A stretch of DNA of 64,000 nt from Salinarchaeum sp. Harcht-Bsk1. GTDB lineage: Archaea; Halobacteriota; Halobacteria; Halobacteriales; Salinarchaeaceae. Position 1 is the stretch's first letter, and the number at the start of each line of letters is the position of its first letter. The stretch spans positions 1,445,014 to 1,509,013 of the forward strand of contig NC_021313.1 of assembly GCF_000403645.1 (NCBI RefSeq), in the 5' to 3' direction. A model generated the notes under the pieces. It was not told the DNA's origin. It saw only the letters and a program-made list of their open reading frames with translations, and ran no database searches. Positions 1-64,000 of this stretch are shown here, piece after piece. A program made the translations under genes and the position numbers.

Positions 1-998
1 GAGAGTCCAGCCGGACTCGTACCGTTTGCAGCGTGGACCACGGCGAGGACCTCCTGCCGGGACACTTTCACACCACCGTCCGTGAGCGCGTCCTTCGGCC
101 GATCGCGCAGTTCCCGGAGCGTCCCCACACTCAGGAGATAGGGGATCGACCAGGCAGCGATCGTGTTGCCGAAGGCCATCGGGGCGGTTTCGAGGTAGGA
201 CTGTGCGTCGTCGAGGAACGTCTGGGCGAACGCTGCCGTCCGGTCGACGACCGTGGCGACCGCGTCCCGATTGTCGGGATCGAGGACGGCATCCTGCTCG
301 ACGCCAGCAGCGTCGAGCCACTCCGCGGGGAGGTAGACGTTGTTCTCTTCGTGGAAGTCGGCGTAGACGTCCTTCGAGACGTTCACGAGCTGCAGGAGGA
401 GCCCGAAGGCGCCGGCAGTGTCGTAGAGCTGCCGTGATCTGTCCTGGCCGACGTCGCCCCGGGTGAGGAGGTTCGTAATGAGGGTCCCGACCGTTCCAGC
501 GGCGTAGTGACAGTAGGACTCGAGTTCGGCGCGGTCGGCGATCCGGAGCCCGCCCGCGTCTTCGTAGCGCTCGATGAACTGCCCCATCCCGGTGACCATC
601 TCCCGGACCGGCGGCACGACGGCGCAGCGGACGGCTTCGGGGCGTTCCTCGAACGTCGCCCACACGGTCGGGACGTTCGCCACGACCGACCAGTCCGCAT
701 TCCGCTCGGCCGGCGACGGGAGCCACTCGTCGACCTCCGAGCGAAACTGCGCCATCGTGACGTCCGTGTCGGACGAGAGCGCGGCGTCGTAGCGATCCAG
801 CAGCGCGACCTGTTCGGCCGGCGGAAGGTGGCTGGCGTCCTCGATCGTGTCGGCGACGCGACAGAGGAGGTAGCCCAGGCAGATCTGGGAGGACATCGGT
901 TCCTCGAGCACGTCGACGGTGAGTGCGAACGTTCGAGAGACGTCCTGGACGGCGTCGTGACACCACTCGAGGTCCGACGAGGGCAGTCGGGCAGTCAC
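1..998 (-). CDS. Squalene/phytoene synthase family protein (3' end off window)
   Basis: Head-to-head prenyl transferase, condensing two prenyl diphosphates to squalene or phytoene in membrane isoprenoid synthesis. The reading frame starts at a GTG at 998 and stays open to the left edge, giving about 332 visible residues. Near residue 50 is the first Asp-rich substrate/Mg site (CRVADTIEDASHLPP). A second appears as NVSKDVYADF followed by NNVYLP, matching the NxxxDxxxD...YLP pattern of the family. The C-terminus lies outside the window. GTG is chosen because the conserved N-terminal helix (WCHDAVQDVSRTF) begins about 12 codons later. Family is clear; squalene versus phytoene product cannot be decided here. 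Confidence 0.85.
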   Translation of the reverse strand, partial: MTARLPSSDLEWCHDAVQDVSRTFALTVDVLEEPMSSQICLGYLLCRVADTIEDASHLPPAEQVALLDRYDAALSSDTDVTMAQFRSEVDEWLPSPAERNADWSVVANVPTVWATFEERPEAVRCAVVPPVREMVTGMGQFIERYEDAGGLRIADRAELESYCHYAAGTVGTLITNLLTRGDVGQDRSRQLYDTAGAFGLLLQLVNVSKDVYADFHEENNVYLPAEWLDAAGVEQDAVLDPDNRDAVATVVDRTAAFAQTFLDDAQSYLETAPMAFGNTIAAWSIPYLLSVGTLRELRDRPKDALTDGGVKVSRQEVLAVVHAANGTSPAGL

Positions 999-1429
999 GC
1001 GTTCGGCCCCCACTCGATCGTCCACCCGTCGGCCGACTGGTGGGGGCCTGGTATCACACGCGAGGAATCGTCGCTGCCCGACGTAGCGTCCGTTGGGATC
1101 ACCGCGGACTGCCGTGCTGTGGGCTGGCGTCGCATTCGTTCGATACGACGACGAACGGTCTCCGGACGTTTTCGAGTTCCGGATCGGGAACGGCCGAGGG
1201 TAGCACGTCGGAGGCCGTCCGGTGGCGTGTTGGGCGCCGATCCCTGCCCACGCTGGTCGCTATCGGTCACCGATTCAGTTCCGGAAGCATGCTTCCCGCA
1301 CGATCCGCTCGTCGCTGTCGCTCCGCGATCAGGTTCGGGACGGATGCGCTCACTTCGCTCGCGCCTCGAATGCGCCGGGAGACTCACTCCGCTCGTCTCC
1401 CGAGCCCTGGCTCGCTTTGCTCGCCAGGA
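999..1429. other. Intergenic stretch, no gene recognised
   Basis: About 430 bases between the prenyl synthase start and the tRNA-Gly trailer element. Open frames here are composition shadows. The right end (1340-1425) holds palindromic CGCTCACTCCG-type runs common in the intergenic DNA of this window. I see no convincing promoter, RNA gene or protein. Confidence 0.5.
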
Positions 1430-1538
1430 CGCCGGGCGGGAATTGGACCAGAGGAAGACGTTCCGGGCGTGCGGCCTCGCTGTGCTCGGCCGTTCCGGGA
1501 CTGCGACTTCCAGGCTTCAATCCCTTCATTGCGCATTC
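1430..1538 (-). repeat. tRNA-Gly trailer hairpin carrying copies of the tRNA 3' end
   Basis: On the minus strand, downstream of tRNA-Gly, 1514-1538 is a degenerate inverted copy of the tRNA 3' end. Next come the two arms of a core hairpin (1494-1513 reading CTGGAAGTCGCAGTCCCGG, and 1451-1467 reading CCCGGAACGTCTTCCTC). Then 1430-1449 is a direct copy of the T-arm/acceptor region with one mismatch in 20 against 1566-1585. The same core follows tRNA-Val at 3613-3721, but there the flanking copies are of tRNA-Val. Confidence 0.75.
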
Positions 1539-1563
1539 GCTCCTCCGTCCGTTCGTCGCAGAA

Positions 1564-1634
1564 TGCGCCGGGCGGGAATTGAACCCGCGCTATGAGCTTG
1601 GGAAGCTCATGTCCTACCACTAGACCACCGGCGC
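1564..1634 (-). tRNA. tRNA-Gly (anticodon CCC)
   Basis: The minus strand folds as a standard cloverleaf of 71 nt including discriminator A. The acceptor stem is GCGCCGG/CCGGCGC, the anticodon stem-loop is TGAGC-TTCCCAA-GCTCA with anticodon CCC, and the T-arm carries GGTTCAATTCC. CCA is not encoded. Parts of both ends are copied in the flanking DNA (3' end at 1430-1449, 5' end at 1691-1702). Confidence 0.95.
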
Positions 1635-1702
1635 ACTCGCTCACTCCGTTCGCTCGTGCGCCGAGGTTCGCAAATCCTCCGGATTTGCTCACCACCGGCG
1701 CA
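1635..1702 (-). repeat. Upstream hairpin repeating the tRNA-Gly 5' end
   Basis: ACCACCGGCGCA occurs both inside the tRNA 5' end (1624-1635) and at 1691-1702. Between them are a perfect 8-bp hairpin (GCAAATCC-tcc-GGATTTGC, 1671-1689) and GTGCGCCG (1656-1663), the inverse of the acceptor sequence. The whole can form a hairpin whose outer stem copies the tRNA end. Confidence 0.6.
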
Positions 1703-1865
1703 CGATATCCGGGCCGATGCCTGCCTCGCCTCGCCCGGCAGGACACCGGCGCTCGGGAACGGCGGTGAGGTTCACTCGAAGGTATCGCCGTGGCGCACTT
1801 GAACGTAGCGCTCCGGACCGCAGTCGAGCGACCGGGCAACGTGCGTGCAGAAATTGATGCCGACG

Positions 1866-1876
1866 GACGGCTATTT
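1866..1876 (+). promoter_or_regulatory. TATA-like box for nadE
   Basis: GGCTATTTGG lies about 30 nt before the nadE ATG at 1903, the spacing expected for a leaderless haloarchaeal transcript. Confidence 0.4.
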
Positions 1877-1902
1877 GGTGGCCCGCACCCAACGAGGCAG
1901 CA

Positions 1903-2697
1903 ATGATCGACCTTCGGTTCTCAGAGGCGGAGCTGGCGCGACGGCGCGAGCACATCGGGAGCTTTCTCCAGGAACAGGTCGCCGCTGCCGGGGCGGAGGG
2001 CGCGGTGATCGGGCTCTCCGGCGGCATCGACAGCGCGACGGCGGCCTCCCTCGCCGTGGAAGCGCTAGGCGCCAACGCCGTGCGGGCACTGGTCCTCCCC
2101 GGAACGGTCAGCACCGACCAGAACATGAGCCACGCCGAACTCGTCGCCGAGGAACTCGGGATCGCCTACGACCTCGTGCCGATCGGCGGGATGGTGGACT
2201 CGGTACTCGACGGCTTCCCCGAGATCAGCGACGACAAAGTCGCGATCGGGAACGCTCGCGCCCGGATGCGGGCGGTCTGTACGTACCTCATCGCGAACCA
2301 CGACGAGCGCCTCGTGATCGGGACGGGCAACCGCTCGGAGGCGCAGGTGGGCTACTTCACGAAGTACGGCGACGGCGCCGTGGACTGCCACCCGATCGGG
2401 AACCTGTACAAGGTGCAGGTCCGCCAGCTCGCGCGGGCCCTCGGCGTGCCCGAGGCGATCGTCGAGAAGCCCCCGACGGCGGGGCTGTGGGCAGACCAGA
2501 CCGACGAGGAGGAGCTGGGCCTGCGCTACGAGACGCTCGATCCGATCCTCGCGCTGCACGTCGACGGGCCGCTGTCGGCCGACGCCACGGCGCGGGAGCT
2601 CGACGTCGAGCGCGAGACGGTGGATCGCGTGCGCGAACTGCACGCCCAGAGTGCGCACAAGCGAGCGACGCCGCCGAGTCCGGAGCCCCTGGACTGA
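1903..2697 (+). CDS. nadE: NH3-dependent NAD+ synthetase
   Basis: Cytoplasmic enzyme for the last step of NAD synthesis: it adenylates nicotinate adenine dinucleotide with ATP and amidates it. The 264-residue protein has the ATP-pyrophosphatase loop SGGIDS at 39-44, the TGNRSE motif near 147, and the deamido-NAD contact region YTKYGDGAVD-like (YFTKYGDGAVDCHPIGNLYK) typical of the family. No glutaminase domain is fused, so it should use free ammonia. The C-terminus ends in the usual HKR segment. It is monocistronic, with tRNA-Gly upstream on the other strand. Confidence 0.95.
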   Translation: MIDLRFSEAELARRREHIGSFLQEQVAAAGAEGAVIGLSGGIDSATAASLAVEALGANAVRALVLPGTVSTDQNMSHAELVAEELGIAYDLVPIGGMVDSVLDGFPEISDDKVAIGNARARMRAVCTYLIANHDERLVIGTGNRSEAQVGYFTKYGDGAVDCHPIGNLYKVQVRQLARALGVPEAIVEKPPTAGLWADQTDEEELGLRYETLDPILALHVDGPLSADATARELDVERETVDRVRELHAQSAHKRATPPSPEPLD

Positions 2698-2744
2698 GCA
2701 AGTGATACCCCGGCGGCAACGTCGAGGGGTCGAACCGCCGACCG

Positions 2745-3332
2745 TCAGTTCTCCGAATCGACGACGATGCGGACGTGATCGTCCTCGTGGAGTTCGTACG
2801 CCGTCGGATCGACGGGCTCGCCGTTGACGCGGATCGTCACCGTGGTCCCGTCGTCGCTCGCCCTGTAGGTTGTGCCGTCGACGGTGACCGTCGACTCGGT
2901 GAGGTCGATGCCGACGTCCTGCATCGCCTCGGCGAGGGTCAGGCGGCCGGGCTCGCTGGGGTGCATGTGCCACGTCGGGCCGCTGTCGTGGAAGTGGAAG
3001 GCGCCGCTGGCGGTGTGCTGGGGCTCGTCGAACGCCAGCCGCTCGCCGTTCACCGTCATGTTGATCGTCCCGTGCTCGTGGACGGGCTGTGCCGGGCCGC
3101 CGCTGAACGCCCCGACCGCCGCGTAGACCGCACCGCCGATCACTCCGACCACGACGATTCCCACGATTGCGTAGACGATCGTCGTCGAGAGTCCCTCGCC
3201 GTCACCGCCATAGTGGTCCGCCACGCGGCGCTGGTCGATCCGACCGAGTTCGCCCTCGTGGGCCTCGCCCATGTGCTCGAGGAGCGACCCCTCGTCGGGG
3301 AAGGACTGCTCGCAGTAGTCGCAGTCTGGCAT
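2745..3332 (-). CDS. C2H2 zinc-finger protein with one membrane segment
   Basis: A 195-residue protein starting MPDCDYCEQSF. The N-terminus has a C2H2 finger (C4, C7, H20, H25), followed by one hydrophobic helix at about 50-75. The C-terminal domain is rich in His (HEHGTINMTV, FHFHDSGPTWHMH) and probably lies outside the membrane. The frame extends upstream to 3443, but the ATG at 3332 puts the finger at the N-terminus and is the natural start. Function is unknown; the His-rich domain could bind metal, which is inference only. Confidence 0.75.
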   Translation of the reverse strand: MPDCDYCEQSFPDEGSLLEHMGEAHEGELGRIDQRRVADHYGGDGEGLSTTIVYAIVGIVVVGVIGGAVYAAVGAFSGGPAQPVHEHGTINMTVNGERLAFDEPQHTASGAFHFHDSGPTWHMHPSEPGRLTLAEAMQDVGIDLTESTVTVDGTTYRASDDGTTVTIRVNGEPVDPTAYELHEDDHVRIVVDSEN

Positions 3333-3489
3333 CTGCAACAGGGTGAGAGCGCGATCGATACAACGGTTTCGGAGGAACGAATCGCCGTCCGGACGGCCAG
3401 GGTGGGGAGATCCAGGCGGTCGGAGTCGCCCGCCGTCCCCCACATCGAAACCCTTTATTGGTGCCGTGGCAAACTCGTGATTGCAAGGC

Positions 3490-3564
3490 GGGTTGGTAGT
3501 CTAGTCCGGTTATGACACCTCCTTGACATGGAGGAGATCGGCGGTTCAACTCCGCCCCAACCCA
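3490..3564 (+). tRNA. tRNA-Val (anticodon GAC)
   Basis: A 75-nt cloverleaf with acceptor GGGTTGG/CCAACCC, D-arm containing AGTCTAGTCCGGTTATGAC, anticodon stem CCTCC-TTGACAT-GGAGG with anticodon GAC, T-arm GGCGGTTCAACTCCGCC and discriminator A. CCA is not encoded. The last 21 nt plus 5 flanking bases are repeated at 3696-3721 with one change. Confidence 0.95.
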
Positions 3565-3612
3565 CTTCTAACGACACCGCAACCGCGAGCGCAGCGAGCG
3601 GTCCGTGGCGTC

Positions 3613-3721
3613 GAAGTAGGGCGGGCGGAGTTGAACGCTGGAAGTCACAGCCCGGGAGCGCAGCGCCAGCGAGCACCCCGGACTGTCTTCCTCGAGTTCA
3701 ACTCCGCCCTAACCCACTTCT
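3613..3721 (+). repeat. tRNA-Val trailer hairpin carrying copies of the tRNA 3' end
   Basis: Positions 3613-3636 are an inverted, degenerate copy of the tRNA-Val 3' end. Positions 3638-3655 (CTGGAAGTCACAGCCCGG) and 3676-3693 (CCCCGGACTGTCTTCCTC) are the two arms of a core hairpin. Positions 3696-3721 are a direct copy of 3544-3569, 25 of 26 bases identical. The inverted and direct copies pair with one another, so the block is one long imperfect hairpin of about 45 bp per arm. The core resembles the one after tRNA-Gly. Confidence 0.8.
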
Positions 3722-3867
3722 GTCGAGCACAACGCCGAGCGATAGCGAGGCGTCGGCGTTCTTAGCGGTGCGTGGCGTCATCGTCCCCAGCGGCCCGGGC
3801 ATCGAAAAGGCGACGCGATCGTGAGCAACAGTCCCGATGACCGAACACCGCGAAGGGATTCGGACGG

Positions 3868-3876
3868 ACGTTTATC
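3868..3876 (+). promoter_or_regulatory. TATA-like box for the SHOCT membrane protein
   Basis: ACGTTTATCC is centred about 28 nt before the ATG at 3901, which fits a leaderless transcript. Confidence 0.5.
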
Positions 3877-3900
3877 CACGCACGGACCGTACCCAGACGT

Positions 3901-4251
3901 ATGGCCACGGACGACACCATCCTCCGGGCAGCAGTGATCGTGGTTGCGGCCTTTCTCCTGATCCCGTTCCTCATGTTGCTGTTCGCCGTCCCGATGCTGG
4001 GGATGAGCGGCGGCCACATGTGGGACGGCGGCGGAATGTCCGACGGCGCCGGCTGGGCGTGGGTCGGATCCTGGCTCGTGATGCTCGCCGTGATCGGCCT
4101 GATCGGGTACGCCATCGCGCGGGCCCTCCGCGGTCCGAAGCGGACGTCCACGGACCCGGCGATCGAGGAACTGCGCATGGCGTACGCCCGCGGCGACATC
4201 ACCGACGAGGAGTTCGAGGAACGGCGGGAACGCCTCGAGTCCGACGCGTAG
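3901..4251 (+). CDS. SHOCT-domain membrane protein
   Basis: Small membrane protein of 116 residues. Two hydrophobic segments lie at about 8-36 and 52-74, joined by a Gly/Met-rich loop (SGGHMWDGGGMSDG). The C-terminal 30 residues (DPAIEELRMAYARGDITDEE) form a short SHOCT helix pair, a module found at protein termini and thought to mediate oligomerisation. It stands alone between tRNA-Val and the R2lox-like gene. Its role is unknown. Confidence 0.75.
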   Translation: MATDDTILRAAVIVVAAFLLIPFLMLLFAVPMLGMSGGHMWDGGGMSDGAGWAWVGSWLVMLAVIGLIGYAIARALRGPKRTSTDPAIEELRMAYARGDITDEEFEERRERLESDA

Positions 4252-4325
4252 TCGACACGTCCGGCGACGCGTCGACCCGCCGCTCGGTCAGGGAATGCTC
4301 GCTCCTGGATCCGCCCCACGAGTCG

Positions 4326-4333
4326 ATTTATAC
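4326..4333 (+). promoter_or_regulatory. TATA box for the R2lox-like gene
   Basis: GATTTATAC lies 28-29 nt before the ATG at 4358, a good leaderless haloarchaeal promoter. Confidence 0.55.
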
Positions 4334-4357
4334 GGCTCGCGTGCGGATTGGTACCAC

Positions 4358-5254
4358 ATGAGTAACGTCGCGAGCCCACCGACCGGTATCGACCGCGACC
4401 ACCGGAGCTACCAGTACTATCGGACCGAGGTCGAGCGCCACTGGGACCCGGCCGACGTCGCGCTCGAGGACGACGTCGAGGCGCTCGTGGACGCCCCTGC
4501 GGCGGTGCTGGACGGACTGCGCGACGCGCTCGCCAAGTTCGGGGCGGGCGAGCAGTCGGTGACTGCCGACCTCGCGCCACTCGGCGTCGTGCTCGACGGC
4601 ATCGAGGACCAGTCCTTTCTCGCGACGCAGTGTTACGAGGAGGCGAAACACGCCGACTTCTTCGACCGGTACTGGCGGGAGGTGATCCGGCAGGTCGAGC
4701 GCGAGCGCGACGTCGCCGTCTCGTCGCCGACCGACGAGCGGTGGTTCGACCCGGACTACGAGACGCTGTTCGATCGCCAGGAGACGTACCTGCACGCGCT
4801 CCTGGACGAGGATACCCCGGAAACGAGAGCCCGTGCCTACAGCGTCTACCACCTCGTCGTCGAGGGGATCTTCGCCCGGACGGGGTACTACGGGCTGCGG
4901 ACGGTCTACGGCGACGAGTCCGACGAGACGCCGACGCTCCCCGGGCTGGTCGAGGGGGTCCGCCTGATCCAGGGCGACGAGGGACGGCACGTCGGCTTCG
5001 GGATCGCGAAGCTCCGGGAGCTCGTCCACGAACGTGGCGTCGACCCCAGTCTGATCGAGGAGACCGTCGGCGAGCTCGCGACGCTCGTCCAGGGATCGCT
5101 CGCGGCCACCATGGAGCAGACCGAGGGAGCGATCCCCGAAGCGGTCGACGTCGACCTCGTCGAGTACGCGCTCGAGAAACACGGCGAGCGAATGACGCAG
5201 ATCACGGCCACCGATCGGTCGACGGCGGACCAGCCGCCCGGTGAGGACCGCTGA
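4358..5254 (+). CDS. R2-like ligand-binding oxidase (R2lox) family di-metal protein
   Basis: Ferritin-like protein of 298 residues, related to ribonucleotide reductase small subunits. All six metal ligands are visible: E65, E95/H98 (EEAKH), E169, and E208/H211 (GDEGRH). At the spacing known from R2lox, Val68 (three after the first Glu) and Tyr164 (five before the third Glu) are present. These are the residues that form the R2lox Val-Tyr ether crosslink around a Mn/Fe site. No large reductase subunit is nearby, which favours R2lox over true NrdB. The reaction is unknown; R2lox proteins bind a fatty-acid-like ligand. ATG 4358 is supported by the promoter spacing. Confidence 0.8.
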   Translation: MSNVASPPTGIDRDHRSYQYYRTEVERHWDPADVALEDDVEALVDAPAAVLDGLRDALAKFGAGEQSVTADLAPLGVVLDGIEDQSFLATQCYEEAKHADFFDRYWREVIRQVERERDVAVSSPTDERWFDPDYETLFDRQETYLHALLDEDTPETRARAYSVYHLVVEGIFARTGYYGLRTVYGDESDETPTLPGLVEGVRLIQGDEGRHVGFGIAKLRELVHERGVDPSLIEETVGELATLVQGSLAATMEQTEGAIPEAVDVDLVEYALEKHGERMTQITATDRSTADQPPGEDR

Positions 5255-5458
5255 CGCGACGGCCGCCGGCAAGCCTGATGCGGATCGTGGACGGTGGATG
5301 GCCGCACTTTGATGCCGACGGCGGGACGCGGAGCCTGGGCGGCCGAATGGGTGCATCCCGCGTGCCGGCGGCGCTGTCGCGGATCGCTACCCACGCATAA
5401 TTCTTGGGACGCGAGAAGTGGCCGAACGCTTACCGTTCTCGATGACCTTTGGTACGGT

Positions 5459-5680
5459 ATGGCACTCACGCCGAACGTCGGAAAGACGGACCGGATCGTC
5501 CGAGGTATCGTTGGCGCACTCCTGCTGGTCGCGGCAGCGGTCACGTTCTCGAGCGGGAGCACCGCCCTGGCTGCCGTCGCCGGCGTCGTCGGCGTCGTCT
5601 TGCTCGTCACCGCGGCCACGCAGTTCTGCGGCCTGTACAGAGTACTGGGGATGAGCACCTGCCCCGCGGATCGCGCCTGA
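5459..5680 (+). CDS. DUF2892-type small membrane protein
   Basis: A 73-residue protein beginning MALTPNVGKTDRIVRGIVG, with two hydrophobic helices (about 17-35 and 38-56) and a CGLYRVLGMSTCP end. The N-terminal NVGxxDRxxR motif and the terminal Cys pair are typical of DUF2892 proteins, which resemble the membrane part of YgaP-type rhodanese proteins. ATG 5459 starts directly at the conserved motif. A methyltransferase follows 48 nt later and may be co-transcribed. Confidence 0.75.
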   Translation: MALTPNVGKTDRIVRGIVGALLLVAAAVTFSSGSTALAAVAGVVGVVLLVTAATQFCGLYRVLGMSTCPADRA

Positions 5681-5728
5681 TCGCCGGGACCGGAGGACAC
5701 TCCCGGCCGCAGGCCGAACGGCGCACCG

Positions 5729-6289
5729 ATGGGCTACCACACGTTCGACGCCTCCCGCGCCGACAAACTCGAGCGGGCGGAGCGTCGCTTCCGATTCTGT
5801 TCTGCCGAAGAGCTGCGCTGGGCGCTCGGTGCCGACGCCGACGCCACGGTCGCCGACCTCGGCAGCGGCACCGGTTTCTTCACCGACGTGGTCGCACCGC
5901 ACGTCGAGACCTGCCACGCCGTCGACGTCCAGGCGGCGATGCACGAGTACTACCGCGAGAAGGGGGTCCCGGAGAACGTCGAACTGGTGACCAGCGGCGT
6001 CGCCGACCTGCCCTTCGAGGACGACGCACTCGACGGCGCCTTCTCGACGATGACCTACCACGAGTTCGCGAGCGACGAGGCGCTCACCGAACTCGGGCGG
6101 GTGCTCACCGAGAGCGGCCGACTCGCGATCCTCGATTGGAGCGCACGGGGATCCGGCGAGGCGGGACCGCCAGTCGAGGAGCGCTTCAGCGCCGCGGAGA
6201 CCACGGCAGCGCTCGAGGACCACGGCTTCGCGGTCGAGCACGCCGCCGAGCGGCCGGAGACGTTCCTCCTCGTCGCGATCGCACAGTAA
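5729..6289 (+). CDS. Class I SAM-dependent methyltransferase
   Basis: Soluble methyltransferase of 186 residues. Motif I is VADLGSGTGFF at about 41-51, an acidic residue (VDVQ) follows for the ribose, and the later core strand is LDGAFSTMTYHEF. The fold matches UbiE/type-11 methyltransferases. The substrate cannot be told. It follows the DUF2892 gene closely on the same strand and converges on the photolyase. Confidence 0.8.
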   Translation: MGYHTFDASRADKLERAERRFRFCSAEELRWALGADADATVADLGSGTGFFTDVVAPHVETCHAVDVQAAMHEYYREKGVPENVELVTSGVADLPFEDDALDGAFSTMTYHEFASDEALTELGRVLTESGRLAILDWSARGSGEAGPPVEERFSAAETTAALEDHGFAVEHAAERPETFLLVAIAQ

Positions 6290-6319
6290 CTCCGGGTCGC
6301 AACTCCCAGGATAGCCCGC

Positions 6320-7834
6320 CTACTCGTCGCCGCGGGCTCGTTCGAACGTCGCGATCGCTTCCTCCCGGCGCTCGGCGTGGTCGACGATCGGCGCGGGGTA
6401 CGCCGGCGCCGTCCGCTGGCGCTGGGTCGGTGAGAGCTCCGACCAGTCGTGGATCACGTCTGGCTCGACGTCGCGGAGTTCGGGGACGTACCGTCTGATG
6501 TACTCGGCGTCGGGGTCGTGGCGCTCGCCCTGCGTAACGGGGTTGAACACCCGGAAGTACGGCTGGGCGTCGACGCCGACCGACGCGGCCCACTGCCAGC
6601 CGCCGGCGTCGTTGGCCGGATCGTGGTCGACGAGGCGCTCGCGGAACCAGGCCAGCCCCTCGCGCCAGTCGAGCAGGAGGTCCTTGGTGAGGAAGGAGGC
6701 GACGATCATCCGCAGGCGGTTGTGCATGAACGCCTCCTCGCGGAGCTGTCGCATGCCCGCGTCGACGATCGGAAAGCCGGTCTTCCCGTCCTTCCAGGCC
6801 TGGAGCGCCTCGGGGTCGTCCCGCCACTCGATGGGATTCTGGAAGTCCTTGAGCGGCGTCGTCGGCATGTCGGGATTGTCCGCGAGCACCTGGGCGTAGA
6901 ACTCCCGCCAGCACAGTTGGCGGCGGTACTCCTCAGAGTTCTCCCGAGCGTCGTCGTCCGGCGCGTCGGCCTTGGCCGCCTCGACGGCGGCGTGGACCTC
7001 CCGCGGTCCGAGCGTGCCGAAGGAAAGGTGCGGCGAGAGCCTGGAGGTGGCTGCGGCTGCCGGATCGTCCCGCCTGTCGTCGTATTCGTAGATCGGGCCG
7101 TCGCAGAACTGGTGGAGCCGGTCGAGTCCGTCGGCGCGGGTGCCGGGCTGGACGTCGGCAGTCGGCTCGGGAACGCCGAGGTCGTCGAGACCCGGGATGG
7201 GATCGTCGAGATTCCGAAGTTTCGCAGCCTCGACGGCCGCCAGCCGGTCGGGGCTCGCGAGGCGATCGGCGTCGGGCGCGGCCGGCGGCTCGCCGGGGTC
7301 GCGTTCTGCCCACTTCCGCCAGTAGTAGCTGAACACGGAGTAGTGCTCGCCCTCGCTCGTGAGGATCGAACCGGGTGCGTGACAGACGGCGTCGTCGTAG
7401 GACGCCCGGTCGATCTCGCGGTCGGCGAGTTCTCGGCGGACTGCACTGTCGCGCTCGCGAGCGATCTTCGAGTAGTCGCGGTTCCACGTGACGAGGTCGA
7501 CGTCGGACGCCACTGCGACCTCGGGGACGACCTCGCGTGGGTCACCGTGGGCCAGGAGGAGGTCGCTGCCATGGTCGCGGTACCACCCGCGGAGTTCCGC
7601 GAGCGCTTCCAGCATGAACGCGACCCGTGGCGGGCCGGCGTGGGCGAGCAGCGCGTCGTCGAGGACGAACAGCGCCAGGAGGTCGCCGTCTGCGCGCTCG
7701 TCCGGTGCGTCGGTTCCCGCGTCGTCCGTCGCGGCGTCCGCGGCCGCCGCGAGCCCGACGTTGTCCGCCGGGCGGAGGTCCCGGCGGTGCCAGTGGAGGG
7801 GCACGATACACGGTCGACGCGCCAGCGGCTTCAA
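6320..7834 (-). CDS. phr: Deoxyribodipyrimidine photolyase (class I)
   Basis: Light-driven flavoprotein that splits UV-induced cyclobutane dimers. The 504-residue protein has the N-terminal antenna-binding alpha/beta domain (WHRRDLRPADNVGL) and the C-terminal FAD domain with hallmark segments TGFPIVDAGMRQL, MHNRLRMIVASFL and DHDPANDAGGWQWAAS near 370-450. An acidic insert (about residues 33-50, DAATDDAGTDAPDERADGD) is typical halophile padding. The ATG at 7834 is the first in frame. It shares its strand with the rtcB gene upstream, 72 nt apart. Confidence 0.92.
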   Translation of the reverse strand: MKPLARRPCIVPLHWHRRDLRPADNVGLAAAADAATDDAGTDAPDERADGDLLALFVLDDALLAHAGPPRVAFMLEALAELRGWYRDHGSDLLLAHGDPREVVPEVAVASDVDLVTWNRDYSKIARERDSAVRRELADREIDRASYDDAVCHAPGSILTSEGEHYSVFSYYWRKWAERDPGEPPAAPDADRLASPDRLAAVEAAKLRNLDDPIPGLDDLGVPEPTADVQPGTRADGLDRLHQFCDGPIYEYDDRRDDPAAAATSRLSPHLSFGTLGPREVHAAVEAAKADAPDDDARENSEEYRRQLCWREFYAQVLADNPDMPTTPLKDFQNPIEWRDDPEALQAWKDGKTGFPIVDAGMRQLREEAFMHNRLRMIVASFLTKDLLLDWREGLAWFRERLVDHDPANDAGGWQWAASVGVDAQPYFRVFNPVTQGERHDPDAEYIRRYVPELRDVEPDVIHDWSELSPTQRQRTAPAYPAPIVDHAERREEAIATFERARGDE

Positions 7835-7906
7835 CGCCCGGCTTTCGGCGACCGTGCCCGTCGGATCCTCGCCGTCGATGGGGCCGACGCGGACCCGTGC
7901 CGACGG

Positions 7907-10840
7907 CTACCCCTTGACGTTGCAGACCGGGAACGTCCGCGCGACCCGATCGCCGATGCCCAGCGCATCCGAGACCCGGACGACCTCGTCGACGTCCTTG
8001 TAGACGCCCGGCGCCTCCTCCGCGATCGTGGCGCCGCTGTCGGCTTTGACGTAGACGTGCTGCTGTTCGCGGAGGTCCGTCTGCACGTCGCCGCCCCAGT
8101 AGTCCTTCTTCGCCTGCGTCCGGCTCATCAATCGTCCGGCGCCGTGGGCCGTCGAGCCGAAGGTACGCGCCATCGACTCCTCGCCGCCCCGGAGGACGTA
8201 GGAGCCCGCGCCCATGCTCCCGGGGATGATGATCGGCTGGCCCACGTCGCGGTACGCGGCGGGGACCTCCTCGCGACCCGCCGGGAACGCGCGGGTCGCG
8301 CCCTTGCGGTGGACGTACAGTTCGCGTTCTTCGGTGGATTCCGCGCGGTCGCGAGGGACCGCGGCGCCGTGCTCGTCGAGGCCGACCTCGTGGACCTCCT
8401 TCTTCGCGATGTTGTGGGCGACGTCGTAGAGGAGCTCCATCTCCATGTCCTCCCAGGAGCGATCGAAGGTCTTCTCGAAGACCTGCCGCACCCGGTGCAT
8501 GATCAGTTGGCGGTTCACCCACGCGAAGTTGATCGCCGCGCACATCGCGCCGTAGTACTCCTCGGCGAGCTGGGAGCCGGCGGGCGCGGCGGCGAGCTCC
8601 CTGTCCGGCAGCTGGTCGAGCAGGCCCTCGTGCGTCTGCTCGATCTTCCGGAGGTAGTCGTTGCAGGTCTGGTGGCCGAGGCCGCGGGAGCCACAGTGGA
8701 TCAGGACGACGATCTGGTTCTCCTCGAGGTCGAAAGAATCGGCCACGTCCTCGCGGTAGACGTCGGTGACGCGCTGGACCTCGAGGAAGTGGTTGCCACT
8801 GCCGAGGCTTCCGACCTGGTTCTTCCCCCGGTTTTTCGCCTTCTGCGTGATCGCGCTGGGATCCGCGTCGGGCCGTCGGCCCTCGTCCTCGCAGTGCAGC
8901 AGGTCGTCCTCGACGCCGAAGCCGTTCTCGACGGCCCACTCGACCCCCCGATCGAGAATCTCGTCGATCGTGTCGACGTCGGTCTCGACGATCCCACCGC
9001 CGCCGAGGCCGCAGGGGACGTTCGCGAACAGGCTCTCGACGAGTTCCTGTTCGTTCCCCTGGATGTCCTCGTAGGTGAGGTCCGTCGTCATCATCCTGAC
9101 GCCGCAGTTCGAGACGACGAACCCGTTCGCAACGAAGTTGTGTGCCGGATGATCGACACCGATATCGTAGACCGTTCGTTCGCCGGCCGGCTCGATCGAT
9201 TCGATGGTAGCATCGACCGAGAGGTCGTCGCCGACGGATAGGGCATCACAGTAGTCGTCGAAGTCGGGAAAATCGAGAGGCGGACGTGGGCGACCGTCGC
9301 GGCCACTCCAGACGCTCCGCTCGATGAACCGATCGTTGATCTCGAACTCTGTCTTGATCTCCGGGACGGGCGTGCCCCCGTCGGCCATCGCCCTGGCCTG
9401 GTCGGCGATGTCGACGCGACGCTCGATCTCGCGTTCCTTCCGCTTGCAGTACTGCAACGCCTTGATCGATTTCCGTCGCTTCGATCGATTGTAGCGGTAG
9501 CCGACCGTGGAGAAGAACTGGATCAGATTCTGGGAGTCGTTCTTGATCCCCAGGCGGAGTCGTTCGGTTTCTCGGTCTGCACTGGAGTCCGTCTCGAACC
9601 GTTCGATCGGGTTCGTCTCGATACCGAGGTCCGCGAGGAAGCTCGCGAGGTCGATCAGGAACTGCTCGGCGGCATCTGCGTGCTCGGCGACCCTCGTCTG
9701 GGAAACTTTCGGGCAGTATAGATTCTTGTCGTGCTGGGCAGCGGGCGCGTTCATCTCTGCCCCGAAGTACGCTGACGCGTAGAGCGCCTGTTGCCACGTG
9801 GCGAGGCGGTCGAAGTACTCGGGAGTGGTGAAGTCCGACTCGATCTTCCGGCCGTCGGGTGCACCAAGCTTCAACAGGAGCTGCTGGAACGCCTTCGAGG
9901 AGCCACGGACACTGTACTCCGTCGCCTCGAACTGGTTCCCGTTCACCTCGTGGGAGCGATCGCGCTCGTAGATCTTCGACGGCGTGAATCCGATCGCGCG
10001 AATGTCGTCCTGAATCGACGCAAGGTCCTCCGGATCGCCGTAGAACCACGTCTGTCCGCCGGCACCGATCGCTCCGTCGCCGGTGTGAAAGCCCACGAGC
10101 TTGAGCAGTCGGTGAAACGCGTCGTCGGTCGATCGAAGCGGGAGGAGATCCCTGTCCGTGAGCGCCCGTACGAGCTGGGGGTTATCGTCTTCGAAGTCGG
10201 ACTCGTCGAGAAGCGTGAACGCCTCGGGCTCCTTGTCCTCGATACCACGGAACGGCTGGAGTCGAACCTCGTCGCCGACGGCGAGATCCTCGACATCGAC
10301 CATGCCATCATGCGTGGAGATCGGGTGGTCGGCCGTCGCCTCGATCACGTCGCCCGTGTCGGTCTCGATCTCGTAGACTGTGGCCCCGTCGCGCTCGGTA
10401 AACAGCCTGATGTCGGCGGATTCGAGGTTGCCGTCGGCCACAATTGCACGCTCCTCCTCGAACCGGTCGCGTAGCTCCTCGATCGGCACGCTCCGACCGT
10501 ACTCCAGGAGCACTTCCGTATCGCCCGGCAAGCAGTTGATGTCGTAGCCCACCGCTCCCGGCGAGATGCAGCCGTCCTCGGCGTCCATCGCGCCCACGCC
10601 ACCGACCGGGAAGCCGTAGCCCTGGTGTCCGTCGGGCATGCAGATCGCGTGGCTCGTGATCCCGGGGAGGTTGGTCGTGTTTGTGAGCTGCTGGAGGGTC
10701 TTGTCGTCGGAGATCTCCTCGAGCAGCGCCTCGCTGGCGAAGACCCGTGCGGGGACCCGCATGTCGCCGGACTGCGGGATCTCCCAGACGTACTCCTCGA
10801 CCTGCTCCAGGGTGATCCCGTCGGCGTCGAAGGTGGTCAT
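7907..10840 (-). CDS. rtcB: RtcB tRNA-splicing RNA ligase precursor with intein
   Basis: RNA ligase joining 2',3'-cyclic phosphate and 5'-OH ends after archaeal tRNA intron removal, using GTP and Mn. The precursor is 977 residues: N-extein 1-102, intein 103-578, C-extein 579-977, leaving a 501-residue mature enzyme, the usual size. The intein splits the metal-site motif GYDIN|CGVRM just before its catalytic Cys. Downstream are conserved HCGSRGLGHQ, GSLGSGNHF and GSMGAGSYVLRG with the guanylylated-His region AHGAGR. The frame runs upstream to 10930, but MTTFDADG at 10840 is the natural start. Confidence 0.95.
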   Translation of the reverse strand: MTTFDADGITLEQVEEYVWEIPQSGDMRVPARVFASEALLEEISDDKTLQQLTNTTNLPGITSHAICMPDGHQGYGFPVGGVGAMDAEDGCISPGAVGYDINCLPGDTEVLLEYGRSVPIEELRDRFEEERAIVADGNLESADIRLFTERDGATVYEIETDTGDVIEATADHPISTHDGMVDVEDLAVGDEVRLQPFRGIEDKEPEAFTLLDESDFEDDNPQLVRALTDRDLLPLRSTDDAFHRLLKLVGFHTGDGAIGAGGQTWFYGDPEDLASIQDDIRAIGFTPSKIYERDRSHEVNGNQFEATEYSVRGSSKAFQQLLLKLGAPDGRKIESDFTTPEYFDRLATWQQALYASAYFGAEMNAPAAQHDKNLYCPKVSQTRVAEHADAAEQFLIDLASFLADLGIETNPIERFETDSSADRETERLRLGIKNDSQNLIQFFSTVGYRYNRSKRRKSIKALQYCKRKEREIERRVDIADQARAMADGGTPVPEIKTEFEINDRFIERSVWSGRDGRPRPPLDFPDFDDYCDALSVGDDLSVDATIESIEPAGERTVYDIGVDHPAHNFVANGFVVSNCGVRMMTTDLTYEDIQGNEQELVESLFANVPCGLGGGGIVETDVDTIDEILDRGVEWAVENGFGVEDDLLHCEDEGRRPDADPSAITQKAKNRGKNQVGSLGSGNHFLEVQRVTDVYREDVADSFDLEENQIVVLIHCGSRGLGHQTCNDYLRKIEQTHEGLLDQLPDRELAAAPAGSQLAEEYYGAMCAAINFAWVNRQLIMHRVRQVFEKTFDRSWEDMEMELLYDVAHNIAKKEVHEVGLDEHGAAVPRDRAESTEERELYVHRKGATRAFPAGREEVPAAYRDVGQPIIIPGSMGAGSYVLRGGEESMARTFGSTAHGAGRLMSRTQAKKDYWGGDVQTDLREQQHVYVKADSGATIAEEAPGVYKDVDEVVRVSDALGIGDRVARTFPVCNVKG
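9107..10534 (-). other. Intein in RtcB with LAGLIDADG homing endonuclease
   Basis: In-frame 476-residue insert. It begins CLPGDTEVLLEYG (block A), has TADHPISTHDG (block B) and ends HNFVANGFVVSN before the +1 Cys. Two dodecapeptide-like endonuclease motifs are visible: LLKLVGFHTGDGAIG and LYASAYFGAEMN. Splicing residues Cys1, the block B His, the final Asn and Cys+1 are present. The penultimate residue is Ser, not the common His. It sits at the active-site position where RtcB inteins are known in other archaea. Confidence 0.93.
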
Positions 10841-11175
10841 GCCTAGAACTCCGCTCGTGATCCGGGTTAAGGTTACGCAGTGACGGGTCGAGGTCGAGCG
10901 TTGGAGTTGTTGGCTGGTCCGGCACTGCAACCACCTTCGGATTCCGGGAGATCAAAGATTTCCGCCGTCGCGGCTTCCGCTACGACAGCCACCTCCCGCC
11001 GACCGATCTAACTCGCCAAGAGACATTTCTGCTCGCTACGCTGCGCGGGCTGTGTCTCTTGAAACCGGGTCACCCTGCCTTGCAGTGCGGCTTCACACAC
11101 GGAGCGATTAAGTAACACGGGCGAGGGGAGTGACTCGGAAGAACCCTCGGGCTACGCTAAGATTCAGGCTGAGAG
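10841..11175. other. Intergenic stretch with one repeat-family hairpin fragment
   Basis: No gene seen. The stretch 11017-11061 forms a stem CAAGAGACA/TGTCTCTTG around CTGCTCGCTACGCTGCGCGG. It closely matches 39864-39906 in element D (GAGAGACGTTCCTGCTCGC...), so it is probably a detached piece of the same repeat family. A TTAAGTAAC-like AT patch lies at 11108-11116. Confidence 0.5.
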
Positions 11176-11877
11176 TCAGCCCCAACTGTTGTACAACTGT
11201 TCCGTATAATCGAGCACCATCTCGAAGTGCTGTTCTTGCGGTTCTGCGGAGTCGTCGTACGGCTCGACGACAACGTTCACCATTAGGTTGCCTTGGAGTA
11301 GAAGCGTGTTCGCCCGGTTAGCGACCGGTTCTGCTCCGAGAGCAGCGATGCCTTCCTCCCCGTAGGACAGTTCTTGGAAGTTCAGGTACTCTTCACCGGC
11401 CGGCTCGATCGAGTTACGGGTTAGCTGATACCCGTCTGCTGCTAGCTCGGGCTCTTTGAATAGGACCGCAATCTGTTTGAAGAACAGGTCCTCGCCGTTG
11501 ATGAATTGCCAGTGAGTAATGCCGTGCAGATTTTCCTGGTCGAACCCCGAGTTGCTTCCATCGGTCGTTCGCCTTGTGTCTTCTTCCCACTGCTCACCGA
11601 CCTCACTTGGTTCGAGCAACAGATCGCTCGCAGGTGGTTCCACCGTCGTGAACGGTCCGCCACCAGTCTCGCCTCCGGAACCCTCCTGTCCACCGCTATC
11701 AGTTCCGGTGTCGGAACTACCGTCGGTACTGGAATCGGTGGTTCCGGAACTACCGTCACTGTCACCGTTGCCGGCGTCACTGTCGTCGGTATCGTTCGAA
11801 CCAATGATACCGGAGCATCCTGCAAGTGCTGCTGTCGTACCGGTAACTGTCGTGGCAAGGAAGGTTCGTCGATCCAT
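11176..11877 (-). CDS. TAT-exported lipoprotein, unknown function
   Basis: A 233-residue secreted lipoprotein. The N-terminus MDRRTFLATTVTGTTAALAGC has the twin-arginine motif and a lipobox with Cys21. An Asp/Ser/Gly-rich linker follows (about 25-75) and then a folded domain of about 150 residues (SEVGEQWEEDTRR ... LLLQGNLMVNVVVEP). Similar domains occur in haloarchaeal surface lipoproteins of no known function. The frame extends to 12051, but ATG 11877 starts exactly at the signal. The AT-rich stretch 11885-11945 holds its promoter. Confidence 0.8.
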   Translation of the reverse strand: MDRRTFLATTVTGTTAALAGCSGIIGSNDTDDSDAGNGDSDGSSGTTDSSTDGSSDTGTDSGGQEGSGGETGGGPFTTVEPPASDLLLEPSEVGEQWEEDTRRTTDGSNSGFDQENLHGITHWQFINGEDLFFKQIAVLFKEPELAADGYQLTRNSIEPAGEEYLNFQELSYGEEGIAALGAEPVANRANTLLLQGNLMVNVVVEPYDDSAEPQEQHFEMVLDYTEQLYNSWG

Positions 11878-11949
11878 TGGTGCTGTCAATGAACATGAAT
11901 CTCCCCTATTTGTAAGTATGTGATTCAATATATTCTGCTTCAAGACACG

Positions 11950-12285
11950 AGCGGATTGCGCCTTCCAGTCCCACCCGGTGATCTTCTGATAGATCTCGAA
12001 GCCTCGGTGGACCACGTCGGCGCGCGCTGCGCAGGCTGCGAGCCCTCCCACGGGCGAGCAGCCGAGCGAGCTACGCGCGAGGGATGAGCAGCGCAGCGAG
12101 GGAGCGCTAGCGACTGAGTGAGCAGCACAAGCGGTTGGGGAGGGCCGAGGTGCGGTGGGTGGGACTTCGAAAGGGGCAGTTCGCTCCGCTCGCGCGACTC
12201 GCTTCGCGGTTCACTCGCTCACTGCGTTCGCTCGTTGCAGTGCTTACTTCACCGGGCTTCCCGGAGCGACCTGGGCTTTCGGAGG
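11950..12285. repeat. Structured intergenic element, copy A
   Basis: Left end TTCCAGTCCCACCCGG (about 11964-11979), then GGTGGACCACGTCGGCGCGC, GCGCGAGGGATGAGCAGCGC and CGGTTGGGGAGG, as in copies B, D and E. The right hairpin starts at CGAAAGGGGC (12168-12177) and closes at 12263-12281 (GGAGCGACCTGGGCTTTCG). Base CGAAAG/CTTTCG and tip TCGCTCC/GGAGCGA pair. The left hairpin of other copies appears truncated here by the lipoprotein promoter. Confidence 0.75.
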
Positions 12286-12369
12286 CCTTCGATACACCAC
12301 TCGATAGACCAACCGCTCTTCGGGCGCAGAAAGCAGAAGAAACCGAAACCGCAGATTACGTAACCGCGT

Positions 12370-13266
12370 TCAGAGCAGCCCCGTCTTCTGGAGCTTCATC
12401 AGGTCCTCGGTGTCGAGGGTCTCGCCGTCCTTGAACTTCTGGTAGATCTCTTCGGCCTCCTCCTTGGCGTCCTCCTTCTTCTCCTGGCGCTCGGTCTTGC
12501 GCTCCTCCTCCTCTTCCTTGTCGAGCTCGCGCAGACGCTTCTGGACGCGGACGAAGTCCTCGTGGTGGCGGTCGGCGGCTTCCTGGGCCTCGACGAACAG
12601 CTCGTGCATCTCGTCGGCCTCGTCGCGGATGTCGTCGGCCTCGCGGTAGGCCTCGATCATCTCGTTGTGGTGCTCCTGGGCCTCGTCGGCCAGGGTGGTC
12701 ACCTTGCGGTGGTGCTTGGAGGCCTCGGAACGGACCTGTTCGGCGCGCTCCTTGAGCTCCTCGAGGTCGCCGGAGTTCTCGAGCTTCTCCTTGCGCGCCT
12801 GGTACTCCTCGCGCTTCTCCTCGATCTGCTCGATGAGTTCGCGCTCGTCCTCGGAGCTGAGTACCTCGGTCTGCTGCTTGAACTCGAGGTCCTCGATCTC
12901 CTCTTCGAGCTGGTCGAGGGACTTGCCGTCCTCGAGTTCGAGGTCCTCCTTCTCGTCGTCGACCTTGTCGAAGAGCTCGTTGGCCTTGGCGTTGAGCTCG
13001 TTGCGCTGTTCCTTGTGGGACTGGACCAGCTCGTTGAGCTCGTCGCGGCGCTCGCGGTGTTCCTGGGCCTCGTCGACCTTCTCACGCGTGGCCGCGTTGA
13101 GGTCGTCGCGCTTGCCGGCCCGCTCGGAGGCCATCTGGTTGAGTTCGTTGCGCCGGTCTCGCAGCTGTCCGGCTCGTTTGATCAGTTCGCCCTTCGACTC
13201 GGACTCGAGGTCCTCGTCGGTAAGTTCGATGTTATCCGCGTCGTCGAGTGTGTCTACGTCTGCCAT
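12370..13266 (-). CDS. COG1340-type archaeal coiled-coil protein
   Basis: A 298-residue soluble protein that is almost entirely long heptad helix, very rich in Glu, Lys, Arg and Asp (RDRRNELNQMASERAGKRDD; EAQEHRERRDELNELVQSHK). It matches the conserved archaeal phosphoserine-phosphatase-neighbour coiled-coil family (COG1340). A short C-terminal tail (YQKFKDGETLDTEDLMKLQK) is typical of the family. Proposed roles are structural or in nucleic-acid handling; none is proven. The start at ATG 13266 is preferred over the frame's extension to 13461. Confidence 0.85.
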   Translation of the reverse strand: MADVDTLDDADNIELTDEDLESESKGELIKRAGQLRDRRNELNQMASERAGKRDDLNAATREKVDEAQEHRERRDELNELVQSHKEQRNELNAKANELFDKVDDEKEDLELEDGKSLDQLEEEIEDLEFKQQTEVLSSEDERELIEQIEEKREEYQARKEKLENSGDLEELKERAEQVRSEASKHHRKVTTLADEAQEHHNEMIEAYREADDIRDEADEMHELFVEAQEAADRHHEDFVRVQKRLRELDKEEEEERKTERQEKKEDAKEEAEEIYQKFKDGETLDTEDLMKLQKTGLL

Positions 13267-13603
13267 GTGTTCGATCGTGCCTCTGTGCCATACTGCACTG
13301 GGAGGTGGCGGCGCTCCGGAAGGTAACGACCCACCACAAGGAGTTCGTGTCGTTCTTCCGCGAGCGATACCACCGATGCGCCAGTGACGTTCTGGGTACC
13401 CACACCTATCGTGGGGCCATTTGTAAAGGTACCGGTGAATTCGCGTGAAAACGGCTAGCACGGGCCCGCTACCGCCGTGTTAGGCCGACACACGGTCGTG
13501 CTTGACGTACGTCATGCCCCCGGAGCGACCCGAGCAGGCACGGTCGTCGTGGCCGGCGTCATCACACCGGCTGGCTGCGACAGCACCCGCGTCGTCCCCC
13601 GAT

Positions 13604-13687
13604 GAGCACGTGCTCGGCACTCGAGAGCACGTATTCGGCCCTCGAAAGCAGAAAATCGGCGCTCGAAAGCACCCATTCGGCGCGAGT
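13604..13687. repeat. 21-bp minisatellite, four units
   Basis: Four consecutive 21-bp units at 13604, 13625, 13646 and 13667, each near GAGCACGTATTCGGCCCTCGA. The units diverge in the middle while keeping TCGGC and CTCGA. It lies 46 bp beyond the 3' end of the GH2-like gene. The rest of the 13267-13733 gap holds the promoter side of the coiled-coil gene and no other recognisable feature. Confidence 0.85.
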
Positions 13688-13733
13688 GTACGTAATCGAC
13701 ACTCGAGACCCCCGGCGGGCCGCCCACGGCAGG

Positions 13734-15623
13734 TCACCAGATCGTGAGATCGTAGGAGTTCGTCACCGTCCCCTCGTCGATCCGGAACTCCAGCGTCAGG
13801 CGATCCGCGGCGTCGGGCACGTCGACTGCCCCGCCGTCGGCGCGCTCCCAGGGGCCGACGGTCACGTCCGTCGCACCGTTGCGCCCGCCCGCGGTCCAGG
13901 CGAGTTCGCCGGTGTACTCCGTCGCCGTGTCGTTACAGAGCGTGATCCCGACGGAGCTGCCGCCGCGTGGCGGGCCGTCGAGCACCGCCTGCAGCGGCAT
14001 GAACCCGCGGGCGACGCCGTGGAACCCGGCCTTCCGCTCGCCCTCGGCGTCGAGGATCCCCATGCCGCCGGAGACGTCGGCGTCCTGCAGCGAATCGAGG
14101 ACGAGCGTGCCGACGCCGTTCCGCCGGAGCGCGTCGAGCACCGTGCGGACGGTCCGCGCCTGCTCGGCCTGGGTGGCGTCGGGATCGCCCGCCGCGCCCG
14201 CCGAGAAGTGGCCGCGGTCGAGCCCCGCGGCGTGGCCGTCGCCGGGGCGCGAGAGCGAGCCCGCCCCGAAACTCCCGACGACGTCGCCGACCTCGGGGAA
14301 CTGCTCGAGGAGCCACTCCGCGTCCGTCGCCTCTAGGTACTCCCACCCGGGGTAGGCGTGGACGGCGTCCGCGTCGGTGCCGGGCGGTCCGGTGACCGGG
14401 AAGACGATCGAATCGGCGGGCAGCGAGCCCGCGAGGGCCTCGGCACCCGCCGAATCGTAGTCCGATCGCCAGGCCCGCCAGCGGAACTTCAGCTTGTCGA
14501 GCGTGCCGCCGCCGAGCCCGCCGTAGGGATCGGCCGGATCGTCGTGGACGCCCCAGGCGACCAGGCTCGGGTGGTTCCCGCGCGAGGCCGCGAGCGCACG
14601 AGCGAGGTTCCGCCCGCGCTCCACGTCGATCGGCCCCGCAGCGTCCGGGCCGGAGCCGTCGGGCCCGACGATCGGGAGGTCCTGCCAGTAGAGGAGGCCG
14701 GCCTCGTCACAGGCCTCGGCGAGTCGCTTCGTGGGGACGTGGCCCCGTGCTCTCACGAGCGTCGCGTTCGCGTCGAGCGCGTTCTCGACGACGGTCTCTG
14801 GATCCGCGTTGGGTGGGACCGTGACCCCCCGGGGTCGGTGCCGGGCGCCGTTGAGCAGGAACTCGCCGCCCTCGCGCTCGACGTCGACGAGGCCGGTCGT
14901 CGCGCTCCGCTCGTGGGCGTCCAGTTTCGCGCGGACGGTATAGCGGGGCTGCTCGCCGAGGTCGTAGGGCCACCAGCGCTGCTCGTTCCGAACCTGGACG
15001 GAACCCTCCGCGCGGACCCGCTCGCCAGCGTCGGCCGAGACCGCCAACCGCTCCATCGACCCGCTGGCGCGGAAGCCTTCGGGTCGCAACGAGAGCGTCA
15101 GCCGATCGTCGATCGGTTTCGCCGCGTCGATCAGCGCGGAGACCTCGATCGTGGGCTCCTCGCCGTCGAGGTCGCCCCGCACCGTGAGATCGTGGACGTA
15201 GACGGGCGGCACGGCCTCGACCTCGACGCCGCCGCGGATCGACGGGACGCGGGCGCTCGCAGGCACCCGGCCCGTGTCCTCGATCCCGCCGAAGCGATCC
15301 TCTGCCGACCGGCAGACCACGACCAGTTCGTTCTCCTCCATCGGCGAGAACGGCGCCCGGATCGGCGCCGCCCAATCGCCGCGGACCAGCTGCTGGCCGT
15401 TCAAATACACCGTCGCCGTCGCGTACACGCCCTCGATCGTCAACAATCCGCGCTCGACGTCCGCCGATCGCGGATCGGCGAAGCGCGTCCGGTAGGCGAC
15501 CGCGTCCGCTCCTGCAAGCGAGGAGGGCCGCCCCGGCACCGCCACGCGCTCCCAGGACGCCGGCTCCGGCGGTCCCTCGCCCCCGACCTCGTCGACGACC
15601 GCTCCCTGCCACTCGAACTCCAT
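13734..15623 (-). CDS. Glycoside hydrolase family 2-like protein lacking the usual NE motif
   Basis: A 629-residue soluble protein with the GH2 layout: an N-terminal jelly-roll sugar-binding domain (about 40-150; TVYLNGQQLVRGDWAAPIRA), an Ig-like domain (about 160-260), then a TIM-barrel-like domain starting FLLNGARHRPRGVTVPPNAD. The barrel segment NHPSLVAWGVHDDP (350-363) sits where active GH2 enzymes have NHPSxxxWxxxNE, and the acid/base Glu is replaced. No signal peptide is seen. It may be a catalytically dead or altered carbohydrate-binding relative. Annotation as an active glycosidase is not supported. Confidence 0.7.
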   Translation of the reverse strand: MEFEWQGAVVDEVGGEGPPEPASWERVAVPGRPSSLAGADAVAYRTRFADPRSADVERGLLTIEGVYATATVYLNGQQLVRGDWAAPIRAPFSPMEENELVVVCRSAEDRFGGIEDTGRVPASARVPSIRGGVEVEAVPPVYVHDLTVRGDLDGEEPTIEVSALIDAAKPIDDRLTLSLRPEGFRASGSMERLAVSADAGERVRAEGSVQVRNEQRWWPYDLGEQPRYTVRAKLDAHERSATTGLVDVEREGGEFLLNGARHRPRGVTVPPNADPETVVENALDANATLVRARGHVPTKRLAEACDEAGLLYWQDLPIVGPDGSGPDAAGPIDVERGRNLARALAASRGNHPSLVAWGVHDDPADPYGGLGGGTLDKLKFRWRAWRSDYDSAGAEALAGSLPADSIVFPVTGPPGTDADAVHAYPGWEYLEATDAEWLLEQFPEVGDVVGSFGAGSLSRPGDGHAAGLDRGHFSAGAAGDPDATQAEQARTVRTVLDALRRNGVGTLVLDSLQDADVSGGMGILDAEGERKAGFHGVARGFMPLQAVLDGPPRGGSSVGITLCNDTATEYTGELAWTAGGRNGATDVTVGPWERADGGAVDVPDAADRLTLEFRIDEGTVTNSYDLTIW

Positions 15624-15742
15624 TCGATGGTGGGGACACGCCCATCCCTCAAAAATGGACCGCCACTGAACGCAGTGTTTGCTGGTGTTGGTGGTTGTTC
15701 TGGAGTGATTGTGATGGGCAGTTCGACCGCGACGACAGCGAT

Positions 15743-16156
15743 CGGAAGCCCCCTCCCGCTCGACCGGCCGCGGCTCGCTGCGCGCTTCCCTCGCTACCGA
15801 TGGTCGCTCGGTCCAGAGCTTACGTCGCCGGGGCCGGGTCGACCGGTCGGCCCCTTCCGGAGCCCCACCCGGGGAGCTTCCCTAATCCTCAGAAACCCCG
15901 GTGGAGGTGCCGTGGCGCGCGTTTCGCGGCTGTGTCAACAGCCGCGTAGCGTGCGAGGGACGAGCAGCGCAGTGGTGAGCGAAGCGAACCCGAGCAGCGC
16001 AGGAGGTTGGGGAGGACTGAGGATGCGGTCGGGTGGGACTTCGAAAGGGGCCGGACTCTCGGCGGTCCCCGGGCGACGCAAGCACCGCAGCCGACCAACG
16101 GGAGGCGAGGAGCGCAGCGAGCCCCGGGATTCCGAGCGTTCGGGGGCTTTCGGAGG
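15743..16156. repeat. Structured intergenic element, copy B
   Basis: Left hairpin arms are 15743-15765 (CGGAAGCCCCCTCCCGCTCG...) and 15837-15859 (...GGTCGGCCCCTTCCG). The centre contains GCGAGGGACGAGCAGCGCAG and GGTTGGGGAGGACTGAGG. The right hairpin runs from CGAAAGGGGCCGG at 16042 to CCGAGCGTTCGGGGGCTTTC ending near 16151. It fills the gap between the MutS-like stop and the GH2-like start. Only an AT-richer promoter-like stretch (15624-15740) remains beside it. Confidence 0.78.
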
Positions 16157-16208
16157 GCGCAACCCCACCAGCACTCTCACGACGCAGACCTGCCGCAACT
16201 TTCGTCAA

Positions 16209-18287
16209 TCAGAACTTCGCTAGCAGGTCCTCGTAGAAGTCCTCGCCCTGCTCCTCGGCCAGCTTCTCGACGATCAGCTCCGGCGTCGACCGCGCGAGAT
16301 GGTCCTTCCGCGGCGAGCGATCGACGACCAGCTCCCCGTCCTCGAGGCCCTCCGCCTGAATCCCGTCGACGGCCACGTCGAAGGAGGCCGTCTCTGCAAT
16401 TTCCCCAGCGAGGTGAGAGACGAAGATGCCGGTCGCGCCCTGGTCGTCGAGCGCTTCGAGCACGCCGGCGACGATCTTCGCGGAGGCGCCCGGCTCCGTG
16501 ATCGATTCGAGCTCGTCGACGAGCACGAGGGCGCCCTCGCCGCCGGCGGCCAGGTCCCCGAACTCGCGGACGGTCGCCTCGAACGCGCCGGCGTCGAGCG
16601 TGCCCTGGGTCTTGGCGTGGTAGTGCAGCGCGTCGAACCGGGTGAGCGCGACCTCGTCCGCGGGAACGGGCAGCCCCATCTGCGCGAGGACGACCGTCGC
16701 CGCGACGAGGTCGAGCGTGGAGGTCTTCCCGCCGCTGTTGACGCCGGAGAGCAGCGCGACCCCGCCGACGGCGTAGTCCACCGGCTCGATGGCGTCGGGC
16801 GGCTCGTCGAGCAACGGCGAGCGGCCGCCCTCGATCGCGATCCAGCCGGGGCCGGTGCGCTCGGCGGTCGCAGCGTCCGCCTCGGGGTCGACGCCGATGC
16901 CGTCGGGCGCCGCGGCGGGCTCACCGGCCGAGTCCGCCGCGGCGGCGAGCTCCGGATCGGCAAAGCGGGGCATCGTACACTCGAAGTCGCGGGCGAACCG
17001 GGCGATCGCGAGTTCCACGTCGAGTTCCAGCGCGGCCCGCACCAGCGCCCGGGCGTCCTCCCGCATCCCCGCGAGGTCGTCGGCCAGCTCCCGTTTCCGC
17101 TTCGCAGCCCGCCGCTCCGCATCCGCCCGAAGGGACTCGCGCAGCCGAGACATCGCATCCTCATTGCGCTCGACGGGGAACGTCGGGTCGTCGGGGATGA
17201 TCCGGTGGGCGCGCTCTGCCTCGGCGGGGCCCAGTTCGAGCGCGTCGACAAGGTGTTCCCGGGCAGCCTCGACGGCCTCGGCGTGCTCGTCGGCCAGTTC
17301 GCGATCGAGGATCGAGTCGACGCCGGCGCCCTGCTCGACGAGCGAGAGGAGGTCCGCGCCCTCGACGGTCACGTCGCGCTCCCGGAGCGAGTCCCGGAGG
17401 TGATCCGTCGCGACGCTCTCGGCGGTCGACACCGTCGCGTCGAGGTCGTCGAGAGCGGTCTGGAGCCGCTGGAGTTCCTCGTCCCCGACGGGTTCGCCGT
17501 CCTCGCCGAGCCGGTCGAGGGCGTCCTCCAGTTCGTCGAGGTCCAGCGGCGCGTCGAGGGCCGCCGCGCGGTGGACGTCGATCGCAGCGGCGAGCGCCTC
17601 CCGGTTCGCCGCGAAGAAGGCGAGTGTCCGCTCGGGCACCACGTCCTGCGGTCGATCGAGCGCGTCCGGTTCGACGCGAACGTCGCCGTCGACGTCCACG
17701 CCCGCGAAGGACTCGTCGAGCGCGACGACGGTGGCGTAGCCCCGCGCGAGTTCCGCCAATCCACGGGCGTCGTCGACGACCTCGATGGCGACCTCCGGGA
17801 TCGCCTCTTGCGCCTCGGCGTAGCGCTCGGCGTCGGTCGTCGCGAGGCAGCGATCCCGGACCCGGACGTCGGAAGGGGCAGAGAGCGGCTCGACGCCCTC
17901 CAGCGCCTCCAGCACCGCTTCCTCGGGGTCGCGCTCCATCGCCGCGGTGGCGATCGAGCGGGCCTCGGCGATGCGCGAGGCTGCGGGTGAGGGGTAGAAC
18001 GTCTCGAGCCTGTGGGCGGCGTAGTCCGTGACGGTTCGCTCCTGGAGCAAGCCGAGCAGTTCGGAGTGGATCTCTCTGGCGCGACTCGTCCCGAGGAAGC
18101 CGCCGGGATCGTCGTGCTCGGCCCGGATCGCGCCGCGGGCGATCCGCGCCGCGCGGCCCGGCGTGACGTCCGGTGCCTCCGCGATGCGGGCGACGTCGCC
18201 CTCCCGCAGCGCGCGCTCGGGGTCGTCGAGCGTTTCGAGGGACTCGGCCGTCTTGGCGCCGACGCCCGGGATCGCCTCGAGGTCCAT
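16209..18287 (-). CDS. HhH-containing MutS-family ATPase (MutS2/MutS5-like)
   Basis: A 692-residue DNA-binding ATPase. Residues 1-55 form helix-hairpin-helix motifs (IPGVGAKTAESLE; APDVTPGRAARIARG). A long helical clamp/lever region follows, then the MutS ATPase with Walker A GVNSGGKTS, Walker B ALVLVDELES and the signature region SITEPGASAKI. There is no N-terminal mismatch-recognition domain (no FxE motif) and no C-terminal Smr nuclease. It is therefore not a canonical MutS1 repair protein; a role in recombination or branched DNA is inferred. Confidence 0.85.
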   Translation of the reverse strand: MDLEAIPGVGAKTAESLETLDDPERALREGDVARIAEAPDVTPGRAARIARGAIRAEHDDPGGFLGTSRAREIHSELLGLLQERTVTDYAAHRLETFYPSPAASRIAEARSIATAAMERDPEEAVLEALEGVEPLSAPSDVRVRDRCLATTDAERYAEAQEAIPEVAIEVVDDARGLAELARGYATVVALDESFAGVDVDGDVRVEPDALDRPQDVVPERTLAFFAANREALAAAIDVHRAAALDAPLDLDELEDALDRLGEDGEPVGDEELQRLQTALDDLDATVSTAESVATDHLRDSLRERDVTVEGADLLSLVEQGAGVDSILDRELADEHAEAVEAAREHLVDALELGPAEAERAHRIIPDDPTFPVERNEDAMSRLRESLRADAERRAAKRKRELADDLAGMREDARALVRAALELDVELAIARFARDFECTMPRFADPELAAAADSAGEPAAAPDGIGVDPEADAATAERTGPGWIAIEGGRSPLLDEPPDAIEPVDYAVGGVALLSGVNSGGKTSTLDLVAATVVLAQMGLPVPADEVALTRFDALHYHAKTQGTLDAGAFEATVREFGDLAAGGEGALVLVDELESITEPGASAKIVAGVLEALDDQGATGIFVSHLAGEIAETASFDVAVDGIQAEGLEDGELVVDRSPRKDHLARSTPELIVEKLAEEQGEDFYEDLLAKF

Positions 18288-18413
18288 CTACCCGGGTGGT
18301 TCACCCGATCGAAGAAAAACCTCCCGGCAGCGGGGTGAAAGTGGTTGCCAGCTACGTGCCGAATATCACCCGAATATCGTAGCGGGTCGCTTACAAGAAT
18401 TCGCTCCAGGGAA

Positions 18414-18422
18414 CGATTATCC
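18414..18422 (+). promoter_or_regulatory. TATA-like box for the Rieske protein
   Basis: CGATTATCC lies 24-32 nt before the ATG at 18446. Confidence 0.4.
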
Positions 18423-18445
18423 GTCCGAGTGCGCTACTCTGTAAC

Positions 18446-20287
18446 ATGGCAGCCGACGACTCCGCCCCCGCTCCCGAGGGCTACGTCGAGGCCACCGACC
18501 TCCAGACGCTCCAGGACGACGGCGCCGCCGTCGCGGCCGCGGACGGGACGCCGATCGCGCTCTTCTACCACGACGGCGAGGTCCACGCGGTCGACAACGC
18601 CTGTCCGCACATGGGCTTCCCGCTGATCGAGGGCAGCGTCGACGACGGCATCCTCACCTGCCACTGGCACCACGCCCGCTTCGAACTCTCCTGTGGCGAC
18701 ACGTTCGACCCCTGGGCCGACGACGTGGCGAGCTACCCCACCAGGATCGAGGACGGCCGCGTCTACGTCCGCCCCGAGCCAGCCACCGATCGACCGCCGG
18801 AAGAACGCTGGCGCGACCGCCTCGACACCGGCCTCGAGGAGAACCTCCGGCTCGTGATCGCGAAGTCTGTCATCGGGCTCGATGCCGCCGGCGTCCCCGA
18901 CGAGGAGCCACTCGAGCGCGGGCTCGAATTCGGTGCGACCTACCGCGAATCGGGCTGGAGCTCCGGGCTCACCATCCTCGCCGCGATGGGGAACGTCCTC
19001 CCCACGCTCACCGGGCACGATCACCGTCGCGCGCTCTACACCGGACTCCGCCACGTCGCGAGCGACTGTTCGGGCGAACCGCCGAACTTCTCCCAGCCCG
19101 CGTTCGACGCCGACGTCGAGCCCGACCGGCTCGTCCGGTGGTTCCGGGACGCCGTGGAAGTCCGCGACCGCGACGGCGTCGAGCGCTGCCTCCGGACCGC
19201 CGTCGAGCAAAGCTCGACGGGCCCTCACTCGCAGGCTCCTGAGGACGCCGTCGAGAGCGAGGAGCACGGGCGCGAGACGATCGAGCGGATGCTGTTCGGC
19301 GCCGCCACCGACCATCTGTACCTCGATTCGGGCCACAGCCTCGACATGATCAACAAGGCGATCGAGGCGCTCGATCGGACGCAGTGGGCCAACGCCGAAC
19401 CCATTCTCGCGAGTCTCGTTCCCCGGCTGACCGAGGCGACTCGCATGGAGGAGCGCTCCCAGTGGCGCCAGCCCGTCGACGTCGCGGGCATGTGCTTCGA
19501 CGCGTTCGACGAACTGGAGGAAGCAGCGGCCCAGGGTGCTAACCTCCGGGCCGAGCGGCGGAACGCCGCCGACGAATCGAACGGCTGGCGGTGGACGCCG
19601 GACGACCAGTTCCGCGAGACGCTGCTGTCGGACGACCCCCAGGCAATCGTCGACGCACTGCTCGCCGGCGTCCGGGACGGCGCAGCGCCGAGCGACCTCG
19701 CGGCGCCGGTCGTCGACGCCGCCGCGACCCGCGTCGCGCAGTTCGGCACCTCCAACGAGTTCAACGATTGGAACACCGTCCACCACACGTTCACCTACGC
19801 CAACGCCGTCCGGGAGGCAGCGCTACGGACTGAAGCCGACGCACTGTACCGCGGCGTCTTCGACACGGCGATCTCCGTCTACCTGGATCGGTTCCTCAAC
19901 AGCCCGCCCGCAACGATCCCCGAACCGGACGGCGATGGAGACCCCGAATCACTCCGCGAAGACCTGCTCGACGCGATGGATCGCGAGGGCGCTGTGAACG
20001 AGGCCGGACGGGCCGCGGTCGAGTGGCTCGCCGTCGCCGACGGGCCCGAGGCGGTCTGGACCACGCTCGGCGAGACGCTGCTCCGGGAAGACGCCGGGTT
20101 CCACACGCTCCAGAACTACGAGGCCGGCTGGCGGCAGTTCCACAGAGCCGCGAGCGGTAGCGAGCGGCGCAGAGCACTGGTAGCCGTCGCCCGCTACCAG
20201 GCGGCCCACTTCCCGACGCGACGCGAGGCCGAGCAGACGTTCTCGATCGCGACGCGGCTGCATCGAGGGGAGAAGCTGCACGAGTAA
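18446..20287 (+). CDS. Rieske [2Fe-2S] domain fused to a large helical domain
   Basis: A 613-residue protein. The first 110 residues are a Rieske ferredoxin domain with C53-x-H55 (CPHMGFPL) and C72-x2-H75 (CHWHHARFEL), giving a complete 2Fe-2S site. The remaining 500 residues are mostly helical, with His-bearing segments (LTGHDHRRALYTGLRHVA; YLDSGHSLDMINKAIEALD; WNTVHHTFTYANAVREA). They do not look like the usual ring-hydroxylating oxygenase domain. There is no signal peptide or membrane segment. It is probably a redox enzyme or sensor in the cytoplasm with an unidentified active domain. Confidence 0.75.
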   Translation: MAADDSAPAPEGYVEATDLQTLQDDGAAVAAADGTPIALFYHDGEVHAVDNACPHMGFPLIEGSVDDGILTCHWHHARFELSCGDTFDPWADDVASYPTRIEDGRVYVRPEPATDRPPEERWRDRLDTGLEENLRLVIAKSVIGLDAAGVPDEEPLERGLEFGATYRESGWSSGLTILAAMGNVLPTLTGHDHRRALYTGLRHVASDCSGEPPNFSQPAFDADVEPDRLVRWFRDAVEVRDRDGVERCLRTAVEQSSTGPHSQAPEDAVESEEHGRETIERMLFGAATDHLYLDSGHSLDMINKAIEALDRTQWANAEPILASLVPRLTEATRMEERSQWRQPVDVAGMCFDAFDELEEAAAQGANLRAERRNAADESNGWRWTPDDQFRETLLSDDPQAIVDALLAGVRDGAAPSDLAAPVVDAAATRVAQFGTSNEFNDWNTVHHTFTYANAVREAALRTEADALYRGVFDTAISVYLDRFLNSPPATIPEPDGDGDPESLREDLLDAMDREGAVNEAGRAAVEWLAVADGPEAVWTTLGETLLREDAGFHTLQNYEAGWRQFHRAASGSERRRALVAVARYQAAHFPTRREAEQTFSIATRLHRGEKLHE

Positions 20288-20342
20288 CGGACGTAGTGGG
20301 CCTGGACAGCCGGAGACGTAGTTCGGCGACAAAATCACTCCG

Positions 20343-20528
20343 GGTGGGACTGGAAGGGGCCGACCGCTCGCGTGCTCCCACGAAGCAAGCACTGCAGCGA
20401 AGGAGCGCTAGCGACTGAGCGAAAGCGCGTGGATTGAGAGAGCGAGCTCTCTCGTCATCTCGAAAGACGCGTCGCGTCTTTCGGCGACAGCGAGTGAGAG
20501 TGCGCGAGCGGGAGGGGGCTTCCGGGCG
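20343..20528. repeat. Structured intergenic element, copy C (single hairpin)
   Basis: One hairpin only. GGAAGGGGCCGACCGCTCGC starts at 20352 and pairs with CGAGCGGGAGGGGGCTTCC ending at 20523. The base GGAAG/CTTCC and the tip CCGCTCGCG/CGCGAGCGG are perfect. Inside are smaller perfect hairpins, GAGAGAGCGAGCTCTCTC (about 20435-20452) and CGAAAGACGC/GCGTCTTTCG (20461-20482). It lies between two convergent stop codons. Confidence 0.75.
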
Positions 20529-20558
20529 GTTTGTGGTTGCTGAAGACCGTCGCGAGAC

Positions 20559-21002
20559 CTAGTCAGACGCCTCCTCCGCGGCCTCCAGCGTCTGCGAGAA
20601 CTCCTCGATCGGGTGGACCGAGTAGTCCACCGACAGCGTGTCGTGGGTCGCGCGAATCTTCCCGACGAAGGTCGAGATCTCCGGCAGGGTACCCTCCAGG
20701 ACGAACAGTTCCATGCAGTAGCGCTCCGCGACGTGGCTGTGGAAGTTGGAGGCGACGAGGTGCTCGTGCTCGTGGCGGAGTTCGGTCATGCGCTGCTCGA
20801 CGTTGGTGGTCTCGTAGTCGAAGACGACGGTGACGACGCCCATCAGCTCCTTGTCCTCGAGGCTCGCGTCCTCGAACTCGCCGAGCAGATTTCGGCTGGC
20901 CTCCCGGACGACCTCGCTGCGGCCGGTGTAGCCGTGTTCCTCGGAGAACTCGTCGAGGCGATCGAGCAATTCGTCGGGCATCGAGACGGAGACGACTGCC
21001 AT
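20559..21002 (-). CDS. nikR: Nickel-responsive regulator NikR
   Basis: Ribbon-helix-helix repressor of 147 residues. The DNA-binding strand [19 protein letters not shown] comes first, then the ACT-like metal domain. The four high-affinity nickel ligands of E. coli NikR (H76, H87, H89, C95) are here as H77, H88, H90 and C96 (RHEHEH, FHSH, ERYC). It should bind operators when nickel-loaded. No nickel transporter is in the window, so targets are elsewhere. ATG 21002 starts at the conserved beta strand. Confidence 0.92.
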
Positions 21003-21153
21003 GTGTTACTGGAGAGTGTGACGATTACCTAAGGCTTGCTAATATAGCGAGAGATAGAGGACTCGATTAACAAATTCGCCAGTCATCCATCTGTGGAAAT
21101 CGACCGGTCACGGAAGGTACGACGCTGGCAGACGAATTAGATGAGGTCCGGGG

Positions 21154-21423
21154 TCAGTAGAACCACACGTAGTCGCCCCCCTCATCGTGCTTTTCTAGAA
21201 ATCGTTTCCCTGCCTGGACGCTTCGTAGCGTGATGGTGCCTCGGCCCTTCTCACGCACGAGTCCGATCGCAACGAGATCGTCGATCGCTTCGTCCAACTG
21301 GTCACCATCGTAGCCTCCACACCAGCCTTTTAGCGTCTGACGCTGCACATGACGAGTCTTCGCGACGGGCTCACGGACCATCGTAGAGACCACCTGCAGA
21401 TGAGTATCGTTCCAAGATTCCAT
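21154..21423 (-). CDS. Small winged-helix DNA-binding protein
   Basis: An 89-residue protein (MESWNDTHLQVVSTMVREP...). Helices and a wing fit a winged-helix fold, with a recognition region QLDEAIDDLVAIGLVREKG followed by a beta wing (GTITLRSVQAGKRFLE). Codon use is less GC-biased than in neighbours, and the surrounding 21003-21660 is AT-richer, hinting at acquired DNA. It is divergent from the regulator at 21643. Its target is unknown. Confidence 0.65.
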   Translation of the reverse strand: MESWNDTHLQVVSTMVREPVAKTRHVQRQTLKGWCGGYDGDQLDEAIDDLVAIGLVREKGRGTITLRSVQAGKRFLEKHDEGGDYVWFY

Positions 21424-21548
21424 ACGTAGTCCTCATCTGTAAATGCTGGTTCGACTGACAAAAGTGTTTCGATGCAGCACAAGTCCGTTCTAATACAGTG
21501 TTCTATACCTCCATCATAGATGCGATTCCGCACAAACCGTTAACACTA

Positions 21549-21567
21549 TGTACTGAAGGACAGTACA
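21549..21567. promoter_or_regulatory. Palindromic operator candidate
   Basis: TGTACTG-aagga-CAGTACA is a perfect 7-bp inverted repeat in the AT-richer gap between two divergent winged-helix genes, about 75-95 nt before the start of the plus-strand regulator. It is a plausible binding site for one of them. Confidence 0.4.
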
Positions 21568-21642
21568 CTACTGTAAGAACAGAGGCGCATCAGCAATGCT
21601 GGTGTGTCGTGTTCGGGCAAGATACCGTGCCCAGTGATAGCT

Positions 21643-22026
21643 ATGTCCGGAATGGAAAACGAAGAAAGCCAGCATTACACGGATAACGCAGCCCTCACCC
21701 GCCTATTCGGCGACAGTCCCCGGACGAAGATCCTCGCCGTATTGCTCCAGCAGGGCCGTGACACGAACGTCAGCACGATTGCGGACGTCGGGGGCATGAG
21801 CCGGAGCTCCGTCTATCGCCATCTGGACGATCTGATCGAGCTCGGCGTCGTCGAGAAGACGCGGGAGATCGGCGGAAGCCCACTGTATCAGATCGACAAG
21901 GAGAACCGAGTTTCCAAAGAACTCGCCGAGCTAGAGTGGGCACTCGTCGACGAGATCGCCGAGGAGACGGACGAGGGCGTGGACGACGACTTCGAGATCC
22001 CGGAGTCGCCCCCGGATTCCAACTAG
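21643..22026 (+). CDS. Winged helix-turn-helix transcriptional regulator
   Basis: A 127-residue regulator starting MSGMENEESQHYTDNAA; ATG 21652 is an alternative. The HTH is clear: FGDSPRTKILAVLLQQGRD, then STIADVGGMSRSSVYRHLDD as recognition region and a wing GVVEKTREIGGSPLYQID. It resembles haloarchaeal ArsR/TrmB-like single-domain regulators. A DE-rich tail ends the protein. Its gene lies divergent to another small wHTH gene with a palindrome between them. Confidence 0.8.
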   Translation: MSGMENEESQHYTDNAALTRLFGDSPRTKILAVLLQQGRDTNVSTIADVGGMSRSSVYRHLDDLIELGVVEKTREIGGSPLYQIDKENRVSKELAELEWALVDEIAEETDEGVDDDFEIPESPPDSN

Positions 22027-22087
22027 GGTCCGTCTCTGTTTCGGGGACTTTTGAAGCGTATGGAGGAGAATTCTAGAACAGGTTACG

Positions 22088-23569
22088 CTACTCCTCGCCG
22101 TCCAGATCCTGCCAGCACAGCCGAGGGTTCCGCGCCGCACTCGTCTGGTCGATCCGCTTCGCGGCGGTCCGCTCGGGCGCGTTCGCCAGGGTCTCGTCGT
22201 CCTCGGCCTGGACGGCGTCGAAGGCCGCGGCGAGCTGGTCGAGCGAGTCTCGCGACTCGACCTCCGTCGGCTCGGTCATCAGCGCCTCCGGCACGATCTC
22301 GGGCCACTTCGTCGTCGGTGGGTGGACGCCGTGGTCGAGCATGCGCTTGGCCACCTCCGCGGCGTCGCGGTCGCCGGCGGAGGCCACGAACTCGTGGTGG
22401 AACGGGCCGTACGGCACGTCGTAGTGCAGTTGGCTCGCGAGGTAGTTCGCGTTGAGTACGGCCTTCGCGCTGGCGTCGCTCAGGCCCTCGTCGCCGAGCC
22501 GCGCGATGTACGCGGCTGCTTTCAGGAGCACCAGCCAGTTGCCGTCGAAGCCGTGGACCTTGCCGATGGAGTGCTCGGGCGTGTAGCGCTCGAACGTCGG
22601 GATCGTGGCGCCGGCGCGCTCGCTGTCTTCGCCGGCACGCTCGCTGTCTTCGCCGGCGCCGGTGGTCTTCCGGACGTGCGGATCGGGCAGGAACTCGGCG
22701 AGGCGCTCCGCGACGCCGACCGGGCCCGCGCCCGGGCCACCGCCGCCGTGGGGCGTCGCGAACGTCTTGTGGACGTTGTAGTGCATCACGTCGAAGCCCA
22801 TGTCGCCGGGGCGAGCGCGGCCCAACAGTGCGTTGAGGTTCGCGCCGTCGTAGTAGAGCAGCCCGCCAACGTCGTGGACGAGATCGGCGATCTCCTCGAT
22901 GTCGCGCTCGAAGAGCCCGAGCGTGTTCGGGTTCGTGAGCATGAGGGCGGCGGTGTCCTCCGAGAGCGCCCCTTCCAGCGCGTCGACGTCGACGCGGCCG
23001 TCCTCGCCGCTGGGCAACTCGACGACCTCGTAGCCGCCCATCGCCGCCGAGGCGAAGTTCGTGCCGTGAGCAGTGTCGGGGACGATGACCTCCGAGCGGT
23101 CGTCGCCGTTGGCCTCGTGGTAGGCCTTCGCGATCAGGATGCCAGCGAACTCGCCGGCGGCCCCTGCGGGCGGCTGGAGCGTGACGGCGTCCATGCCGCC
23201 GATGGCTGCGAGGTCCTCCTGGAGGCGGTGCATGACCGCGAGGATCCCCTGTGCGGCCTCGTCGGAGCGGTCCGGATGGACCAGCGCGTTCGGATCGGCA
23301 GCGAGGTCCTCGACGTACCACGGGTTGTACTTCATCGTGCAGGAGCCCAGCGGGTACGGGCCGTGCTCGACGCCGTAGGTCATCTCCGAGAGCCGGGTGT
23401 AGTGCCGTGCGAGCTGGGGTTCCGCGGGATCCGGGAGCGTGAGTTCGTTCCGGGTAAGGTCGTCCGGCAGGTCGACGTCGACCTCCACCGTCCGATCGTC
23501 GGATTCCGAGAGCAGGGGCTCGTACACCGGCGCGTCGTCTCGCGACCATCTGGCCTGATCGAACTTCAT
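22088..23569 (-). CDS. gcvPB: Glycine dehydrogenase (decarboxylating) subunit 2
   Basis: PLP-bearing half of the split P-protein of the glycine cleavage system; it decarboxylates glycine and passes the aminomethyl group to lipoyl H-protein. The 493-residue protein has GSCTMKYNP near 76 and the PLP lysine in HYNVHKTFATPHGGGGPG. A 7-residue duplication (AGEDSER twice, coded by 22610-22651) expands a surface linker after KTTG. It is downstream of gcvPA in the same direction, but 406 bp apart, separated by repeat element G. gcvH and gcvT are not in the window. Confidence 0.95.
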   Translation of the reverse strand: MKFDQARWSRDDAPVYEPLLSESDDRTVEVDVDLPDDLTRNELTLPDPAEPQLARHYTRLSEMTYGVEHGPYPLGSCTMKYNPWYVEDLAADPNALVHPDRSDEAAQGILAVMHRLQEDLAAIGGMDAVTLQPPAGAAGEFAGILIAKAYHEANGDDRSEVIVPDTAHGTNFASAAMGGYEVVELPSGEDGRVDVDALEGALSEDTAALMLTNPNTLGLFERDIEEIADLVHDVGGLLYYDGANLNALLGRARPGDMGFDVMHYNVHKTFATPHGGGGPGAGPVGVAERLAEFLPDPHVRKTTGAGEDSERAGEDSERAGATIPTFERYTPEHSIGKVHGFDGNWLVLLKAAAYIARLGDEGLSDASAKAVLNANYLASQLHYDVPYGPFHHEFVASAGDRDAAEVAKRMLDHGVHPPTTKWPEIVPEALMTEPTEVESRDSLDQLAAAFDAVQAEDDETLANAPERTAAKRIDQTSAARNPRLCWQDLDGEE

Positions 23570-23625
23570 TGGAAATCACCTCGAAACGGCGCAGCAGTTG
23601 GAGAGACTGCGACCGCAGCCGTCTC

Positions 23626-23936
23626 CCAAAGCCCTCGGCCGTTCGAACGCCCTCGCTCGCTGCGCTCCTCGGCCTCCGGCCTGCGGTGCTTTCGTCGCGA
23701 GGCCGCGTCGAACGGCCTCGCCCTTTGGAAGTCCGCCAGGCGGTGGTTGCTGTGGAAGCTGGGACTTCCCGGGCCTCGAAGCTCGCTGGGGCCAGGTGGG
23801 CAAAGGCCAATTCGACCAGCCACCCCGCCCTGGCGGAATGAAAGGGCGAGGCGGGCTCGCGCGCGGTCAGCCGGCCCTATCCGAGCGAAGCGAGGATATC
23901 CGGCTGAGCGCGCGCGAGAGCGCCGAGGGCTTTCGA
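23626..23936. repeat. Structured intergenic element, divergent copy G, inside the gcvP gene pair
   Basis: Left hairpin: CCAAAGCCCTCGGCCGTTCG from 23626 pairs with CGAACGGCCTCGCCCTTTGG ending 23728. Here the base is CCAAAG/CTTTGG, a third variant of the CGAAAG and GGAAG bases elsewhere. It is followed by GAAGTCCGCC, as after the left hairpins of D and F. Right hairpin: GAAAGGGCGAGGCGGGCTCG from 23840 pairs with the stretch 23900-23935 ending GAGGGCTTTCG, joined through CTATCCGAGCGAAGCGAGGATA. It occupies nearly all the 23570-23975 gap. Confidence 0.72.
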
Positions 23937-23975
23937 GGCGTTTGCGGCTGCGGTCGCGGTTATCGCAGTCCCAGT

Positions 23976-25307
23976 TCATCGAACCACCTCCATGGCCTCG
24001 ACGAGGTCACCGACGTGCTCCCGATTCGTGTCCGTCACGCAGAGTTGCAACCGGTCCTCATCCAGCACGTGGACGGCGAAGCCTTCCTCGCGGAGACCAG
24101 CACCGATCGTCGCCGCGGAGGCATCGGTCTCGACGACGAACTCGCGGAAGTGCGCCTTGTCGTGGACCGGGGCCGCGTACCCCGGAAGATCGTCGATCGT
24201 CGCGGCGAGGGATGCCGGCTCCTCGATGCACGTCTGGGCTAGCTCGACGAGCCCCTCGGGTCCGAGCGAGACGGCGTGCATCGCCGAGCGCAGCGCGACC
24301 CACGCCTGGTTCGTACAGACGTTCGAGGTCGCGCGCTCCTTGCGGATGTGTTGCTCCCGAGTCTGGAGCGTGAGCGTGTACGCCCGGTTGCCGTCGGCGT
24401 CCTCGCTCGCCCCGACGAGTCGCCCGGGAACCTGCCGGAGGAACTCGTCCCGTGTGGCGAAGAGGCCGAGGCCAGTCCCGAAGCTCGCGGGCAGGCCGAG
24501 CACGCTCGCGTCGCCGACGACGACGTCGGCGCCGAGGACGGCCGGCCGTTCGAGCACCGAGAGCGCGATCGGATCCGAGCCGAGCGTGAACAGCGCGTCG
24601 TGCTCGTCGGCGAGGTCACCGATCGCCGCGAGGTGTGGATCGAGCGTCCCGCGGACCGTCGGCGACTCGGCGTAGACCATCGCGACGTCCGCATCGACCC
24701 GCCCGCGGAGGGCTTCGACGTCCGCAACGCCGTCGTCGTGGGGATAGGCCTCGACGCGGAGGTCGGTCCCGCCGACGTAGTTCTCGAGGACCGACCGCCG
24801 TTCCTCGCGGAGCAGTTCCGGAACGAGCACCACGTCGCCGCTGGTCGCCCGGACGCGTTTCGCGAGCAGGGCGGCCTCGCCGAGCGCGGTCGCGGCGTCG
24901 TACAGCGAGCAGTTCGCGACGTCGAGCCCGGTGAGTTCGACGACGATCGACTGGTACTCGAAGAGCGCCTGCAGGAAGCCCTGCGCGACCTCGGGCTGGT
25001 ACTGCGTGTAGCTCGTGAGGAACTCCGAGCGGTCGGCGAGGTGCTCGACCGCCGAGGGAACGTAGTGGTCGTAGTGGCCGCGGCCGAGGAACTCGATCTG
25101 CTCGTCGGTGTCGTCGAGCTGTTCGGTGAACTCGGCGCGGACGGTCTGCTCGTCGCGCGATTCGATCCCGAACTCGCCGTCGAAGCGGACCGAGTCGGGG
25201 ACGTCGAAGAGGTCCTCGACGGTCTCGGCGCCGACGGCGTCGAGCATCGCTGCCGTCTCTTCGGGCGTATGTGGGGCGAAAGGAGTGCCGGTGTCGTGGC
25301 CGGTCAT
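23976..25307 (-). CDS. gcvPA: Glycine dehydrogenase (decarboxylating) subunit 1
   Basis: PLP-free half of the split P-protein, forming the heteromer with GcvPB. The 443-residue protein starts [22 protein letters not shown] and contains the family segments [38 protein letters not shown] and [15 protein letters not shown]. The active-site lysine belongs to the other subunit, as expected. It is the first gene of the pair; its promoter should lie in 25308-25510. Confidence 0.95.
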
Positions 25308-25513
25308 GAATAACCTCGTGGGATACGACAGGATTCTGTCCGGGGCCTACTGAAGTCACGGGTTTCGGACGGTCGGACTGCCGTGTACGCAGGAGCACGT
25401 AATCGAGGGCTACGCCCCAGGATCGTACGCTGGGGATCGGCCCGGCACTGGGACCGTGGAACCGATACCGGACGCTCGGAAGATTTTCGTCCCAGAACCG
25501 ACGATCTCCAGTC

Positions 25514-26272
25514 GTGTCTTCTCGCAGGTCAGTACTCCTTGAGGAGATGGTATCGCCCGAAATCGAGGCAGCGATCGAAGACGGCACGCGCACGGCGGTC
25601 GTCGCCGTCGGCTCGATCGAACAGCACGGTCCCCACCTCCCGGTGAACATGGACACGCTCGACGGCGACGAACTCGCCCGGCGGATCGCCGTGGAACTGG
25701 GCGACGCGCTCGCCGCACCGACGATCCGGCCCGGCTGCTCCGGCCACCACATGGCATTCCCGGGGACCATCACGATCCCGCCCGAGACCCTGATGGACGT
25801 GATCAGGGGCTACTGTCGGTCGCTCGACGAGCACGGGTTCGAGCACGTCGTACTGGTGCCGACCCACGGCGGTAACTTCGGCCCCGTCAAAACCGTCGCA
25901 CCCGAGATCGCCCGCGAGGTCGACGCGACCGTGATTCCGCTCGCGGACCTCGACGAGCACATGCAGCTCCTGAACGACGGGCTCGCCAAGGCCGGAATCG
26001 ACTACCAGCAGGACGTGATCCACGCCGGTGCGGCGGAGACCGCGATCGTGCTGGCGATCGACGAGGGGCTCGTCCGGACCGAGGAGATGGAACCCGGTCC
26101 CGAAGGCGAGTTCTCCACGGCCCGGCTCCTCAGCGAGGGGTTCGACGCGATCACGGAGAACGGCGTCCTCGGCGATCCACGGGAAGCGACCGCCGAGGCC
26201 GGCGAGACGATCGTCCAGACGGTCGTCGACGCCTACGTCGAGGCGATCGAAGCAGAGCGGAGTGCAGTCTGA
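25514..26272 (+). CDS. Creatininase-family metallo-amidohydrolase
   Basis: A 252-residue member of the creatininase family, zinc enzymes cleaving cyclic or linear amides (creatinine, formamides in Fe/flavin biosynthesis, and others). Metal and active-site motifs are present: GSIEQHGPHLPVNMDTLDGD, GCSGHHMAFPGT and THGGNFG. The frame starts at GTG 25514; ATG 25547 would remove the conserved LLEEMVSPEIE helix, so GTG is preferred. The substrate cannot be told. It begins a run of same-strand catabolic genes. A 17-bp piece of its 3' end is repeated just after the stop. Confidence 0.8.
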   Translation: MSSRRSVLLEEMVSPEIEAAIEDGTRTAVVAVGSIEQHGPHLPVNMDTLDGDELARRIAVELGDALAAPTIRPGCSGHHMAFPGTITIPPETLMDVIRGYCRSLDEHGFEHVVLVPTHGGNFGPVKTVAPEIAREVDATVIPLADLDEHMQLLNDGLAKAGIDYQQDVIHAGAAETAIVLAIDEGLVRTEEMEPGPEGEFSTARLLSEGFDAITENGVLGDPREATAEAGETIVQTVVDAYVEAIEAERSAV

Positions 26273-26296
26273 TCACGTCGAAGCAGAGCGGAGTGC
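26251..26296 (+). repeat. Direct repeat of the creatininase-family gene 3' end
   Basis: GAAGCAGAGCGGAGTGC at 26251-26267 (the last codons, ending six bases before the TGA) recurs at 26280-26296, a 29-bp period spanning the stop codon. Confidence 0.75.
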
Positions 26297-26403
26297 CGTC
26301 CGAGCACCCCGTCCGACGGAGGACTACTGCCACGCGCTATCGCACCGTCCCCCGTTGATATGCGAACGCCACCGTACATGGCGCTGGAGGCCAATTAGAA
26401 CCT

Positions 26404-27291
26404 ATGCCCACTGCGCACAACGGTGACGTCGGGATTCACTACGAACTCGACGGGCCCGACGACGGCGAGCCCGTGGTCCTGCTCGAGGGGCTGGGCTACG
26501 GTCGCTGGATGTGGCGCTGGCAGCGCGAGCGTCTCAACGACGAGTACCGCGTCGTCCTCCCTGACAACCGCGGCACCGGCGACTCGGACGTTCCCGAGGG
26601 ACCGTACTCGATGGCCGACATGGCCGCCGATCTGGAGGCCGTGCTGGCGGACGTCGAAGCAGCGGACGGCACCGCCGGCCTCGACGCCGTCCACGTCGTC
26701 GGCGCGAGCATGGGCGGGATGATCGCCCAGCAGTACGCGTTCGACTACGACCGCGCCGCGACGCTCACCCTCCTCTGTACGAGCCACGGCGGCGAGGAGT
26801 CCGTGCCGATCCCCGAAGACACCGCCCAACAGATCTTGGAGGTCCCCGAGGGGTACGACGAGCGCGAGACGATCAAGCACCGGATGGAGCCCGCCGTCTC
26901 CGACGGCTTCTACGAGGCGAACCCCGACCTCGTCGAGTCGATCGTGGACTGGCGCCTCGCCGGCGACGCGACGGAGGCGGGGCGGAACGCCCAGGCCGCG
27001 GCGGTCCAGGCGTTCGACGTGAGCGACCGCGTCGACGAGATCGAACTGCCGGTGCGGCTCCTCCACGGCGACGCCGACCGCGTGGTGCCCGTCGAGAACG
27101 GCCGCATGCTCGACGAGAAGCTCCCGAATGCCGAGCTGGTCGAGGTCGAGGACGGCCCGCACCTCTTCTTCGTCGAGCAGCCGGATCTCGCCGGGGAGCG
27201 GACGCGGGAGCACCTCGAAGCGAATCCGATCGAGACGGACGCCGAGGGCGGGGCGGCCGACGCTGACTCCTCGGCCGCCGGAGGCAACTGA
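26404..27291 (+). CDS. Alpha/beta-fold hydrolase
   Basis: A 295-residue esterase/lipase-type hydrolase. The nucleophile elbow is GASMGG with Ser102, the acid is in LLHGDADRVVP, and the His is in EDGPHLFFVEQP. Together these give a complete Ser-Asp-His triad. The oxyanion strand is VVLLEGLGYG. The C-terminus is an acidic Ala-rich tail. The stop overlaps the start of the acyl-CoA synthetase (TGATG), so the two are translationally coupled. The hydrolase may release the acid that the ligase then activates. Confidence 0.88.
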   Translation: MPTAHNGDVGIHYELDGPDDGEPVVLLEGLGYGRWMWRWQRERLNDEYRVVLPDNRGTGDSDVPEGPYSMADMAADLEAVLADVEAADGTAGLDAVHVVGASMGGMIAQQYAFDYDRAATLTLLCTSHGGEESVPIPEDTAQQILEVPEGYDERETIKHRMEPAVSDGFYEANPDLVESIVDWRLAGDATEAGRNAQAAAVQAFDVSDRVDEIELPVRLLHGDADRVVPVENGRMLDEKLPNAELVEVEDGPHLFFVEQPDLAGERTREHLEANPIETDAEGGAADADSSAAGGN

Positions 27292-29009
27292 TGGACTGGA
27301 ACGCCCGCCCCTACGAGTGGGTCGGCGACTGGAGCGCCCGCCGGCGGTCGCTCTCGCCCGATCGCGAGGCGATCGTCGACGCGACGACTGGCGAGCGCTA
27401 CACCTACGCCGACCTCGATCGGCGCGGGAACCGCACTGCGCGGCTCCTCGAGGATCACGGCGTCACCGCCGCAGACGACGATCCCGTGACGGACGACACC
27501 GGCGAGAACGCCCCCGGCGCCGACGCTGGCGGAGAGCGCGTGGCAGTCGTCTCCCGGAACCGGATCGAGGTGTTCGACCTCTTTTTCGCGACCGGGAAGA
27601 CAGGAGGGGTGCTCGCCCCGCTGTCCCACCGGCTCGCGCCCCGAGAACTCGGGGAGCTGCTCGAACTCGTGGATCCCCGGCTCCTCGTCGTCGAGGAACC
27701 CTTCGCCGAGCGGGTCGCCGACGCGCTGGACGCTGCGGCGGTCGATCCGCCGGTGCTCGGGCTGCCGGACGACACGGCCGGGGACGTCGCGAGCGCACCC
27801 GACTCGGAGTTCGGCTCGCTGGCTGCCGCGGACTACGGCGAGGCGCTCCCGGCCGACGACTCGCCGGTCGAGACCGCCGCCGTCGCACTCGACGATCCCC
27901 ACCTCCTGTTGCACACCGGCGGCTCGACGGGGACGCCCAAGGAGACGATCGTCACCCACGGCTCGATCGCCTGGAACTCCTTCAACACGATCGCGTCCTG
28001 GGGCCTCCGCCCGGACGACGTGACGCCGATGGTGTTCCCGACGTTCCACACCGGCGGCTGGAACGTCATCTCCATCCCACTGTTCCACATGGGCGGCACG
28101 ATCGTCATCGATCGGGAGGTGGAGCCGGGTCGCGTGCTCGAACAGATCGAATCAGAATCGGCGACCCTGCTCGTCGCCGTCCCCGCGGTCCTCCGGATGA
28201 TGGCCGACCACGACGACTGGGCCGAGACGGACCTCTCCAGTTTGCGGTTCGTCAAGAGCGGCGGCGGGCCCTGCCGCGAGTCCGTCATCCGGGCGTGGCG
28301 CGAGCGCGACGGCCCGACGGACGGGGACGACGGCGTCGACCTCTCGCAGGGCTACGGCCTCACCGAGTGTGGCCCCAACAACTTCGCGATGCCCGACGGC
28401 TGGGCGGACGGGCCGGAAGAGCAGGTCCGCGACCGGGTCGCCAGCGTCGGGAAGCCGGCGCTCCACGTCGACGCACGCGTCGTCGGCGAGGACGGCGAGC
28501 CACTGCCGGACGGCGAGATCGGCGAACTGGAACTGGCAGGGCAGCACGCCGCCGCGGGTTACTGGCGTAACCCCGAGGAGACCGAGGCAGCGTTCGGCGA
28601 GGCGCCCGACGGCCAGCGCTGGGTCTCGACGGGCGACCTGGCTCGCGTCGACGACGACGGCTTCGTCTCCATCGAGGGGCGGAAGAAGAACATGTTCGTC
28701 AGTGGCGGCGAGAACGTCTACCCGCCCGCCGTCGAGGACGCGATCGCCGAACACCCCGACGTAGGCGACGTGATCGTGATCGGGATCGACGACGAGACCT
28801 GGGGCACGGTGGGAAAGGCGGTCGTGGAGCCGGCGGCCGGGGTGGACGGCGAGCCGTTCGATCTGGCGGCGCTGGAAGCGTTCCTCGAGGATCGACTCGC
28901 CCGCTTCGAGGTGCCCAGAGCGCTGGCGTTCGTCGAGGAACTCCCGACGAGCGGGCCCTCGAAGATCGATCGGCAGGCGGTCGAGGAGCGCTTCGGCGGG
29001 CCGCAATAG
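27291..29009 (+). CDS. AMP-forming acyl-CoA synthetase
   Basis: A 572-residue ligase that adenylates a carboxylic acid and transfers it to CoA. The ATP loop LLHTGGSTGTPKE lies at about 207-218. Later motifs are YGLTECG, STGDLARVDDDGF and GRKKNMFVSGGENVYP, and the C-terminal catalytic Lys is in TSGPSKIDRQAV. A 20-residue acidic insert (about 61-82) interrupts the N-terminal domain. It is coupled to the hydrolase upstream. Substrate class is not resolvable; medium-chain, aromatic or hydroxy acids are all possible. Confidence 0.9.
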   Translation: MDWNARPYEWVGDWSARRRSLSPDREAIVDATTGERYTYADLDRRGNRTARLLEDHGVTAADDDPVTDDTGENAPGADAGGERVAVVSRNRIEVFDLFFATGKTGGVLAPLSHRLAPRELGELLELVDPRLLVVEEPFAERVADALDAAAVDPPVLGLPDDTAGDVASAPDSEFGSLAAADYGEALPADDSPVETAAVALDDPHLLLHTGGSTGTPKETIVTHGSIAWNSFNTIASWGLRPDDVTPMVFPTFHTGGWNVISIPLFHMGGTIVIDREVEPGRVLEQIESESATLLVAVPAVLRMMADHDDWAETDLSSLRFVKSGGGPCRESVIRAWRERDGPTDGDDGVDLSQGYGLTECGPNNFAMPDGWADGPEEQVRDRVASVGKPALHVDARVVGEDGEPLPDGEIGELELAGQHAAAGYWRNPEETEAAFGEAPDGQRWVSTGDLARVDDDGFVSIEGRKKNMFVSGGENVYPPAVEDAIAEHPDVGDVIVIGIDDETWGTVGKAVVEPAAGVDGEPFDLAALEAFLEDRLARFEVPRALAFVEELPTSGPSKIDRQAVEERFGGPQ

Positions 29010-29115
29010 TTCGTTCCTGCGACCTCTAGTAGCAACCGCCTACGCTCGCTCGCCTCCCGATTCCCAAATATCGGGGTGCGCCAAGGTTAAGCATGGCTGT
29101 TGCGAATGGACGATC

Positions 29116-29841
29116 ATGATCGACCTCACGATGGACATGGAGCAGTACGACTGCCCGTTCATCGCGACGACGGACGACTACGAGGTCTCTTTCGCGGCCG
29201 TCCACTGGGAGTTCGACGAGGGAGCGCGGGAACTGGAGACGCGGCTCGTCGTGGAGGGGTCCTCGCAGCCGACGCTGGAGAACGGGCTCGACGCGCTGCA
29301 GTCCCACCCGGGAATGAACCAGTGCGACCTCTTCCGCAAGCGCGGTGACACCGCCTTCATCCGGACCGTCATCGAGGAGACCGACGCGATGGGCGTCATC
29401 CGTGCCAACGACGGCTACATCACCGGCCCGTTCCGCATCGCCGAGGGCTCGGAGACGTGGGAGGTCGGCTTCGACGACAAGCGCATCGCCGGCGACGCCC
29501 TCTCCGAACTCGACCGGAACAACGAGTTCACCGTCGAGTCCCGCGACGTGCTCGCGCTCGACGACTGCTTCGACCTGCTGGAGAACGCCGACGCCGCCGC
29601 GGAGCTACTCGAGGGGTGCCGGGACCTCTCGGACGTCGAGCGACAGACCCTCTCCGTCGCCGCCGACTCGGGCTACTTCGAGCAGCCCCGCGACGCGACG
29701 CTCCAGACGCTCGCCGACGAGTTCGAGGTGTCCGACACCGCCGTTTCGAAGAACCTCCGGCGCGGCGAGCGCAAGGTGCTCCGCCGGGTCGTCAACGCGC
29801 TGGAATCCCTCGACAGTTCGCCTGCGGGTCGCACCCGATAG
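29116..29841 (+). CDS. HTH-10 (bacterio-opsin activator type) transcriptional regulator
   Basis: A 241-residue regulator. An N-terminal sensory domain of about 170 residues is followed by the C-terminal HTH-10 domain (LSDVERQTLSVAADSGYFEQ; TLQTLADEFEVSDTAVSKNL), a hallmark of haloarchaea. It sits between the acyl-CoA synthetase and the hydroxybutyrate-dehydrogenase-like gene, so it may control this catabolic and transport locus. The ligand is unknown. Confidence 0.9.
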   Translation: MIDLTMDMEQYDCPFIATTDDYEVSFAAVHWEFDEGARELETRLVVEGSSQPTLENGLDALQSHPGMNQCDLFRKRGDTAFIRTVIEETDAMGVIRANDGYITGPFRIAEGSETWEVGFDDKRIAGDALSELDRNNEFTVESRDVLALDDCFDLLENADAAAELLEGCRDLSDVERQTLSVAADSGYFEQPRDATLQTLADEFEVSDTAVSKNLRRGERKVLRRVVNALESLDSSPAGRTR

Positions 29842-29851
29842 GAGGAGCGCC

Positions 29852-30064
29852 GTGAGCGAGGACCGCGCGGACCGGGGAGCGAACGAAACGGCGGTCCCAG
29901 AGAGCCACGCAGGAACGGTGGAGAGCGAGTCAGAAACCGCGCAGACGGGACCACTGCGGCGCGTCTGGCAGGTCGTCATCGTCGCCGGTGGCTGGGTCGT
30001 GGACACGTTCCGCGGCCACTCCGGCGCTCGCGACCTGCAGCGCCGACGGAACCAGGACGAGTGA
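29852..30064 (+). CDS. Small protein with a single hydrophobic helix
   Basis: A 70-residue frame with GTG start 29852, preceded by GGAGGAG (29842-29848), a good Shine-Dalgarno 4 nt upstream. An acidic N-terminus is followed by VWQVVIVAGGWVVDTF and a basic end (RDLQRRRNQDE). It starts 10 nt after the HTH-10 stop, suggesting one operon. Conservation cannot be checked here. Confidence 0.5.
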   Translation: MSEDRADRGANETAVPESHAGTVESESETAQTGPLRRVWQVVIVAGGWVVDTFRGHSGARDLQRRRNQDE

Positions 30065-30155
30065 GCGAGCCGATCCGAGCGCTCGACAGTCGCCACCGCC
30101 ACGGGTTCGCATGTCAACCCGGCCTGTTTCGGTACGAAAGATCGTCTAGTGAATC

Positions 30156-31004
30156 ATGTCGCCCGAGGTTTCGCCGCCCGAACTCGCTCGCGAGGACGTC
30201 CACACGATCGACGACGAGCGCTTCGTCCGCGACCGGGTTGCCGTCGTCACGGGCGCGGCCTCGGGCATCGGACGTGCGACCGCGCTCGCTGCCGCGGTGA
30301 ACGGCCTGTCGGTCCTCGCTACCGACGTCGACGAGGAGGGGCTCGCGGCGACGGTCGAGCGCGCAGAGGCGATCGGCGAACCGGCCGACGCGATCGAACC
30401 GTTCGCGGCGGACCTCCAGGACGAAGTCGAGATCGAGGCGATCGCCGACGCCGCCCGCGACCTCGGCGACGTCACGTTCCTGGCCAACGTCGCCGGCCTC
30501 CAGCACGTCGCCCCGATCGGCGAGTTCCCGACGCCGGCCTACGACCGGATCCAGAACGTCATGCTGCGGGCACCCATCCTGCTCACCCGCGAGCTCTGGG
30601 ACGCTCTCGAAGAGAACGACGGCTGCGTCGGCAACATGGCCTCCGTGCACGGCCACTACGTCACCTCGGACAAGGTGGCGTACAACGTCGTCAAGTTCGG
30701 GATCCGGGGGCTCACCCAGTCGATCGCGGCGGAGGGCGACGGCGACCTCCGGTCGTTCTCGGTGAGCACCGGCTACGTCGAGACGCCGCTCGTGACGAAC
30801 CAGCTCGCGGACACCGCCGAGCAGCGGGGCATCTCGGTCGACGAGGTGATCGAGGACGTGATGCTCGGGCAGGCGCGTTCGAAGGAGATGATGACGCCAG
30901 CAGAGGTCGGGAACCTCTTCGTCCTCGGCTTCTCCCACCTCGCCCAGCATCTCAACGGCGGCGACCTGCTGTTCGACGGCGGAATGACGCTGACCTACGA
31001 GTAG
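30156..31004 (+). CDS. SDR oxidoreductase, 3-hydroxybutyrate dehydrogenase-like
   Basis: An NAD(P)-dependent short-chain dehydrogenase of 282 residues. The cofactor loop is TGAASGIGRA, the structural Asn is in ANVAGLQHVAPI, and the catalytic Ser and Tyr-Lys are in MASVHGHYVTSDKVAYNVVK. The ASVHG, AGLQHVAPI and GYVETPLVTNQ segments match D-3-hydroxybutyrate dehydrogenases, which oxidise 3-hydroxybutyrate to acetoacetate. A 20-residue N-terminal extension is present. It directly precedes the Liv-type transporter operon. Confidence 0.8.
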   Translation: MSPEVSPPELAREDVHTIDDERFVRDRVAVVTGAASGIGRATALAAAVNGLSVLATDVDEEGLAATVERAEAIGEPADAIEPFAADLQDEVEIEAIADAARDLGDVTFLANVAGLQHVAPIGEFPTPAYDRIQNVMLRAPILLTRELWDALEENDGCVGNMASVHGHYVTSDKVAYNVVKFGIRGLTQSIAAEGDGDLRSFSVSTGYVETPLVTNQLADTAEQRGISVDEVIEDVMLGQARSKEMMTPAEVGNLFVLGFSHLAQHLNGGDLLFDGGMTLTYE

Positions 31005-31169
31005 GGCCGCACTCGCCACAGGGCGGGACGATCGCTGCCGACGGTCTGGGTGCGGCCCATCCTGGTGCCCACCAGCACGGTGCTCGCAGGCGGAGCGGAA
31101 ACGAGCGAGCCGAGGTTGAGATATCAACCCCGCGTTCTTTGCCAGTAAGGAGCCTAGTACACTACTAGC

Positions 31170-32621
31170 ATGGCAGACCATTACAAACGGCGCGACGTGC
31201 TCAAGGCAACGGGTGGCGCGGCGACGGCCGCGAGCTTCGGGCTCGCGGGCTGTATCGCCGGGGACAGTGACGACGATGACGACGGGGGAGACGGCGACGA
31301 CGGTGGCGACACGAGTGGCGGTGGTGACGACGGTGGCGGCAGCGGCGACGGCGGTGGCGGCGACGAGACGGTCTCGGGGACGGTGAAGGTCGGCGTCATC
31401 CAGCCGACGAGCGGGGACCTCCAGTACTACGGGCTCCAGAGCCTCTGGGGATTCCTCTCGGGGCTGTCCTACAAGGCCGACTCCGCACCGCCGAACGTCA
31501 CGAGCGCCGGCACGACGAGCATCGACGTCGGCGACCTGACCTACGAACTGCACATCGAGGACAGCCAGTTCGCACCGGACCAGGCCCAGTCTGTCGCGAC
31601 GACGCTGGTCGAGGACGAGGAGGTCGACGTCCTCTTCGGCACCGCGAGTTCGGGGTCGGCGCGCCGCGTCATCCAGAACGTCGCGGTGCCCTCGAGCACG
31701 CCGATCGTCGTCGGACCCGCAGCGGCAGCCGACATCACGTCCAACAGCGACTACTGTAACGAGATGGTGTTCCGCGCGAGCGAGAACACGGCGATGGACG
31801 CCCGGAGCGGCGGGCGGTACGTCGCCCAGGAGACCGACGTCGAGAGCGTCTACATCATGGCGGCTGACTACAGCTTCGGGCGGGCCGTCGCGAACAACTA
31901 CACGGAGGTGCTCGAGGCCAACGGCATCGAGATCGCCGGCACGGACTTCGTCCCGCGGGGCTACTCCGAGTTCGAGGGGCACTTCCAGAACGCCGTCGAC
32001 GCGGGCGCGGACGCCGTGATCGGCGGGTTCACCGTCGTCACGCTCCCGGCGTTCCTCTCGACGGGGCTGGCCGGCGGCTACGGCCTCCGGATGTTCGGCG
32101 GGTTCGCCACGCGGATCACGGCCAACGCCGTCGGGCAGGTGGCCGCGAACGCGATCGGCGAGCCGCTCACCGCCGAGAAGATCCAGGACGCGAAGCTCGG
32201 ACCGTTCACGACGCGGTACCACTGGAACCAGTACGACAACGAGATCAACGACTGGTTCGTCGAGAACTACGCCAACGTCTACGGGACGCTCCCGGACCTG
32301 TTTACCTCCGGGACGTTCACCGCCGCCTCCTCGATCCACCAGGGCGTCCAGGCGTCCGGGTCGACGAGCGGCGCCGACATCGCCGAGGCGATGCGGGGCA
32401 TGACCGTCACGGACACGCCGAAGGGTACGGACGGATACACCTACCAGGAGTACAACAACCAGGCGCGCTCCGCGATGACCGTCGCCTACCCGGTCCCGAC
32501 CACGGACGAGTGGGCGAGCAACTGGGACGCCTCGATCATGCCCGGTGAGCCGATCGCGACCGTGGGCGCCGACGAGGTCACCCTGCCCGCAGACAGCGAC
32601 TCCATGGGCTGCAGTCTGTAA
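31170..32621 (+). CDS. Liv-type ABC transporter substrate-binding lipoprotein (system 1)
   Basis: A 483-residue extracellular solute-binding protein of the branched-chain amino acid/amide family (periplasmic-binding fold type I). The twin-arginine signal (YKRRDVLKATGG) leads to a lipobox ending at Cys28. A Gly/Asp-rich linker (about 30-70) follows, then VKVGVIQPTSGDLQYYGLQS as the first strand of the ligand domain. The stop overlaps the ATPase start (TAATG). Such proteins bind amino acids, amides, urea or carboxylic acids; the ligand is unknown. Confidence 0.92.
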   Translation: MADHYKRRDVLKATGGAATAASFGLAGCIAGDSDDDDDGGDGDDGGDTSGGGDDGGGSGDGGGGDETVSGTVKVGVIQPTSGDLQYYGLQSLWGFLSGLSYKADSAPPNVTSAGTTSIDVGDLTYELHIEDSQFAPDQAQSVATTLVEDEEVDVLFGTASSGSARRVIQNVAVPSSTPIVVGPAAAADITSNSDYCNEMVFRASENTAMDARSGGRYVAQETDVESVYIMAADYSFGRAVANNYTEVLEANGIEIAGTDFVPRGYSEFEGHFQNAVDAGADAVIGGFTVVTLPAFLSTGLAGGYGLRMFGGFATRITANAVGQVAANAIGEPLTAEKIQDAKLGPFTTRYHWNQYDNEINDWFVENYANVYGTLPDLFTSGTFTAASSIHQGVQASGSTSGADIAEAMRGMTVTDTPKGTDGYTYQEYNNQARSAMTVAYPVPTTDEWASNWDASIMPGEPIATVGADEVTLPADSDSMGCSL

Positions 32622-33619
32622 TGACGCTGCTGCGAACGCGTGGCCTGACCAAGCGCTTCGGCGGGCTCACCGCGGTCGACGGGGTCGACTTCGGACTCGG
32701 CGCCGACGAGTGCGTCTCGCTGATCGGGCCCAACGGCGCGGGCAAGACGACGTTCTTCAACCTGCTGACGGGGTCGCTCGCGCCGACGGAGGGGACCGTC
32801 GAGTACCGCCCCGGCGGCGGCAGAGCAGTCGCCGACGGACGTGGAGACGCCGGTGGCACTGTGAGTTCCGACCGCAAACCGATCGCCGACGGCGGGGCGG
32901 TCGCGGACCAGGGGAGCGGCAGCCCTGGGGAAGACGCGGGTGCAGGCGGCTGGCAGGACGTCACCGACGCCTCGCCCGACGAGACGGCGCGGCTCGGCAT
33001 CCACCGATCGTACCAGATTACGAATATCTTCCCGGCGTCGACGGTGCTCGAGAACGTGCGGATCGCCGCACAGGCACACGGCGGCGCCGACAGCTGGCGA
33101 CTCTGGCGGAACGTCGGCGCCTTCGGGGAGTACGAGGAGGAAGCGTGGCGGATCCTCGAACGCGTCGGCCTCGACGACAGGGCCGAGCTCGTCGCCGACA
33201 CCCTGAGCCACGGCCAGAAGCGCCACCTCGAGGTCGCCATCGCGCTCGCTGGCGATCCCGACGTTCTCTTGATGGACGAGCCGACGGCGGGCGTCTCGCG
33301 GGACGGCGTCGACCGCATCGTGTCGCTGATCGACGACGTCGCCGCCGACCACGCGATCCTGCTCGTCGAGCACAACATGGACGTCGTGATGGACGTCAGC
33401 GATCGCATCGCCGTCTTGCACCAGGGCTCGCTGATCGCCGACGACGAGCCGGAAGCGGTGCGGAACGATCCCGCAGTCCAGCGGGCCTATCTCGGTGGCT
33501 ACGAAGAGAACGGCGGAGAGGGAGATCGGACGGGCGAGGCTGGCTCGACAGCGACCCAGTCGAAGCCCGCGACGGACGGGACCGGACGTACCACGGACGA
33601 CGGAGGGGACGAACCGTGA
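32621..33619 (+). CDS. livG: Liv-type ABC transporter ATP-binding protein LivG (system 1)
   Basis: A 332-residue cytoplasmic ATPase. Walker A is GPNGAGKTT, the signature is LSHGQKR (a LivG-like variant of LSGGQ), Walker B is VLLMDEPTAG and the H-loop is LLVEHNMD. A disordered Gly/Asp/Ala insert (about 66-113) between Walker A and the Q-loop and an acidic C-terminal tail lengthen it compared with the usual 250 residues. Start and stop overlap both neighbours. Confidence 0.93.
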   Translation: MTLLRTRGLTKRFGGLTAVDGVDFGLGADECVSLIGPNGAGKTTFFNLLTGSLAPTEGTVEYRPGGGRAVADGRGDAGGTVSSDRKPIADGGAVADQGSGSPGEDAGAGGWQDVTDASPDETARLGIHRSYQITNIFPASTVLENVRIAAQAHGGADSWRLWRNVGAFGEYEEEAWRILERVGLDDRAELVADTLSHGQKRHLEVAIALAGDPDVLLMDEPTAGVSRDGVDRIVSLIDDVAADHAILLVEHNMDVVMDVSDRIAVLHQGSLIADDEPEAVRNDPAVQRAYLGGYEENGGEGDRTGEAGSTATQSKPATDGTGRTTDDGGDEP

Positions 33620-34314
33620 CAGCGATCGAACTCGACGACGTCCACACGTACTACGGCCAGAGCCACATTCTCCAGGGCGTCTCACTCTCCGTCGAAGACG
33701 GCGAAAACGTCGCATTGCTCGGGCGCAACGGCGTCGGCAAGACGACGACATTGCGGTCGATTCTCCAGCTCACGCCACCCCGCTCGGGGACCGTTCGCGT
33801 CCACGACGAGGACGTGACCGGACTGCCAACGCACGAGGTGGCCCGTCGCGGCGTCGGCTGGGTGCCAGAGGAGCGCCGGATGTTCTCCCACCTCACGGTG
33901 GCGGAGAACGTGCGCGCGTCGATTCCGCCCGAGGCCGATCCGGCCGAGCGAATGCGGCGTGCGTTCGATCGGTTCCCGGACCTCGAGGAGCTCCGCGAAC
34001 ACGAGGCCGGCAGTCTCAGCGGCGGGCAACAGCAGATGCTCGCCATCGCCCGGGCGCTCGTCGGCGACAACGACGTCCTGCTCGTCGACGAGCCCAGCGA
34101 GGGGCTCGCACCGCTGATCGTCGAGGAGGTCGTCGAAGCGCTCGAGGACCTGCCCGACGACCAGACGCTGGTACTCGTCGAGCAGAACGTTCCGATGGCA
34201 CTGGCACTGACCGACCGGTTCTACGTCCTCGATCACGGTGAGGTCGTTGCGGAGGGCGACTCCGCCGACGCGTCGCTCGAGGACGATCGCATTCGGAGGT
34301 ACCTCACAGCATGA
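33616..34314 (+). CDS. livF: Liv-type ABC transporter ATP-binding protein LivF (system 1)
   Basis: A 232-residue ATPase starting at GTG 33616, whose first bases overlap the LivG stop (GTGA). Walker A is GRNGVGKTT, the signature LSGGQQQML, Walker B VLLVDEPSEGLAP and the switch His region LVLVEQN, as in LivF. The inner segment PEERRMFSHLTVAENV is diagnostic. It pairs with LivG on the cytoplasmic face. Confidence 0.93.
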   Translation: MTAIELDDVHTYYGQSHILQGVSLSVEDGENVALLGRNGVGKTTTLRSILQLTPPRSGTVRVHDEDVTGLPTHEVARRGVGWVPEERRMFSHLTVAENVRASIPPEADPAERMRRAFDRFPDLEELREHEAGSLSGGQQQMLAIARALVGDNDVLLVDEPSEGLAPLIVEEVVEALEDLPDDQTLVLVEQNVPMALALTDRFYVLDHGEVVAEGDSADASLEDDRIRRYLTA

Positions 34315-35396
34315 GCGGGTTCGTCGCTCACGGCGCGACCGAGATCGTCGCCATCGCGTCCGCCCTGCTGCCGGCGCTCGCCGGGGTCGACGCGGTCCTG
34401 CCGCTCGCCAACCTCGGCCAGCTCACCGATCTCGCCGATCCAACGGCGCTCTTTGGCATCTTCCTCAACGCGCTCTCGAAGTTCGGCGTCTACGTCACGA
34501 TCGCCGCCGGCCTCTCCCTGATCTTCGGCCTGATGGGCGTGCTCAACTTCGCGCACGGCTCCCTGACCATGATCGGGGCGTACCTCGGCGGCGCAGTCAT
34601 GTTGGCGTTCGTTTCGTCTTCGACGGGCGACTTCGTCACGATCGCCTTTTTCTTCCTGGCGCTCGCGCTCGTCTTCGCGATCGTCACGGCCTTCGGTGCG
34701 GTGCTGGAGGTCGGCGTGATCAGGCCGATCTACGATCGACCGCCGCTGTTCCAGATCCTGCTGACCTTCGGACTCGTACTCGTCCTCGACGAGGCCCTCC
34801 GGATCGTCCTGGAAGTGCAGGACATCCAGCCCAGCGTCGAGTGGACGGAGGCCGCGGGGACCCGTCCCGATATCCTCGGCTTCCACGACATTCTGGGCGT
34901 GACGACCCGCGGGATCTACCAGTTCGAGGCACTCGTGGGAGTCCTCGTCGTCATCGCGACGTGGTGGTTCCTCACGCGGACGAGCTACGGGCTCCACATC
35001 CGCGCGGGAAGCGAAGACGCCGAGATGGCGCAGGCGCTGGGCATCGACGTCCGGCGCTCCTTCACGGTCGTCTTCGGCGTCGGCGCGGGGCTCGCGGCGC
35101 TCGCGGGGGTCATGCTGATGTGGGACCCCCGTTACGGCGCCAGCATCGGGCTCGGCGTCGAAACGCTACTCATCGCGTTCGTGATCGTCATCGTCGGCGG
35201 GCTCGGCTCGTTCAAGGGGACGGTCGTCGCAGCGGCGATCGTCGCCATCGTCGACGCGGTGGCGTCGTGGATGCTGACCAACGACGTGGTGACCTTCGCC
35301 GGCCTGCCGGAACTCGTGATCTTCCTGGTGCTCGTCGGCGTGCTGGTGATCCGTCCACAGGGCCTCTTCGGCGTCGAGGAGGTGGGTGGCCATTAG
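34311..35396 (+). CDS. livH: Liv-type ABC permease LivH (system 1)
   Basis: A 361-residue membrane protein with about eight hydrophobic helices. The family segments LIFGLMGVLNFAHGSLTMIGAY and GLGSFKGTVVAAAIVAIVDA are present, ending in the typical VLVIRPQGLFG. The start overlaps the LivF stop (ATGA). The N-terminus carries an extra hydrophobic stretch before the conserved core. Confidence 0.93.
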   Translation: MSGFVAHGATEIVAIASALLPALAGVDAVLPLANLGQLTDLADPTALFGIFLNALSKFGVYVTIAAGLSLIFGLMGVLNFAHGSLTMIGAYLGGAVMLAFVSSSTGDFVTIAFFFLALALVFAIVTAFGAVLEVGVIRPIYDRPPLFQILLTFGLVLVLDEALRIVLEVQDIQPSVEWTEAAGTRPDILGFHDILGVTTRGIYQFEALVGVLVVIATWWFLTRTSYGLHIRAGSEDAEMAQALGIDVRRSFTVVFGVGAGLAALAGVMLMWDPRYGASIGLGVETLLIAFVIVIVGGLGSFKGTVVAAAIVAIVDAVASWMLTNDVVTFAGLPELVIFLVLVGVLVIRPQGLFGVEEVGGH

Positions 35397-36735
35397 CCCT
35401 GATTCGTCGGTTCCGGCCGACGACGACTCGCCCGGGAGCGGACCGACCACTCCCGACGGCGGCGAGCCCGAAGGCGCGACCCGGGGCGCCACCTCCGACG
35501 CAGCGGAGCGGGGTGTGCTCGGCACGATCGGCTCCATCGTCTCCGATCACGTCGTGCACATCGGGATCGTCTTCCTGTTCGCGATCTACCCGCTCGCCTA
35601 CACCCAGCTGATGGCGCTGCCGTTCGGCGAGGAGCTCAATATCATCCTCCCGCGAACCCGGACGATGATCGTCGTGCTCTACTTCGGGCTGTTCGCCATG
35701 AGCTTCGACTTCATCTCGGGGTACACCGGGTACCTCTCCTTCGGCCACTCGATGTTCTACGGGATCGGTGCGTACCTCGTGGTGCTCACCGCGAACGGCA
35801 AGGTGCCACTCGTCGGGCAGGGGACGCCGCTCCTCCTGTTGTTGGTCGTCGGTGGGTTGCTCGCGGCGGCGATCGCGCTGCTCGTCGGCGCCGTCTCCTT
35901 CAGACTCTCCGGCGTCTACTTCGCGATGATCACGCTCGGGTTCGCGGAGGTCGCCCACGTGTTCATCCGGAACTGGGACTACGTGGGATCGAATCCACGC
36001 GACGGCGCCGGATTCGTCGAGGCGTTCTCGCTCGGAATCCCCGGCGTCTACTCAGTGAAGCTCGGGCAGATCGTCGGCACCGAGTACACGGACGTGTTCG
36101 GCACGGCGTTCGACCTCTCGAAGGCGGACGTCTCCTTCTACGCCATCGGCGTCGTCGTGTTGCTCTGTTACTTCGCGATGCAACGGGTCATCCACTCGCC
36201 CTACGGCAAGGTGATGATCGCGATCCGCGAGAACGAGGAGCGGGCGCGCGCCGTCGGCTACAACACGTTCTACTACAAGATGGGCGCGTTCGCGATGAGC
36301 GGCTTCTTCGCCGCTATCGCGGGCGGCCTCTTCGCCGGCTACCAGCGTTCGGTCGCCCCCGAGAACACGTTCGACCTCTTCGTCACCGCCGACGCGCTGC
36401 TCGCCGCCATCATCGGCGGATTCGGGACGCTCGCTGGCGCCCTCTACGGCATCCTCTTCCAGGACGTCCTGGAGGGGATCCTCTCGACAGAGGGCCACGG
36501 CATCGCGCCGTACCTCCGGCGGACGCTCTCGGAGTCGACGATGGACTCCGCCGTCGGCGACGGTATCGATCTCCTCCTCGACGGCCGCGCGGAGCTGTAC
36601 ATCGGGATCGTGTTCATCCTGTTCGTGCTCTACGTCCCGGAGGGGATCCTCGGGACGCTCCGCTCGCGACTGGGTGGTACGGTCGCCGAGAAACTGCCCG
36701 AGCGCCTCCAGCGCTACCGGGGTGGGAACCAGTGA
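35386..36735 (+). CDS. livM: Liv-type ABC permease LivM (system 1)
   Basis: A 449-residue membrane protein, second permease of the system. An acidic N-terminal extension (about 1-45) precedes the helices. Core segments FDFISGYTGYLSFGHSMFYG, MIAIRENEERARAVGYN and GGFGTLAGALYG are typical. GTG 35386 gives an 11-nt overlap with LivH. The C-terminus reaches the usual LYVPEGILGTLR end. All five transporter parts are in one overlapping operon. Confidence 0.92.
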   Translation: MAISPDSSVPADDDSPGSGPTTPDGGEPEGATRGATSDAAERGVLGTIGSIVSDHVVHIGIVFLFAIYPLAYTQLMALPFGEELNIILPRTRTMIVVLYFGLFAMSFDFISGYTGYLSFGHSMFYGIGAYLVVLTANGKVPLVGQGTPLLLLLVVGGLLAAAIALLVGAVSFRLSGVYFAMITLGFAEVAHVFIRNWDYVGSNPRDGAGFVEAFSLGIPGVYSVKLGQIVGTEYTDVFGTAFDLSKADVSFYAIGVVVLLCYFAMQRVIHSPYGKVMIAIRENEERARAVGYNTFYYKMGAFAMSGFFAAIAGGLFAGYQRSVAPENTFDLFVTADALLAAIIGGFGTLAGALYGILFQDVLEGILSTEGHGIAPYLRRTLSESTMDSAVGDGIDLLLDGRAELYIGIVFILFVLYVPEGILGTLRSRLGGTVAEKLPERLQRYRGGNQ

Positions 36736-36793
36736 TCGGGGCGGCCCGCTCTCCGGCAGATCGGACGACCGGCGGTCGCCCGGGTGATCGCCG

Positions 36794-37858
36794 GTGACCG
36801 AGGACGACGTCGCCCTCACTGGCTACGGCGTGTACGTCCCCGACGACGTCGTCACCGGCGAGGCAATCGCCGCCGAGAGCGGCATTCCAGAGGCGGTCGT
36901 CGTCGAGAAGATGGGTCTCCGCGAGAAGCGGGTCTGCCCGCCCGGCGAGGACCACGCCAGCGACATGTGCGTGAACGCTGGCGAACTCGCGCTGGCCGAC
37001 AGCGGGATCGACGCGTCGGACCTCGACCTCGTCCTGTATCACGGCAGCGAGTACAAGGACTTCGTCGTCTGGTCGGCCGCCGCGGACGTCGCCGATCGGC
37101 TCGGTGCCGAGAACGCCTACGCGACCGAGAGCTACACGCTCTGTGCCGGCGCGCCGATCGCGTTCCGGCAGGTTCGCGCTCAGCTACTCGCGGGCCCGAT
37201 CGACGCTGCACTGCTCGTGAGCGCGAGCCGCGAGGAGGACCTGGTCGACTACACGAACGAGCGCTCCTCGTTCATGTTCAACTTCGGCTCCGGCGCGTCC
37301 GCGGCGGTGCTCGAAGCCGATCCCGGAGCCGGCGACGACGATGGCGCAGCCCCGTCGGTCGCCGATCGAGCGAGAGCGACCGTGCAGGAGAGCGCCGCGA
37401 TCACCGACGGCTCGTTCTCCCGGGACGTCGTGATGCCCGCCGGCGGCTCGGTCGAGCCGCCCTCGCATTCCTCCGTCGACGCGGGGCTCCACAGCCTCGA
37501 CGTGCCCGACCAGGAGGGGATGAAGGAACGGCTCGCGCCCGTCTCCCTGCCGAACTACCTCGAGGTCGCCGACGAGGCGCTCGAGCGGTCGGGATTCGAC
37601 CGGTCGGACCTCGACTTCGTCGCGGTCACGCACATGAAGCGGTCCTTCCACGAGACGCTGCTGGAGGAACTCGGGGTCGACCACGAGACCGACGGGTACT
37701 ACCTCGACGAGTACGGTCACGTCCAGAGCGTCGACCAGCTGCTCGCCGTCGGCGAGGCGGTGGACGACGGGCGGCTCGAAGCGGGCGACGTGGTGCTGTT
37801 CCTCGCCGCGGGGACCGGCTACACCTGGGCGGCGACCGTGCTGACCTGGGAGGGGTGA
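36794..37858 (+). CDS. 3-oxoacyl-ACP synthase III/HMG-CoA synthase-like thiolase-fold enzyme
   Basis: A 354-residue thiolase-fold condensing enzyme starting at GTG 36794. The catalytic Cys117 is in YTLCAGAP and a His is in VTHMKRSFHE. Where KAS III has Asn in GN(T/A)SAAS, this protein reads DEYGHVQSVDQLL, so the third triad residue is altered. Short acidic inserts (about 180-196) occur. It lies 58 nt after LivM and is probably part of the transport operon, suggesting that the imported compound is condensed or cleaved as a thioester. Confidence 0.75.
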   Translation: MTEDDVALTGYGVYVPDDVVTGEAIAAESGIPEAVVVEKMGLREKRVCPPGEDHASDMCVNAGELALADSGIDASDLDLVLYHGSEYKDFVVWSAAADVADRLGAENAYATESYTLCAGAPIAFRQVRAQLLAGPIDAALLVSASREEDLVDYTNERSSFMFNFGSGASAAVLEADPGAGDDDGAAPSVADRARATVQESAAITDGSFSRDVVMPAGGSVEPPSHSSVDAGLHSLDVPDQEGMKERLAPVSLPNYLEVADEALERSGFDRSDLDFVAVTHMKRSFHETLLEELGVDHETDGYYLDEYGHVQSVDQLLAVGEAVDDGRLEAGDVVLFLAAGTGYTWAATVLTWEG

Positions 37859-37999
37859 CTGGCCTGCTGGAGCGATAGTCCCGACTGTGGCGATCCTCGA
37901 TTGCCGTGACCGGCGATCGCTCGAAGACTGTCGGACTGGGTACCGACCACGACGAAGCTGTCTCGGCATCCCGAAGCCGACACCGGAGAAGTGGGGGCC

Positions 38000-38027
38000 T
38001 GATTATAACTCATTCTGATTATAATAT
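38000..38027 (+). promoter_or_regulatory. Tandem TATA-like boxes before the RDD gene
   Basis: TGATTATAA occurs at 38000-38008 and again at 38016-38024, the second running into TTATAATATT. The second is about 25 nt before the ATG at 38050; the first could be an alternative box or activator site. Confidence 0.5.
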
Positions 38028-38049
38028 TCGATTGGGAGGGAAATAACCA

Positions 38050-38466
38050 ATGAGAGAAGACGGGGAACTCGGGGGAATCGGGAGCAGAGCCGTCGCCGTC
38101 ATCGTCGACACGGTCGTGCTGTTCGTGGTCGGGTACCTCATCGCGATGGCGACCGGTTCGACGACGGGGTCTGGCTTCGCACTACAGGGGCTGCCGGCGC
38201 TCCTGTGGTTCGGTGCCGGGTTCGCGTACTACATCGTCCTCGAGGCGGAGTACGGCCAGACGCCCGGGAAGCGGCTGGTGGGCATCGAGGTCGTGGGGGA
38301 GGACGGCGGACCGATCGACTACCAGGCCTCGGTGATCCGCAACGTGCTCCGGTTCGTCGACGCCCTCTTCTTCTACCTCGTCGGCGCCATTCTCATCTGG
38401 ATCTCCGACGAGGGGCAGCGCCTCGGGGACCGGGTCGGCGACACCTACGTCGTCAAGACGCAGTAG
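38050..38466 (+). CDS. RDD-family membrane protein
   Basis: A 138-residue membrane protein with three hydrophobic segments. It has RDD-family hallmarks: the first-helix region GSRAVAVIVDTVVLFVVGY with Arg and Asp, and the internal EAEYGQTPGKRLVGIEVV, SVIRNVLRFVD and GQRLGDRVGDTYVV motifs. Some RDD proteins act as ion or proton exchangers in salt stress; that role is not shown here. Confidence 0.85.
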   Translation: MREDGELGGIGSRAVAVIVDTVVLFVVGYLIAMATGSTTGSGFALQGLPALLWFGAGFAYYIVLEAEYGQTPGKRLVGIEVVGEDGGPIDYQASVIRNVLRFVDALFFYLVGAILIWISDEGQRLGDRVGDTYVVKTQ

Positions 38467-38588
38467 GTGAAGCCGATCCCGGCCGTCGCTCCAGCCGCGG
38501 TAGTTACGGCAGCGCTCCGAAAACCAACGGAGCGCCGTAGCGTCGCCGGTTCAAGAACGCCTTAGACGCTCGCGGCCCCAGAACGCCC

Positions 38589-39629
38589 ATGTTCGAACGG
38601 CTCGCGCTCCCGACGCCCTTCCAGGTCGGGCCGGTCAACGCCTACCTCGCGGAGCAGACCGTCGTCGATCCCGGTCCCGACGGCGAGGACGTCCGCAACG
38701 CGCTCGGCGACGAGCTCGCCGAGCGCGACCTCGCGATGACAGATGTCGAGCAGGTGCTCGTCACGCACGCCCACCCGGACCACTTCGGGCTCGCCCACCA
38801 CCTCAGCGAGCAGGGCGCGGACGTGCTCGCGAGTCCCGAGGCGGCGGCGATCATGCGCGACTTCGAGGGGCGACTCGACTACGAGCAGGCGTACTTCACC
38901 GAGCTGTTCCAGGCCCACGGGATGGCGCCGGAGACCACCCAGACCGTGACGCAACTGCCCGAGGCCTTCGTGGAGTACGCGCCCGACGTCGAGGTCGATC
39001 GGGAGCTGACCGCCGGCGACACGGTCCCGATCGACGGCACGCAGTTCGCGGTGCGGGAGCTGGCCGGTCACTCCGAGGGCGAACTCGCCTTCGAGTGGGA
39101 CGACGAGCCGGGAGCCCCAGGTGAAAGCGACGACGAGGGGACGGACGGCGGACAGCCCCGTTTCACCGCGATCGTCGGCGACAACGTGCTTCCCGACACG
39201 ACGCCCAATCCATTCCTCCAGCCACCGGCGCGTGAGGACGGATCTATCGAGGCCCCCGAGTACGAGGACCTCCTGGAGCTCGACGACCTGCGACCCCGTC
39301 CGCTCCCGGAGTTCAACGACTCGCTGGACGAACTCCAGGCCGCCGGCCACGACCGGTTCCTCCCCGGCCACGGCGGGATCATCGAGGACCCCCAGGGCCG
39401 CATCGACGAGATTAGGGCCGCCCACGAACGGCGGAGCGAGGCCGTGCTGGAGATCGTCGAGGGCCCGACCACGGCCGTCGAGGTCATGCGCGGCCTGTTC
39501 CCGGACCTGGCAGTGATCGACTACTTCCCGGGCATGAGCGAGGCGCTCGGGCATCTGGACGTGCTGGTCGAGCGTGGGGAGATCGTTCGTGAAGTGCGGG
39601 ACGGCGGGCTGGTCTACGTGCGGGACTGA
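38589..39629 (+). CDS. Metallo-beta-lactamase-fold hydrolase
   Basis: A 346-residue hydrolase with the metal motif THAHPDHFG near 58-65, later metal ligands in ELAGHSEGE, VGDNVLP and FLPGHGG, and a C-terminal helical domain (AAHERRSEAVLEIVEGPTTA) as in lactamase-like LACTB2/glyoxalase II relatives. An acidic insert (about 177-192) breaks the fold. The C-terminal part resembles a winged helix (LDVLVERGEIVREV). The substrate is unknown. Confidence 0.85.
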   Translation: MFERLALPTPFQVGPVNAYLAEQTVVDPGPDGEDVRNALGDELAERDLAMTDVEQVLVTHAHPDHFGLAHHLSEQGADVLASPEAAAIMRDFEGRLDYEQAYFTELFQAHGMAPETTQTVTQLPEAFVEYAPDVEVDRELTAGDTVPIDGTQFAVRELAGHSEGELAFEWDDEPGAPGESDDEGTDGGQPRFTAIVGDNVLPDTTPNPFLQPPAREDGSIEAPEYEDLLELDDLRPRPLPEFNDSLDELQAAGHDRFLPGHGGIIEDPQGRIDEIRAAHERRSEAVLEIVEGPTTAVEVMRGLFPDLAVIDYFPGMSEALGHLDVLVERGEIVREVRDGGLVYVRD

Positions 39630-39658
39630 ATGCGGAAGGTTGGGGAGAATCTTTCTCG

Positions 39659-40201
39659 TCCGAAAGCCCCCGATCGCTCCAGTCGCGCGGCTCGTTGCGC
39701 GCTTCGCTCCTTATAGTCGCTTTAGTGCTTACTTCGCCGTGCTTCCCGGAGCGATCGGCCCCTTTCGAAGTCCCGGAAGATCGGAGATCTTCCGACCCTC
39801 GCGAAATCGAAGATTTCGCTCAGCCCACCCAGACCGCCCACGTCCTCCCCAACCGATTGCGCCGAGAGACGTTCCTGCTCGCTACGCTCGCGGGCTGCGA
39901 CTCTCGAGCCCTCCCTCGCTGGGCTCGGCAGGACGCTGCTCGGCTTCGCTTCGCTCGCTGCGCTACTCATCCCTCGCACGGTGTCGCGCGATCGGCTGCT
40001 CACCCGCTTCGGGGTTCGCAGCCGAGCGCAGCGCGCGCCGAGGTGGACCATCGGGGTTTCGTGATCGGTGGGGAATCAACAGGGTGGGACTGGAAGGGGC
40101 CGACCGCTCGACGGCATCTGAGGAAGTAAGCACCGCAGGCGAACGGAGTGAGCCGAGGAGCGCAGCGAGTCAGGGTCGTCGAGCGGTCGGGGGCTTCCGA
40201 G
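39659..40201. repeat. Structured intergenic element, copy D (two complete hairpins)
   Basis: The best-formed copy. Left hairpin: CGAAAGCCCCCGATCGCTCC (39661-39680) against GGAGCGATCGGCCCCTTTCG (39748-39767), perfect but for a CCC/CCC internal loop. Right hairpin: 22-nt arms 40092-40113 and 40177-40198, a 5-bp base GGAAG/CTTCC, a GGG/GGG loop and a 14-bp upper stem with no mismatch. Between them are the shared centre motifs CCTCCCCAACCG and CTACTCATCCCTCGC. It lies between convergent stops and fills 39630-40255. Confidence 0.82.
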
Positions 40202-40255
40202 CGGGATGCTGTCCCGACTGTTCTCCCGCAAAAACGAAATCCGCAGACGCGCGAA

Positions 40256-41392
40256 TCAGACCTCGAATTCGATCGCGGCGCCCTGGCCGAAGCCGACGCA
40301 GAGTGTGGCGAGCCCGCGCCCACCTCCCCGCTTCTGGAGTTCGTGGATGAGCGTCACGGGCAACCTGGCACCCGAGGCGCCGAGCGGATGCCCGATCGCG
40401 ATGGCGCCGCCGTTGACGTTGAAGATCTCGGGGTCGACGCCGAGCTGTTCGCGGGCGTAGAGCGTCTGGCTGGCGAAGGCCTCGTTCAGCTCCACCAGAT
40501 CGTAGTCCTCGATGGAGCGGCCGTTGCGCTCGAGGAGGCCCTCCGTCGCGGGGACCGGACCGATGCCCATGACGCGGGGGTCGACGCCGGCGACGTTGTT
40601 CGTGCCGACCTCGGCCATGATCTCGAGGTCGTGCTCCTCGGCGAAGGCCTCGCTCGTGACGAGCAGCGCCGACGCGCCGTCGCTGACCTGGGAGGCGTTG
40701 CCGGGCGTGACCGTGCCGTCGCTCTTGAACACGGTCGGGAGTCCGGCCATGGTCTCGAGGTCGGTGTCGGGGCGGATCCCTTCGTCCTCGTCGACGGTGC
40801 CGTCCTCGGTCTCGATCGGGACGATCTCGTCGTCGAAGCGGCCCTCCTCCGTCGCAGCGGCGGCGCGCTGGTGGCTCTGGAGGGCGTACTCGTCCTGGGC
40901 CTCCCGCGAGACCTCGTAGCGCTCGGCGACCTCCTCGGCAGTCATCCCCATCTGGAGTTCGCCGATGTTGTAGAGTTCGGCGAGGCGCGGGTGGACGTTG
41001 TGGGTGTTCTCGCCCATCGGCACGCGGCTCATCGACTCGACGCCGCCGGCGATGATCGCGTCGCGGTTGCCCGCAGCGATCGCGTCCGCCGCGGAGATCA
41101 CGGCCTGCATCGAGGAGGCACACCAGCGGTTGATCGTCGTCGCGGGGACGGACTCGCCGAGTTCGGAGAGCAGCGCGATGACGCGAGCGAGGTTGTTGCC
41201 CTGCTCGCCGCGTTGCTGGGCGCAGCCCCACATCAGGTCGTCGATCAGGTCGGGATCGAGGCCGGTCTCGGCGAGGATCTCGTCGATCAGCGGGACCGAG
41301 AGGTCCTCCGATCGGACGTCGGCGTAGACGCCGTCCTCCTTCCCCTGGGCCGTTCGGTACGCGCGAGCGATAACGGGCGTCTGTGCTGCCAT
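40256..41392 (-). CDS. Acetyl-CoA C-acyltransferase (thiolase)
   Basis: A 378-residue thiolase, cleaving 3-oxoacyl-CoA or condensing two acyl-CoAs. The nucleophile Cys is in TINRWCASSM near 88, the His in GGAIAIGHPLGASGAR and the second Cys in LATLCVGFGQG, so the active site is complete. ATG 41392 is chosen over the extended frame because MAAQTPVIARAYRTAQGK is the usual N-terminus. It may complete the hydroxy-acid degradation suggested by the genes at 26-37 kb. Confidence 0.92.
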   Translation of the reverse strand: MAAQTPVIARAYRTAQGKEDGVYADVRSEDLSVPLIDEILAETGLDPDLIDDLMWGCAQQRGEQGNNLARVIALLSELGESVPATTINRWCASSMQAVISAADAIAAGNRDAIIAGGVESMSRVPMGENTHNVHPRLAELYNIGELQMGMTAEEVAERYEVSREAQDEYALQSHQRAAAATEEGRFDDEIVPIETEDGTVDEDEGIRPDTDLETMAGLPTVFKSDGTVTPGNASQVSDGASALLVTSEAFAEEHDLEIMAEVGTNNVAGVDPRVMGIGPVPATEGLLERNGRSIEDYDLVELNEAFASQTLYAREQLGVDPEIFNVNGGAIAIGHPLGASGARLPVTLIHELQKRGGGRGLATLCVGFGQGAAIEFEV

Positions 41393-41541
41393 AGGGGAAA
41401 ACAGGGGATACGTCGTGTTAAACCCTGACAAACTACCCACTCGTCGCGTGGAGTTGCAGCGACCGCCGGCACGCGGTCGGCGGCCCGATTCCTCGGTCGC
41501 AGCCGCGGTAGCACGCGGTCCAGCGGCCGGTCAGGCGGGTC

Positions 41542-41597
41542 GGGCCAGATCAGGCCAGATCAGATCAGGCCAGGCCAGATCAGACCAGGTCAGGCCA
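41542..41597. repeat. 10-bp tandem repeat over a gene 3' end
   Basis: GGCCAGATCA and shortened forms (GATCA, GGCCA) are repeated about five times, ending in GGTCAGGCCAACTCGAG, which includes the stop codon and last codons of the minus-strand membrane protein. On the coding strand the unit is TGGCCTGATC, and GGCCTGA at the gene end contains the TGA stop. GATC sites are frequent here. Confidence 0.75.
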
Positions 41598-41811
41598 ACT
41601 CGAGGAACAACAGGAGGACCTGCGGGATCGCCACGAGCAGGAGCCCAAGCACGATCAGGCCGATCGGCACCAGGATCGTGACGTCGACGAACAGCCAGAT
41701 GCCGATGCCCGCGAGGATGCACAGGATCCCGACGATCCTTAACAACCACGCGATCGCCTCTTCGAACCCCGAGTCGACGACCAGCTCCGCGACGTCGAGG
41801 ATCTCGTCCAT
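41590..41811 (-). CDS. Small membrane protein
   Basis: A 73-residue protein starting MDEILDVAELVVDSG, with two strongly hydrophobic helices (about 22-41 and 44-68, ILCILAGIGIWLFVDVTILV). The frame continues upstream, but ATG 41811 fits a short acidic N-terminus before the helices. It is divergent from the gene at 41945. Unknown function. Confidence 0.7.
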   Translation of the reverse strand: MDEILDVAELVVDSGFEEAIAWLLRIVGILCILAGIGIWLFVDVTILVPIGLIVLGLLLVAIPQVLLLFLELA

Positions 41812-41944
41812 TGCGTTGGCGGCTGGCGACGCGAGCGGTATACGTCTTGTGTGACCCGGTGGGGCGATCTCGTCGGGGCCGAAGCGAGCGATCGCGATCG
41901 CCCGGATCGCGCGACTTTTCCCCGCGCCGCCGTTCTCCCCGCGT

Positions 41945-42262
41945 ATGAGCGATCTCGACCCCGAGACCTTCGACGAGCGCAAGTACGTCGAGGACTTCCC
42001 GAAGCTCCAGCGCGCCTACAAGAACGCGTTCGAGACGATGAACGACGCGTACAACTCCGAACTCGTGCACGCCATCGACCAGCAGGTGCTCGCCGAGAGC
42101 GAGCCCTTCTACGAGGGCGACGGCGAGTTCCGGATCGAGTTGCCCGAGGACCCCTACGACCGGCTGGAGGGGACGCTGGTCGACGAGGAGACCTTCCAGG
42201 ACACGCTGGAGCGGTACGTCGAGGAGCTCAAAGACGAGATCGCGCGGACGTTCTCGGTGTAG
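41945..42262 (+). CDS. Conserved haloarchaeal acidic protein (DUF5783-like)
   Basis: A 105-residue soluble, highly acidic helical protein (MSDLDPETFDERKYVEDFPK ... LEGTLVDEETFQDTLERYVE). I recall similar small haloarchaeal proteins filed as DUF5783, but cannot confirm it here. There are no catalytic motifs. A single gene between divergent and convergent neighbours. Confidence 0.7.
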   Translation: MSDLDPETFDERKYVEDFPKLQRAYKNAFETMNDAYNSELVHAIDQQVLAESEPFYEGDGEFRIELPEDPYDRLEGTLVDEETFQDTLERYVEELKDEIARTFSV

Positions 42263-42334
42263 CGATCGGATCGAGCGATGCTGCAGCAACAGGTGCGAGC
42301 GATTACGTAGCGGGCCGACTCGCGATGTGCGCCG

Positions 42335-42652
42335 TCAGGACTCGCGCCACTTGTGGCCGCACGCGACGCAGGTGAACAGTCGAACCTCGTAGGAGCCGCC
42401 CGGCTTCGGCATCATCTCGTAGGAGGCCCGGTCGCTGTTGCAGTCGGTCGCGGGACAGGGCTCCTGCATCGTCTCGGGGGCGTCCTGGGTCGCGTCTGCC
42501 ACGTCCGGTGCCCCGTCGTCACGCTGTCGGTCCTGGGTCGCCATCGCCGCTTCTGCCTGCGAGTCTCGCGGCTCCTCGTGCTCGCAGGAGCGACACACCC
42601 ACGTGTCGCCCTCCGTGTGCATCAGCGAACCGCACGCGTCACAGAACTGCAT
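42335..42652 (-). CDS. RpoM/TFS-like zinc-ribbon protein lacking the catalytic DE pair
   Basis: A 105-residue, two-zinc-ribbon protein with the layout of archaeal transcript-cleavage factor TFS (RpoM/TFIIS-like). N-terminal ribbon: C4/C7 and C20/C23. C-terminal ribbon: C66 (CPATDC, a CX4C spacing) and C95/C98 (CVACGHKWRES). True TFS has a QTRxxDE hairpin that enters the RNA polymerase active site. Here the same place reads EMMPKPGGSYEVRLFTC, with no Asp-Glu. It may be an inactive or inhibitory TFS paralogue, or an RPA12/RPB9-like factor. Confidence 0.8.
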   Translation of the reverse strand: MQFCDACGSLMHTEGDTWVCRSCEHEEPRDSQAEAAMATQDRQRDDGAPDVADATQDAPETMQEPCPATDCNSDRASYEMMPKPGGSYEVRLFTCVACGHKWRES

Positions 42653-42748
42653 CTGCAGGAGGTCCGTTCGGGTAGCAGAAATATGCGTTCACTTCCGAGC
42701 CGTCGTGGCTGGCGGGCACCAATCTGCCGCGTGCACCGACGGCCTCGC

Positions 42749-43864
42749 TCAGCCGTCCATCCCGAACCGCCGGTGGCGCAACTGGGGCGTGATCTGGATC
42801 CGGTCGATGGACTGGCCGGTCTTGTCCCAGACGAACGCCGCCCGAGTAAAGAGTTCGCGACACTCGATGCGAACCTCGCGAGCGTTGCCTTCGCTCCGTT
42901 CCGCGATGTCCTCGATCGCCTCCCGCGTGAACAGCGACTGGGGCTGGCCGTCGTAGCCCTCGCCACGCATGAACGCGAGCGAGCGCTCGACGTACTCCTC
43001 GACGGCGTCGGCGTCGAAGGGCTCGATCCCCTCGTAGTAGCGCAGTCGGGAGTCGAGCGTGCCCCGAAGGTTCGCGACGCGCTCCTTGCCCTCCGGCGTT
43101 CCGAGGAGGAAGAGGCGGACGCCGGCGTCGCCGGCCGTCTGCAGCGGCGAGAGGAGTTCGGCGGGTAGCACCTCGATCTCGTCGACGAGGAGGATCGGGC
43201 GCTTGCCCTCCTCGCGGATCTCCTCCGTCATCTGCCGGACGGCCTGGCGGGCCTCGTCGGTCGCCCACGGGATGCCGTCCCTGGCCTGCGTGAACTGCGC
43301 GGTATCGAGCTCGAAGCCGGCGTCGTAGGCGGCCTCGAGCACCTCGCCGTAGAGCTGACGGGGCGTCGTATCGCGCGGGTTCTCGACGTGGGCGACGACG
43401 AAGTCGTCGTGGTCGCCGAGGTCCCGCAGGACGACCTCGCGGAAGGCCGTCTTGCCGGTCCCGTAGGGCGAGACGAGGCCGATGTGCTGGTCCTGGAGCA
43501 GCCAGCTCGTCACCTGGTTCAGCAGGATCTCGTCGTGGCGCACGTACAGCGCGGAGGGCATCTCGTCCTGGGCCGCCTCCTCCGTGAACGGCAGGTCCGC
43601 GACCTCGTCGATCTCGCCGCCGAGTTCGCGGGCGAAGGAGAGCAGGCGGTCCTCGACGACCTCCAGCTGGTCGGCGATGACGCCGTCGCTCTGCCCTTTG
43701 CCGCGCTCCTCGGCCTCCTCGCGGCGGGCGCGGATCCGCTCGACGACGTCGCCGATCCGCTCCCCGGGCTGGTCGTCGTCGGGGTCCTCGCGAGACGAAG
43801 TCGAGCGAGGGCTCGACGAGCCTCGCTCGTCGGTGTCGGTCGGCGCCGACGAGTCGTTCGACAT
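42749..43864 (-). CDS. AAA+ ATPase (Orc1/ExeA-like P-loop protein)
   Basis: A 371-residue ATPase. A disordered acidic N-terminus and a coiled region (about 1-95) precede the P-loop domain: Walker A SPYGTGKT at 132-139, Walker B RPILLVDEIEVLP, sensor-like LFLLGTPEGK and an arginine-rich RLRYYEGIEPFD. The C-terminal part resembles a winged-helix/lid (SLFTREAIEDIAERSEGNAR). It is of the TniB/ExeA/Cdc6-like AAA class; there are no replication-origin repeats nearby, so an Orc role is not supported. Function unknown. Confidence 0.75.
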   Translation of the reverse strand: MSNDSSAPTDTDERGSSSPRSTSSREDPDDDQPGERIGDVVERIRARREEAEERGKGQSDGVIADQLEVVEDRLLSFARELGGEIDEVADLPFTEEAAQDEMPSALYVRHDEILLNQVTSWLLQDQHIGLVSPYGTGKTAFREVVLRDLGDHDDFVVAHVENPRDTTPRQLYGEVLEAAYDAGFELDTAQFTQARDGIPWATDEARQAVRQMTEEIREEGKRPILLVDEIEVLPAELLSPLQTAGDAGVRLFLLGTPEGKERVANLRGTLDSRLRYYEGIEPFDADAVEEYVERSLAFMRGEGYDGQPQSLFTREAIEDIAERSEGNAREVRIECRELFTRAAFVWDKTGQSIDRIQITPQLRHRRFGMDG

Positions 43865-43972
43865 ACGACGGAACTGGCAGTCGAGAGGATTAGCTCTTTT
43901 GCCTGGGTGATCGCGGCGGAATCGGTGGTTCTAGGGTTTGAGCGGTGCAACTGGCGCAGCGACGGAACGCTT

Positions 43973-44424
43973 GGAAGCCCCCTCCCGCTCGGGCGTTTAC
44001 ACTCGCTGTGCTTCTCATCTCGCTCACTTCGTTCGCTCGATTGCGGTGCCTGAGGCGAAGCCTCAGACTTGCTGGATCTCCGATCCAGCATCGCTTGCTT
44101 CGTCTAAACGCCCGACCGGTCGGCCCCTTCCAGTCCCACCCGGTTCGTCTTTCCCGGAGTCGCGAAAACCCGGTGGCCACGTCGGCGCGCGCTGGCGGCG
44201 GTCCGAGCCGCTTGCCGGCGAGTGGCCGCCGCCAGCCTGCGCGCGAGGGATGAGTAGCGCAGCGTAGCGAGCAACGCAATCGGTTGGGGAGGACGTGGGC
44301 GGTCTGGGTGGACTTCGAAAGGGGCCGATGGCTCGACGTACGTCACGACGCAAGCACTGGACCGAGCGAAGCGAGGGAAGCGCGCAGCGAGTGAGGTGCG
44401 TCGAGCGATCGGGGGCTTTCGGAG
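43973..44424. repeat. Structured intergenic element, copy E (two hairpins)
   Basis: Left hairpin arms 43973-43999 and 44105-44131: base GGAAG/CTTCC and a long upper stem ending GGGCGTTTA/TAAACGCCC. Centre: CAGTCCCACCCGG, CGGTGGCCACGTCGGCGCGC, GCGCGAGGGATGAGTAGCGC and CGGTTGGGGAGGACG. Right hairpin arms 44316-44338 and 44399-44421: base CGAAAG/CTTTCG, upper stem CCGATGGCTCGACG against CGTCGAGCGATCGG, one mismatch. It fills the gap between the AAA ATPase start and the ridA stop. Confidence 0.82.
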
Positions 44425-44476
44425 CAAGCAGTAGCTCTACGAGCAGAGAAAATCGAAGATCAGCCTTCAGGGACCC

Positions 44477-44857
44477 TCACTCCGTGACGCGACCGATGAC
44501 CTCGATCTCGACGCCGATCTCGACGGGCAGCCGCTCGACCTGCATCGCGCTCCGCGCCGGATACGGCTCACTCAGATACTCGGCGTACACGTCGTTGATC
44601 TCGTCGTAGTTGTCCATGTCGCGGACGAACACCTGCGCCTTGACGACGTCGTCGAGCGAGGAGCCCGCGGCCTCGAGCACGGCGCCGACGTTCTGCATCG
44701 TCTGGTGGGTCTCCTCACGGATGTCGTCGCCGACGATCTCGCCGGAGTCGGGGTCGATGGGACCCTGGCCGGAGACGAAGACCTGGCCGTCGTCGATGAC
44801 GCCCTGGGAGAACGGGCCGATGCTGGGCGGTGCCTCGTCGGTGGAGACTTCTTCCAT
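44477..44857 (-). CDS. ridA: RidA-family enamine/imine deaminase
   Basis: A 126-residue trimeric RidA fold protein that hydrolyses reactive enamines, such as 2-aminoacrylate, released by PLP enzymes. The catalytic Arg is in PYPARSAMQVERLP and the conserved Glu in VEIEVIGRV; FVSGQGPIDP is also typical. It lies 167 bp downstream of a SelA-like PLP enzyme on the same strand, a fitting source of enamine products. Confidence 0.9.
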   Translation of the reverse strand: MEEVSTDEAPPSIGPFSQGVIDDGQVFVSGQGPIDPDSGEIVGDDIREETHQTMQNVGAVLEAAGSSLDDVVKAQVFVRDMDNYDEINDVYAEYLSEPYPARSAMQVERLPVEIGVEIEVIGRVTE

Positions 44858-45024
44858 AGCGACCGAACCGTCCCGCGGCGCGAGGAAGTACGTTTCGATG
44901 AAGCACCGATTTCGCGGCAGAGCGGGCCGCTATCCAGTGATTACTCGACGGTGAGTAAGGATTGAGACGGGCCGCTGACCGGAGAGATAAGACCGGGGGA
45001 GATCAGACCACTGGAGGTCGCTCC

Positions 45025-46233
45025 TCAGGTCGCGTGCGCCCTGATCCGCTGGATCACGTAGTCGATCTCGTCCTCGGCGAGACACATCGGGTTGATCGTG
45101 AACGCGCCGGATTCCAGCGAGTCGGCGCCGACGAAGATGCGGGGCTCCTCCTGGCGCAGCCCGCGGACGACGTCCGTGGCGGAGCCCGCTGCGACCTCGG
45201 GATCGACGCTGACGATTACCTCCGGGGCCACCGACACCGCCGAGTCGGTCGGGACGCGGGTGTCGATTCCCTCGATCTCTCCCAGCGCGTCGCCGATCCG
45301 CATCGAGATATCGGTCCACTCCGCGGCCTTCTCGTCCTGGTCCTCCGCGATGAACTCCTCGAGGGCGACGAGGATGCCGGCGAGTTCCTCCTTGCCGACC
45401 TTGCACTGCCGGCCGACGCCCTGCCGCGGGACGCCGCCGAGGGCCTCCACGTCGACGAGTTCCGGTGCGGGCTCGTAGACGGCCTCCGCGGCGTGCATGT
45501 CGAGGTGCTGGGCGGCGATCGACTCGATCAGGTCACCCCGGCCCGCGACGATACCGGTGGTCTGGGGGCCGCGGATGGCCTTCCCGCCGCTGAAGATCAC
45601 GAGGTCCGCGCCGGCGTCGATAAAGCGCTCGAAGTTCGTCGTCGGGGGCAGTTCGGCGGCCGCATCGACGATCACCGGCACGTCGTGGTCGTGGGCGATC
45701 TCACAGACCACGTCGAGGTCCGGCTCGGTGTACTCCTTCTGGATGTAGCCCATCGCGGCGGTGTTCTCGCCGATCGCGCGCTTGATCTCCCAGGGCTCGA
45801 CGTTCCGTGAGCCCGTGCCGAGGTGGCGGTCGTTGCTCCCGACGTCGACGATCGTCGCGCCCGCCGAGCGGAGCGCGTGGTCGTAGCCGGTGCGGTGGGT
45901 CCGGGACATGACGATCTCGTCGGCGAGCCCCTCGGTGTCGGGCAGGCTGGCCATCGCGGCGAGGTCGTCGCCGGCGATCGCGGCGGCAGCGCCGAGATAC
46001 ATGCCCGCGGCGGCGCCGCTCGTGACGTATCCCTTGTCGGCGCCGGTCAACTCGGCGATCCGGTCGCTCGCCGCGGCCTGGAGATCCGAGAGGCGGACGA
46101 ACGACTGGGAGGCCTCCGACATCGCCTCGACGGCGGCCGGGCGGATCCGGCTGCCGCCGATGCGGGTCTTCGTCCCCGTCGCGTTGATCACCGACGGCGC
46201 GCCAAGCTCCTCGTAGATCGTGTCGGCGTCCAT
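45025..46233 (-). CDS. SelA-like PLP-dependent enzyme (ammonia-lyase type)
   Basis: A 402-residue fold-type I PLP enzyme in the SelA/D-glucosaminate-6-phosphate ammonia-lyase (DgaE)-like family. The N-terminus IYEELGAPSVINATGTKTRIGGS is diagnostic and the PLP lysine is K218 in LVIFSGGKAIRGPQTTG. Haloarchaea do not generally make selenocysteine, and no other Sec gene is here, so selenium transfer is unlikely; an amino-acid or amino-sugar dehydratase is more likely. ATG 46233 removes a three-residue extension. Divergent from the PIG-L deacetylase. Confidence 0.8.
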   Translation of the reverse strand: MDADTIYEELGAPSVINATGTKTRIGGSRIRPAAVEAMSEASQSFVRLSDLQAAASDRIAELTGADKGYVTSGAAAGMYLGAAAAIAGDDLAAMASLPDTEGLADEIVMSRTHRTGYDHALRSAGATIVDVGSNDRHLGTGSRNVEPWEIKRAIGENTAAMGYIQKEYTEPDLDVVCEIAHDHDVPVIVDAAAELPPTTNFERFIDAGADLVIFSGGKAIRGPQTTGIVAGRGDLIESIAAQHLDMHAAEAVYEPAPELVDVEALGGVPRQGVGRQCKVGKEELAGILVALEEFIAEDQDEKAAEWTDISMRIGDALGEIEGIDTRVPTDSAVSVAPEVIVSVDPEVAAGSATDVVRGLRQEEPRIFVGADSLESGAFTINPMCLAEDEIDYVIQRIRAHAT

Positions 46234-46405
46234 GTGGCGCACGTGGACCCACCAGCGTGAAAACGATTCGGTTACGGAAGTCGGTCAATTCTGGGGCGGC
46301 GGCTCCGGCTGGCCGCCGAGAGCGAAAATCGCCAGCCGCAAGCGGGCGATATGGACGCGTCGCCGAACGTGTTCCCGAGCAATACAACTCGATTACGGAT
46401 GGATG

Positions 46406-46418
46406 AAAAAAGTTATCC
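46406..46418 (+). promoter_or_regulatory. AT-rich promoter element for the PIG-L gene
   Basis: GAAAAAAGTTATCC lies about 28-40 nt before the ATG at 46446 and is the most AT-rich patch nearby. Confidence 0.4.
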
Positions 46419-46445
46419 GGCGCCCGGTCGTCCCGATCGGTGTTC

Positions 46446-47147
46446 ATGGATCTGCTAGCCATCGTGGCCCACCCCGACGACGCGGGGATCTTCTGTGGCG
46501 GCACGCTCGCCAAGCACGCCGATCGTGGCGATTCAGTCACCGTCGCGCACATGACCCGCGGCGAGTACGGCGGCTTCGAACAGAGCGAGGACGAGATCGC
46601 GGCAACCCGGACGGAGGAAGCCCTCGCCGCCGGCGACGTCATGGGGATCGACGAGGTCGACTTCCTCGGTTTCGAGGACGGTCGCATCGAGTACAGCCTC
46701 GAGAACCGGATGCGGATCGTCGAGGCCATGCGCGAGCACGAACCGGACCTCGTGCTCACACACTTCGGCGACGACATGCACCCCGACCACTGCCGCACTT
46801 CGCAGCTGGTCTCCGACGCCTACTACATGGCCGGCCTCCCGAAGGTCGAGACCGGGCAGGAACCCGCCGATCCGGACAACGTCTACTTCTTCGGCAAGCC
46901 GACCTCCGCGTTCGAGCCAACCGTCTTCGTCGACGTCGGCGACTACCTCGAGACGAAGATCGAGGCCGTGGCCGAACACGAGTCCCAGCTGGAGTACCTT
47001 CAGGACCACGGCGGCATCGACGCGGAGTTCGACAACCTCCTCGACAGTCTTCGTGCGGAAGCCCGCTCGCTCGGCACGCGGGCGAGCGCGCCTGCCGCCG
47101 AAGGGTTCGCGCCGCTGCACGAGCAGCCGATCGAGTTCCTGGGCTGA
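46446..47147 (+). CDS. PIG-L family zinc deacetylase
   Basis: A 233-residue deacetylase acting on N-acetylglucosamine-type groups or other amides. The zinc motif AHPDD is at 8-12 and the third metal His region is MHPDHCRTS. MTRGEYGGFEQSEDEIAATR is a further family segment. It is transcribed away from the SelA-like gene, from which it is separated by about 210 bp. The substrate is unknown. Confidence 0.88.
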   Translation: MDLLAIVAHPDDAGIFCGGTLAKHADRGDSVTVAHMTRGEYGGFEQSEDEIAATRTEEALAAGDVMGIDEVDFLGFEDGRIEYSLENRMRIVEAMREHEPDLVLTHFGDDMHPDHCRTSQLVSDAYYMAGLPKVETGQEPADPDNVYFFGKPTSAFEPTVFVDVGDYLETKIEAVAEHESQLEYLQDHGGIDAEFDNLLDSLRAEARSLGTRASAPAAEGFAPLHEQPIEFLG

Positions 47148-47260
47148 GATCCGGACCGGTCGAGTAGCTGAGCAAGGGGATCGTCAGTGTCGGTCGAACC
47201 GCAGTTCAGCGGAGCGGAGAGCGATCGAGACGACGAGCAAACGCAGCCGGCGAAGCCTCC

Positions 47261-47821
47261 TCAGCTACTGCCCGGGAACCGGTGGTACTCGAGTCCCTCA
47301 CGCTTGATCTCCTGGTGCTTGTCCTCGAGGAACGCGTACACCGTACCGTGGGGTGCACCGTCGATGATCATCTCCGCCGCCTGTCGCACCGCGTCGACCT
47401 GCTGGGGCGTCCCGATGGCGCCGAGCGTCGAGCCGTAGATGACGACGCTCGCGCCGGTGAGCTCCTCCATCAGCTCCCGGGTTCGGCCGTCCTCGCCGAT
47501 GAGGCGGCCCTTCTTTCGCGTGAGGTCGTTGCGATTGCGCGTCGCGGCGTCGATGTCGACGAGGTCGAACATCATCATCTCGTCGTCGAGCAAGGCGAGT
47601 GCGTCCTCGGGGTGGAACCCGCGACCGATCGCCTTCACGATGTCCGGGCCCTTCAACGCCCGAACGGGGTCGGCGTCGCCCTGCTGGTCGATCTTGACGG
47701 CGCCGTTCTCGGAGTCGACGTCGAGTCGCACGTCCGCCTTCGCTTCGATCTCTCGCAGCGTCTCGCCCCCATCGCCGATGAGCACGCCGATGCGGTCCTG
47801 CGGAATCTTCACGTGCTGCAT
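47261..47821 (-). CDS. KH-domain RNA-binding protein (Pno1/Dim2-like)
   Basis: A 186-residue archaeal homologue of the small-subunit assembly factor Pno1/Dim2. Two KH domains: KIPQDRIGVLIGDGGETLRE with the GxxG loop GDGG, and KKGRLIGEDGRTRELMEEL with GEDG. The end EGLEYHRFPGSS is typical. It is expected to bind the 3' end of 16S rRNA precursor. The usual archaeal neighbours Rio1 kinase and aIF1A are not visible; upstream is repeat element F. Confidence 0.9.
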   Translation of the reverse strand: MQHVKIPQDRIGVLIGDGGETLREIEAKADVRLDVDSENGAVKIDQQGDADPVRALKGPDIVKAIGRGFHPEDALALLDDEMMMFDLVDIDAATRNRNDLTRKKGRLIGEDGRTRELMEELTGASVVIYGSTLGAIGTPQQVDAVRQAAEMIIDGAPHGTVYAFLEDKHQEIKREGLEYHRFPGSS

Positions 47822-47926
47822 TGTTGTCTGCGGTAGGATGTGGCTGCGGTTAAGCGTTCGGCACTGGGTTCGCGAAACGCAGTTATCGGCTCTCTGTCGA
47901 GTGGGAGGGCCAGGGGTAAACCGTCG

Positions 47927-48465
47927 TCCGAAAGCCCCCGATCGCTCGAGGGCTGCGGTTCGCTGCGCGCTTCACTCACTTCGTTCGCTGCAGTGCTTGT
48001 TCCGATAGACTCGCTACGCTCGTCTATCGACGTTCGCCTCACTGCGTTCGGCTCACCGTCGCCTCGCACCGTCGAGCGATCGGGGGCTTTCGAAGTCCGC
48101 CCAGACGCCTCATTCCTCCCCAGCCGTCTGCGCTGCTCGGGTTCGCTTCGCTCACCGCTCCGCTGCTCGGCCCTCGCACGCTAGCTGACGACGGCCGCTC
48201 GCCCGCTACGGGGCTCGCGGCCACGTCAGCGTGCGCCGACGTGGTCCACCGGAGATTCGCGATCGGGAGAATCCGATCGGGTGGGACTGGAAGGGGCCGA
48301 GCGCTCGTACGCTTAGACGAAGCCAGCACCGCAATCGAGCGAACGAAGTGAGCGAGATGAGGAGCGTCGTTCGAAAGGCGCGAAGCGCCTTTCGTGATCA
48401 CGAGAGGGCTTCGCTCTCTCGGACGACAGCGAGTGTAAGCGCACGAGCGGGAGGGGGCTTCCGAG
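47927..48465. repeat. Structured intergenic element, copy F (two hairpins)
   Basis: Left hairpin arms 47929-47949 and 48072-48092 are perfect 21-bp complements, with the CCC/GGG positions paired here rather than looped. Centre: GAAGTCCGCCCAGACGCC, CCTCCCCAGCCG and GACGTGGTCCACCGGAG. Right hairpin arms 48289-48315 and 48436-48462: base GGAAG/CTTCC and a tip CTCGTACGCTTA against TAAGCGCACGAG. It stands in a divergent promoter gap between the KH gene and the pterin dehydratase and fills most of 47822-48559. Confidence 0.82.
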
Positions 48466-48559
48466 CGGTTCACAGCAACGATGCTGCCACGAAAGAACGC
48501 CCCATTCGACTTCGAACCCGGCCCCAACCTTCAACAGTACCGGGAGCGGACAGAAGGGT

Positions 48560-48841
48560 ATGGCAGACGTGCTTGACGAGGCGGACATCGAGGCGGGACT
48601 CCCCGAGGGCTGGGAGTACGCGGACGACGAGATCACCCGGACCTACGAGTTCGACGAGTACCTGCGCGGCGTCGCGTTCGCCCAGCTCGTCGGCGAGATC
48701 GCGGAGGCGCAGTTCCACCATCCCGAAATCGTCATCCGCTACGGCGAGGTCGAGATTTCGCTGACGACGCACGACGCGGGCGGCGTGACACAGCAGGACC
48801 TCGACATGGCGGAGATCATCGAGTCCGAGACTGACGCCTGA
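48560..48841 (+). CDS. Pterin-4a-carbinolamine dehydratase (PCD/DCoH)
   Basis: A 93-residue enzyme that dehydrates 4a-hydroxytetrahydrobiopterin. The active-site signature EAQFHHPEIVIRYGEVEI, with the His pair and Pro, and LTTHDAGGVTQQDLDMA are intact. No aromatic hydroxylase is nearby; archaeal homologues are thought to act on molybdopterin-related or other pterins. A single gene downstream of element F. Confidence 0.92.
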   Translation: MADVLDEADIEAGLPEGWEYADDEITRTYEFDEYLRGVAFAQLVGEIAEAQFHHPEIVIRYGEVEISLTTHDAGGVTQQDLDMAEIIESETDA

Positions 48842-48946
48842 ATCTGGAGCCGATCGACGTCTGCGACGCGTTTCCATCCTCCGAGCCCCAGGCCGCGAGA
48901 ACCGGGCAGGCAGTTGAAGCACGTGGGCACCAAACGGGATACTGGC

Positions 48947-50044
48947 ATGGGTTCGCCGTTGCTCGTGGGCCACGCGCCCGCCTGTCTGGAGCACGATCCG
49001 GGACCGACCCACACCGACCGACCGAAGCGCGTCGAACGGGTGGTCGAGACGCTCGAGGAACGAGGCGCCACGTTCGAGCGGCCGGAGCCCCTCGAGCCGG
49101 ACGACATCAGCGCGGTCCACACGCCCGGCTACCTCCGGTGGCTGAAGGAGACCTGCGAGGACGAGAAGCGCGTCGACCACGACACCGTCACCTCCGCTGG
49201 TACCTGGCCAGCCGTCATGGCGGCGGCCGGCGCGGCGGAGTGGGCGGTCGAACGAGCCCACGAGGAAGCGACGAGAACCGCCGACGAGTTCACGGCCGGC
49301 GACGAATCGGTGGCCGGCAGCGAACCTTCGGCCGGCAGCGAACCTTCGGCCGGCGAGACGCCGGTCACGTTCGCGCCCGTCCGCCCGCCGGGACATCACG
49401 CCCTGCGGAACCGCGCGATGGGTTTCTGTTTCGTCAACAACGCCGCCGTCGCCGCCGAGCGCGCCCTCGAACTCGACGGCGTCGACACCGTCGCCGTCCT
49501 CGACTGGGACGTCCACCACGGCAACGGGACGGAGCGACAGTTCGTCGACCGCACCGACGTCCACTACGTCTCGGTCCACCAGGACGGCGTCTACCCCGGC
49601 ACGGGCTCCGTCGACGCGGCGGGCGTCGGCGACGCGATCGGTGCGACCGCCAACCTGCCGCTCCCCGCGGGCGCCGGCGGCCCCGCCGTCCGGCTGGCCA
49701 CCGAGGCGCTGCTCGACCCGTTCCTCGACGCCGCGGAGCCGGATCTCGTCGTCCTCAGCGCGGGCTTCGACGCCCACGAGCACGACCCGATCTCCGACCT
49801 CGAACTCACGACCGAGAACTACGGCTGGCTCACGGGCTGGGCCCGCGCCGTCGCGGCGGCCCACGACGCCCCGCTCGCGATCGTCCTCGAGGGCGGCTAC
49901 CAGCCAGGGTTGCTCGCCGAGAGCGTCGACGCCGCAGCCGAGGCCATCGAGAACGGCACCCCGGCCGCCCCCGAGGGCGAACCGACCGAGGAAGCCCGCC
50001 GAGTCATCGAGGGCGCCGCGGAGATCTGGCCGGCGCTCGACTGA
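48947..50044 (+). CDS. Histone deacetylase-family amidohydrolase
   Basis: A 365-residue zinc deacetylase of the HDAC/acetoin-utilisation/polyamine-deacetylase superfamily. Motifs: RPPGHHAL (His pair), LDWDVHHGNGT (metal), LSAGFDAHEHDP (metal) and LEGGYQPG. A linker near residue 125 carries an 18-bp tandem duplication (49316-49351) coding GSEPSA twice. ATG 48947 is used; an earlier TTG at 48914 would add 11 unsupported residues. Substrates could be acetyl-lysine or acetylpolyamines. Confidence 0.9.
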   Translation: MGSPLLVGHAPACLEHDPGPTHTDRPKRVERVVETLEERGATFERPEPLEPDDISAVHTPGYLRWLKETCEDEKRVDHDTVTSAGTWPAVMAAAGAAEWAVERAHEEATRTADEFTAGDESVAGSEPSAGSEPSAGETPVTFAPVRPPGHHALRNRAMGFCFVNNAAVAAERALELDGVDTVAVLDWDVHHGNGTERQFVDRTDVHYVSVHQDGVYPGTGSVDAAGVGDAIGATANLPLPAGAGGPAVRLATEALLDPFLDAAEPDLVVLSAGFDAHEHDPISDLELTTENYGWLTGWARAVAAAHDAPLAIVLEGGYQPGLLAESVDAAAEAIENGTPAAPEGEPTEEARRVIEGAAEIWPALD

Positions 50045-50106
50045 CCGCCAGGCCGCTATCGTCCGATAAACCGCCCGACAGCGACGCCCCGCCGGCGAGC
50101 CCAAAT

Positions 50107-50114
50107 CCATATAC
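50107..50114 (+). promoter_or_regulatory. TATA box for the HAD gene
   Basis: TCCATATACG lies about 30 nt before the ATG at 50140. Confidence 0.5.
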
Positions 50115-50139
50115 GCCAGCGCCGCCTACCTCCGCCCAG

Positions 50140-50877
50140 ATGGCCGGCCACGCCTACGACGCCGTGCTGTTCGACCTCGACGGCACGCTCGTCGCCCCCG
50201 AGTTCGACCACGTCCGCTCCGTGTTCGACGCCGTCGGCCGACAACTCGATCACCACTTCTCCGACGAGATCGCCAGCCGGCTTTGGCACGGCCTCGGCGG
50301 CCCACGGAACGAGCAGCTTCGCGAACTGGGCGTCGACGTCGCCGAGTTCTGGCGCGTCTTCGACGCCACCGAGGATCCCCAGGACCGCGCCGCCGCGATG
50401 GAGGTCTTCGACGACGCCGCGATCGCCGCCGACCTCGACGTGCCGACCGCGCTCGTGACCCACTGCCCGCCGAAACCAACTGCAGCCGTCCTCGATCACC
50501 ACGGCATCGGCGAGTGGTTCGACGCCGTCGTCTCCTGCTCGGACGACCTCGGCTGGAAGCCCGATCCCGGACCGATCGAGCACGCGCTCGGCGAGATCGG
50601 GATGGACCACCTCGTCGACGACAGGCGCGACGGCCGGATCGCCGCGGACGGCGGCACGCCGATCACCGCGGGGCCTGGCGCGGCGGCGGAACCGCCCTCC
50701 CGCGCGCTCTACGTGGGCGACACCGCTGGCGACGTCGGCGCCGCCTGGAACGCCGGCCTCGACGCCGTCCACGTCGAGCGCTTCGACCACGACCGACGGG
50801 AGCACTGCGTGCTCGCGGACTATCGGGTCGACGCGATCGACCGGGTCGATCCGCTGCGCTCGATGGCTGGCGACTGA
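50140..50877 (+). CDS. HAD-superfamily hydrolase
   Basis: A 245-residue phosphatase of the phosphoglycolate-phosphatase type. Motif I FDLDGTLVAP, motif II THCPPKP, the Lys in GWKPDPGPIEHAL and the acidic pair in YVGDTAGDVGAAWNAG are complete. A small acidic insert (about 167-185) is present. The promoter spacing supports ATG 50140. Its stop codon falls in the first unit of a 14-bp repeat that runs on downstream. Confidence 0.88.
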   Translation: MAGHAYDAVLFDLDGTLVAPEFDHVRSVFDAVGRQLDHHFSDEIASRLWHGLGGPRNEQLRELGVDVAEFWRVFDATEDPQDRAAAMEVFDDAAIAADLDVPTALVTHCPPKPTAAVLDHHGIGEWFDAVVSCSDDLGWKPDPGPIEHALGEIGMDHLVDDRRDGRIAADGGTPITAGPGAAAEPPSRALYVGDTAGDVGAAWNAGLDAVHVERFDHDRREHCVLADYRVDAIDRVDPLRSMAGD

Positions 50878-50965
50878 GGGCTAGCGACCGAGGGGCAGCG
50901 ACTGTGGGCCGGCGGATCGAGGGCTGGCGACTGAGCGCCGGTGACCGAGGACCGACGACCGGGGC
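50864..50965 (+). repeat. 14-bp degenerate tandem repeat starting at a stop codon
   Basis: GGCTGGCGACTGAG at the end of the HAD gene (its TGA included) is followed by about six decaying copies (GGCTAGCGACCGAG, GGGCAGCGACTGTG, ..., GGCTGGCGACTGAG, CGCCGGTGACCGAG). One later copy, near 50923, is identical to the first. Confidence 0.75.
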
Positions 50966-50984
50966 CGATTGCATCGATCGATTC

Positions 50985-52910
50985 TCAGGCGGCTTCGTAG
51001 CCCGAAATCGACGCGAGGAGCTCCGGAAGCCGGTCGGTGACCCCCTGGAGCGCCGACCGCCCCGCCGCGTCCGAGCGGTCCGGATTCCCGATCAGCCGGA
51101 CCCGCTGGGTTCCGAAGGGAACGAAGCCGAGGTCCAGCCGCTCGGCCGTCGCCCGGAGGCCGAGTCCCGCGGCTGCGTCGCCCGTTAGCACCCGACGAGC
51201 AGGGCTCTCGTGCCCGCGGAGCCCGACGCCGTAGCCCTCGATCGTCGCAGGGTCGATTCCCGCAGCGTCGAGTCGGTCGTCAAGCGCCGCACGGAGCCCC
51301 GAGCCGCTCGCGAGATTCGCGAAGGGCAGATCCGACCCGGCGAGGTCCTCGATCGTAGCGACATCCTCGGGGGTTCCGGCCGGCACCGCGAGCCCCCATT
51401 CGCGCTCCCAGGCCGCGATTTCGGGACCCTCGGCGTCGCGGCGGGGCTCGCCGGCGACCACCGCGACGTCGGGCACGCCGGCGCGGAGCCGCCGGACGCC
51501 AGCGGCCGTGCCGTCGGGGAGGTAGCGCGGCCGGTCGAGCGCGTCCATCACCGCCGCCGCGCCTGGGTCGTCCTCGCCGATCGCGAGCAGCGACGGCGGG
51601 CGAACGGCCGGCGAGAACAACTCGACGGTCACCCGCTCGCCGGGCGCGACGTAGGACGTTTCTGCGGGGACCGTCACCAGGCCGTCCGCCCGCGAGAGGC
51701 TCGTCGTGGCGCCGGAGCCGCGATCGACCGGGTACGTGAGCGGCGTCCGATCGCCGTCCGGATCGCCGGCGGCTGTGGTGGCGTCGCTCCACGCTTCGAC
51801 CAGCCCGACCGGCAAGAGCCGGCGGCGGCCGGGCTCGAAACGGGCCTCCTCGAGCAGTTCGGCCTCGACGCTGGCCCGCTCGGGCTCGGGGCGGCCCGCT
51901 GCCTCGCGAATCGCTGGCGCAACGAGCGTCCGGAACACCATCATCGCGGAGACCGGATAGCCGGGGAGGCCGACGTAACCGCAGTCGCCGAGACGGCCGA
52001 CGAGCGTCGGCTTGCCGGGTTTCAGGGCGACGCCGTGGAGCAGGAGTTCACCCTCGGCTTCGAGCACCGAGTGCAGCGCGTCGACCGCACCGGCGGAGGT
52101 CGACCCGGAGGTGAGCAGGAGGTCGCACGCCGGCGCCGCCGAGCGGAGCGATTCCGCGAGCGCTTCGGGGTCGTCGTCGGCCGTCGAATACCGCTGGACG
52201 TCGGCGCCGGCCTCCCGCGCAGCTGCGGCGATCGAGGCGGCGTTCACGTCGTGGATCTGACCGCTGTCGTGGTCGAGGGGCTCGCCGGGCGGGACGAGTT
52301 CGGCGCCCGTCGAGAGGACCCCGACGGTCGGCCGTGCGCGGACCGGCACGGACTCCTCGCCGAGCGCCGCGAGCAGACCGACCTCCCGCGGCGTGAGCCG
52401 GGTGCCGGGCCCCAGCGCGCGCTGGCCCGCGGCGAGGTCCGCACCGGCGGGCATGACGTTCTCGCGGGGGGCGACCGCGGTGCGGACGTCGACGTCCGAT
52501 ACTGCACCAGATTCGCTCGCGATCTCGTCGATGCGCTCGATAGGCACCATCGCGTCGGCGCCAGGCGGCATGACGGCGCCCGTCGATACCTCGACGGCCT
52601 CGCCGTCGTCGACCTCGGCAGCACCGGGCGCCTCGCCAGCGTGCAGCGTCCCGACGACCTCGAGCCGTACCGGGTCGGCCTCGTCGGCGCCGGCAGTGTC
52701 GCCGGCCCGGAGTGCGTAGCCGTCGAGGCTCGCGCGATCGAAGCCGGGGACGTCGATGCCGGCGTCGATCCGCTCGGCGAGGATCCGGCCCGCGGCGTCG
52801 TCGAGCGGGACGGCTTCGACCGGCGGTTCGGGCGCGATCGGGAGGTCGGCGATCGCCGCGGCCGCCGCGTCGGGATCGGCGAGATCCCGGAACGTCTTGC
52901 GGTCGCTCAC
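50985..52910 (-). CDS. MoeA-like molybdopterin protein fused to a periplasmic-binding-like domain
   Basis: A two-domain protein of about 641 residues. The first 400 are MoeA-like (FDRASLDGYALRAGDTAG; LLTSGSTSAGAVDALHSV; GLPGYPVSAMMVF), the fold that inserts molybdate or tungstate into adenylylated molybdopterin. The last 220 resemble a type II binding protein (SLLAIGEDDPGAAAVMDAL; FANLASGSGLRAALDDRL), possibly sensing the oxyanion. GTG 52910 overlaps the upstream moeA stop (GTGA), matching the coupling seen elsewhere in the window; GTG 52919 is possible too. Confidence 0.88.
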   Translation of the reverse strand: MSDRKTFRDLADPDAAAAAIADLPIAPEPPVEAVPLDDAAGRILAERIDAGIDVPGFDRASLDGYALRAGDTAGADEADPVRLEVVGTLHAGEAPGAAEVDDGEAVEVSTGAVMPPGADAMVPIERIDEIASESGAVSDVDVRTAVAPRENVMPAGADLAAGQRALGPGTRLTPREVGLLAALGEESVPVRARPTVGVLSTGAELVPPGEPLDHDSGQIHDVNAASIAAAAREAGADVQRYSTADDDPEALAESLRSAAPACDLLLTSGSTSAGAVDALHSVLEAEGELLLHGVALKPGKPTLVGRLGDCGYVGLPGYPVSAMMVFRTLVAPAIREAAGRPEPERASVEAELLEEARFEPGRRRLLPVGLVEAWSDATTAAGDPDGDRTPLTYPVDRGSGATTSLSRADGLVTVPAETSYVAPGERVTVELFSPAVRPPSLLAIGEDDPGAAAVMDALDRPRYLPDGTAAGVRRLRAGVPDVAVVAGEPRRDAEGPEIAAWEREWGLAVPAGTPEDVATIEDLAGSDLPFANLASGSGLRAALDDRLDAAGIDPATIEGYGVGLRGHESPARRVLTGDAAAGLGLRATAERLDLGFVPFGTQRVRLIGNPDRSDAAGRSALQGVTDRLPELLASISGYEAA

Positions 52911-54172
52911 GGGTGCCACTCCCAGTCCTGAACGGCGACGAGGTCGCCCTCGGGCAGGCCCTCGACGTCCGGTTCGATCTCGATCCAGCCGTCCGCGAGC
53001 GCGACCGAGGAGAGGACGCCCGCGCCCTTCGTCCTGGTCGGGCGGGCGACCTGCCGGCCGTCCTCAGCGTCGAGTTCGGCGCGGGCGAAGGTCCGGGTGC
53101 CGGGCTCGCTCTCGATCTTCCGTGTGAGCGTCGCCGGCTTCGTCGGCGGCTGCTCGGGCTCGGTGCCGGTGAGCCAGTGGAGGACCGGCCGGAGGAACTG
53201 GACGGCGGTCACGATGCAGGAGACGGGGTAACCCGGCAGGCAGAGCACGGGCGTCTCCTCCACGACGCCGAGACAGACCGGGTGGCCGGGCTGGAGGGCG
53301 ACCCCGTGGACGAGCACCTCGCCGAGGTCGTCGAGGACCTCGGGCAGCAAGTCGCGCTGGCCGACGGAGGTGCCGCCGGTCGTCACGATGACGTCCTTGG
53401 TGAGGTCGCGCTGGATCGCCGCCCGGAGCGCGTCGGGATCGTCGGTGACGACGTTGCGGTACTCCGCGCGAGCACCCCAGCGACCGACGAGCCGAGAGAC
53501 CGTGAGGCCGTTCGTCTCGACGGCCTGTCCCGGCGCCGGATCGTGCTGGACGAGTTCCACGCCGGTCGGGACCACGCCGACCGTGGGTTGGCGACGGAGC
53601 GAGACCGCCTCGATGCCAGCGGCTTTGAGAAGCCCGAGGTCGGAGGGTCGCAGCCGGTGGCCCGGCTCGTAGAGCGCCTGGCCGGCCGAGACGTCCTCGC
53701 CGACCGGCGCGACGTTCTCGCCCGGTGCCAGGGGGTCGGTGAGTTCGATCTCCGATCCGATCGCCGCGGCGCGTTCGATCGGGACCACTGCGTCCGCGGC
53801 GTCGGGGATCGCACTCCCGGTGTGGACCCGGCGTGCAGCGCCCGGGGGTAGCTCCGAGGGTTCGCGCTCGTCCGGTTCGACCGCGTCGAGGACCGCCGGG
53901 GATCGGGCCGAGGCGCCCGCGGCGTCCTCGCTCCGCAGCGCGTAGCCGTCCATCGCTGCGCGCCGGTAGTGCGGGACGTCCCGCGAGGACCCGACCGGCG
54001 TTGCGAGCACGCGGCCGTCCGCGCGGCCGATCGCCAGCTGCTCGGCGTCGGCGAGTGGCTCGACGTGCTCGGCCAGGCGCTTCCGAGCCTCGTCGAGGGG
54101 CGTCCGGGTCTGGAATCCGGCGACCCGGCGATCCGCACCGTCCCCGGTGGCGTCGGTGCCGTCCTTCGTCAT
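52907..54172 (-). CDS. moeA: Molybdopterin molybdenumtransferase MoeA
   Basis: A 421-residue MoeA. Segments: AMDGYALRSEDAAG, GSAIPDAADAVVP, VTTGGTSVGQRDLLPEVL (metal-cofactor loop), LCLPGYPVSCIV and a short C-terminal beta domain ending VQDWEWHP. It acts in the cytoplasm on molybdopterin. It is the first gene of a coupled pair with the MoeA-PBP fusion. Archaea often carry two MoeA proteins, perhaps for Mo and W. ATG 54172 is preferred to the extended frame. Confidence 0.92.
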   Translation of the reverse strand: MTKDGTDATGDGADRRVAGFQTRTPLDEARKRLAEHVEPLADAEQLAIGRADGRVLATPVGSSRDVPHYRRAAMDGYALRSEDAAGASARSPAVLDAVEPDEREPSELPPGAARRVHTGSAIPDAADAVVPIERAAAIGSEIELTDPLAPGENVAPVGEDVSAGQALYEPGHRLRPSDLGLLKAAGIEAVSLRRQPTVGVVPTGVELVQHDPAPGQAVETNGLTVSRLVGRWGARAEYRNVVTDDPDALRAAIQRDLTKDVIVTTGGTSVGQRDLLPEVLDDLGEVLVHGVALQPGHPVCLGVVEETPVLCLPGYPVSCIVTAVQFLRPVLHWLTGTEPEQPPTKPATLTRKIESEPGTRTFARAELDAEDGRQVARPTRTKGAGVLSSVALADGWIEIEPDVEGLPEGDLVAVQDWEWHP

Positions 54173-54246
54173 GGACGGCGGTTCGTGCGGTGCGGGCAAA
54201 AGGGTAGTGCGCCAGGGGCCGGCAGCGCCCACCGTGGGCAACGTGA

Positions 54247-54253
54247 AGTATTT
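54247..54253 (+). promoter_or_regulatory. TATA-like box for Liv system 2
   Basis: GAAGTATTTG is centred about 30 nt before the LivH ATG at 54280. Confidence 0.45.
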
Positions 54254-54279
54254 GTCGGCAGAGTGTTACTCATTACCAT

Positions 54280-55386
54280 ATGGAAGCGAGCGACGTTCGG
54301 CGGACGCTCTCCAGACTGCGCGTCGAGCAGGTGCTCGGGGCGATCCTCGGGCTGCTGCTGGTCTTCCTCGTGGTCGACCTGTTCCGGCAGCTCCTGACCG
54401 GTGCCCTCGACGTCTCGACGTTGCGCCGGTACGTGTGGCAGGGGATCGTCGTGGGGCTGATCTACGGCCTCGCGGGAATCGGCCTCTCGATGACCTACAG
54501 CATCCTCCGGTTCGCGAACTTCTCCCACGGCGATCTGCTGACGACCGGCGCCTTTTCCGGCTGGGCGAGCGCCTACGTCATCGCCGGCTTCGGCGCCTAC
54601 GGCCTGGGTGACCTCCTGCTCGTGCGGCCGAACAACGATCCCGCGCCCGGACAGATCGGGATGGCGATCGATCAGGAGCCGATCGCGATCCTCGGCGGCA
54701 TCGCGTTCGCCGCGGTCGTCACGGTGCTGATCGCGCTCGCCGCCGACCGACTCGTCTACCGGCGGCTGCGTAACGAGTCCGCGATCGCACTACTGATCGC
54801 GAGCGTCGGCGTGGCGTTCGTCCTCCGGTACCTCATCGCGTTCGTCTTCACGACCTCGAACCGGAGCGTGCCCGCCAGCGCGCCGGAGGAGACGATCGAC
54901 CTCGGCTTCGTCAGCACGACCGTCGACCTCCACGAACTCACGCTCGTCACCAGCGCGGTCGTGTTGATGGTCGCGGTCCACCTGATGCTCCAGTACACGA
55001 AGCTCGGGAAGTCGATGCGTGCGATGGCGGACAACCGCGACCTCGCGAAGATCACCGGCATCCCGACCGAGCGCGTCGTGCTCGCGACGTGGGTGATCGG
55101 CGCCGCGCTCGCCGGCGTCGCCGGCTACCTCATCGTGCTCAACACCGGGACGATCACCTACACCCGCGGCTGGACGCTGCTGCTCCCGATCTTCGCGGGC
55201 GTCATCCTCGGCGGCATCGGTTCGATCTACGGCGCGATCCTCGGCGGCCTCGTCATCGGGATCGTCGATCAGGTCGCGATCATCTGGGTGCCCAACCGGC
55301 TGACCACGGCGGCCGCGTTCCTCCTGATGATCCTGATCCTGATCTTCCGGCCCCAGGGCCTCCTCGGCGGGGTGGAGACGGCATGA
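54280..55386 (+). CDS. livH: Liv-type ABC permease LivH (system 2)
   Basis: A 368-residue permease with about eight to nine helices. Conserved segments: YGLAGIGLSMTYSILRFANF, MRAMADNRDLAKITGIPTER and GVILGGIGSIYGAILGGLVIG, ending IFRPQGLLGG. The stop overlaps the LivM start (ATGA). First gene of a four-gene transporter operon. Confidence 0.93.
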   Translation: MEASDVRRTLSRLRVEQVLGAILGLLLVFLVVDLFRQLLTGALDVSTLRRYVWQGIVVGLIYGLAGIGLSMTYSILRFANFSHGDLLTTGAFSGWASAYVIAGFGAYGLGDLLLVRPNNDPAPGQIGMAIDQEPIAILGGIAFAAVVTVLIALAADRLVYRRLRNESAIALLIASVGVAFVLRYLIAFVFTTSNRSVPASAPEETIDLGFVSTTVDLHELTLVTSAVVLMVAVHLMLQYTKLGKSMRAMADNRDLAKITGIPTERVVLATWVIGAALAGVAGYLIVLNTGTITYTRGWTLLLPIFAGVILGGIGSIYGAILGGLVIGIVDQVAIIWVPNRLTTAAAFLLMILILIFRPQGLLGGVETA

Positions 55387-56834
55387 GTGGAGACGACACG
55401 AGTGGCGACGGTGGGCGTGAGGAAATCCGCGAGGACGGCGGTGGCGACGCTGGCGCCGGGACGGCCGAGACCGGGGCCACGCGGGGCGGCCTCCGGGGAC
55501 GAGCGGCTCCGTACGCCGACGGCATTCGGTCGCGGATGACGGCCATGCCGCGCTGGAAGGCCGACGCCGTCGTCGTCCTCACGACGCTGGCGCTGGTCTA
55601 CGTGCTCTTCGTGGTGCTCTCCTGGGGACAGGGTCTCGACGCCAATGGGACGGCCAACACGCTCGCTCGCCTGACCTTCCTCGCGGCGGCCTACGCCCTG
55701 CTCGTGCTCGCGCTCAACCTCCACTGGGGCTACGCGGGCCTGTTCAACATCGGCGTCGCTGGGTTCATGTCGGTCGCCGTGTTCACGCTCGCGATCGTCT
55801 CCGGCGGCGAGGGCGTCGGGTTCGGCCTGCCGATCTGGGCCGGCATGATCGCGGGCATGCTCGCCGCCGCGGCGCTCGGTGCGATCGCCGCGCTGCCCGC
55901 GCTCCGGCTGCGAGCAGACTACTTCGCGATCGTGACTCTCGGCATCGCCGAGATCGTCCGGTTCCTCATGAAGTCCCAGTGGCTGGCCCAGCACCACGTG
56001 TTCGGCAACGAGATCGGGCTGCAGGGGAGCGCACCGGTGCAGGTTCCGAGCGCCCAGGAGTACGTCTACAAGCTGTTCACGGTCGACGGCAGCCCGCGGA
56101 GCGATCCCACCTACCTCGGCACGCAGTTCTTCGTCATCGGCGAGTGGTTCGGCCTCGAGCGGACGACCGTGATGGCGTGGGGATACGCCGTCTTCGTCGC
56201 CCTCTTCGTCGTGTTCGCCTACCTCCTGCTCTCGCGGATCGCCTACTCGCCGTTCGGGCGGATCCTCAAGGCGATCCGCGAGGACGAGGGCGCCGCCCAG
56301 GCGCTGGGGAAGCCGACCAGCCGGATCAAGATCTACAGCTTCGTGCTCGGCTGTGCCATCATGGGGCTGGCGGGGATGCTCTGGCAGGCCAGCCGCTTTA
56401 CCGTCGGGGCGGACGCGTTCGTGCCGATCCTCACCTTCTACGTGTTCGTCGCACTGATCGTCGGGGGCTCGGGGTCGAACGCAGGCAGCATCGTCGGCGG
56501 GATCGCGTTCGTCGGCCTCCTCCTTCAGGGACCGCGGATGCTCCAGCGGGTGATCAGCGAACACACCGACGTCTCCAGCACCGACACGATCTACGAGGCC
56601 GTGACCGCGTTCGCGAGCTTCGACGTGATGCCGTTCGTGGGCTACGCGATCGGCAACATCGACTTACTTCAGCGGCTGTTCGTCGGCCTCGTCCTGATCG
56701 TGCTCATGCTCAGACGACCCGACGGCATCCTCGGGCACCGCAAGGAGATCGCCGCGGCGACGGACCTCTCGCGTCCAGCCGAGGGCAGGGGCTCCGGCAG
56801 CGCCGCGACCGCTGGGGGTGGTGGCGATGAGTGA
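55383..56834 (+). CDS. livM: Liv-type ABC permease LivM (system 2)
   Basis: A 483-residue permease. The first 55 residues are a disordered acidic/Gly extension. The core includes LNLHWGYAGLFNIGVAGFMS, ADYFAIVTLGIAEIVRFL, LKAIREDEGAAQALGKPTSR and LIVGGSGSNAGSIVGGIAF. A Ser/Gly tail follows RRPDGILGHRKEI. Overlaps LivH and LivG. Confidence 0.92.
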   Translation: MSGDDTSGDGGREEIREDGGGDAGAGTAETGATRGGLRGRAAPYADGIRSRMTAMPRWKADAVVVLTTLALVYVLFVVLSWGQGLDANGTANTLARLTFLAAAYALLVLALNLHWGYAGLFNIGVAGFMSVAVFTLAIVSGGEGVGFGLPIWAGMIAGMLAAAALGAIAALPALRLRADYFAIVTLGIAEIVRFLMKSQWLAQHHVFGNEIGLQGSAPVQVPSAQEYVYKLFTVDGSPRSDPTYLGTQFFVIGEWFGLERTTVMAWGYAVFVALFVVFAYLLLSRIAYSPFGRILKAIREDEGAAQALGKPTSRIKIYSFVLGCAIMGLAGMLWQASRFTVGADAFVPILTFYVFVALIVGGSGSNAGSIVGGIAFVGLLLQGPRMLQRVISEHTDVSSTDTIYEAVTAFASFDVMPFVGYAIGNIDLLQRLFVGLVLIVLMLRRPDGILGHRKEIAAATDLSRPAEGRGSGSAATAGGGGDE

Positions 56835-57762
56835 CGCACCGGCAGGGAGCGACGCCGGCGCCGACCCCGGGGAAACTGGCAACGGGGGGACCGGCGGCGG
56901 GAGGACCGGCGGTGCCAGCACGCCGGACCCCGCACCGGCCAGCGTGCGCACCGTGCCCGAACCCGAACCGCCCGGGTGGGGCGACGGCGAGGGCGACGCG
57001 ATCCTGCAGATCGACGGGCTCCGCAAGACCTTCGGCGGGATCACCGCCGTCGACGACGCCAGCTTCGCGGTCGAGCGGGGGACAATCACCGGCCTGATCG
57101 GCCCCAACGGCGCCGGGAAGTCCACGACGTTCGACCTCGTGACCGGGTTCACGCGGCCCAACGGCGGGGAGGTCACCTTCGACGGCCGGTCGATCACCGG
57201 GCTGGCGCCCCACCAGATCGCGCAGGCGGGACTCGTTCGGACGTTCCAGATCACCCGCGAGTTCCCCGACATGACCGTCCTCGAGAACCTGATGGTCGCT
57301 CCGAAGGGGCAGCGCGGCGAGTCGCTGTCCCGCTCCGTCCTGCCCGGCGCCCGCGGGGCAGTCGTCGCGCAGGAACGGGAGCTGGTCGGCGAGATCTGGG
57401 AGGTGCTCGACACCTTCGAGATCGACCACCTCGCCGACGAGTACGCCCGCTCGCTCTCGGGCGGGCAGCGCAAGCTGCTCGAGCTGGCGCGGGCGCTCCT
57501 CACCGAGCCGGAGTTGCTCCTGCTCGACGAGCCGATGGCGGGCGTCAACCCGTCGCTGGAGGAGAAGCTCCTCGAACGGATCCACGACCTCCGGGCCGAG
57601 GGCTACTCGTTCCTGCTCGTCGAGCACGACATGGACCTCATCATGGAGCACTGCGACCGGGTGATCGTGATGCACCAGGGCCAGGTGCTCGCGGAGGGCG
57701 AGCCCGAGACGATCCGGGAGAACGAGGCGGTCATCGAGGCCTACCTCGGGGGGAACGTCTGA
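56827..57762 (+). CDS. livG: Liv-type ABC transporter ATP-binding protein LivG (system 2)
   Basis: A 311-residue ATPase. A disordered N-terminal extension (about 1-58, Gly/Pro/Asp-rich) precedes ILQIDGLRKTFGGITAVDDA. Walker A GPNGAGKST, signature LSGGQRKLLELA, Walker B LLLLDEPMAGVNP and LLVEHDMDLIM are complete. ATG 56827 gives an 8-nt overlap with LivM. The stop overlaps the LivF start (TGATG). Confidence 0.93.
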   Translation: MSDAPAGSDAGADPGETGNGGTGGGRTGGASTPDPAPASVRTVPEPEPPGWGDGEGDAILQIDGLRKTFGGITAVDDASFAVERGTITGLIGPNGAGKSTTFDLVTGFTRPNGGEVTFDGRSITGLAPHQIAQAGLVRTFQITREFPDMTVLENLMVAPKGQRGESLSRSVLPGARGAVVAQERELVGEIWEVLDTFEIDHLADEYARSLSGGQRKLLELARALLTEPELLLLDEPMAGVNPSLEEKLLERIHDLRAEGYSFLLVEHDMDLIMEHCDRVIVMHQGQVLAEGEPETIRENEAVIEAYLGGNV

Positions 57763-58475
57763 TGGCAGCGAACGGACTCCTCACGGTGTCGGACCTCGAC
57801 GCCGGCTACGGCGACCTCCAGATCCTCGATTCGGTCGACCTCGACGTCGACGACGGCGAGTACGTCACGATCGTCGGCCCGAACGGCGCCGGCAAGTCGA
57901 CCGTGATGAAGACGGTCTTCGGGCTGACGACCTACATGGGCGGCTCCGTCGAGTTCGACGGCGAGGAGATCAGCGGGCTCCGCCCCGACCAGATCATCCG
58001 CAAGGGCGTCGGCTACGTCCCCCAGTCGAACAACGTGTTCGGCTCGCTCTCCGTCCGGGAGAACCTCGAGATGGGCGCGTACATTCTCGACTCCATCCCC
58101 GCCGAGCGCATCCAGGCCGTCTACGATCGCTTCCCCGTCCTCGAGGAGCGTGCCGGCCAGACCGCCGGCTCGATGAGCGGCGGCCAACAGCAGATGGTCG
58201 CGATGGGTCGGGCGCTCATGCTCGACCCCGACCTCCTGCTACTCGACGAACCGAGCGCCGGCCTCGCTCCCGACCTCGTCGACGACCTCTTCGATCGGGT
58301 CGATCAGATCAACGACGACGGCACGGCCATCCTGATGGTCGAGCAGAACGCCAAGGAGGCGCTCCGGCGCTGCGACCGCGGCTACGTGCTCGTCCAGGGC
58401 CAGAACCGCCACGAGGACAGCGGCGAGGCGCTGCTGGCCGATCAACAGGTGCGCGAGGACTTCCTGGGCGGATAG
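57762..58475 (+). CDS. livF: Liv-type ABC transporter ATP-binding protein LivF (system 2)
   Basis: A 237-residue ATPase. Walker A GPNGAGKST, the LivF segment YVPQSNNVFGSLSVRENLEM, signature MSGGQQQMVAMGRAL, Walker B LLLLDEPSAGLAP and LMVEQNAKEAL. It ends the operon, and the binding-protein gene converges on it 43 nt away. Confidence 0.93.
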   Translation: MAANGLLTVSDLDAGYGDLQILDSVDLDVDDGEYVTIVGPNGAGKSTVMKTVFGLTTYMGGSVEFDGEEISGLRPDQIIRKGVGYVPQSNNVFGSLSVRENLEMGAYILDSIPAERIQAVYDRFPVLEERAGQTAGSMSGGQQQMVAMGRALMLDPDLLLLDEPSAGLAPDLVDDLFDRVDQINDDGTAILMVEQNAKEALRRCDRGYVLVQGQNRHEDSGEALLADQQVREDFLGG

Positions 58476-58518
58476 TCGGGGGCGAGCGTGACTGCCGCAG
58501 GGGACCGCGCGTCCGATC

Positions 58519-59868
58519 CTACGGCCCGAAGTCGACCGTCTCGATCTGTTCGATCGCGCCGCCCTCGCCGAACTCCCAGATGGAGTAGGTCACCGCGACG
58601 ACGTCGCCGTTCTCGTCGAAGGTGACCGGGCTCGAGGCGCCCTGGTAGTTCACTGCCTCGCCGCCGGCGACGGTCGCGATGCCCTCCGCGAGGTTGCTCG
58701 GGCCGACCTCCATGCCCTCGGGGTTCGCGACCGCTCGCATCTGGTCGCGGATCGCGATCCCGTCGTTCTCGCCAGCGGCGACGTTGGCCAGGAGCAGGAT
58801 GGCGGTCGCGTCGTAGGCCTGGGCGTTGAACACGCCGGGCGCCTGGCCGTACTCGTCCTCGTACAGCTGGTTGAACGCGTCGACGTTCGGCCCGCTCGCC
58901 AGCGGTGCGGTCCCCAGCACGTTCTCCATCGGGTTGTCGACGTTCCCGGGGAGGTCCGAGGACTGCAGGCCGTCGGTCACCATCACGGTCCGCTCGGCGT
59001 CGAAGTCCGAGTAGTAGTCACGGAAGATCTGCGTCCCGCTCGCCGGGTAGCCGATGACCACCAGCAGGTCCGGGTCGTCCGAGAGCGTGCTGTCGAGCGC
59101 CGACGTGTAGGACGGCTGCTCGGCCTCGAACGCCGTCTGCGTCTGGACGGAGCCGCCGATTTCCTCGAACGCGCTGGCGAAGGATTCCGCGAGTAGCTCG
59201 CCGTACTCGTTGTTCAGGTGGAACACTGCCGCGCTCTGGAGGTCCCGGTCCTCGTAGGCGACCTGCGCCATGACCTCGCCCTGGAGCGCGTCGCTGGGTG
59301 CGGTCCGGAAGATCAGATCGTCGTCGTCGAGGTTCGTGATCGCCGGCGACGTCGACGCTGGCGAACAGCCGACGATCCCCTGCGGGATGAACACGCTCTG
59401 GGCCACGTTCTGGGTGACCGCAGACGAGGCGGCGCCGGTAACCGCGGGATACCCGGCGTTCGCCAGCGACTCCGCGGCGCTGATCCCGGCCTCCGGTGTG
59501 GACTCGGTGTCCTCGTCGCGGATGTCGATCTCGAAGTCGGTCTCGCCCTCGAGCTGGGCGCCAGGGAGGATCGCCGCGTCCCGGATCGGCCCGCCGAGGT
59601 CGCCCAGGTCGCCGGTGACCGGCTGGAGCACGCCCACGCTGACGGTGCGGCCGGCCTCGCTTCCGGGGACCGCGGTATCGTCGCCGTCACCGTCTCCGTC
59701 GGTGCCGTCACCGTCGGTCATGTTACCGTCGCCATCACCTCCGTCGGCACCGTCCGCATCGCCGTCTTCGTCGTCTCCGCCGTCGTCGCCGAGGCAGCCA
59801 GCAAGGGTGATCGTGATGCCCGCTGCGGTTCCCTTCAGGATCGTCCGGCGATCGTAGCGTCTCGCCAT
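58519..59868 (-). CDS. Liv-type substrate-binding lipoprotein (system 2, opposite strand)
   Basis: A 449-residue extracellular binding protein. It has a twin-arginine signal (YDRRTILKGTAAGITITLAGC, lipobox Cys25), an Asp/Gly linker (about 28-70) and a type I binding fold starting VSVGVLQPVTGDLGDLGGP. Unlike system 1, its gene faces the permease/ATPase operon tail to tail, so it has its own promoter; CATATAAG on the minus strand at about 59908-59915 is a candidate, 40 nt before the ATG. Ligand unknown. Confidence 0.9.
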   Translation of the reverse strand: MARRYDRRTILKGTAAGITITLAGCLGDDGGDDEDGDADGADGGDGDGNMTDGDGTDGDGDGDDTAVPGSEAGRTVSVGVLQPVTGDLGDLGGPIRDAAILPGAQLEGETDFEIDIRDEDTESTPEAGISAAESLANAGYPAVTGAASSAVTQNVAQSVFIPQGIVGCSPASTSPAITNLDDDDLIFRTAPSDALQGEVMAQVAYEDRDLQSAAVFHLNNEYGELLAESFASAFEEIGGSVQTQTAFEAEQPSYTSALDSTLSDDPDLLVVIGYPASGTQIFRDYYSDFDAERTVMVTDGLQSSDLPGNVDNPMENVLGTAPLASGPNVDAFNQLYEDEYGQAPGVFNAQAYDATAILLLANVAAGENDGIAIRDQMRAVANPEGMEVGPSNLAEGIATVAGGEAVNYQGASSPVTFDENGDVVAVTYSIWEFGEGGAIEQIETVDFGP

Positions 59869-59953
59869 GGCCCCTAGAGGCCGATCCGCGTATTTTGTTA
59901 CGATCAGCTTATATGTCGGCCGCTGCCGGACCGGAACTCGCCAGACGGCGCCG

Positions 59954-60658
59954 TTATGCCTCGCCGTAAACGGGGACTGCTGCGCCGCTCGTCACCACCG
60001 TCGCGTCCGAACAGAGCACGGCGATCGTCGCGGCGACGTTCCCCGGATCGACCCAGTCGTCGCTCGGCTCCATCATCTCGCGGTTCATCGGCGTGTCGAG
60101 CACGCTCGGCATGACGGCGTTCGCACGGACTGTCCCGCGATTCTCCTCCGCGATCGTCTCGGTGAGCAGTCGAACGCCGGCCTTCGAGGCGCGGTAGGGA
60201 CCGTCGCCCTCGCCGCCCTCCAGGGAGGACCGCGCGCTGACGGAGACGATCGCGCCGCCGGACTCCTGGAGGTGAGGCAGCGCGTGCTTGGAGGTGAGGA
60301 ACATCGTCTTGAGGTTCACGTCGAAGACGAGTTCGAAGGTCGATAGGTCGGTCTCCTCGATCGGGTCGCCGCCGCGCCAGGTGCCCGCGATGTTGGCGAG
60401 GTGGTCGATACGGCCGTGATCCTCGACGACGGCATCGATCGTCTCCGCGACGGAGTCCTCGTTCGTCAGGTCGGCCTCGTAGAAGGTCGTCCCCTCGTCG
60501 GGGTCGAGCAGCGAGTCCTCGTCGTCGGGGGCGATCACGTCGATCGCTGCGACGGCCGCGCCGGTGGCACGGAACTGCTCGACGACGGCGCTGCCGAGGG
60601 CACCGCTGGCGCCCGTGACCAACGCGACCGTGTCCTCGAAGTCGAAACTGACGGACAT
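59954..60658 (-). CDS. SDR-family oxidoreductase
   Basis: A 234-residue short-chain dehydrogenase. The cofactor loop is VTGASGALGSAVV, ADLTNEDS gives the Asp for adenine, and NIAGTW and the catalytic Ser and Tyr-Lys (SVSARSSLEGG; YRASKAG) follow. The frame stays open far upstream through a 30-bp repeat, but MSVSFDFEDTVALVTG at 60658 is the natural start. The substrate is unknown. Confidence 0.88.
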   Translation of the reverse strand: MSVSFDFEDTVALVTGASGALGSAVVEQFRATGAAVAAIDVIAPDDEDSLLDPDEGTTFYEADLTNEDSVAETIDAVVEDHGRIDHLANIAGTWRGGDPIEETDLSTFELVFDVNLKTMFLTSKHALPHLQESGGAIVSVSARSSLEGGEGDGPYRASKAGVRLLTETIAEENRGTVRANAVMPSVLDTPMNREMMEPSDDWVDPGNVAATIAVLCSDATVVTSGAAVPVYGEA

Positions 60659-60725
60659 GCCTCGACCGACGGCGCGTTCGGAGAAAAGTCTGGTTACGGA
60701 CCTGATGCCTGTACCGGGTGCACGG

Positions 60726-60875
60726 ATCGTCGGTGGAACGGCCGACAGCGGGACGACCGTCGGCGGAACGGCCGACAGCGGGACGACCGTCGGTGGAACG
60801 GCCGACAGCGGGACGACCGTCGGCGGAACGGCCGACAGCGGAACTTCGAAGGCGGCACGATCGACAGGTGGACGT
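60726..60875. repeat. 30-bp minisatellite, four good units and one decayed
   Basis: Units at 60726, 60756, 60786 and 60816, consensus GTCGGYGGAACGGCCGACAG with about 10 more bases, and a degenerate unit from 60846. The Y position alternates T, C, T, C, so a 60-bp pair appears to have been duplicated. A further GGCCGACAGCGGGACGACCG recurs at about 60888-60907. It sits between divergent genes (SDR and PhnP-like); nothing else is seen in 60659-61000. Confidence 0.9.
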
Positions 60876-61000
60876 CGAAGACCGTCCGGCCGACAGCGGG
60901 ACGACCGACGGTAGGGCGACATTCGCCGCCGCCCGGTTCGGTGCGGTGGACCTCGAACCGCGAGCGTTAGGGCGCTCCCGCTCCAGGCTTCAGGCGAGCA

Positions 61001-61825
61001 ATGGAGGTCACGCTGTTGGGCACGGGCGACACGATCGGGACGCCGGCCCCGGGCTGTGACTGTGACACCTGCGCCCGCGCCGAGGAACTGGGCGTCGAGC
61101 GCACCCGCTTCTCCGTCCACGTCTACAACGAGCGCACCGACGAGTCCCTGCTCGTCGACTTCAGCCCGGACTTTCGCCAGCAGTTCCTCGACAACGACGT
61201 CGCCCTCCCCGACGCGGGGATCGTCACCCACGTCCACTTCGACCACCTCGACGGCCTGGGCAACGCCTACCGACTGGTCCGCGACATGCCGGTCTACGCC
61301 GCGAACGAGACCGACCCCGTCACCGGCGAGTCCGTCGCCGAGACCGCCCGCCGGCGCTACGACTACCTCGACACCGTCACGGTTCGCGACGCCACGCCGT
61401 TCGAACCCGTGGAGAGCTGCGGCTTCGAGGTCACCTTCGTCCCGGTCGACCACCCGCCGCTGGTCTGCTACGGCCTCCGGATCGAGGATCCCGAGACGGG
61501 TGCCGTCTTCGCGACGACCGGCGACACGAGCTACGGGATTCCGGAGCGCTCGAAGGCCGTCCTCCGCGGCGCCGATCTGCTGCTCGCCGAGGCGATCGTC
61601 CCCGCCGAGTCCTGCGAGATCCACCCCAAGGGCGGCGACCACTTCGACGAAAACGGCGTCCCCCGAACGTTCGGCACGAAGCACATGACCAGGGCCGGCG
61701 CACTGTCGATGGCCGACGAACTGGACGCCGCGACGGTGCGGCTCGTCCACTGCTCGCACCGGTTCGATCCCGAGGAGGCGTTCGAGACGCCGCTGGCGGT
61801 GGACGGGGAGCGTTTCGAACTGTAG
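61001..61825 (+). CDS. PhnP-like metallo-hydrolase
   Basis: A 274-residue metallo-beta-lactamase-fold enzyme like PhnP phosphodiesterase. The N-terminus VTLLGTGDTIGTPAPGCDCDTCARA carries the GTGxxxGxPxxGC and CxC zinc-loop pattern. The catalytic metals are held by THVHFDHLDG, PVDHPPL and TTGDTSYG, plus a late His (LVHCSHRF). The role could be cyclic phosphodiester hydrolysis. No C-P lyase genes are near. Confidence 0.85.
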   Translation: MEVTLLGTGDTIGTPAPGCDCDTCARAEELGVERTRFSVHVYNERTDESLLVDFSPDFRQQFLDNDVALPDAGIVTHVHFDHLDGLGNAYRLVRDMPVYAANETDPVTGESVAETARRRYDYLDTVTVRDATPFEPVESCGFEVTFVPVDHPPLVCYGLRIEDPETGAVFATTGDTSYGIPERSKAVLRGADLLLAEAIVPAESCEIHPKGGDHFDENGVPRTFGTKHMTRAGALSMADELDAATVRLVHCSHRFDPEEAFETPLAVDGERFEL

Positions 61826-61852
61826 CACTCGATCTCCCGCCGCTCGCGGAAG

Positions 61853-61862
61853 GTGGATTTAC
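61853..61862 (+). promoter_or_regulatory. TATA-like box for the TAT lipoprotein
   Basis: GGATTTACG lies about 28 nt before the GTG at 61888. Confidence 0.35.
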
Positions 61863-61887
61863 GGGGTAGTTCTTCGAAGGCCCTCGT

Positions 61888-62397
61888 GTGCCCTCCTCCA
61901 GCGATCGCGAGGCGGATTCGCCCCGCCGCGCCGACGGTCCCGAACCGACCCCGGCTGGACGCACCCCGAGCCGTCGGACTGTCCTCCACTCGATCGGAGC
62001 GGTCGGTGCTGCTGGCATCTCGGCTGGCTGTGCAGCGCTCGGCGACGGGAACGACGGCAGTGAATCGACCGACGGCGGGCGGAACCACGCCGGTGCCTCC
62101 CAGATCCACCTCCACAACGATTCCGACGAGCGCAAGCGGATCTCGATCGAAGTCACCCGCGAAACGGACTCGCCGACCACCGTCGCCGACCGGTCGCTCT
62201 CGCTCGCGCCGGGCGAGGTCGTCCGGCTGCCCGAGGGCCGGAACGTGCGACTGGGCGACGATCTCGCCGTGCTCGTGGACGTCGAGAGGGGACCTCGCGA
62301 GCGCTACGTGTGGACCGACCCGACGGCCGAGCAGGCGCCGCTGCACGTCTTCGTCGACGGCACCGACAACGTGCTCTTCGCGCTGCAGGTCGGCTGA
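61888..62397 (+). CDS. TAT-signal lipoprotein-like small protein
   Basis: A 169-residue protein from GTG 61888. A 28-residue polar N-terminus precedes a twin-arginine signal (PSRRTVLHSIGAVGAAGIS) with a lipobox ending AGC. The mature part of about 120 residues is beta-rich (ASQIHLHNDSDERKRISIEV; LHVFVDGTDNVLFALQVG), an immunoglobulin-like or cupredoxin-like sandwich without Cu ligands. Function unknown. Confidence 0.7.
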   Translation: MPSSSDREADSPRRADGPEPTPAGRTPSRRTVLHSIGAVGAAGISAGCAALGDGNDGSESTDGGRNHAGASQIHLHNDSDERKRISIEVTRETDSPTTVADRSLSLAPGEVVRLPEGRNVRLGDDLAVLVDVERGPRERYVWTDPTAEQAPLHVFVDGTDNVLFALQVG

Positions 62398-62421
62398 GGA
62401 CCGGCAGTTCCTGCCGAGCGG

Positions 62422-63480
62422 TCAGTCCTCGTCGGGGGAAGCAGGTAGCGAAACGGCGACCGCCTCGCCCGATTCTGCCGACTCGTAGGCCGCCTCGACG
62501 ACCGCGGTCGCCCGGATCGCGTCCTCGACGGTCGCCGGGGGAGCGTCACCCGATCGAACAGCGTCGAGGAAGGCTTCGGCCTTGGTCGGCTCCGCGCCCC
62601 GATCGAGCAGCGGCTCGTGGACGGTCTCCTCGTCGTCGATCGTGCGCATATCCCGGCTTCCCCAGCCGAGCCCGTCGATCTCGACGGCTCCCTCGCTGTC
62701 GACGACGTGGTGGGCCTCCCGCACCGTTTGCGCGTCGCCGTAGAAGGACACGTGGGCCGTCGCGCCGCCCTCGAACTCGATCCGGATCTCCGCGCGCTCG
62801 TCGATGCCCGGCGACCGGAACGCCATCTCGGCGTCGACCGCCACCGGGTCGAGCCCGGTGACCCACAGCAGCGCGTCGATCACGTGCCGCCCGGTGTCGA
62901 CGGTGAACCCGCCGCCCGAGAGGTCCGGGTCGGCGCGCCAGGTTCCCGGCGCGATGTCGAACCAGGGCTGCGTGATTTCCGCTGTGACGTGCCCGATCTC
63001 CGGCGAGTCGACAGCGGCACCGTCGTCGGCAGCGCCGCCCTGGTAGCGCTCCCGTGCTCGCACGAAGGCCTGGTCGAGGTGGCGCTGGTAGCCGACCATC
63101 AGCGTCCGGTCGGCAGCGGCCGCGCGATCCCGGAGGTCGACGGCGTCCTCGACGGTCAGCACGAGCGGCTTCTCACAGAGGACGTGGAGTCCGGCGTCCA
63201 GCGCCGCCGCGACCTGCTCGTGGTGGAGTGCGTGGGGCGTCGCGATCACCACGCCGTCGAGGTCGGCGGACTCGAGCATCGCTGCGTAGTCCTCGTACCG
63301 ATCGGCGGGCTGGACGTCGAGCGCCTCACCGGCCTCGGATCGTGCGGCGTCGCTGACGTCCGCGATGGCGGCGATCGAGGCGGTCGGCTCCGCGCGGAAC
63401 TGTTCGGCGATGTGTCGGCCCAGTGCGCCACAGCCGATGACGCCGACGTGGAATGAGTCGCTCGCTGGTGGCTCACTCAT
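62422..63480 (-). CDS. Gfo/Idh/MocA-family oxidoreductase
   Basis: A 352-residue NAD(P)-dependent sugar or inositol dehydrogenase-like protein. The Rossmann loop is VGVIGCGALGRHIAE, the EKP motif is in VLCEKPLVLTVEDA, and the C-terminal domain contains GGGFTVDTGRHVIDALLWV with the catalytic Asp-x3-His. Acidic inserts are present. The substrate is unknown. Single gene, convergent with the lipoprotein. Confidence 0.9.
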   Translation of the reverse strand: MSEPPASDSFHVGVIGCGALGRHIAEQFRAEPTASIAAIADVSDAARSEAGEALDVQPADRYEDYAAMLESADLDGVVIATPHALHHEQVAAALDAGLHVLCEKPLVLTVEDAVDLRDRAAAADRTLMVGYQRHLDQAFVRARERYQGGAADDGAAVDSPEIGHVTAEITQPWFDIAPGTWRADPDLSGGGFTVDTGRHVIDALLWVTGLDPVAVDAEMAFRSPGIDERAEIRIEFEGGATAHVSFYGDAQTVREAHHVVDSEGAVEIDGLGWGSRDMRTIDDEETVHEPLLDRGAEPTKAEAFLDAVRSGDAPPATVEDAIRATAVVEAAYESAESGEAVAVSLPASPDED

Positions 63481-63564
63481 GGCGGTGGGTTCCGTGGCAG
63501 GGTGAAAACCGTCAGGCTCGCGGCAATCAGTTCGCCCGACTGCACCCGTCGGCGTCGAGGTCCG

Positions 63565-64000
63565 TCACCGGATCCGACCGCCCAGCCGCGTCCAGACGAG
63601 CAGGATACTCGGCAGTACGAACACGGCGACCACGAACGAGCAGAGGAGTGCGAACGCCACCAGGAATCCGATCTGGCGGACGTCGGGGAAGGTCGACAGC
63701 GCCAGCGTCCCGAACGCTGCGACCGTGGTCGCCGTGCTCCCCAGGAGCGCTCCGCCGGTGCCCGCAGTCGCCCGCTCGAGTGCCTCGGTGGCGTCGGACG
63801 TCCGCTCCATCTCCTGGGCGAACCGTTCGCTGATGTGGACGGTGTAGTCCGTTCCCAGCCCGATCGCGAGACTCATCAACAGTGCAGTCAGCAGCGTCAG
63901 CGGCACGCCGAACACCCACATCGCGCCGAACACCCAGGTGACGACCATCCCGATCGGGAGGACGGTGACGGCTCCCAGGCTCGCGCTCCCCTTCGTGCGT
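63565..64000 (-). CDS. RND/MMPL-type membrane transporter (5' end off window)
   Basis: The C-terminal 144 residues of an RND-superfamily exporter. The frame is open to the right edge (RTKGSASLGAVTVLPIGMVV). Hydrophobic helices carry the MMPL segment LLMSLAIGLGTDYTVHISER with the conserved GxxxDY proton-relay motif, then ALLGSTATTVAAFGTLALS and a last helix ending LPSILLVWTRLGGRIR. Probably exports lipids or hydrophobic compounds. Confidence 0.85.
   Translation of the reverse strand, partial: RTKGSASLGAVTVLPIGMVVTWVFGAMWVFGVPLTLLTALLMSLAIGLGTDYTVHISERFAQEMERTSDATEALERATAGTGGALLGSTATTVAAFGTLALSTFPDVRQIGFLVAFALLCSFVVAVFVLPSILLVWTRLGGRIR

Follow-up and report, generated by a model that had tools for sequence, protein, structure and literature searches.

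REP, BIME and REPIN sequences, which are associated with RAYT transposases, are dispersed intergenic imperfect palindromes of 20-40 bp (PMC3733652, PMC2817692, PMC3116915). The genome of Salinarchaeum sp. Harcht-Bsk1 resembles these systems in carrying about a hundred dispersed intergenic imperfect palindromes that often lie head-to-head. However, its hairpins are about 98-170 nt in length rather than 20-40 bp tagged with GTAG or CGTC, they possess conserved internal loops within a unit of 235 nt or longer, their stems have been rewritten with compensation, and the host genome carries no Y1 transposase. The omega RNA (reRNA) of TnpB in IS200/IS605 elements is also produced in haloarchaea (PMC12558985). 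The element described here is likewise a structured element of similar size in haloarchaeal genomes, with a predicted RNA status, but it reaches about 90 copies in the host genome (G000), where no TnpB or Y1 gene was found. Double-hairpin elements of fungal mitochondrial DNA are nested double hairpins with stems that change yet stay complementary. Nested inserts in the present element resemble them in that stems vary while complementarity stays, although the likeness is by description only, the organisms are different and the inserts here reside in a larger element. Finally, covarying helices and invariant internal loops are shared with candidate structured RNA classes of Rfam, but no family matches above threshold and the copy number is far beyond that of usual RNA classes.

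The hairpin under study lies in a 64,000-nucleotide stretch of this genome (NC_021313.1, positions 1,445,014 to 1,509,013; hereafter the window). Our best reading of the sequence comparisons is an undescribed, multicopy, structured and probably transcribed element. The literature covered, which was partial and leaves novelty provisional, contained no description of the element and no relevant match to its motif strings. At the gathering threshold Rfam returned two tRNAs only for the window, while a search at E up to 5 returned nothing for positions 39600-40300, and the full unit gave only two weak eukaryotic matches below threshold when loose thresholds were used.

A dispersed intergenic hairpin in Salinarchaeum

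An inverted-repeat finder placed the arms GGAAGGGGCCGACCGCTCGACG and CGTCGAGCGGTCGGGGGCTTCC within 40092-40198, with 63 nt between them and 86% complementarity, and the window holds eleven copies in total, several of them degenerate (Table 1). A sequence search of the whole genome (3,255,260 bases in one contig) yielded at least 41 matches with 40 of 139 candidates scored, and the exact motif AAGGGGCCGNNCG matched the host genome 87 times versus 6 times for the reversed pattern, indicating that the repeat is not a product of chance. Both orientations of the motif are nearly equal in number (46 forward and 41 reverse). From the window and 60 stretches (59 around motif matches and one duplicate of a window stretch), 88 candidates were cut and 86 kept. 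The host genome possesses at least 86 copies, about ninety overall, and the hairpin is equally abundant in the congener G001 (3,169,527 bases).

Table 1. Copies of the element in the window and parts of the studied copy
Feature	Position	Strand	Basis or remark
Studied copy, type 1: 5' tail GGGTGGGACTGG, hairpin and 3' CTTCC	40082..40204	+	arm pairing, row of alignment A1
Hairpin of studied copy	40094-40196	+	40092-40198 in the first-pass annotation
GGGTGGG, G runs upstream of studied hairpin	40082..40088	+	sequence
GGG in 5' arm, unpaired, opposite 3'-arm GGG	40097..40099	+	
GGG in 3' arm	40191..40193	+	3'-arm GGG in 80/80 core-motif copies
Type 2 copy, head-to-head partner of the 40094-40196 copy	39664..39764	-	
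Structured spacer separating hairpins 39664-39764 and 40094-40196	39765..40081	.	by-eye comparison
Degenerate copy	12171..12279	+	
Head-to-head pair (15746-15856 -, 16045-16149 +)	15746..16149	.	
Solo copy with nested double-hairpin insert	20354..20521	+	
Degenerate copy with CCAAAG/CTTTGG (copy G of the first-pass annotation)	~23626..23728	-	bounds approximate
Head-to-head pair (43975-44129 -, 44319-44418 +)	43975..44418	.	nested double-hairpin insert in 43975-44129
Copy with GGG mismatch turned CCC/GGG, perfect palindrome	47932..48089	-	
Copy with nested double-hairpin insert	48291..48460	+	

Based on 72 copies without large inserts, the first half of the consensus reads GGGTGGGACTGG-AAG-GGG-CCGACCGCTCG-variable stem-GACGAAGYAAGCACYGCAG-variable apical hairpin, and the second half, after the apical hairpin, reads GAGGAGCGCAGCGAG-variable stem-CGAGCGGGA-GGGGG-CTTCC. 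The conserved element ends are AAGGGG and GGGGGCTT, and two flank types exist (ACTGG..CCAA in 62 copies and ACTTCGA..TCGG in 24). The three matched forms of lower stem described in the first-pass annotation all exist, with GGAAG/CTTCC and CGAAAG/CTTTCG being accompanied by CCAAAG/CTTTGG at ~23626-23728. The upper stems it quoted are present as well, but the claim that all of them stay paired fails for GTACGCTTA/TAAGCGCAC, which contains an A-C mismatch.

Copies are intergenic, and their distances, derived with a rough home-made gene caller, peak at about 50-60 bp from the stop and about 100-120 bp from the start. In 26 clusters the copies form head-to-head pairs, separated by about 140-345 bp. 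The gene context of 60 clusters is tandem for 25, convergent for 19, divergent for 10 and unclear for 6, and given this lack of fixed orientation a gene-linked terminator or leader was rejected. Inspection of positions in 132 loci revealed no obvious autonomous copy in which inverted hairpins enclose a gene. Elements are concentrated at 1.36-2.42 Mb of the host genome, around Orc1/Cdc6 genes at 1.66 and 2.12 Mb.

Several further features were observed around the copies. Nested double-hairpin inserts, found in the three window copies marked in Table 1 and at loci L016, L017, L029, L047, L048 and L299, occupy fixed places within the element. Their stems have been rewritten but remain complementary, and their loops are found in either orientation; in another genus an insert of this kind takes up the same position in the element. 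Degenerate tandem repeats of 27-28 bp, CCACCGGGGTTTCGCGA-N10, run into type 1 copies at L044, L009, L047, L054 and L057, and a run of 10-bp tandem repeats (GATCAGGCCA) sits beside a gene at window 41538-41603. In addition, GTGGGACTGAAAG may resemble the ends of haloarchaeal CRISPR repeats.

In a second genus the hairpin forms the 3' domain of a longer element

In the genus of G006, which is probably Halorubrum because a Halorubrum plasmid matches, paralogous matches end sharply at query positions 587-821 and define a unit of 235 nt. Alignment of 19 copies (A2) arranged this unit as hairpin I, hairpin II, an invariant linker GAGGCTGGGGAGG..TGAGG and then the studied hairpin, which is thus the 3' domain of the 235-nt element there. 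Compared by eye and read on the minus strand, the spacer at 39765..40081 corresponds to what in other genera is the 5' part of the full-length element. A TATA-like box occurs just upstream of the 5' end in 25 of 49 copies, the corresponding count for a control stretch being 0 of 49; many of the 49 copies are orthologues of two sites, at one of which the box may belong to a divergent gene. No such box was seen upstream of the Salinarchaeum copies. Downstream of the element at L068, in the genus of G006, a unit of about 70 bp is repeated six times in tandem, with the element's own 3' motif, GGCTGGGGCTTCGGAGG, closing every unit; units related to these carry TATA-like boxes in other species.

A covariance model found matches in 31 of 59 Halobacteriales genomes in a patchy distribution, with per-genome counts of about 58 representing lower bounds (at least 58). 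Hosts among the matches listed include Haloarcula, Halorussus, Haladaptatus, Halosimplex, Haloglomus, Halomarina, Halorarius and Halobellus. The element was also found in 18 haloarchaeal plasmids, while no phage record matched it, and spread by phage was rejected. Copy numbers of 0, 42 and 29 were found within a single genus (g18), and jumps of this kind between congeners are more readily reconciled with a selfish element than with a host function.

Compensatory changes maintain the fold

RNAalifold on a MAFFT alignment predicted 29 pairs, 19 of which showed two-sided change; pair 54-89, for example, appeared as CG in 40 copies, UA in 29, GC in 2 and AU in 1, and was never broken. With a structure set by hand from the same sequences after viewing an alignment that MAFFT had built on sequence alone, 95.5% of paired cells were complementary, versus 78.0% in shuffles and 37-42% with the arms slid, and the covariation score reached 0.471 versus 0.138 in shuffles (none of 500 shuffles attained it). 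Because relatedness can mimic covariation, a tree-based test was made on 227 copies drawn from G000, G001 and other genera. This test was home-made and R-scape-like rather than R-scape itself, using a sequence-only MAFFT alignment, a FastTree tree and a null in which the substitutions of each column were replayed on random branches in 40 null alignments, so that its E-values are coarse with a floor of about 0.01. Ten of 6,441 column pairs were significant (E<0.05), and all ten are nested standard pairs of the hairpin, showing helices that covary beyond phylogeny as in structured RNA classes.

Compensation could also be followed at a fixed location. When a single orthologous site was compared across 12 species of the second genus, 16 of 35 pairs were compensated on both sides, and 402 of 414 cells (97%) were paired in a structure predicted from the same sequences. 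Such compensation among orthologues indicates that the pairing cannot be attributed to recent copying. The first-pass annotation had read paired change in both stems as selection on the fold itself, to be abandoned for recent copying if a larger alignment lacked significant covariation. The 227-copy alignment did contain significant pairs, and, combined with the compensation at the fixed site, they bear this reading out: the fold is, with high confidence, under selection.

One strand is favored

At fixed stem positions read on the G-rich strand, GT plus TG outnumbered AC plus CA by 87 to 32 in G000 and by 73 to 22 in G001, with the p-values for these wobble counts overstating the skew because of the shared ancestry of copies. 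The same count in other genera was unskewed (79 versus 90), and is uninformative, probably because arms in those genera do not stay in register. Predicted free energy was lower for the G-rich strand in 72 of 73, 60 of 61 and 88 of 97 copies (220 of 231 in total). Both flank types, sitting on opposite strands of a pair, are biased in their own orientation. A symmetric cruciform of the duplex is ruled out by the strand asymmetry in both Salinarchaeum genomes, and selection quite probably acts on a single strand, the one reading GGGTGGGACTGGAAGGGGCC, as either RNA or single-stranded DNA.

A single DNA strand can likewise prefer G-T over A-C, and the strand-specific pairing would equally be expected of a DNA site that acts as a single-stranded hairpin, exposed during replication or recombination and recognised by a protein, like attC or the ends of IS200/IS605, with no need for an RNA. 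The mean distance of the clusters from the two Orc1/Cdc6 genes, 385 kb, is also shorter than the 617 kb expected by chance (p ~1e-4), as it might be for such a site. However, Y1 and TnpB genes were not found in G000, orientations are about equal as counted above, and in another genus the 5' end is accompanied by TATA-like boxes. Such a DNA site is therefore considered unlikely, and from the sequence patterns RNA appears likelier than single-stranded DNA as the selected molecule.

Copies are mainly shared in place between species

Both flanks of 22 clusters are syntenic in the congener, and a recognised element was found at 16 of these 22 sites; 5 others appear empty, and L048 holds a diverged element missed by the finder. 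The syntenic site of window pair 15746..16149 also holds an element, while that of copy 48291..48460 lacks it. In 21 syntenic element pairs, arm identity was 0.54/0.53 versus 0.50/0.52 for random copies, although each hairpin was paired, and the intergenic flanks of these pairs are near saturation too (0.60 versus 0.53). Arms that at syntenic sites are hardly more alike than those of random copies yet remain paired, together with the compensation in 12 species, indicate that pairing outlives recent copying. Conversion between copies may account for some large stem differences, since identical stem variants turn up at several loci, and unrelated-looking stems at orthologous sites can be explained by conversion from other copies. 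Sites are gained or lost, given that in the genus of G006 the nearest relative at one site (L290) lacks the element with flanks 96-97% identical.

The many copies, their patchy distribution, the head-to-head pairs and the empty congener sites would suit selfish miniature elements, REP/REPIN- or MITE-like, whose paired arms merely reflect recent copying. This explanation, already weakened by the compensation among orthologues at one site, also has to account for most syntenic sites being shared with the congener and for the absence of a Y1 (HUH) transposase (PF01797) from five copy-rich genomes (G000, G001, G006, G010 and G020). In addition, no target duplication was established, the intergenic DNA at the congener's empty sites being too diverged to fix insertion edges. 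It is judged improbable. Fold-dependent copying, the other mechanism put forward in the first-pass annotation, gained no positive support: neither Y1, TnpB (PF07282, 0 matches) nor reverse transcriptase (PF00078, 0 matches) was found in G000, and most syntenic sites are common to the two species. RAYT, TnpB and reverse-transcriptase partners were not found in the host genome, which also sets the element apart from retroelements such as group II introns and retrons. A genome of the same family, G002, shows about 51 TnpB matches and no element, while element-rich G000 shows no TnpB.

A conserved GGG/GGG mismatch and upstream G runs

The internal core motif, anchored on the outside by AAG and CTT but free of any requirement for G runs, was also used to locate copies. 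In 78 of the 80 copies found in this way GGG faces GGG on both sides while neighbouring bases vary, so the facing G runs noticed in most copies at the outset hold for the larger set. Copy 47932-48089 has changed GGGGCC to CCCCCG, so that its 5' run is now CCC and pairs, and has lost the mismatch, a mark of arm-templated correction that makes its persistence elsewhere more telling. At L127, too, CCC/GGG has replaced the GGG mismatch and the palindrome is perfect or nearly so, and at L297 the apical part of the hairpin is inverted relative to orthologues.

The correction at 47932-48089 and the inverted apex at L297 are what would be seen if template switching within the palindrome corrected one arm from the other, making the pairing a product of mutation with an unselected fold. 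However, such a process should erase the GGG/GGG mismatch that 78 of 80 copies retain, and should yield Watson-Crick pairs, whereas G-T is retained and A-C is not. We thus regard it as very improbable.

A GGGHGGG motif lies at most 22 nt upstream in 75/86, 52/72 and 101/116 copies, compared with 2, 7 and 3 in a control stretch. Together with the two arm runs it provides four runs of at least three G, and these four conserved runs are compatible with the idea of a G-quadruplex, which makes a quadruplex formed from them possible. A fuller version, an undescribed class of large structured RNA in Halobacteriales in which about a hundred transcribed copies per genome, with a selected fold, would use the GGGNGGG tail and the GGG/GGG loop to build a G-quadruplex enclosing a hairpin in a cytoplasm of molar K+, seems rather doubtful.

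Discussion

We assign a probability of roughly 0.6 to the reading that an old structured element of Halobacteriales, intergenic and present in high copy, has the hairpin as its 3' domain and that the selected molecule is most likely RNA. An RNA from the strand reading GGGTGGGACTGGAAGGGGCC would be the most likely selected molecule, single-stranded DNA being less so. It would fold into three hairpins, and a protein might recognise it through the invariant internal loops and the G runs. The copies may originally have spread by a process like that of mobile elements; today they would mainly be inherited in place, with each fold maintained by selection, and stem variants would probably be exchanged between copies as well.

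Should this reading be correct, an entire archaeal order would carry, in many copies, a structured element that matches no Rfam family and has no recognised mobiliser in the host genome, and whose fold is selected at many sites. The element would then serve as a test case for separating host RNAs from domesticated mobile elements, and for the folding of G-quadruplexes when the cytoplasm is of the salt-in type.
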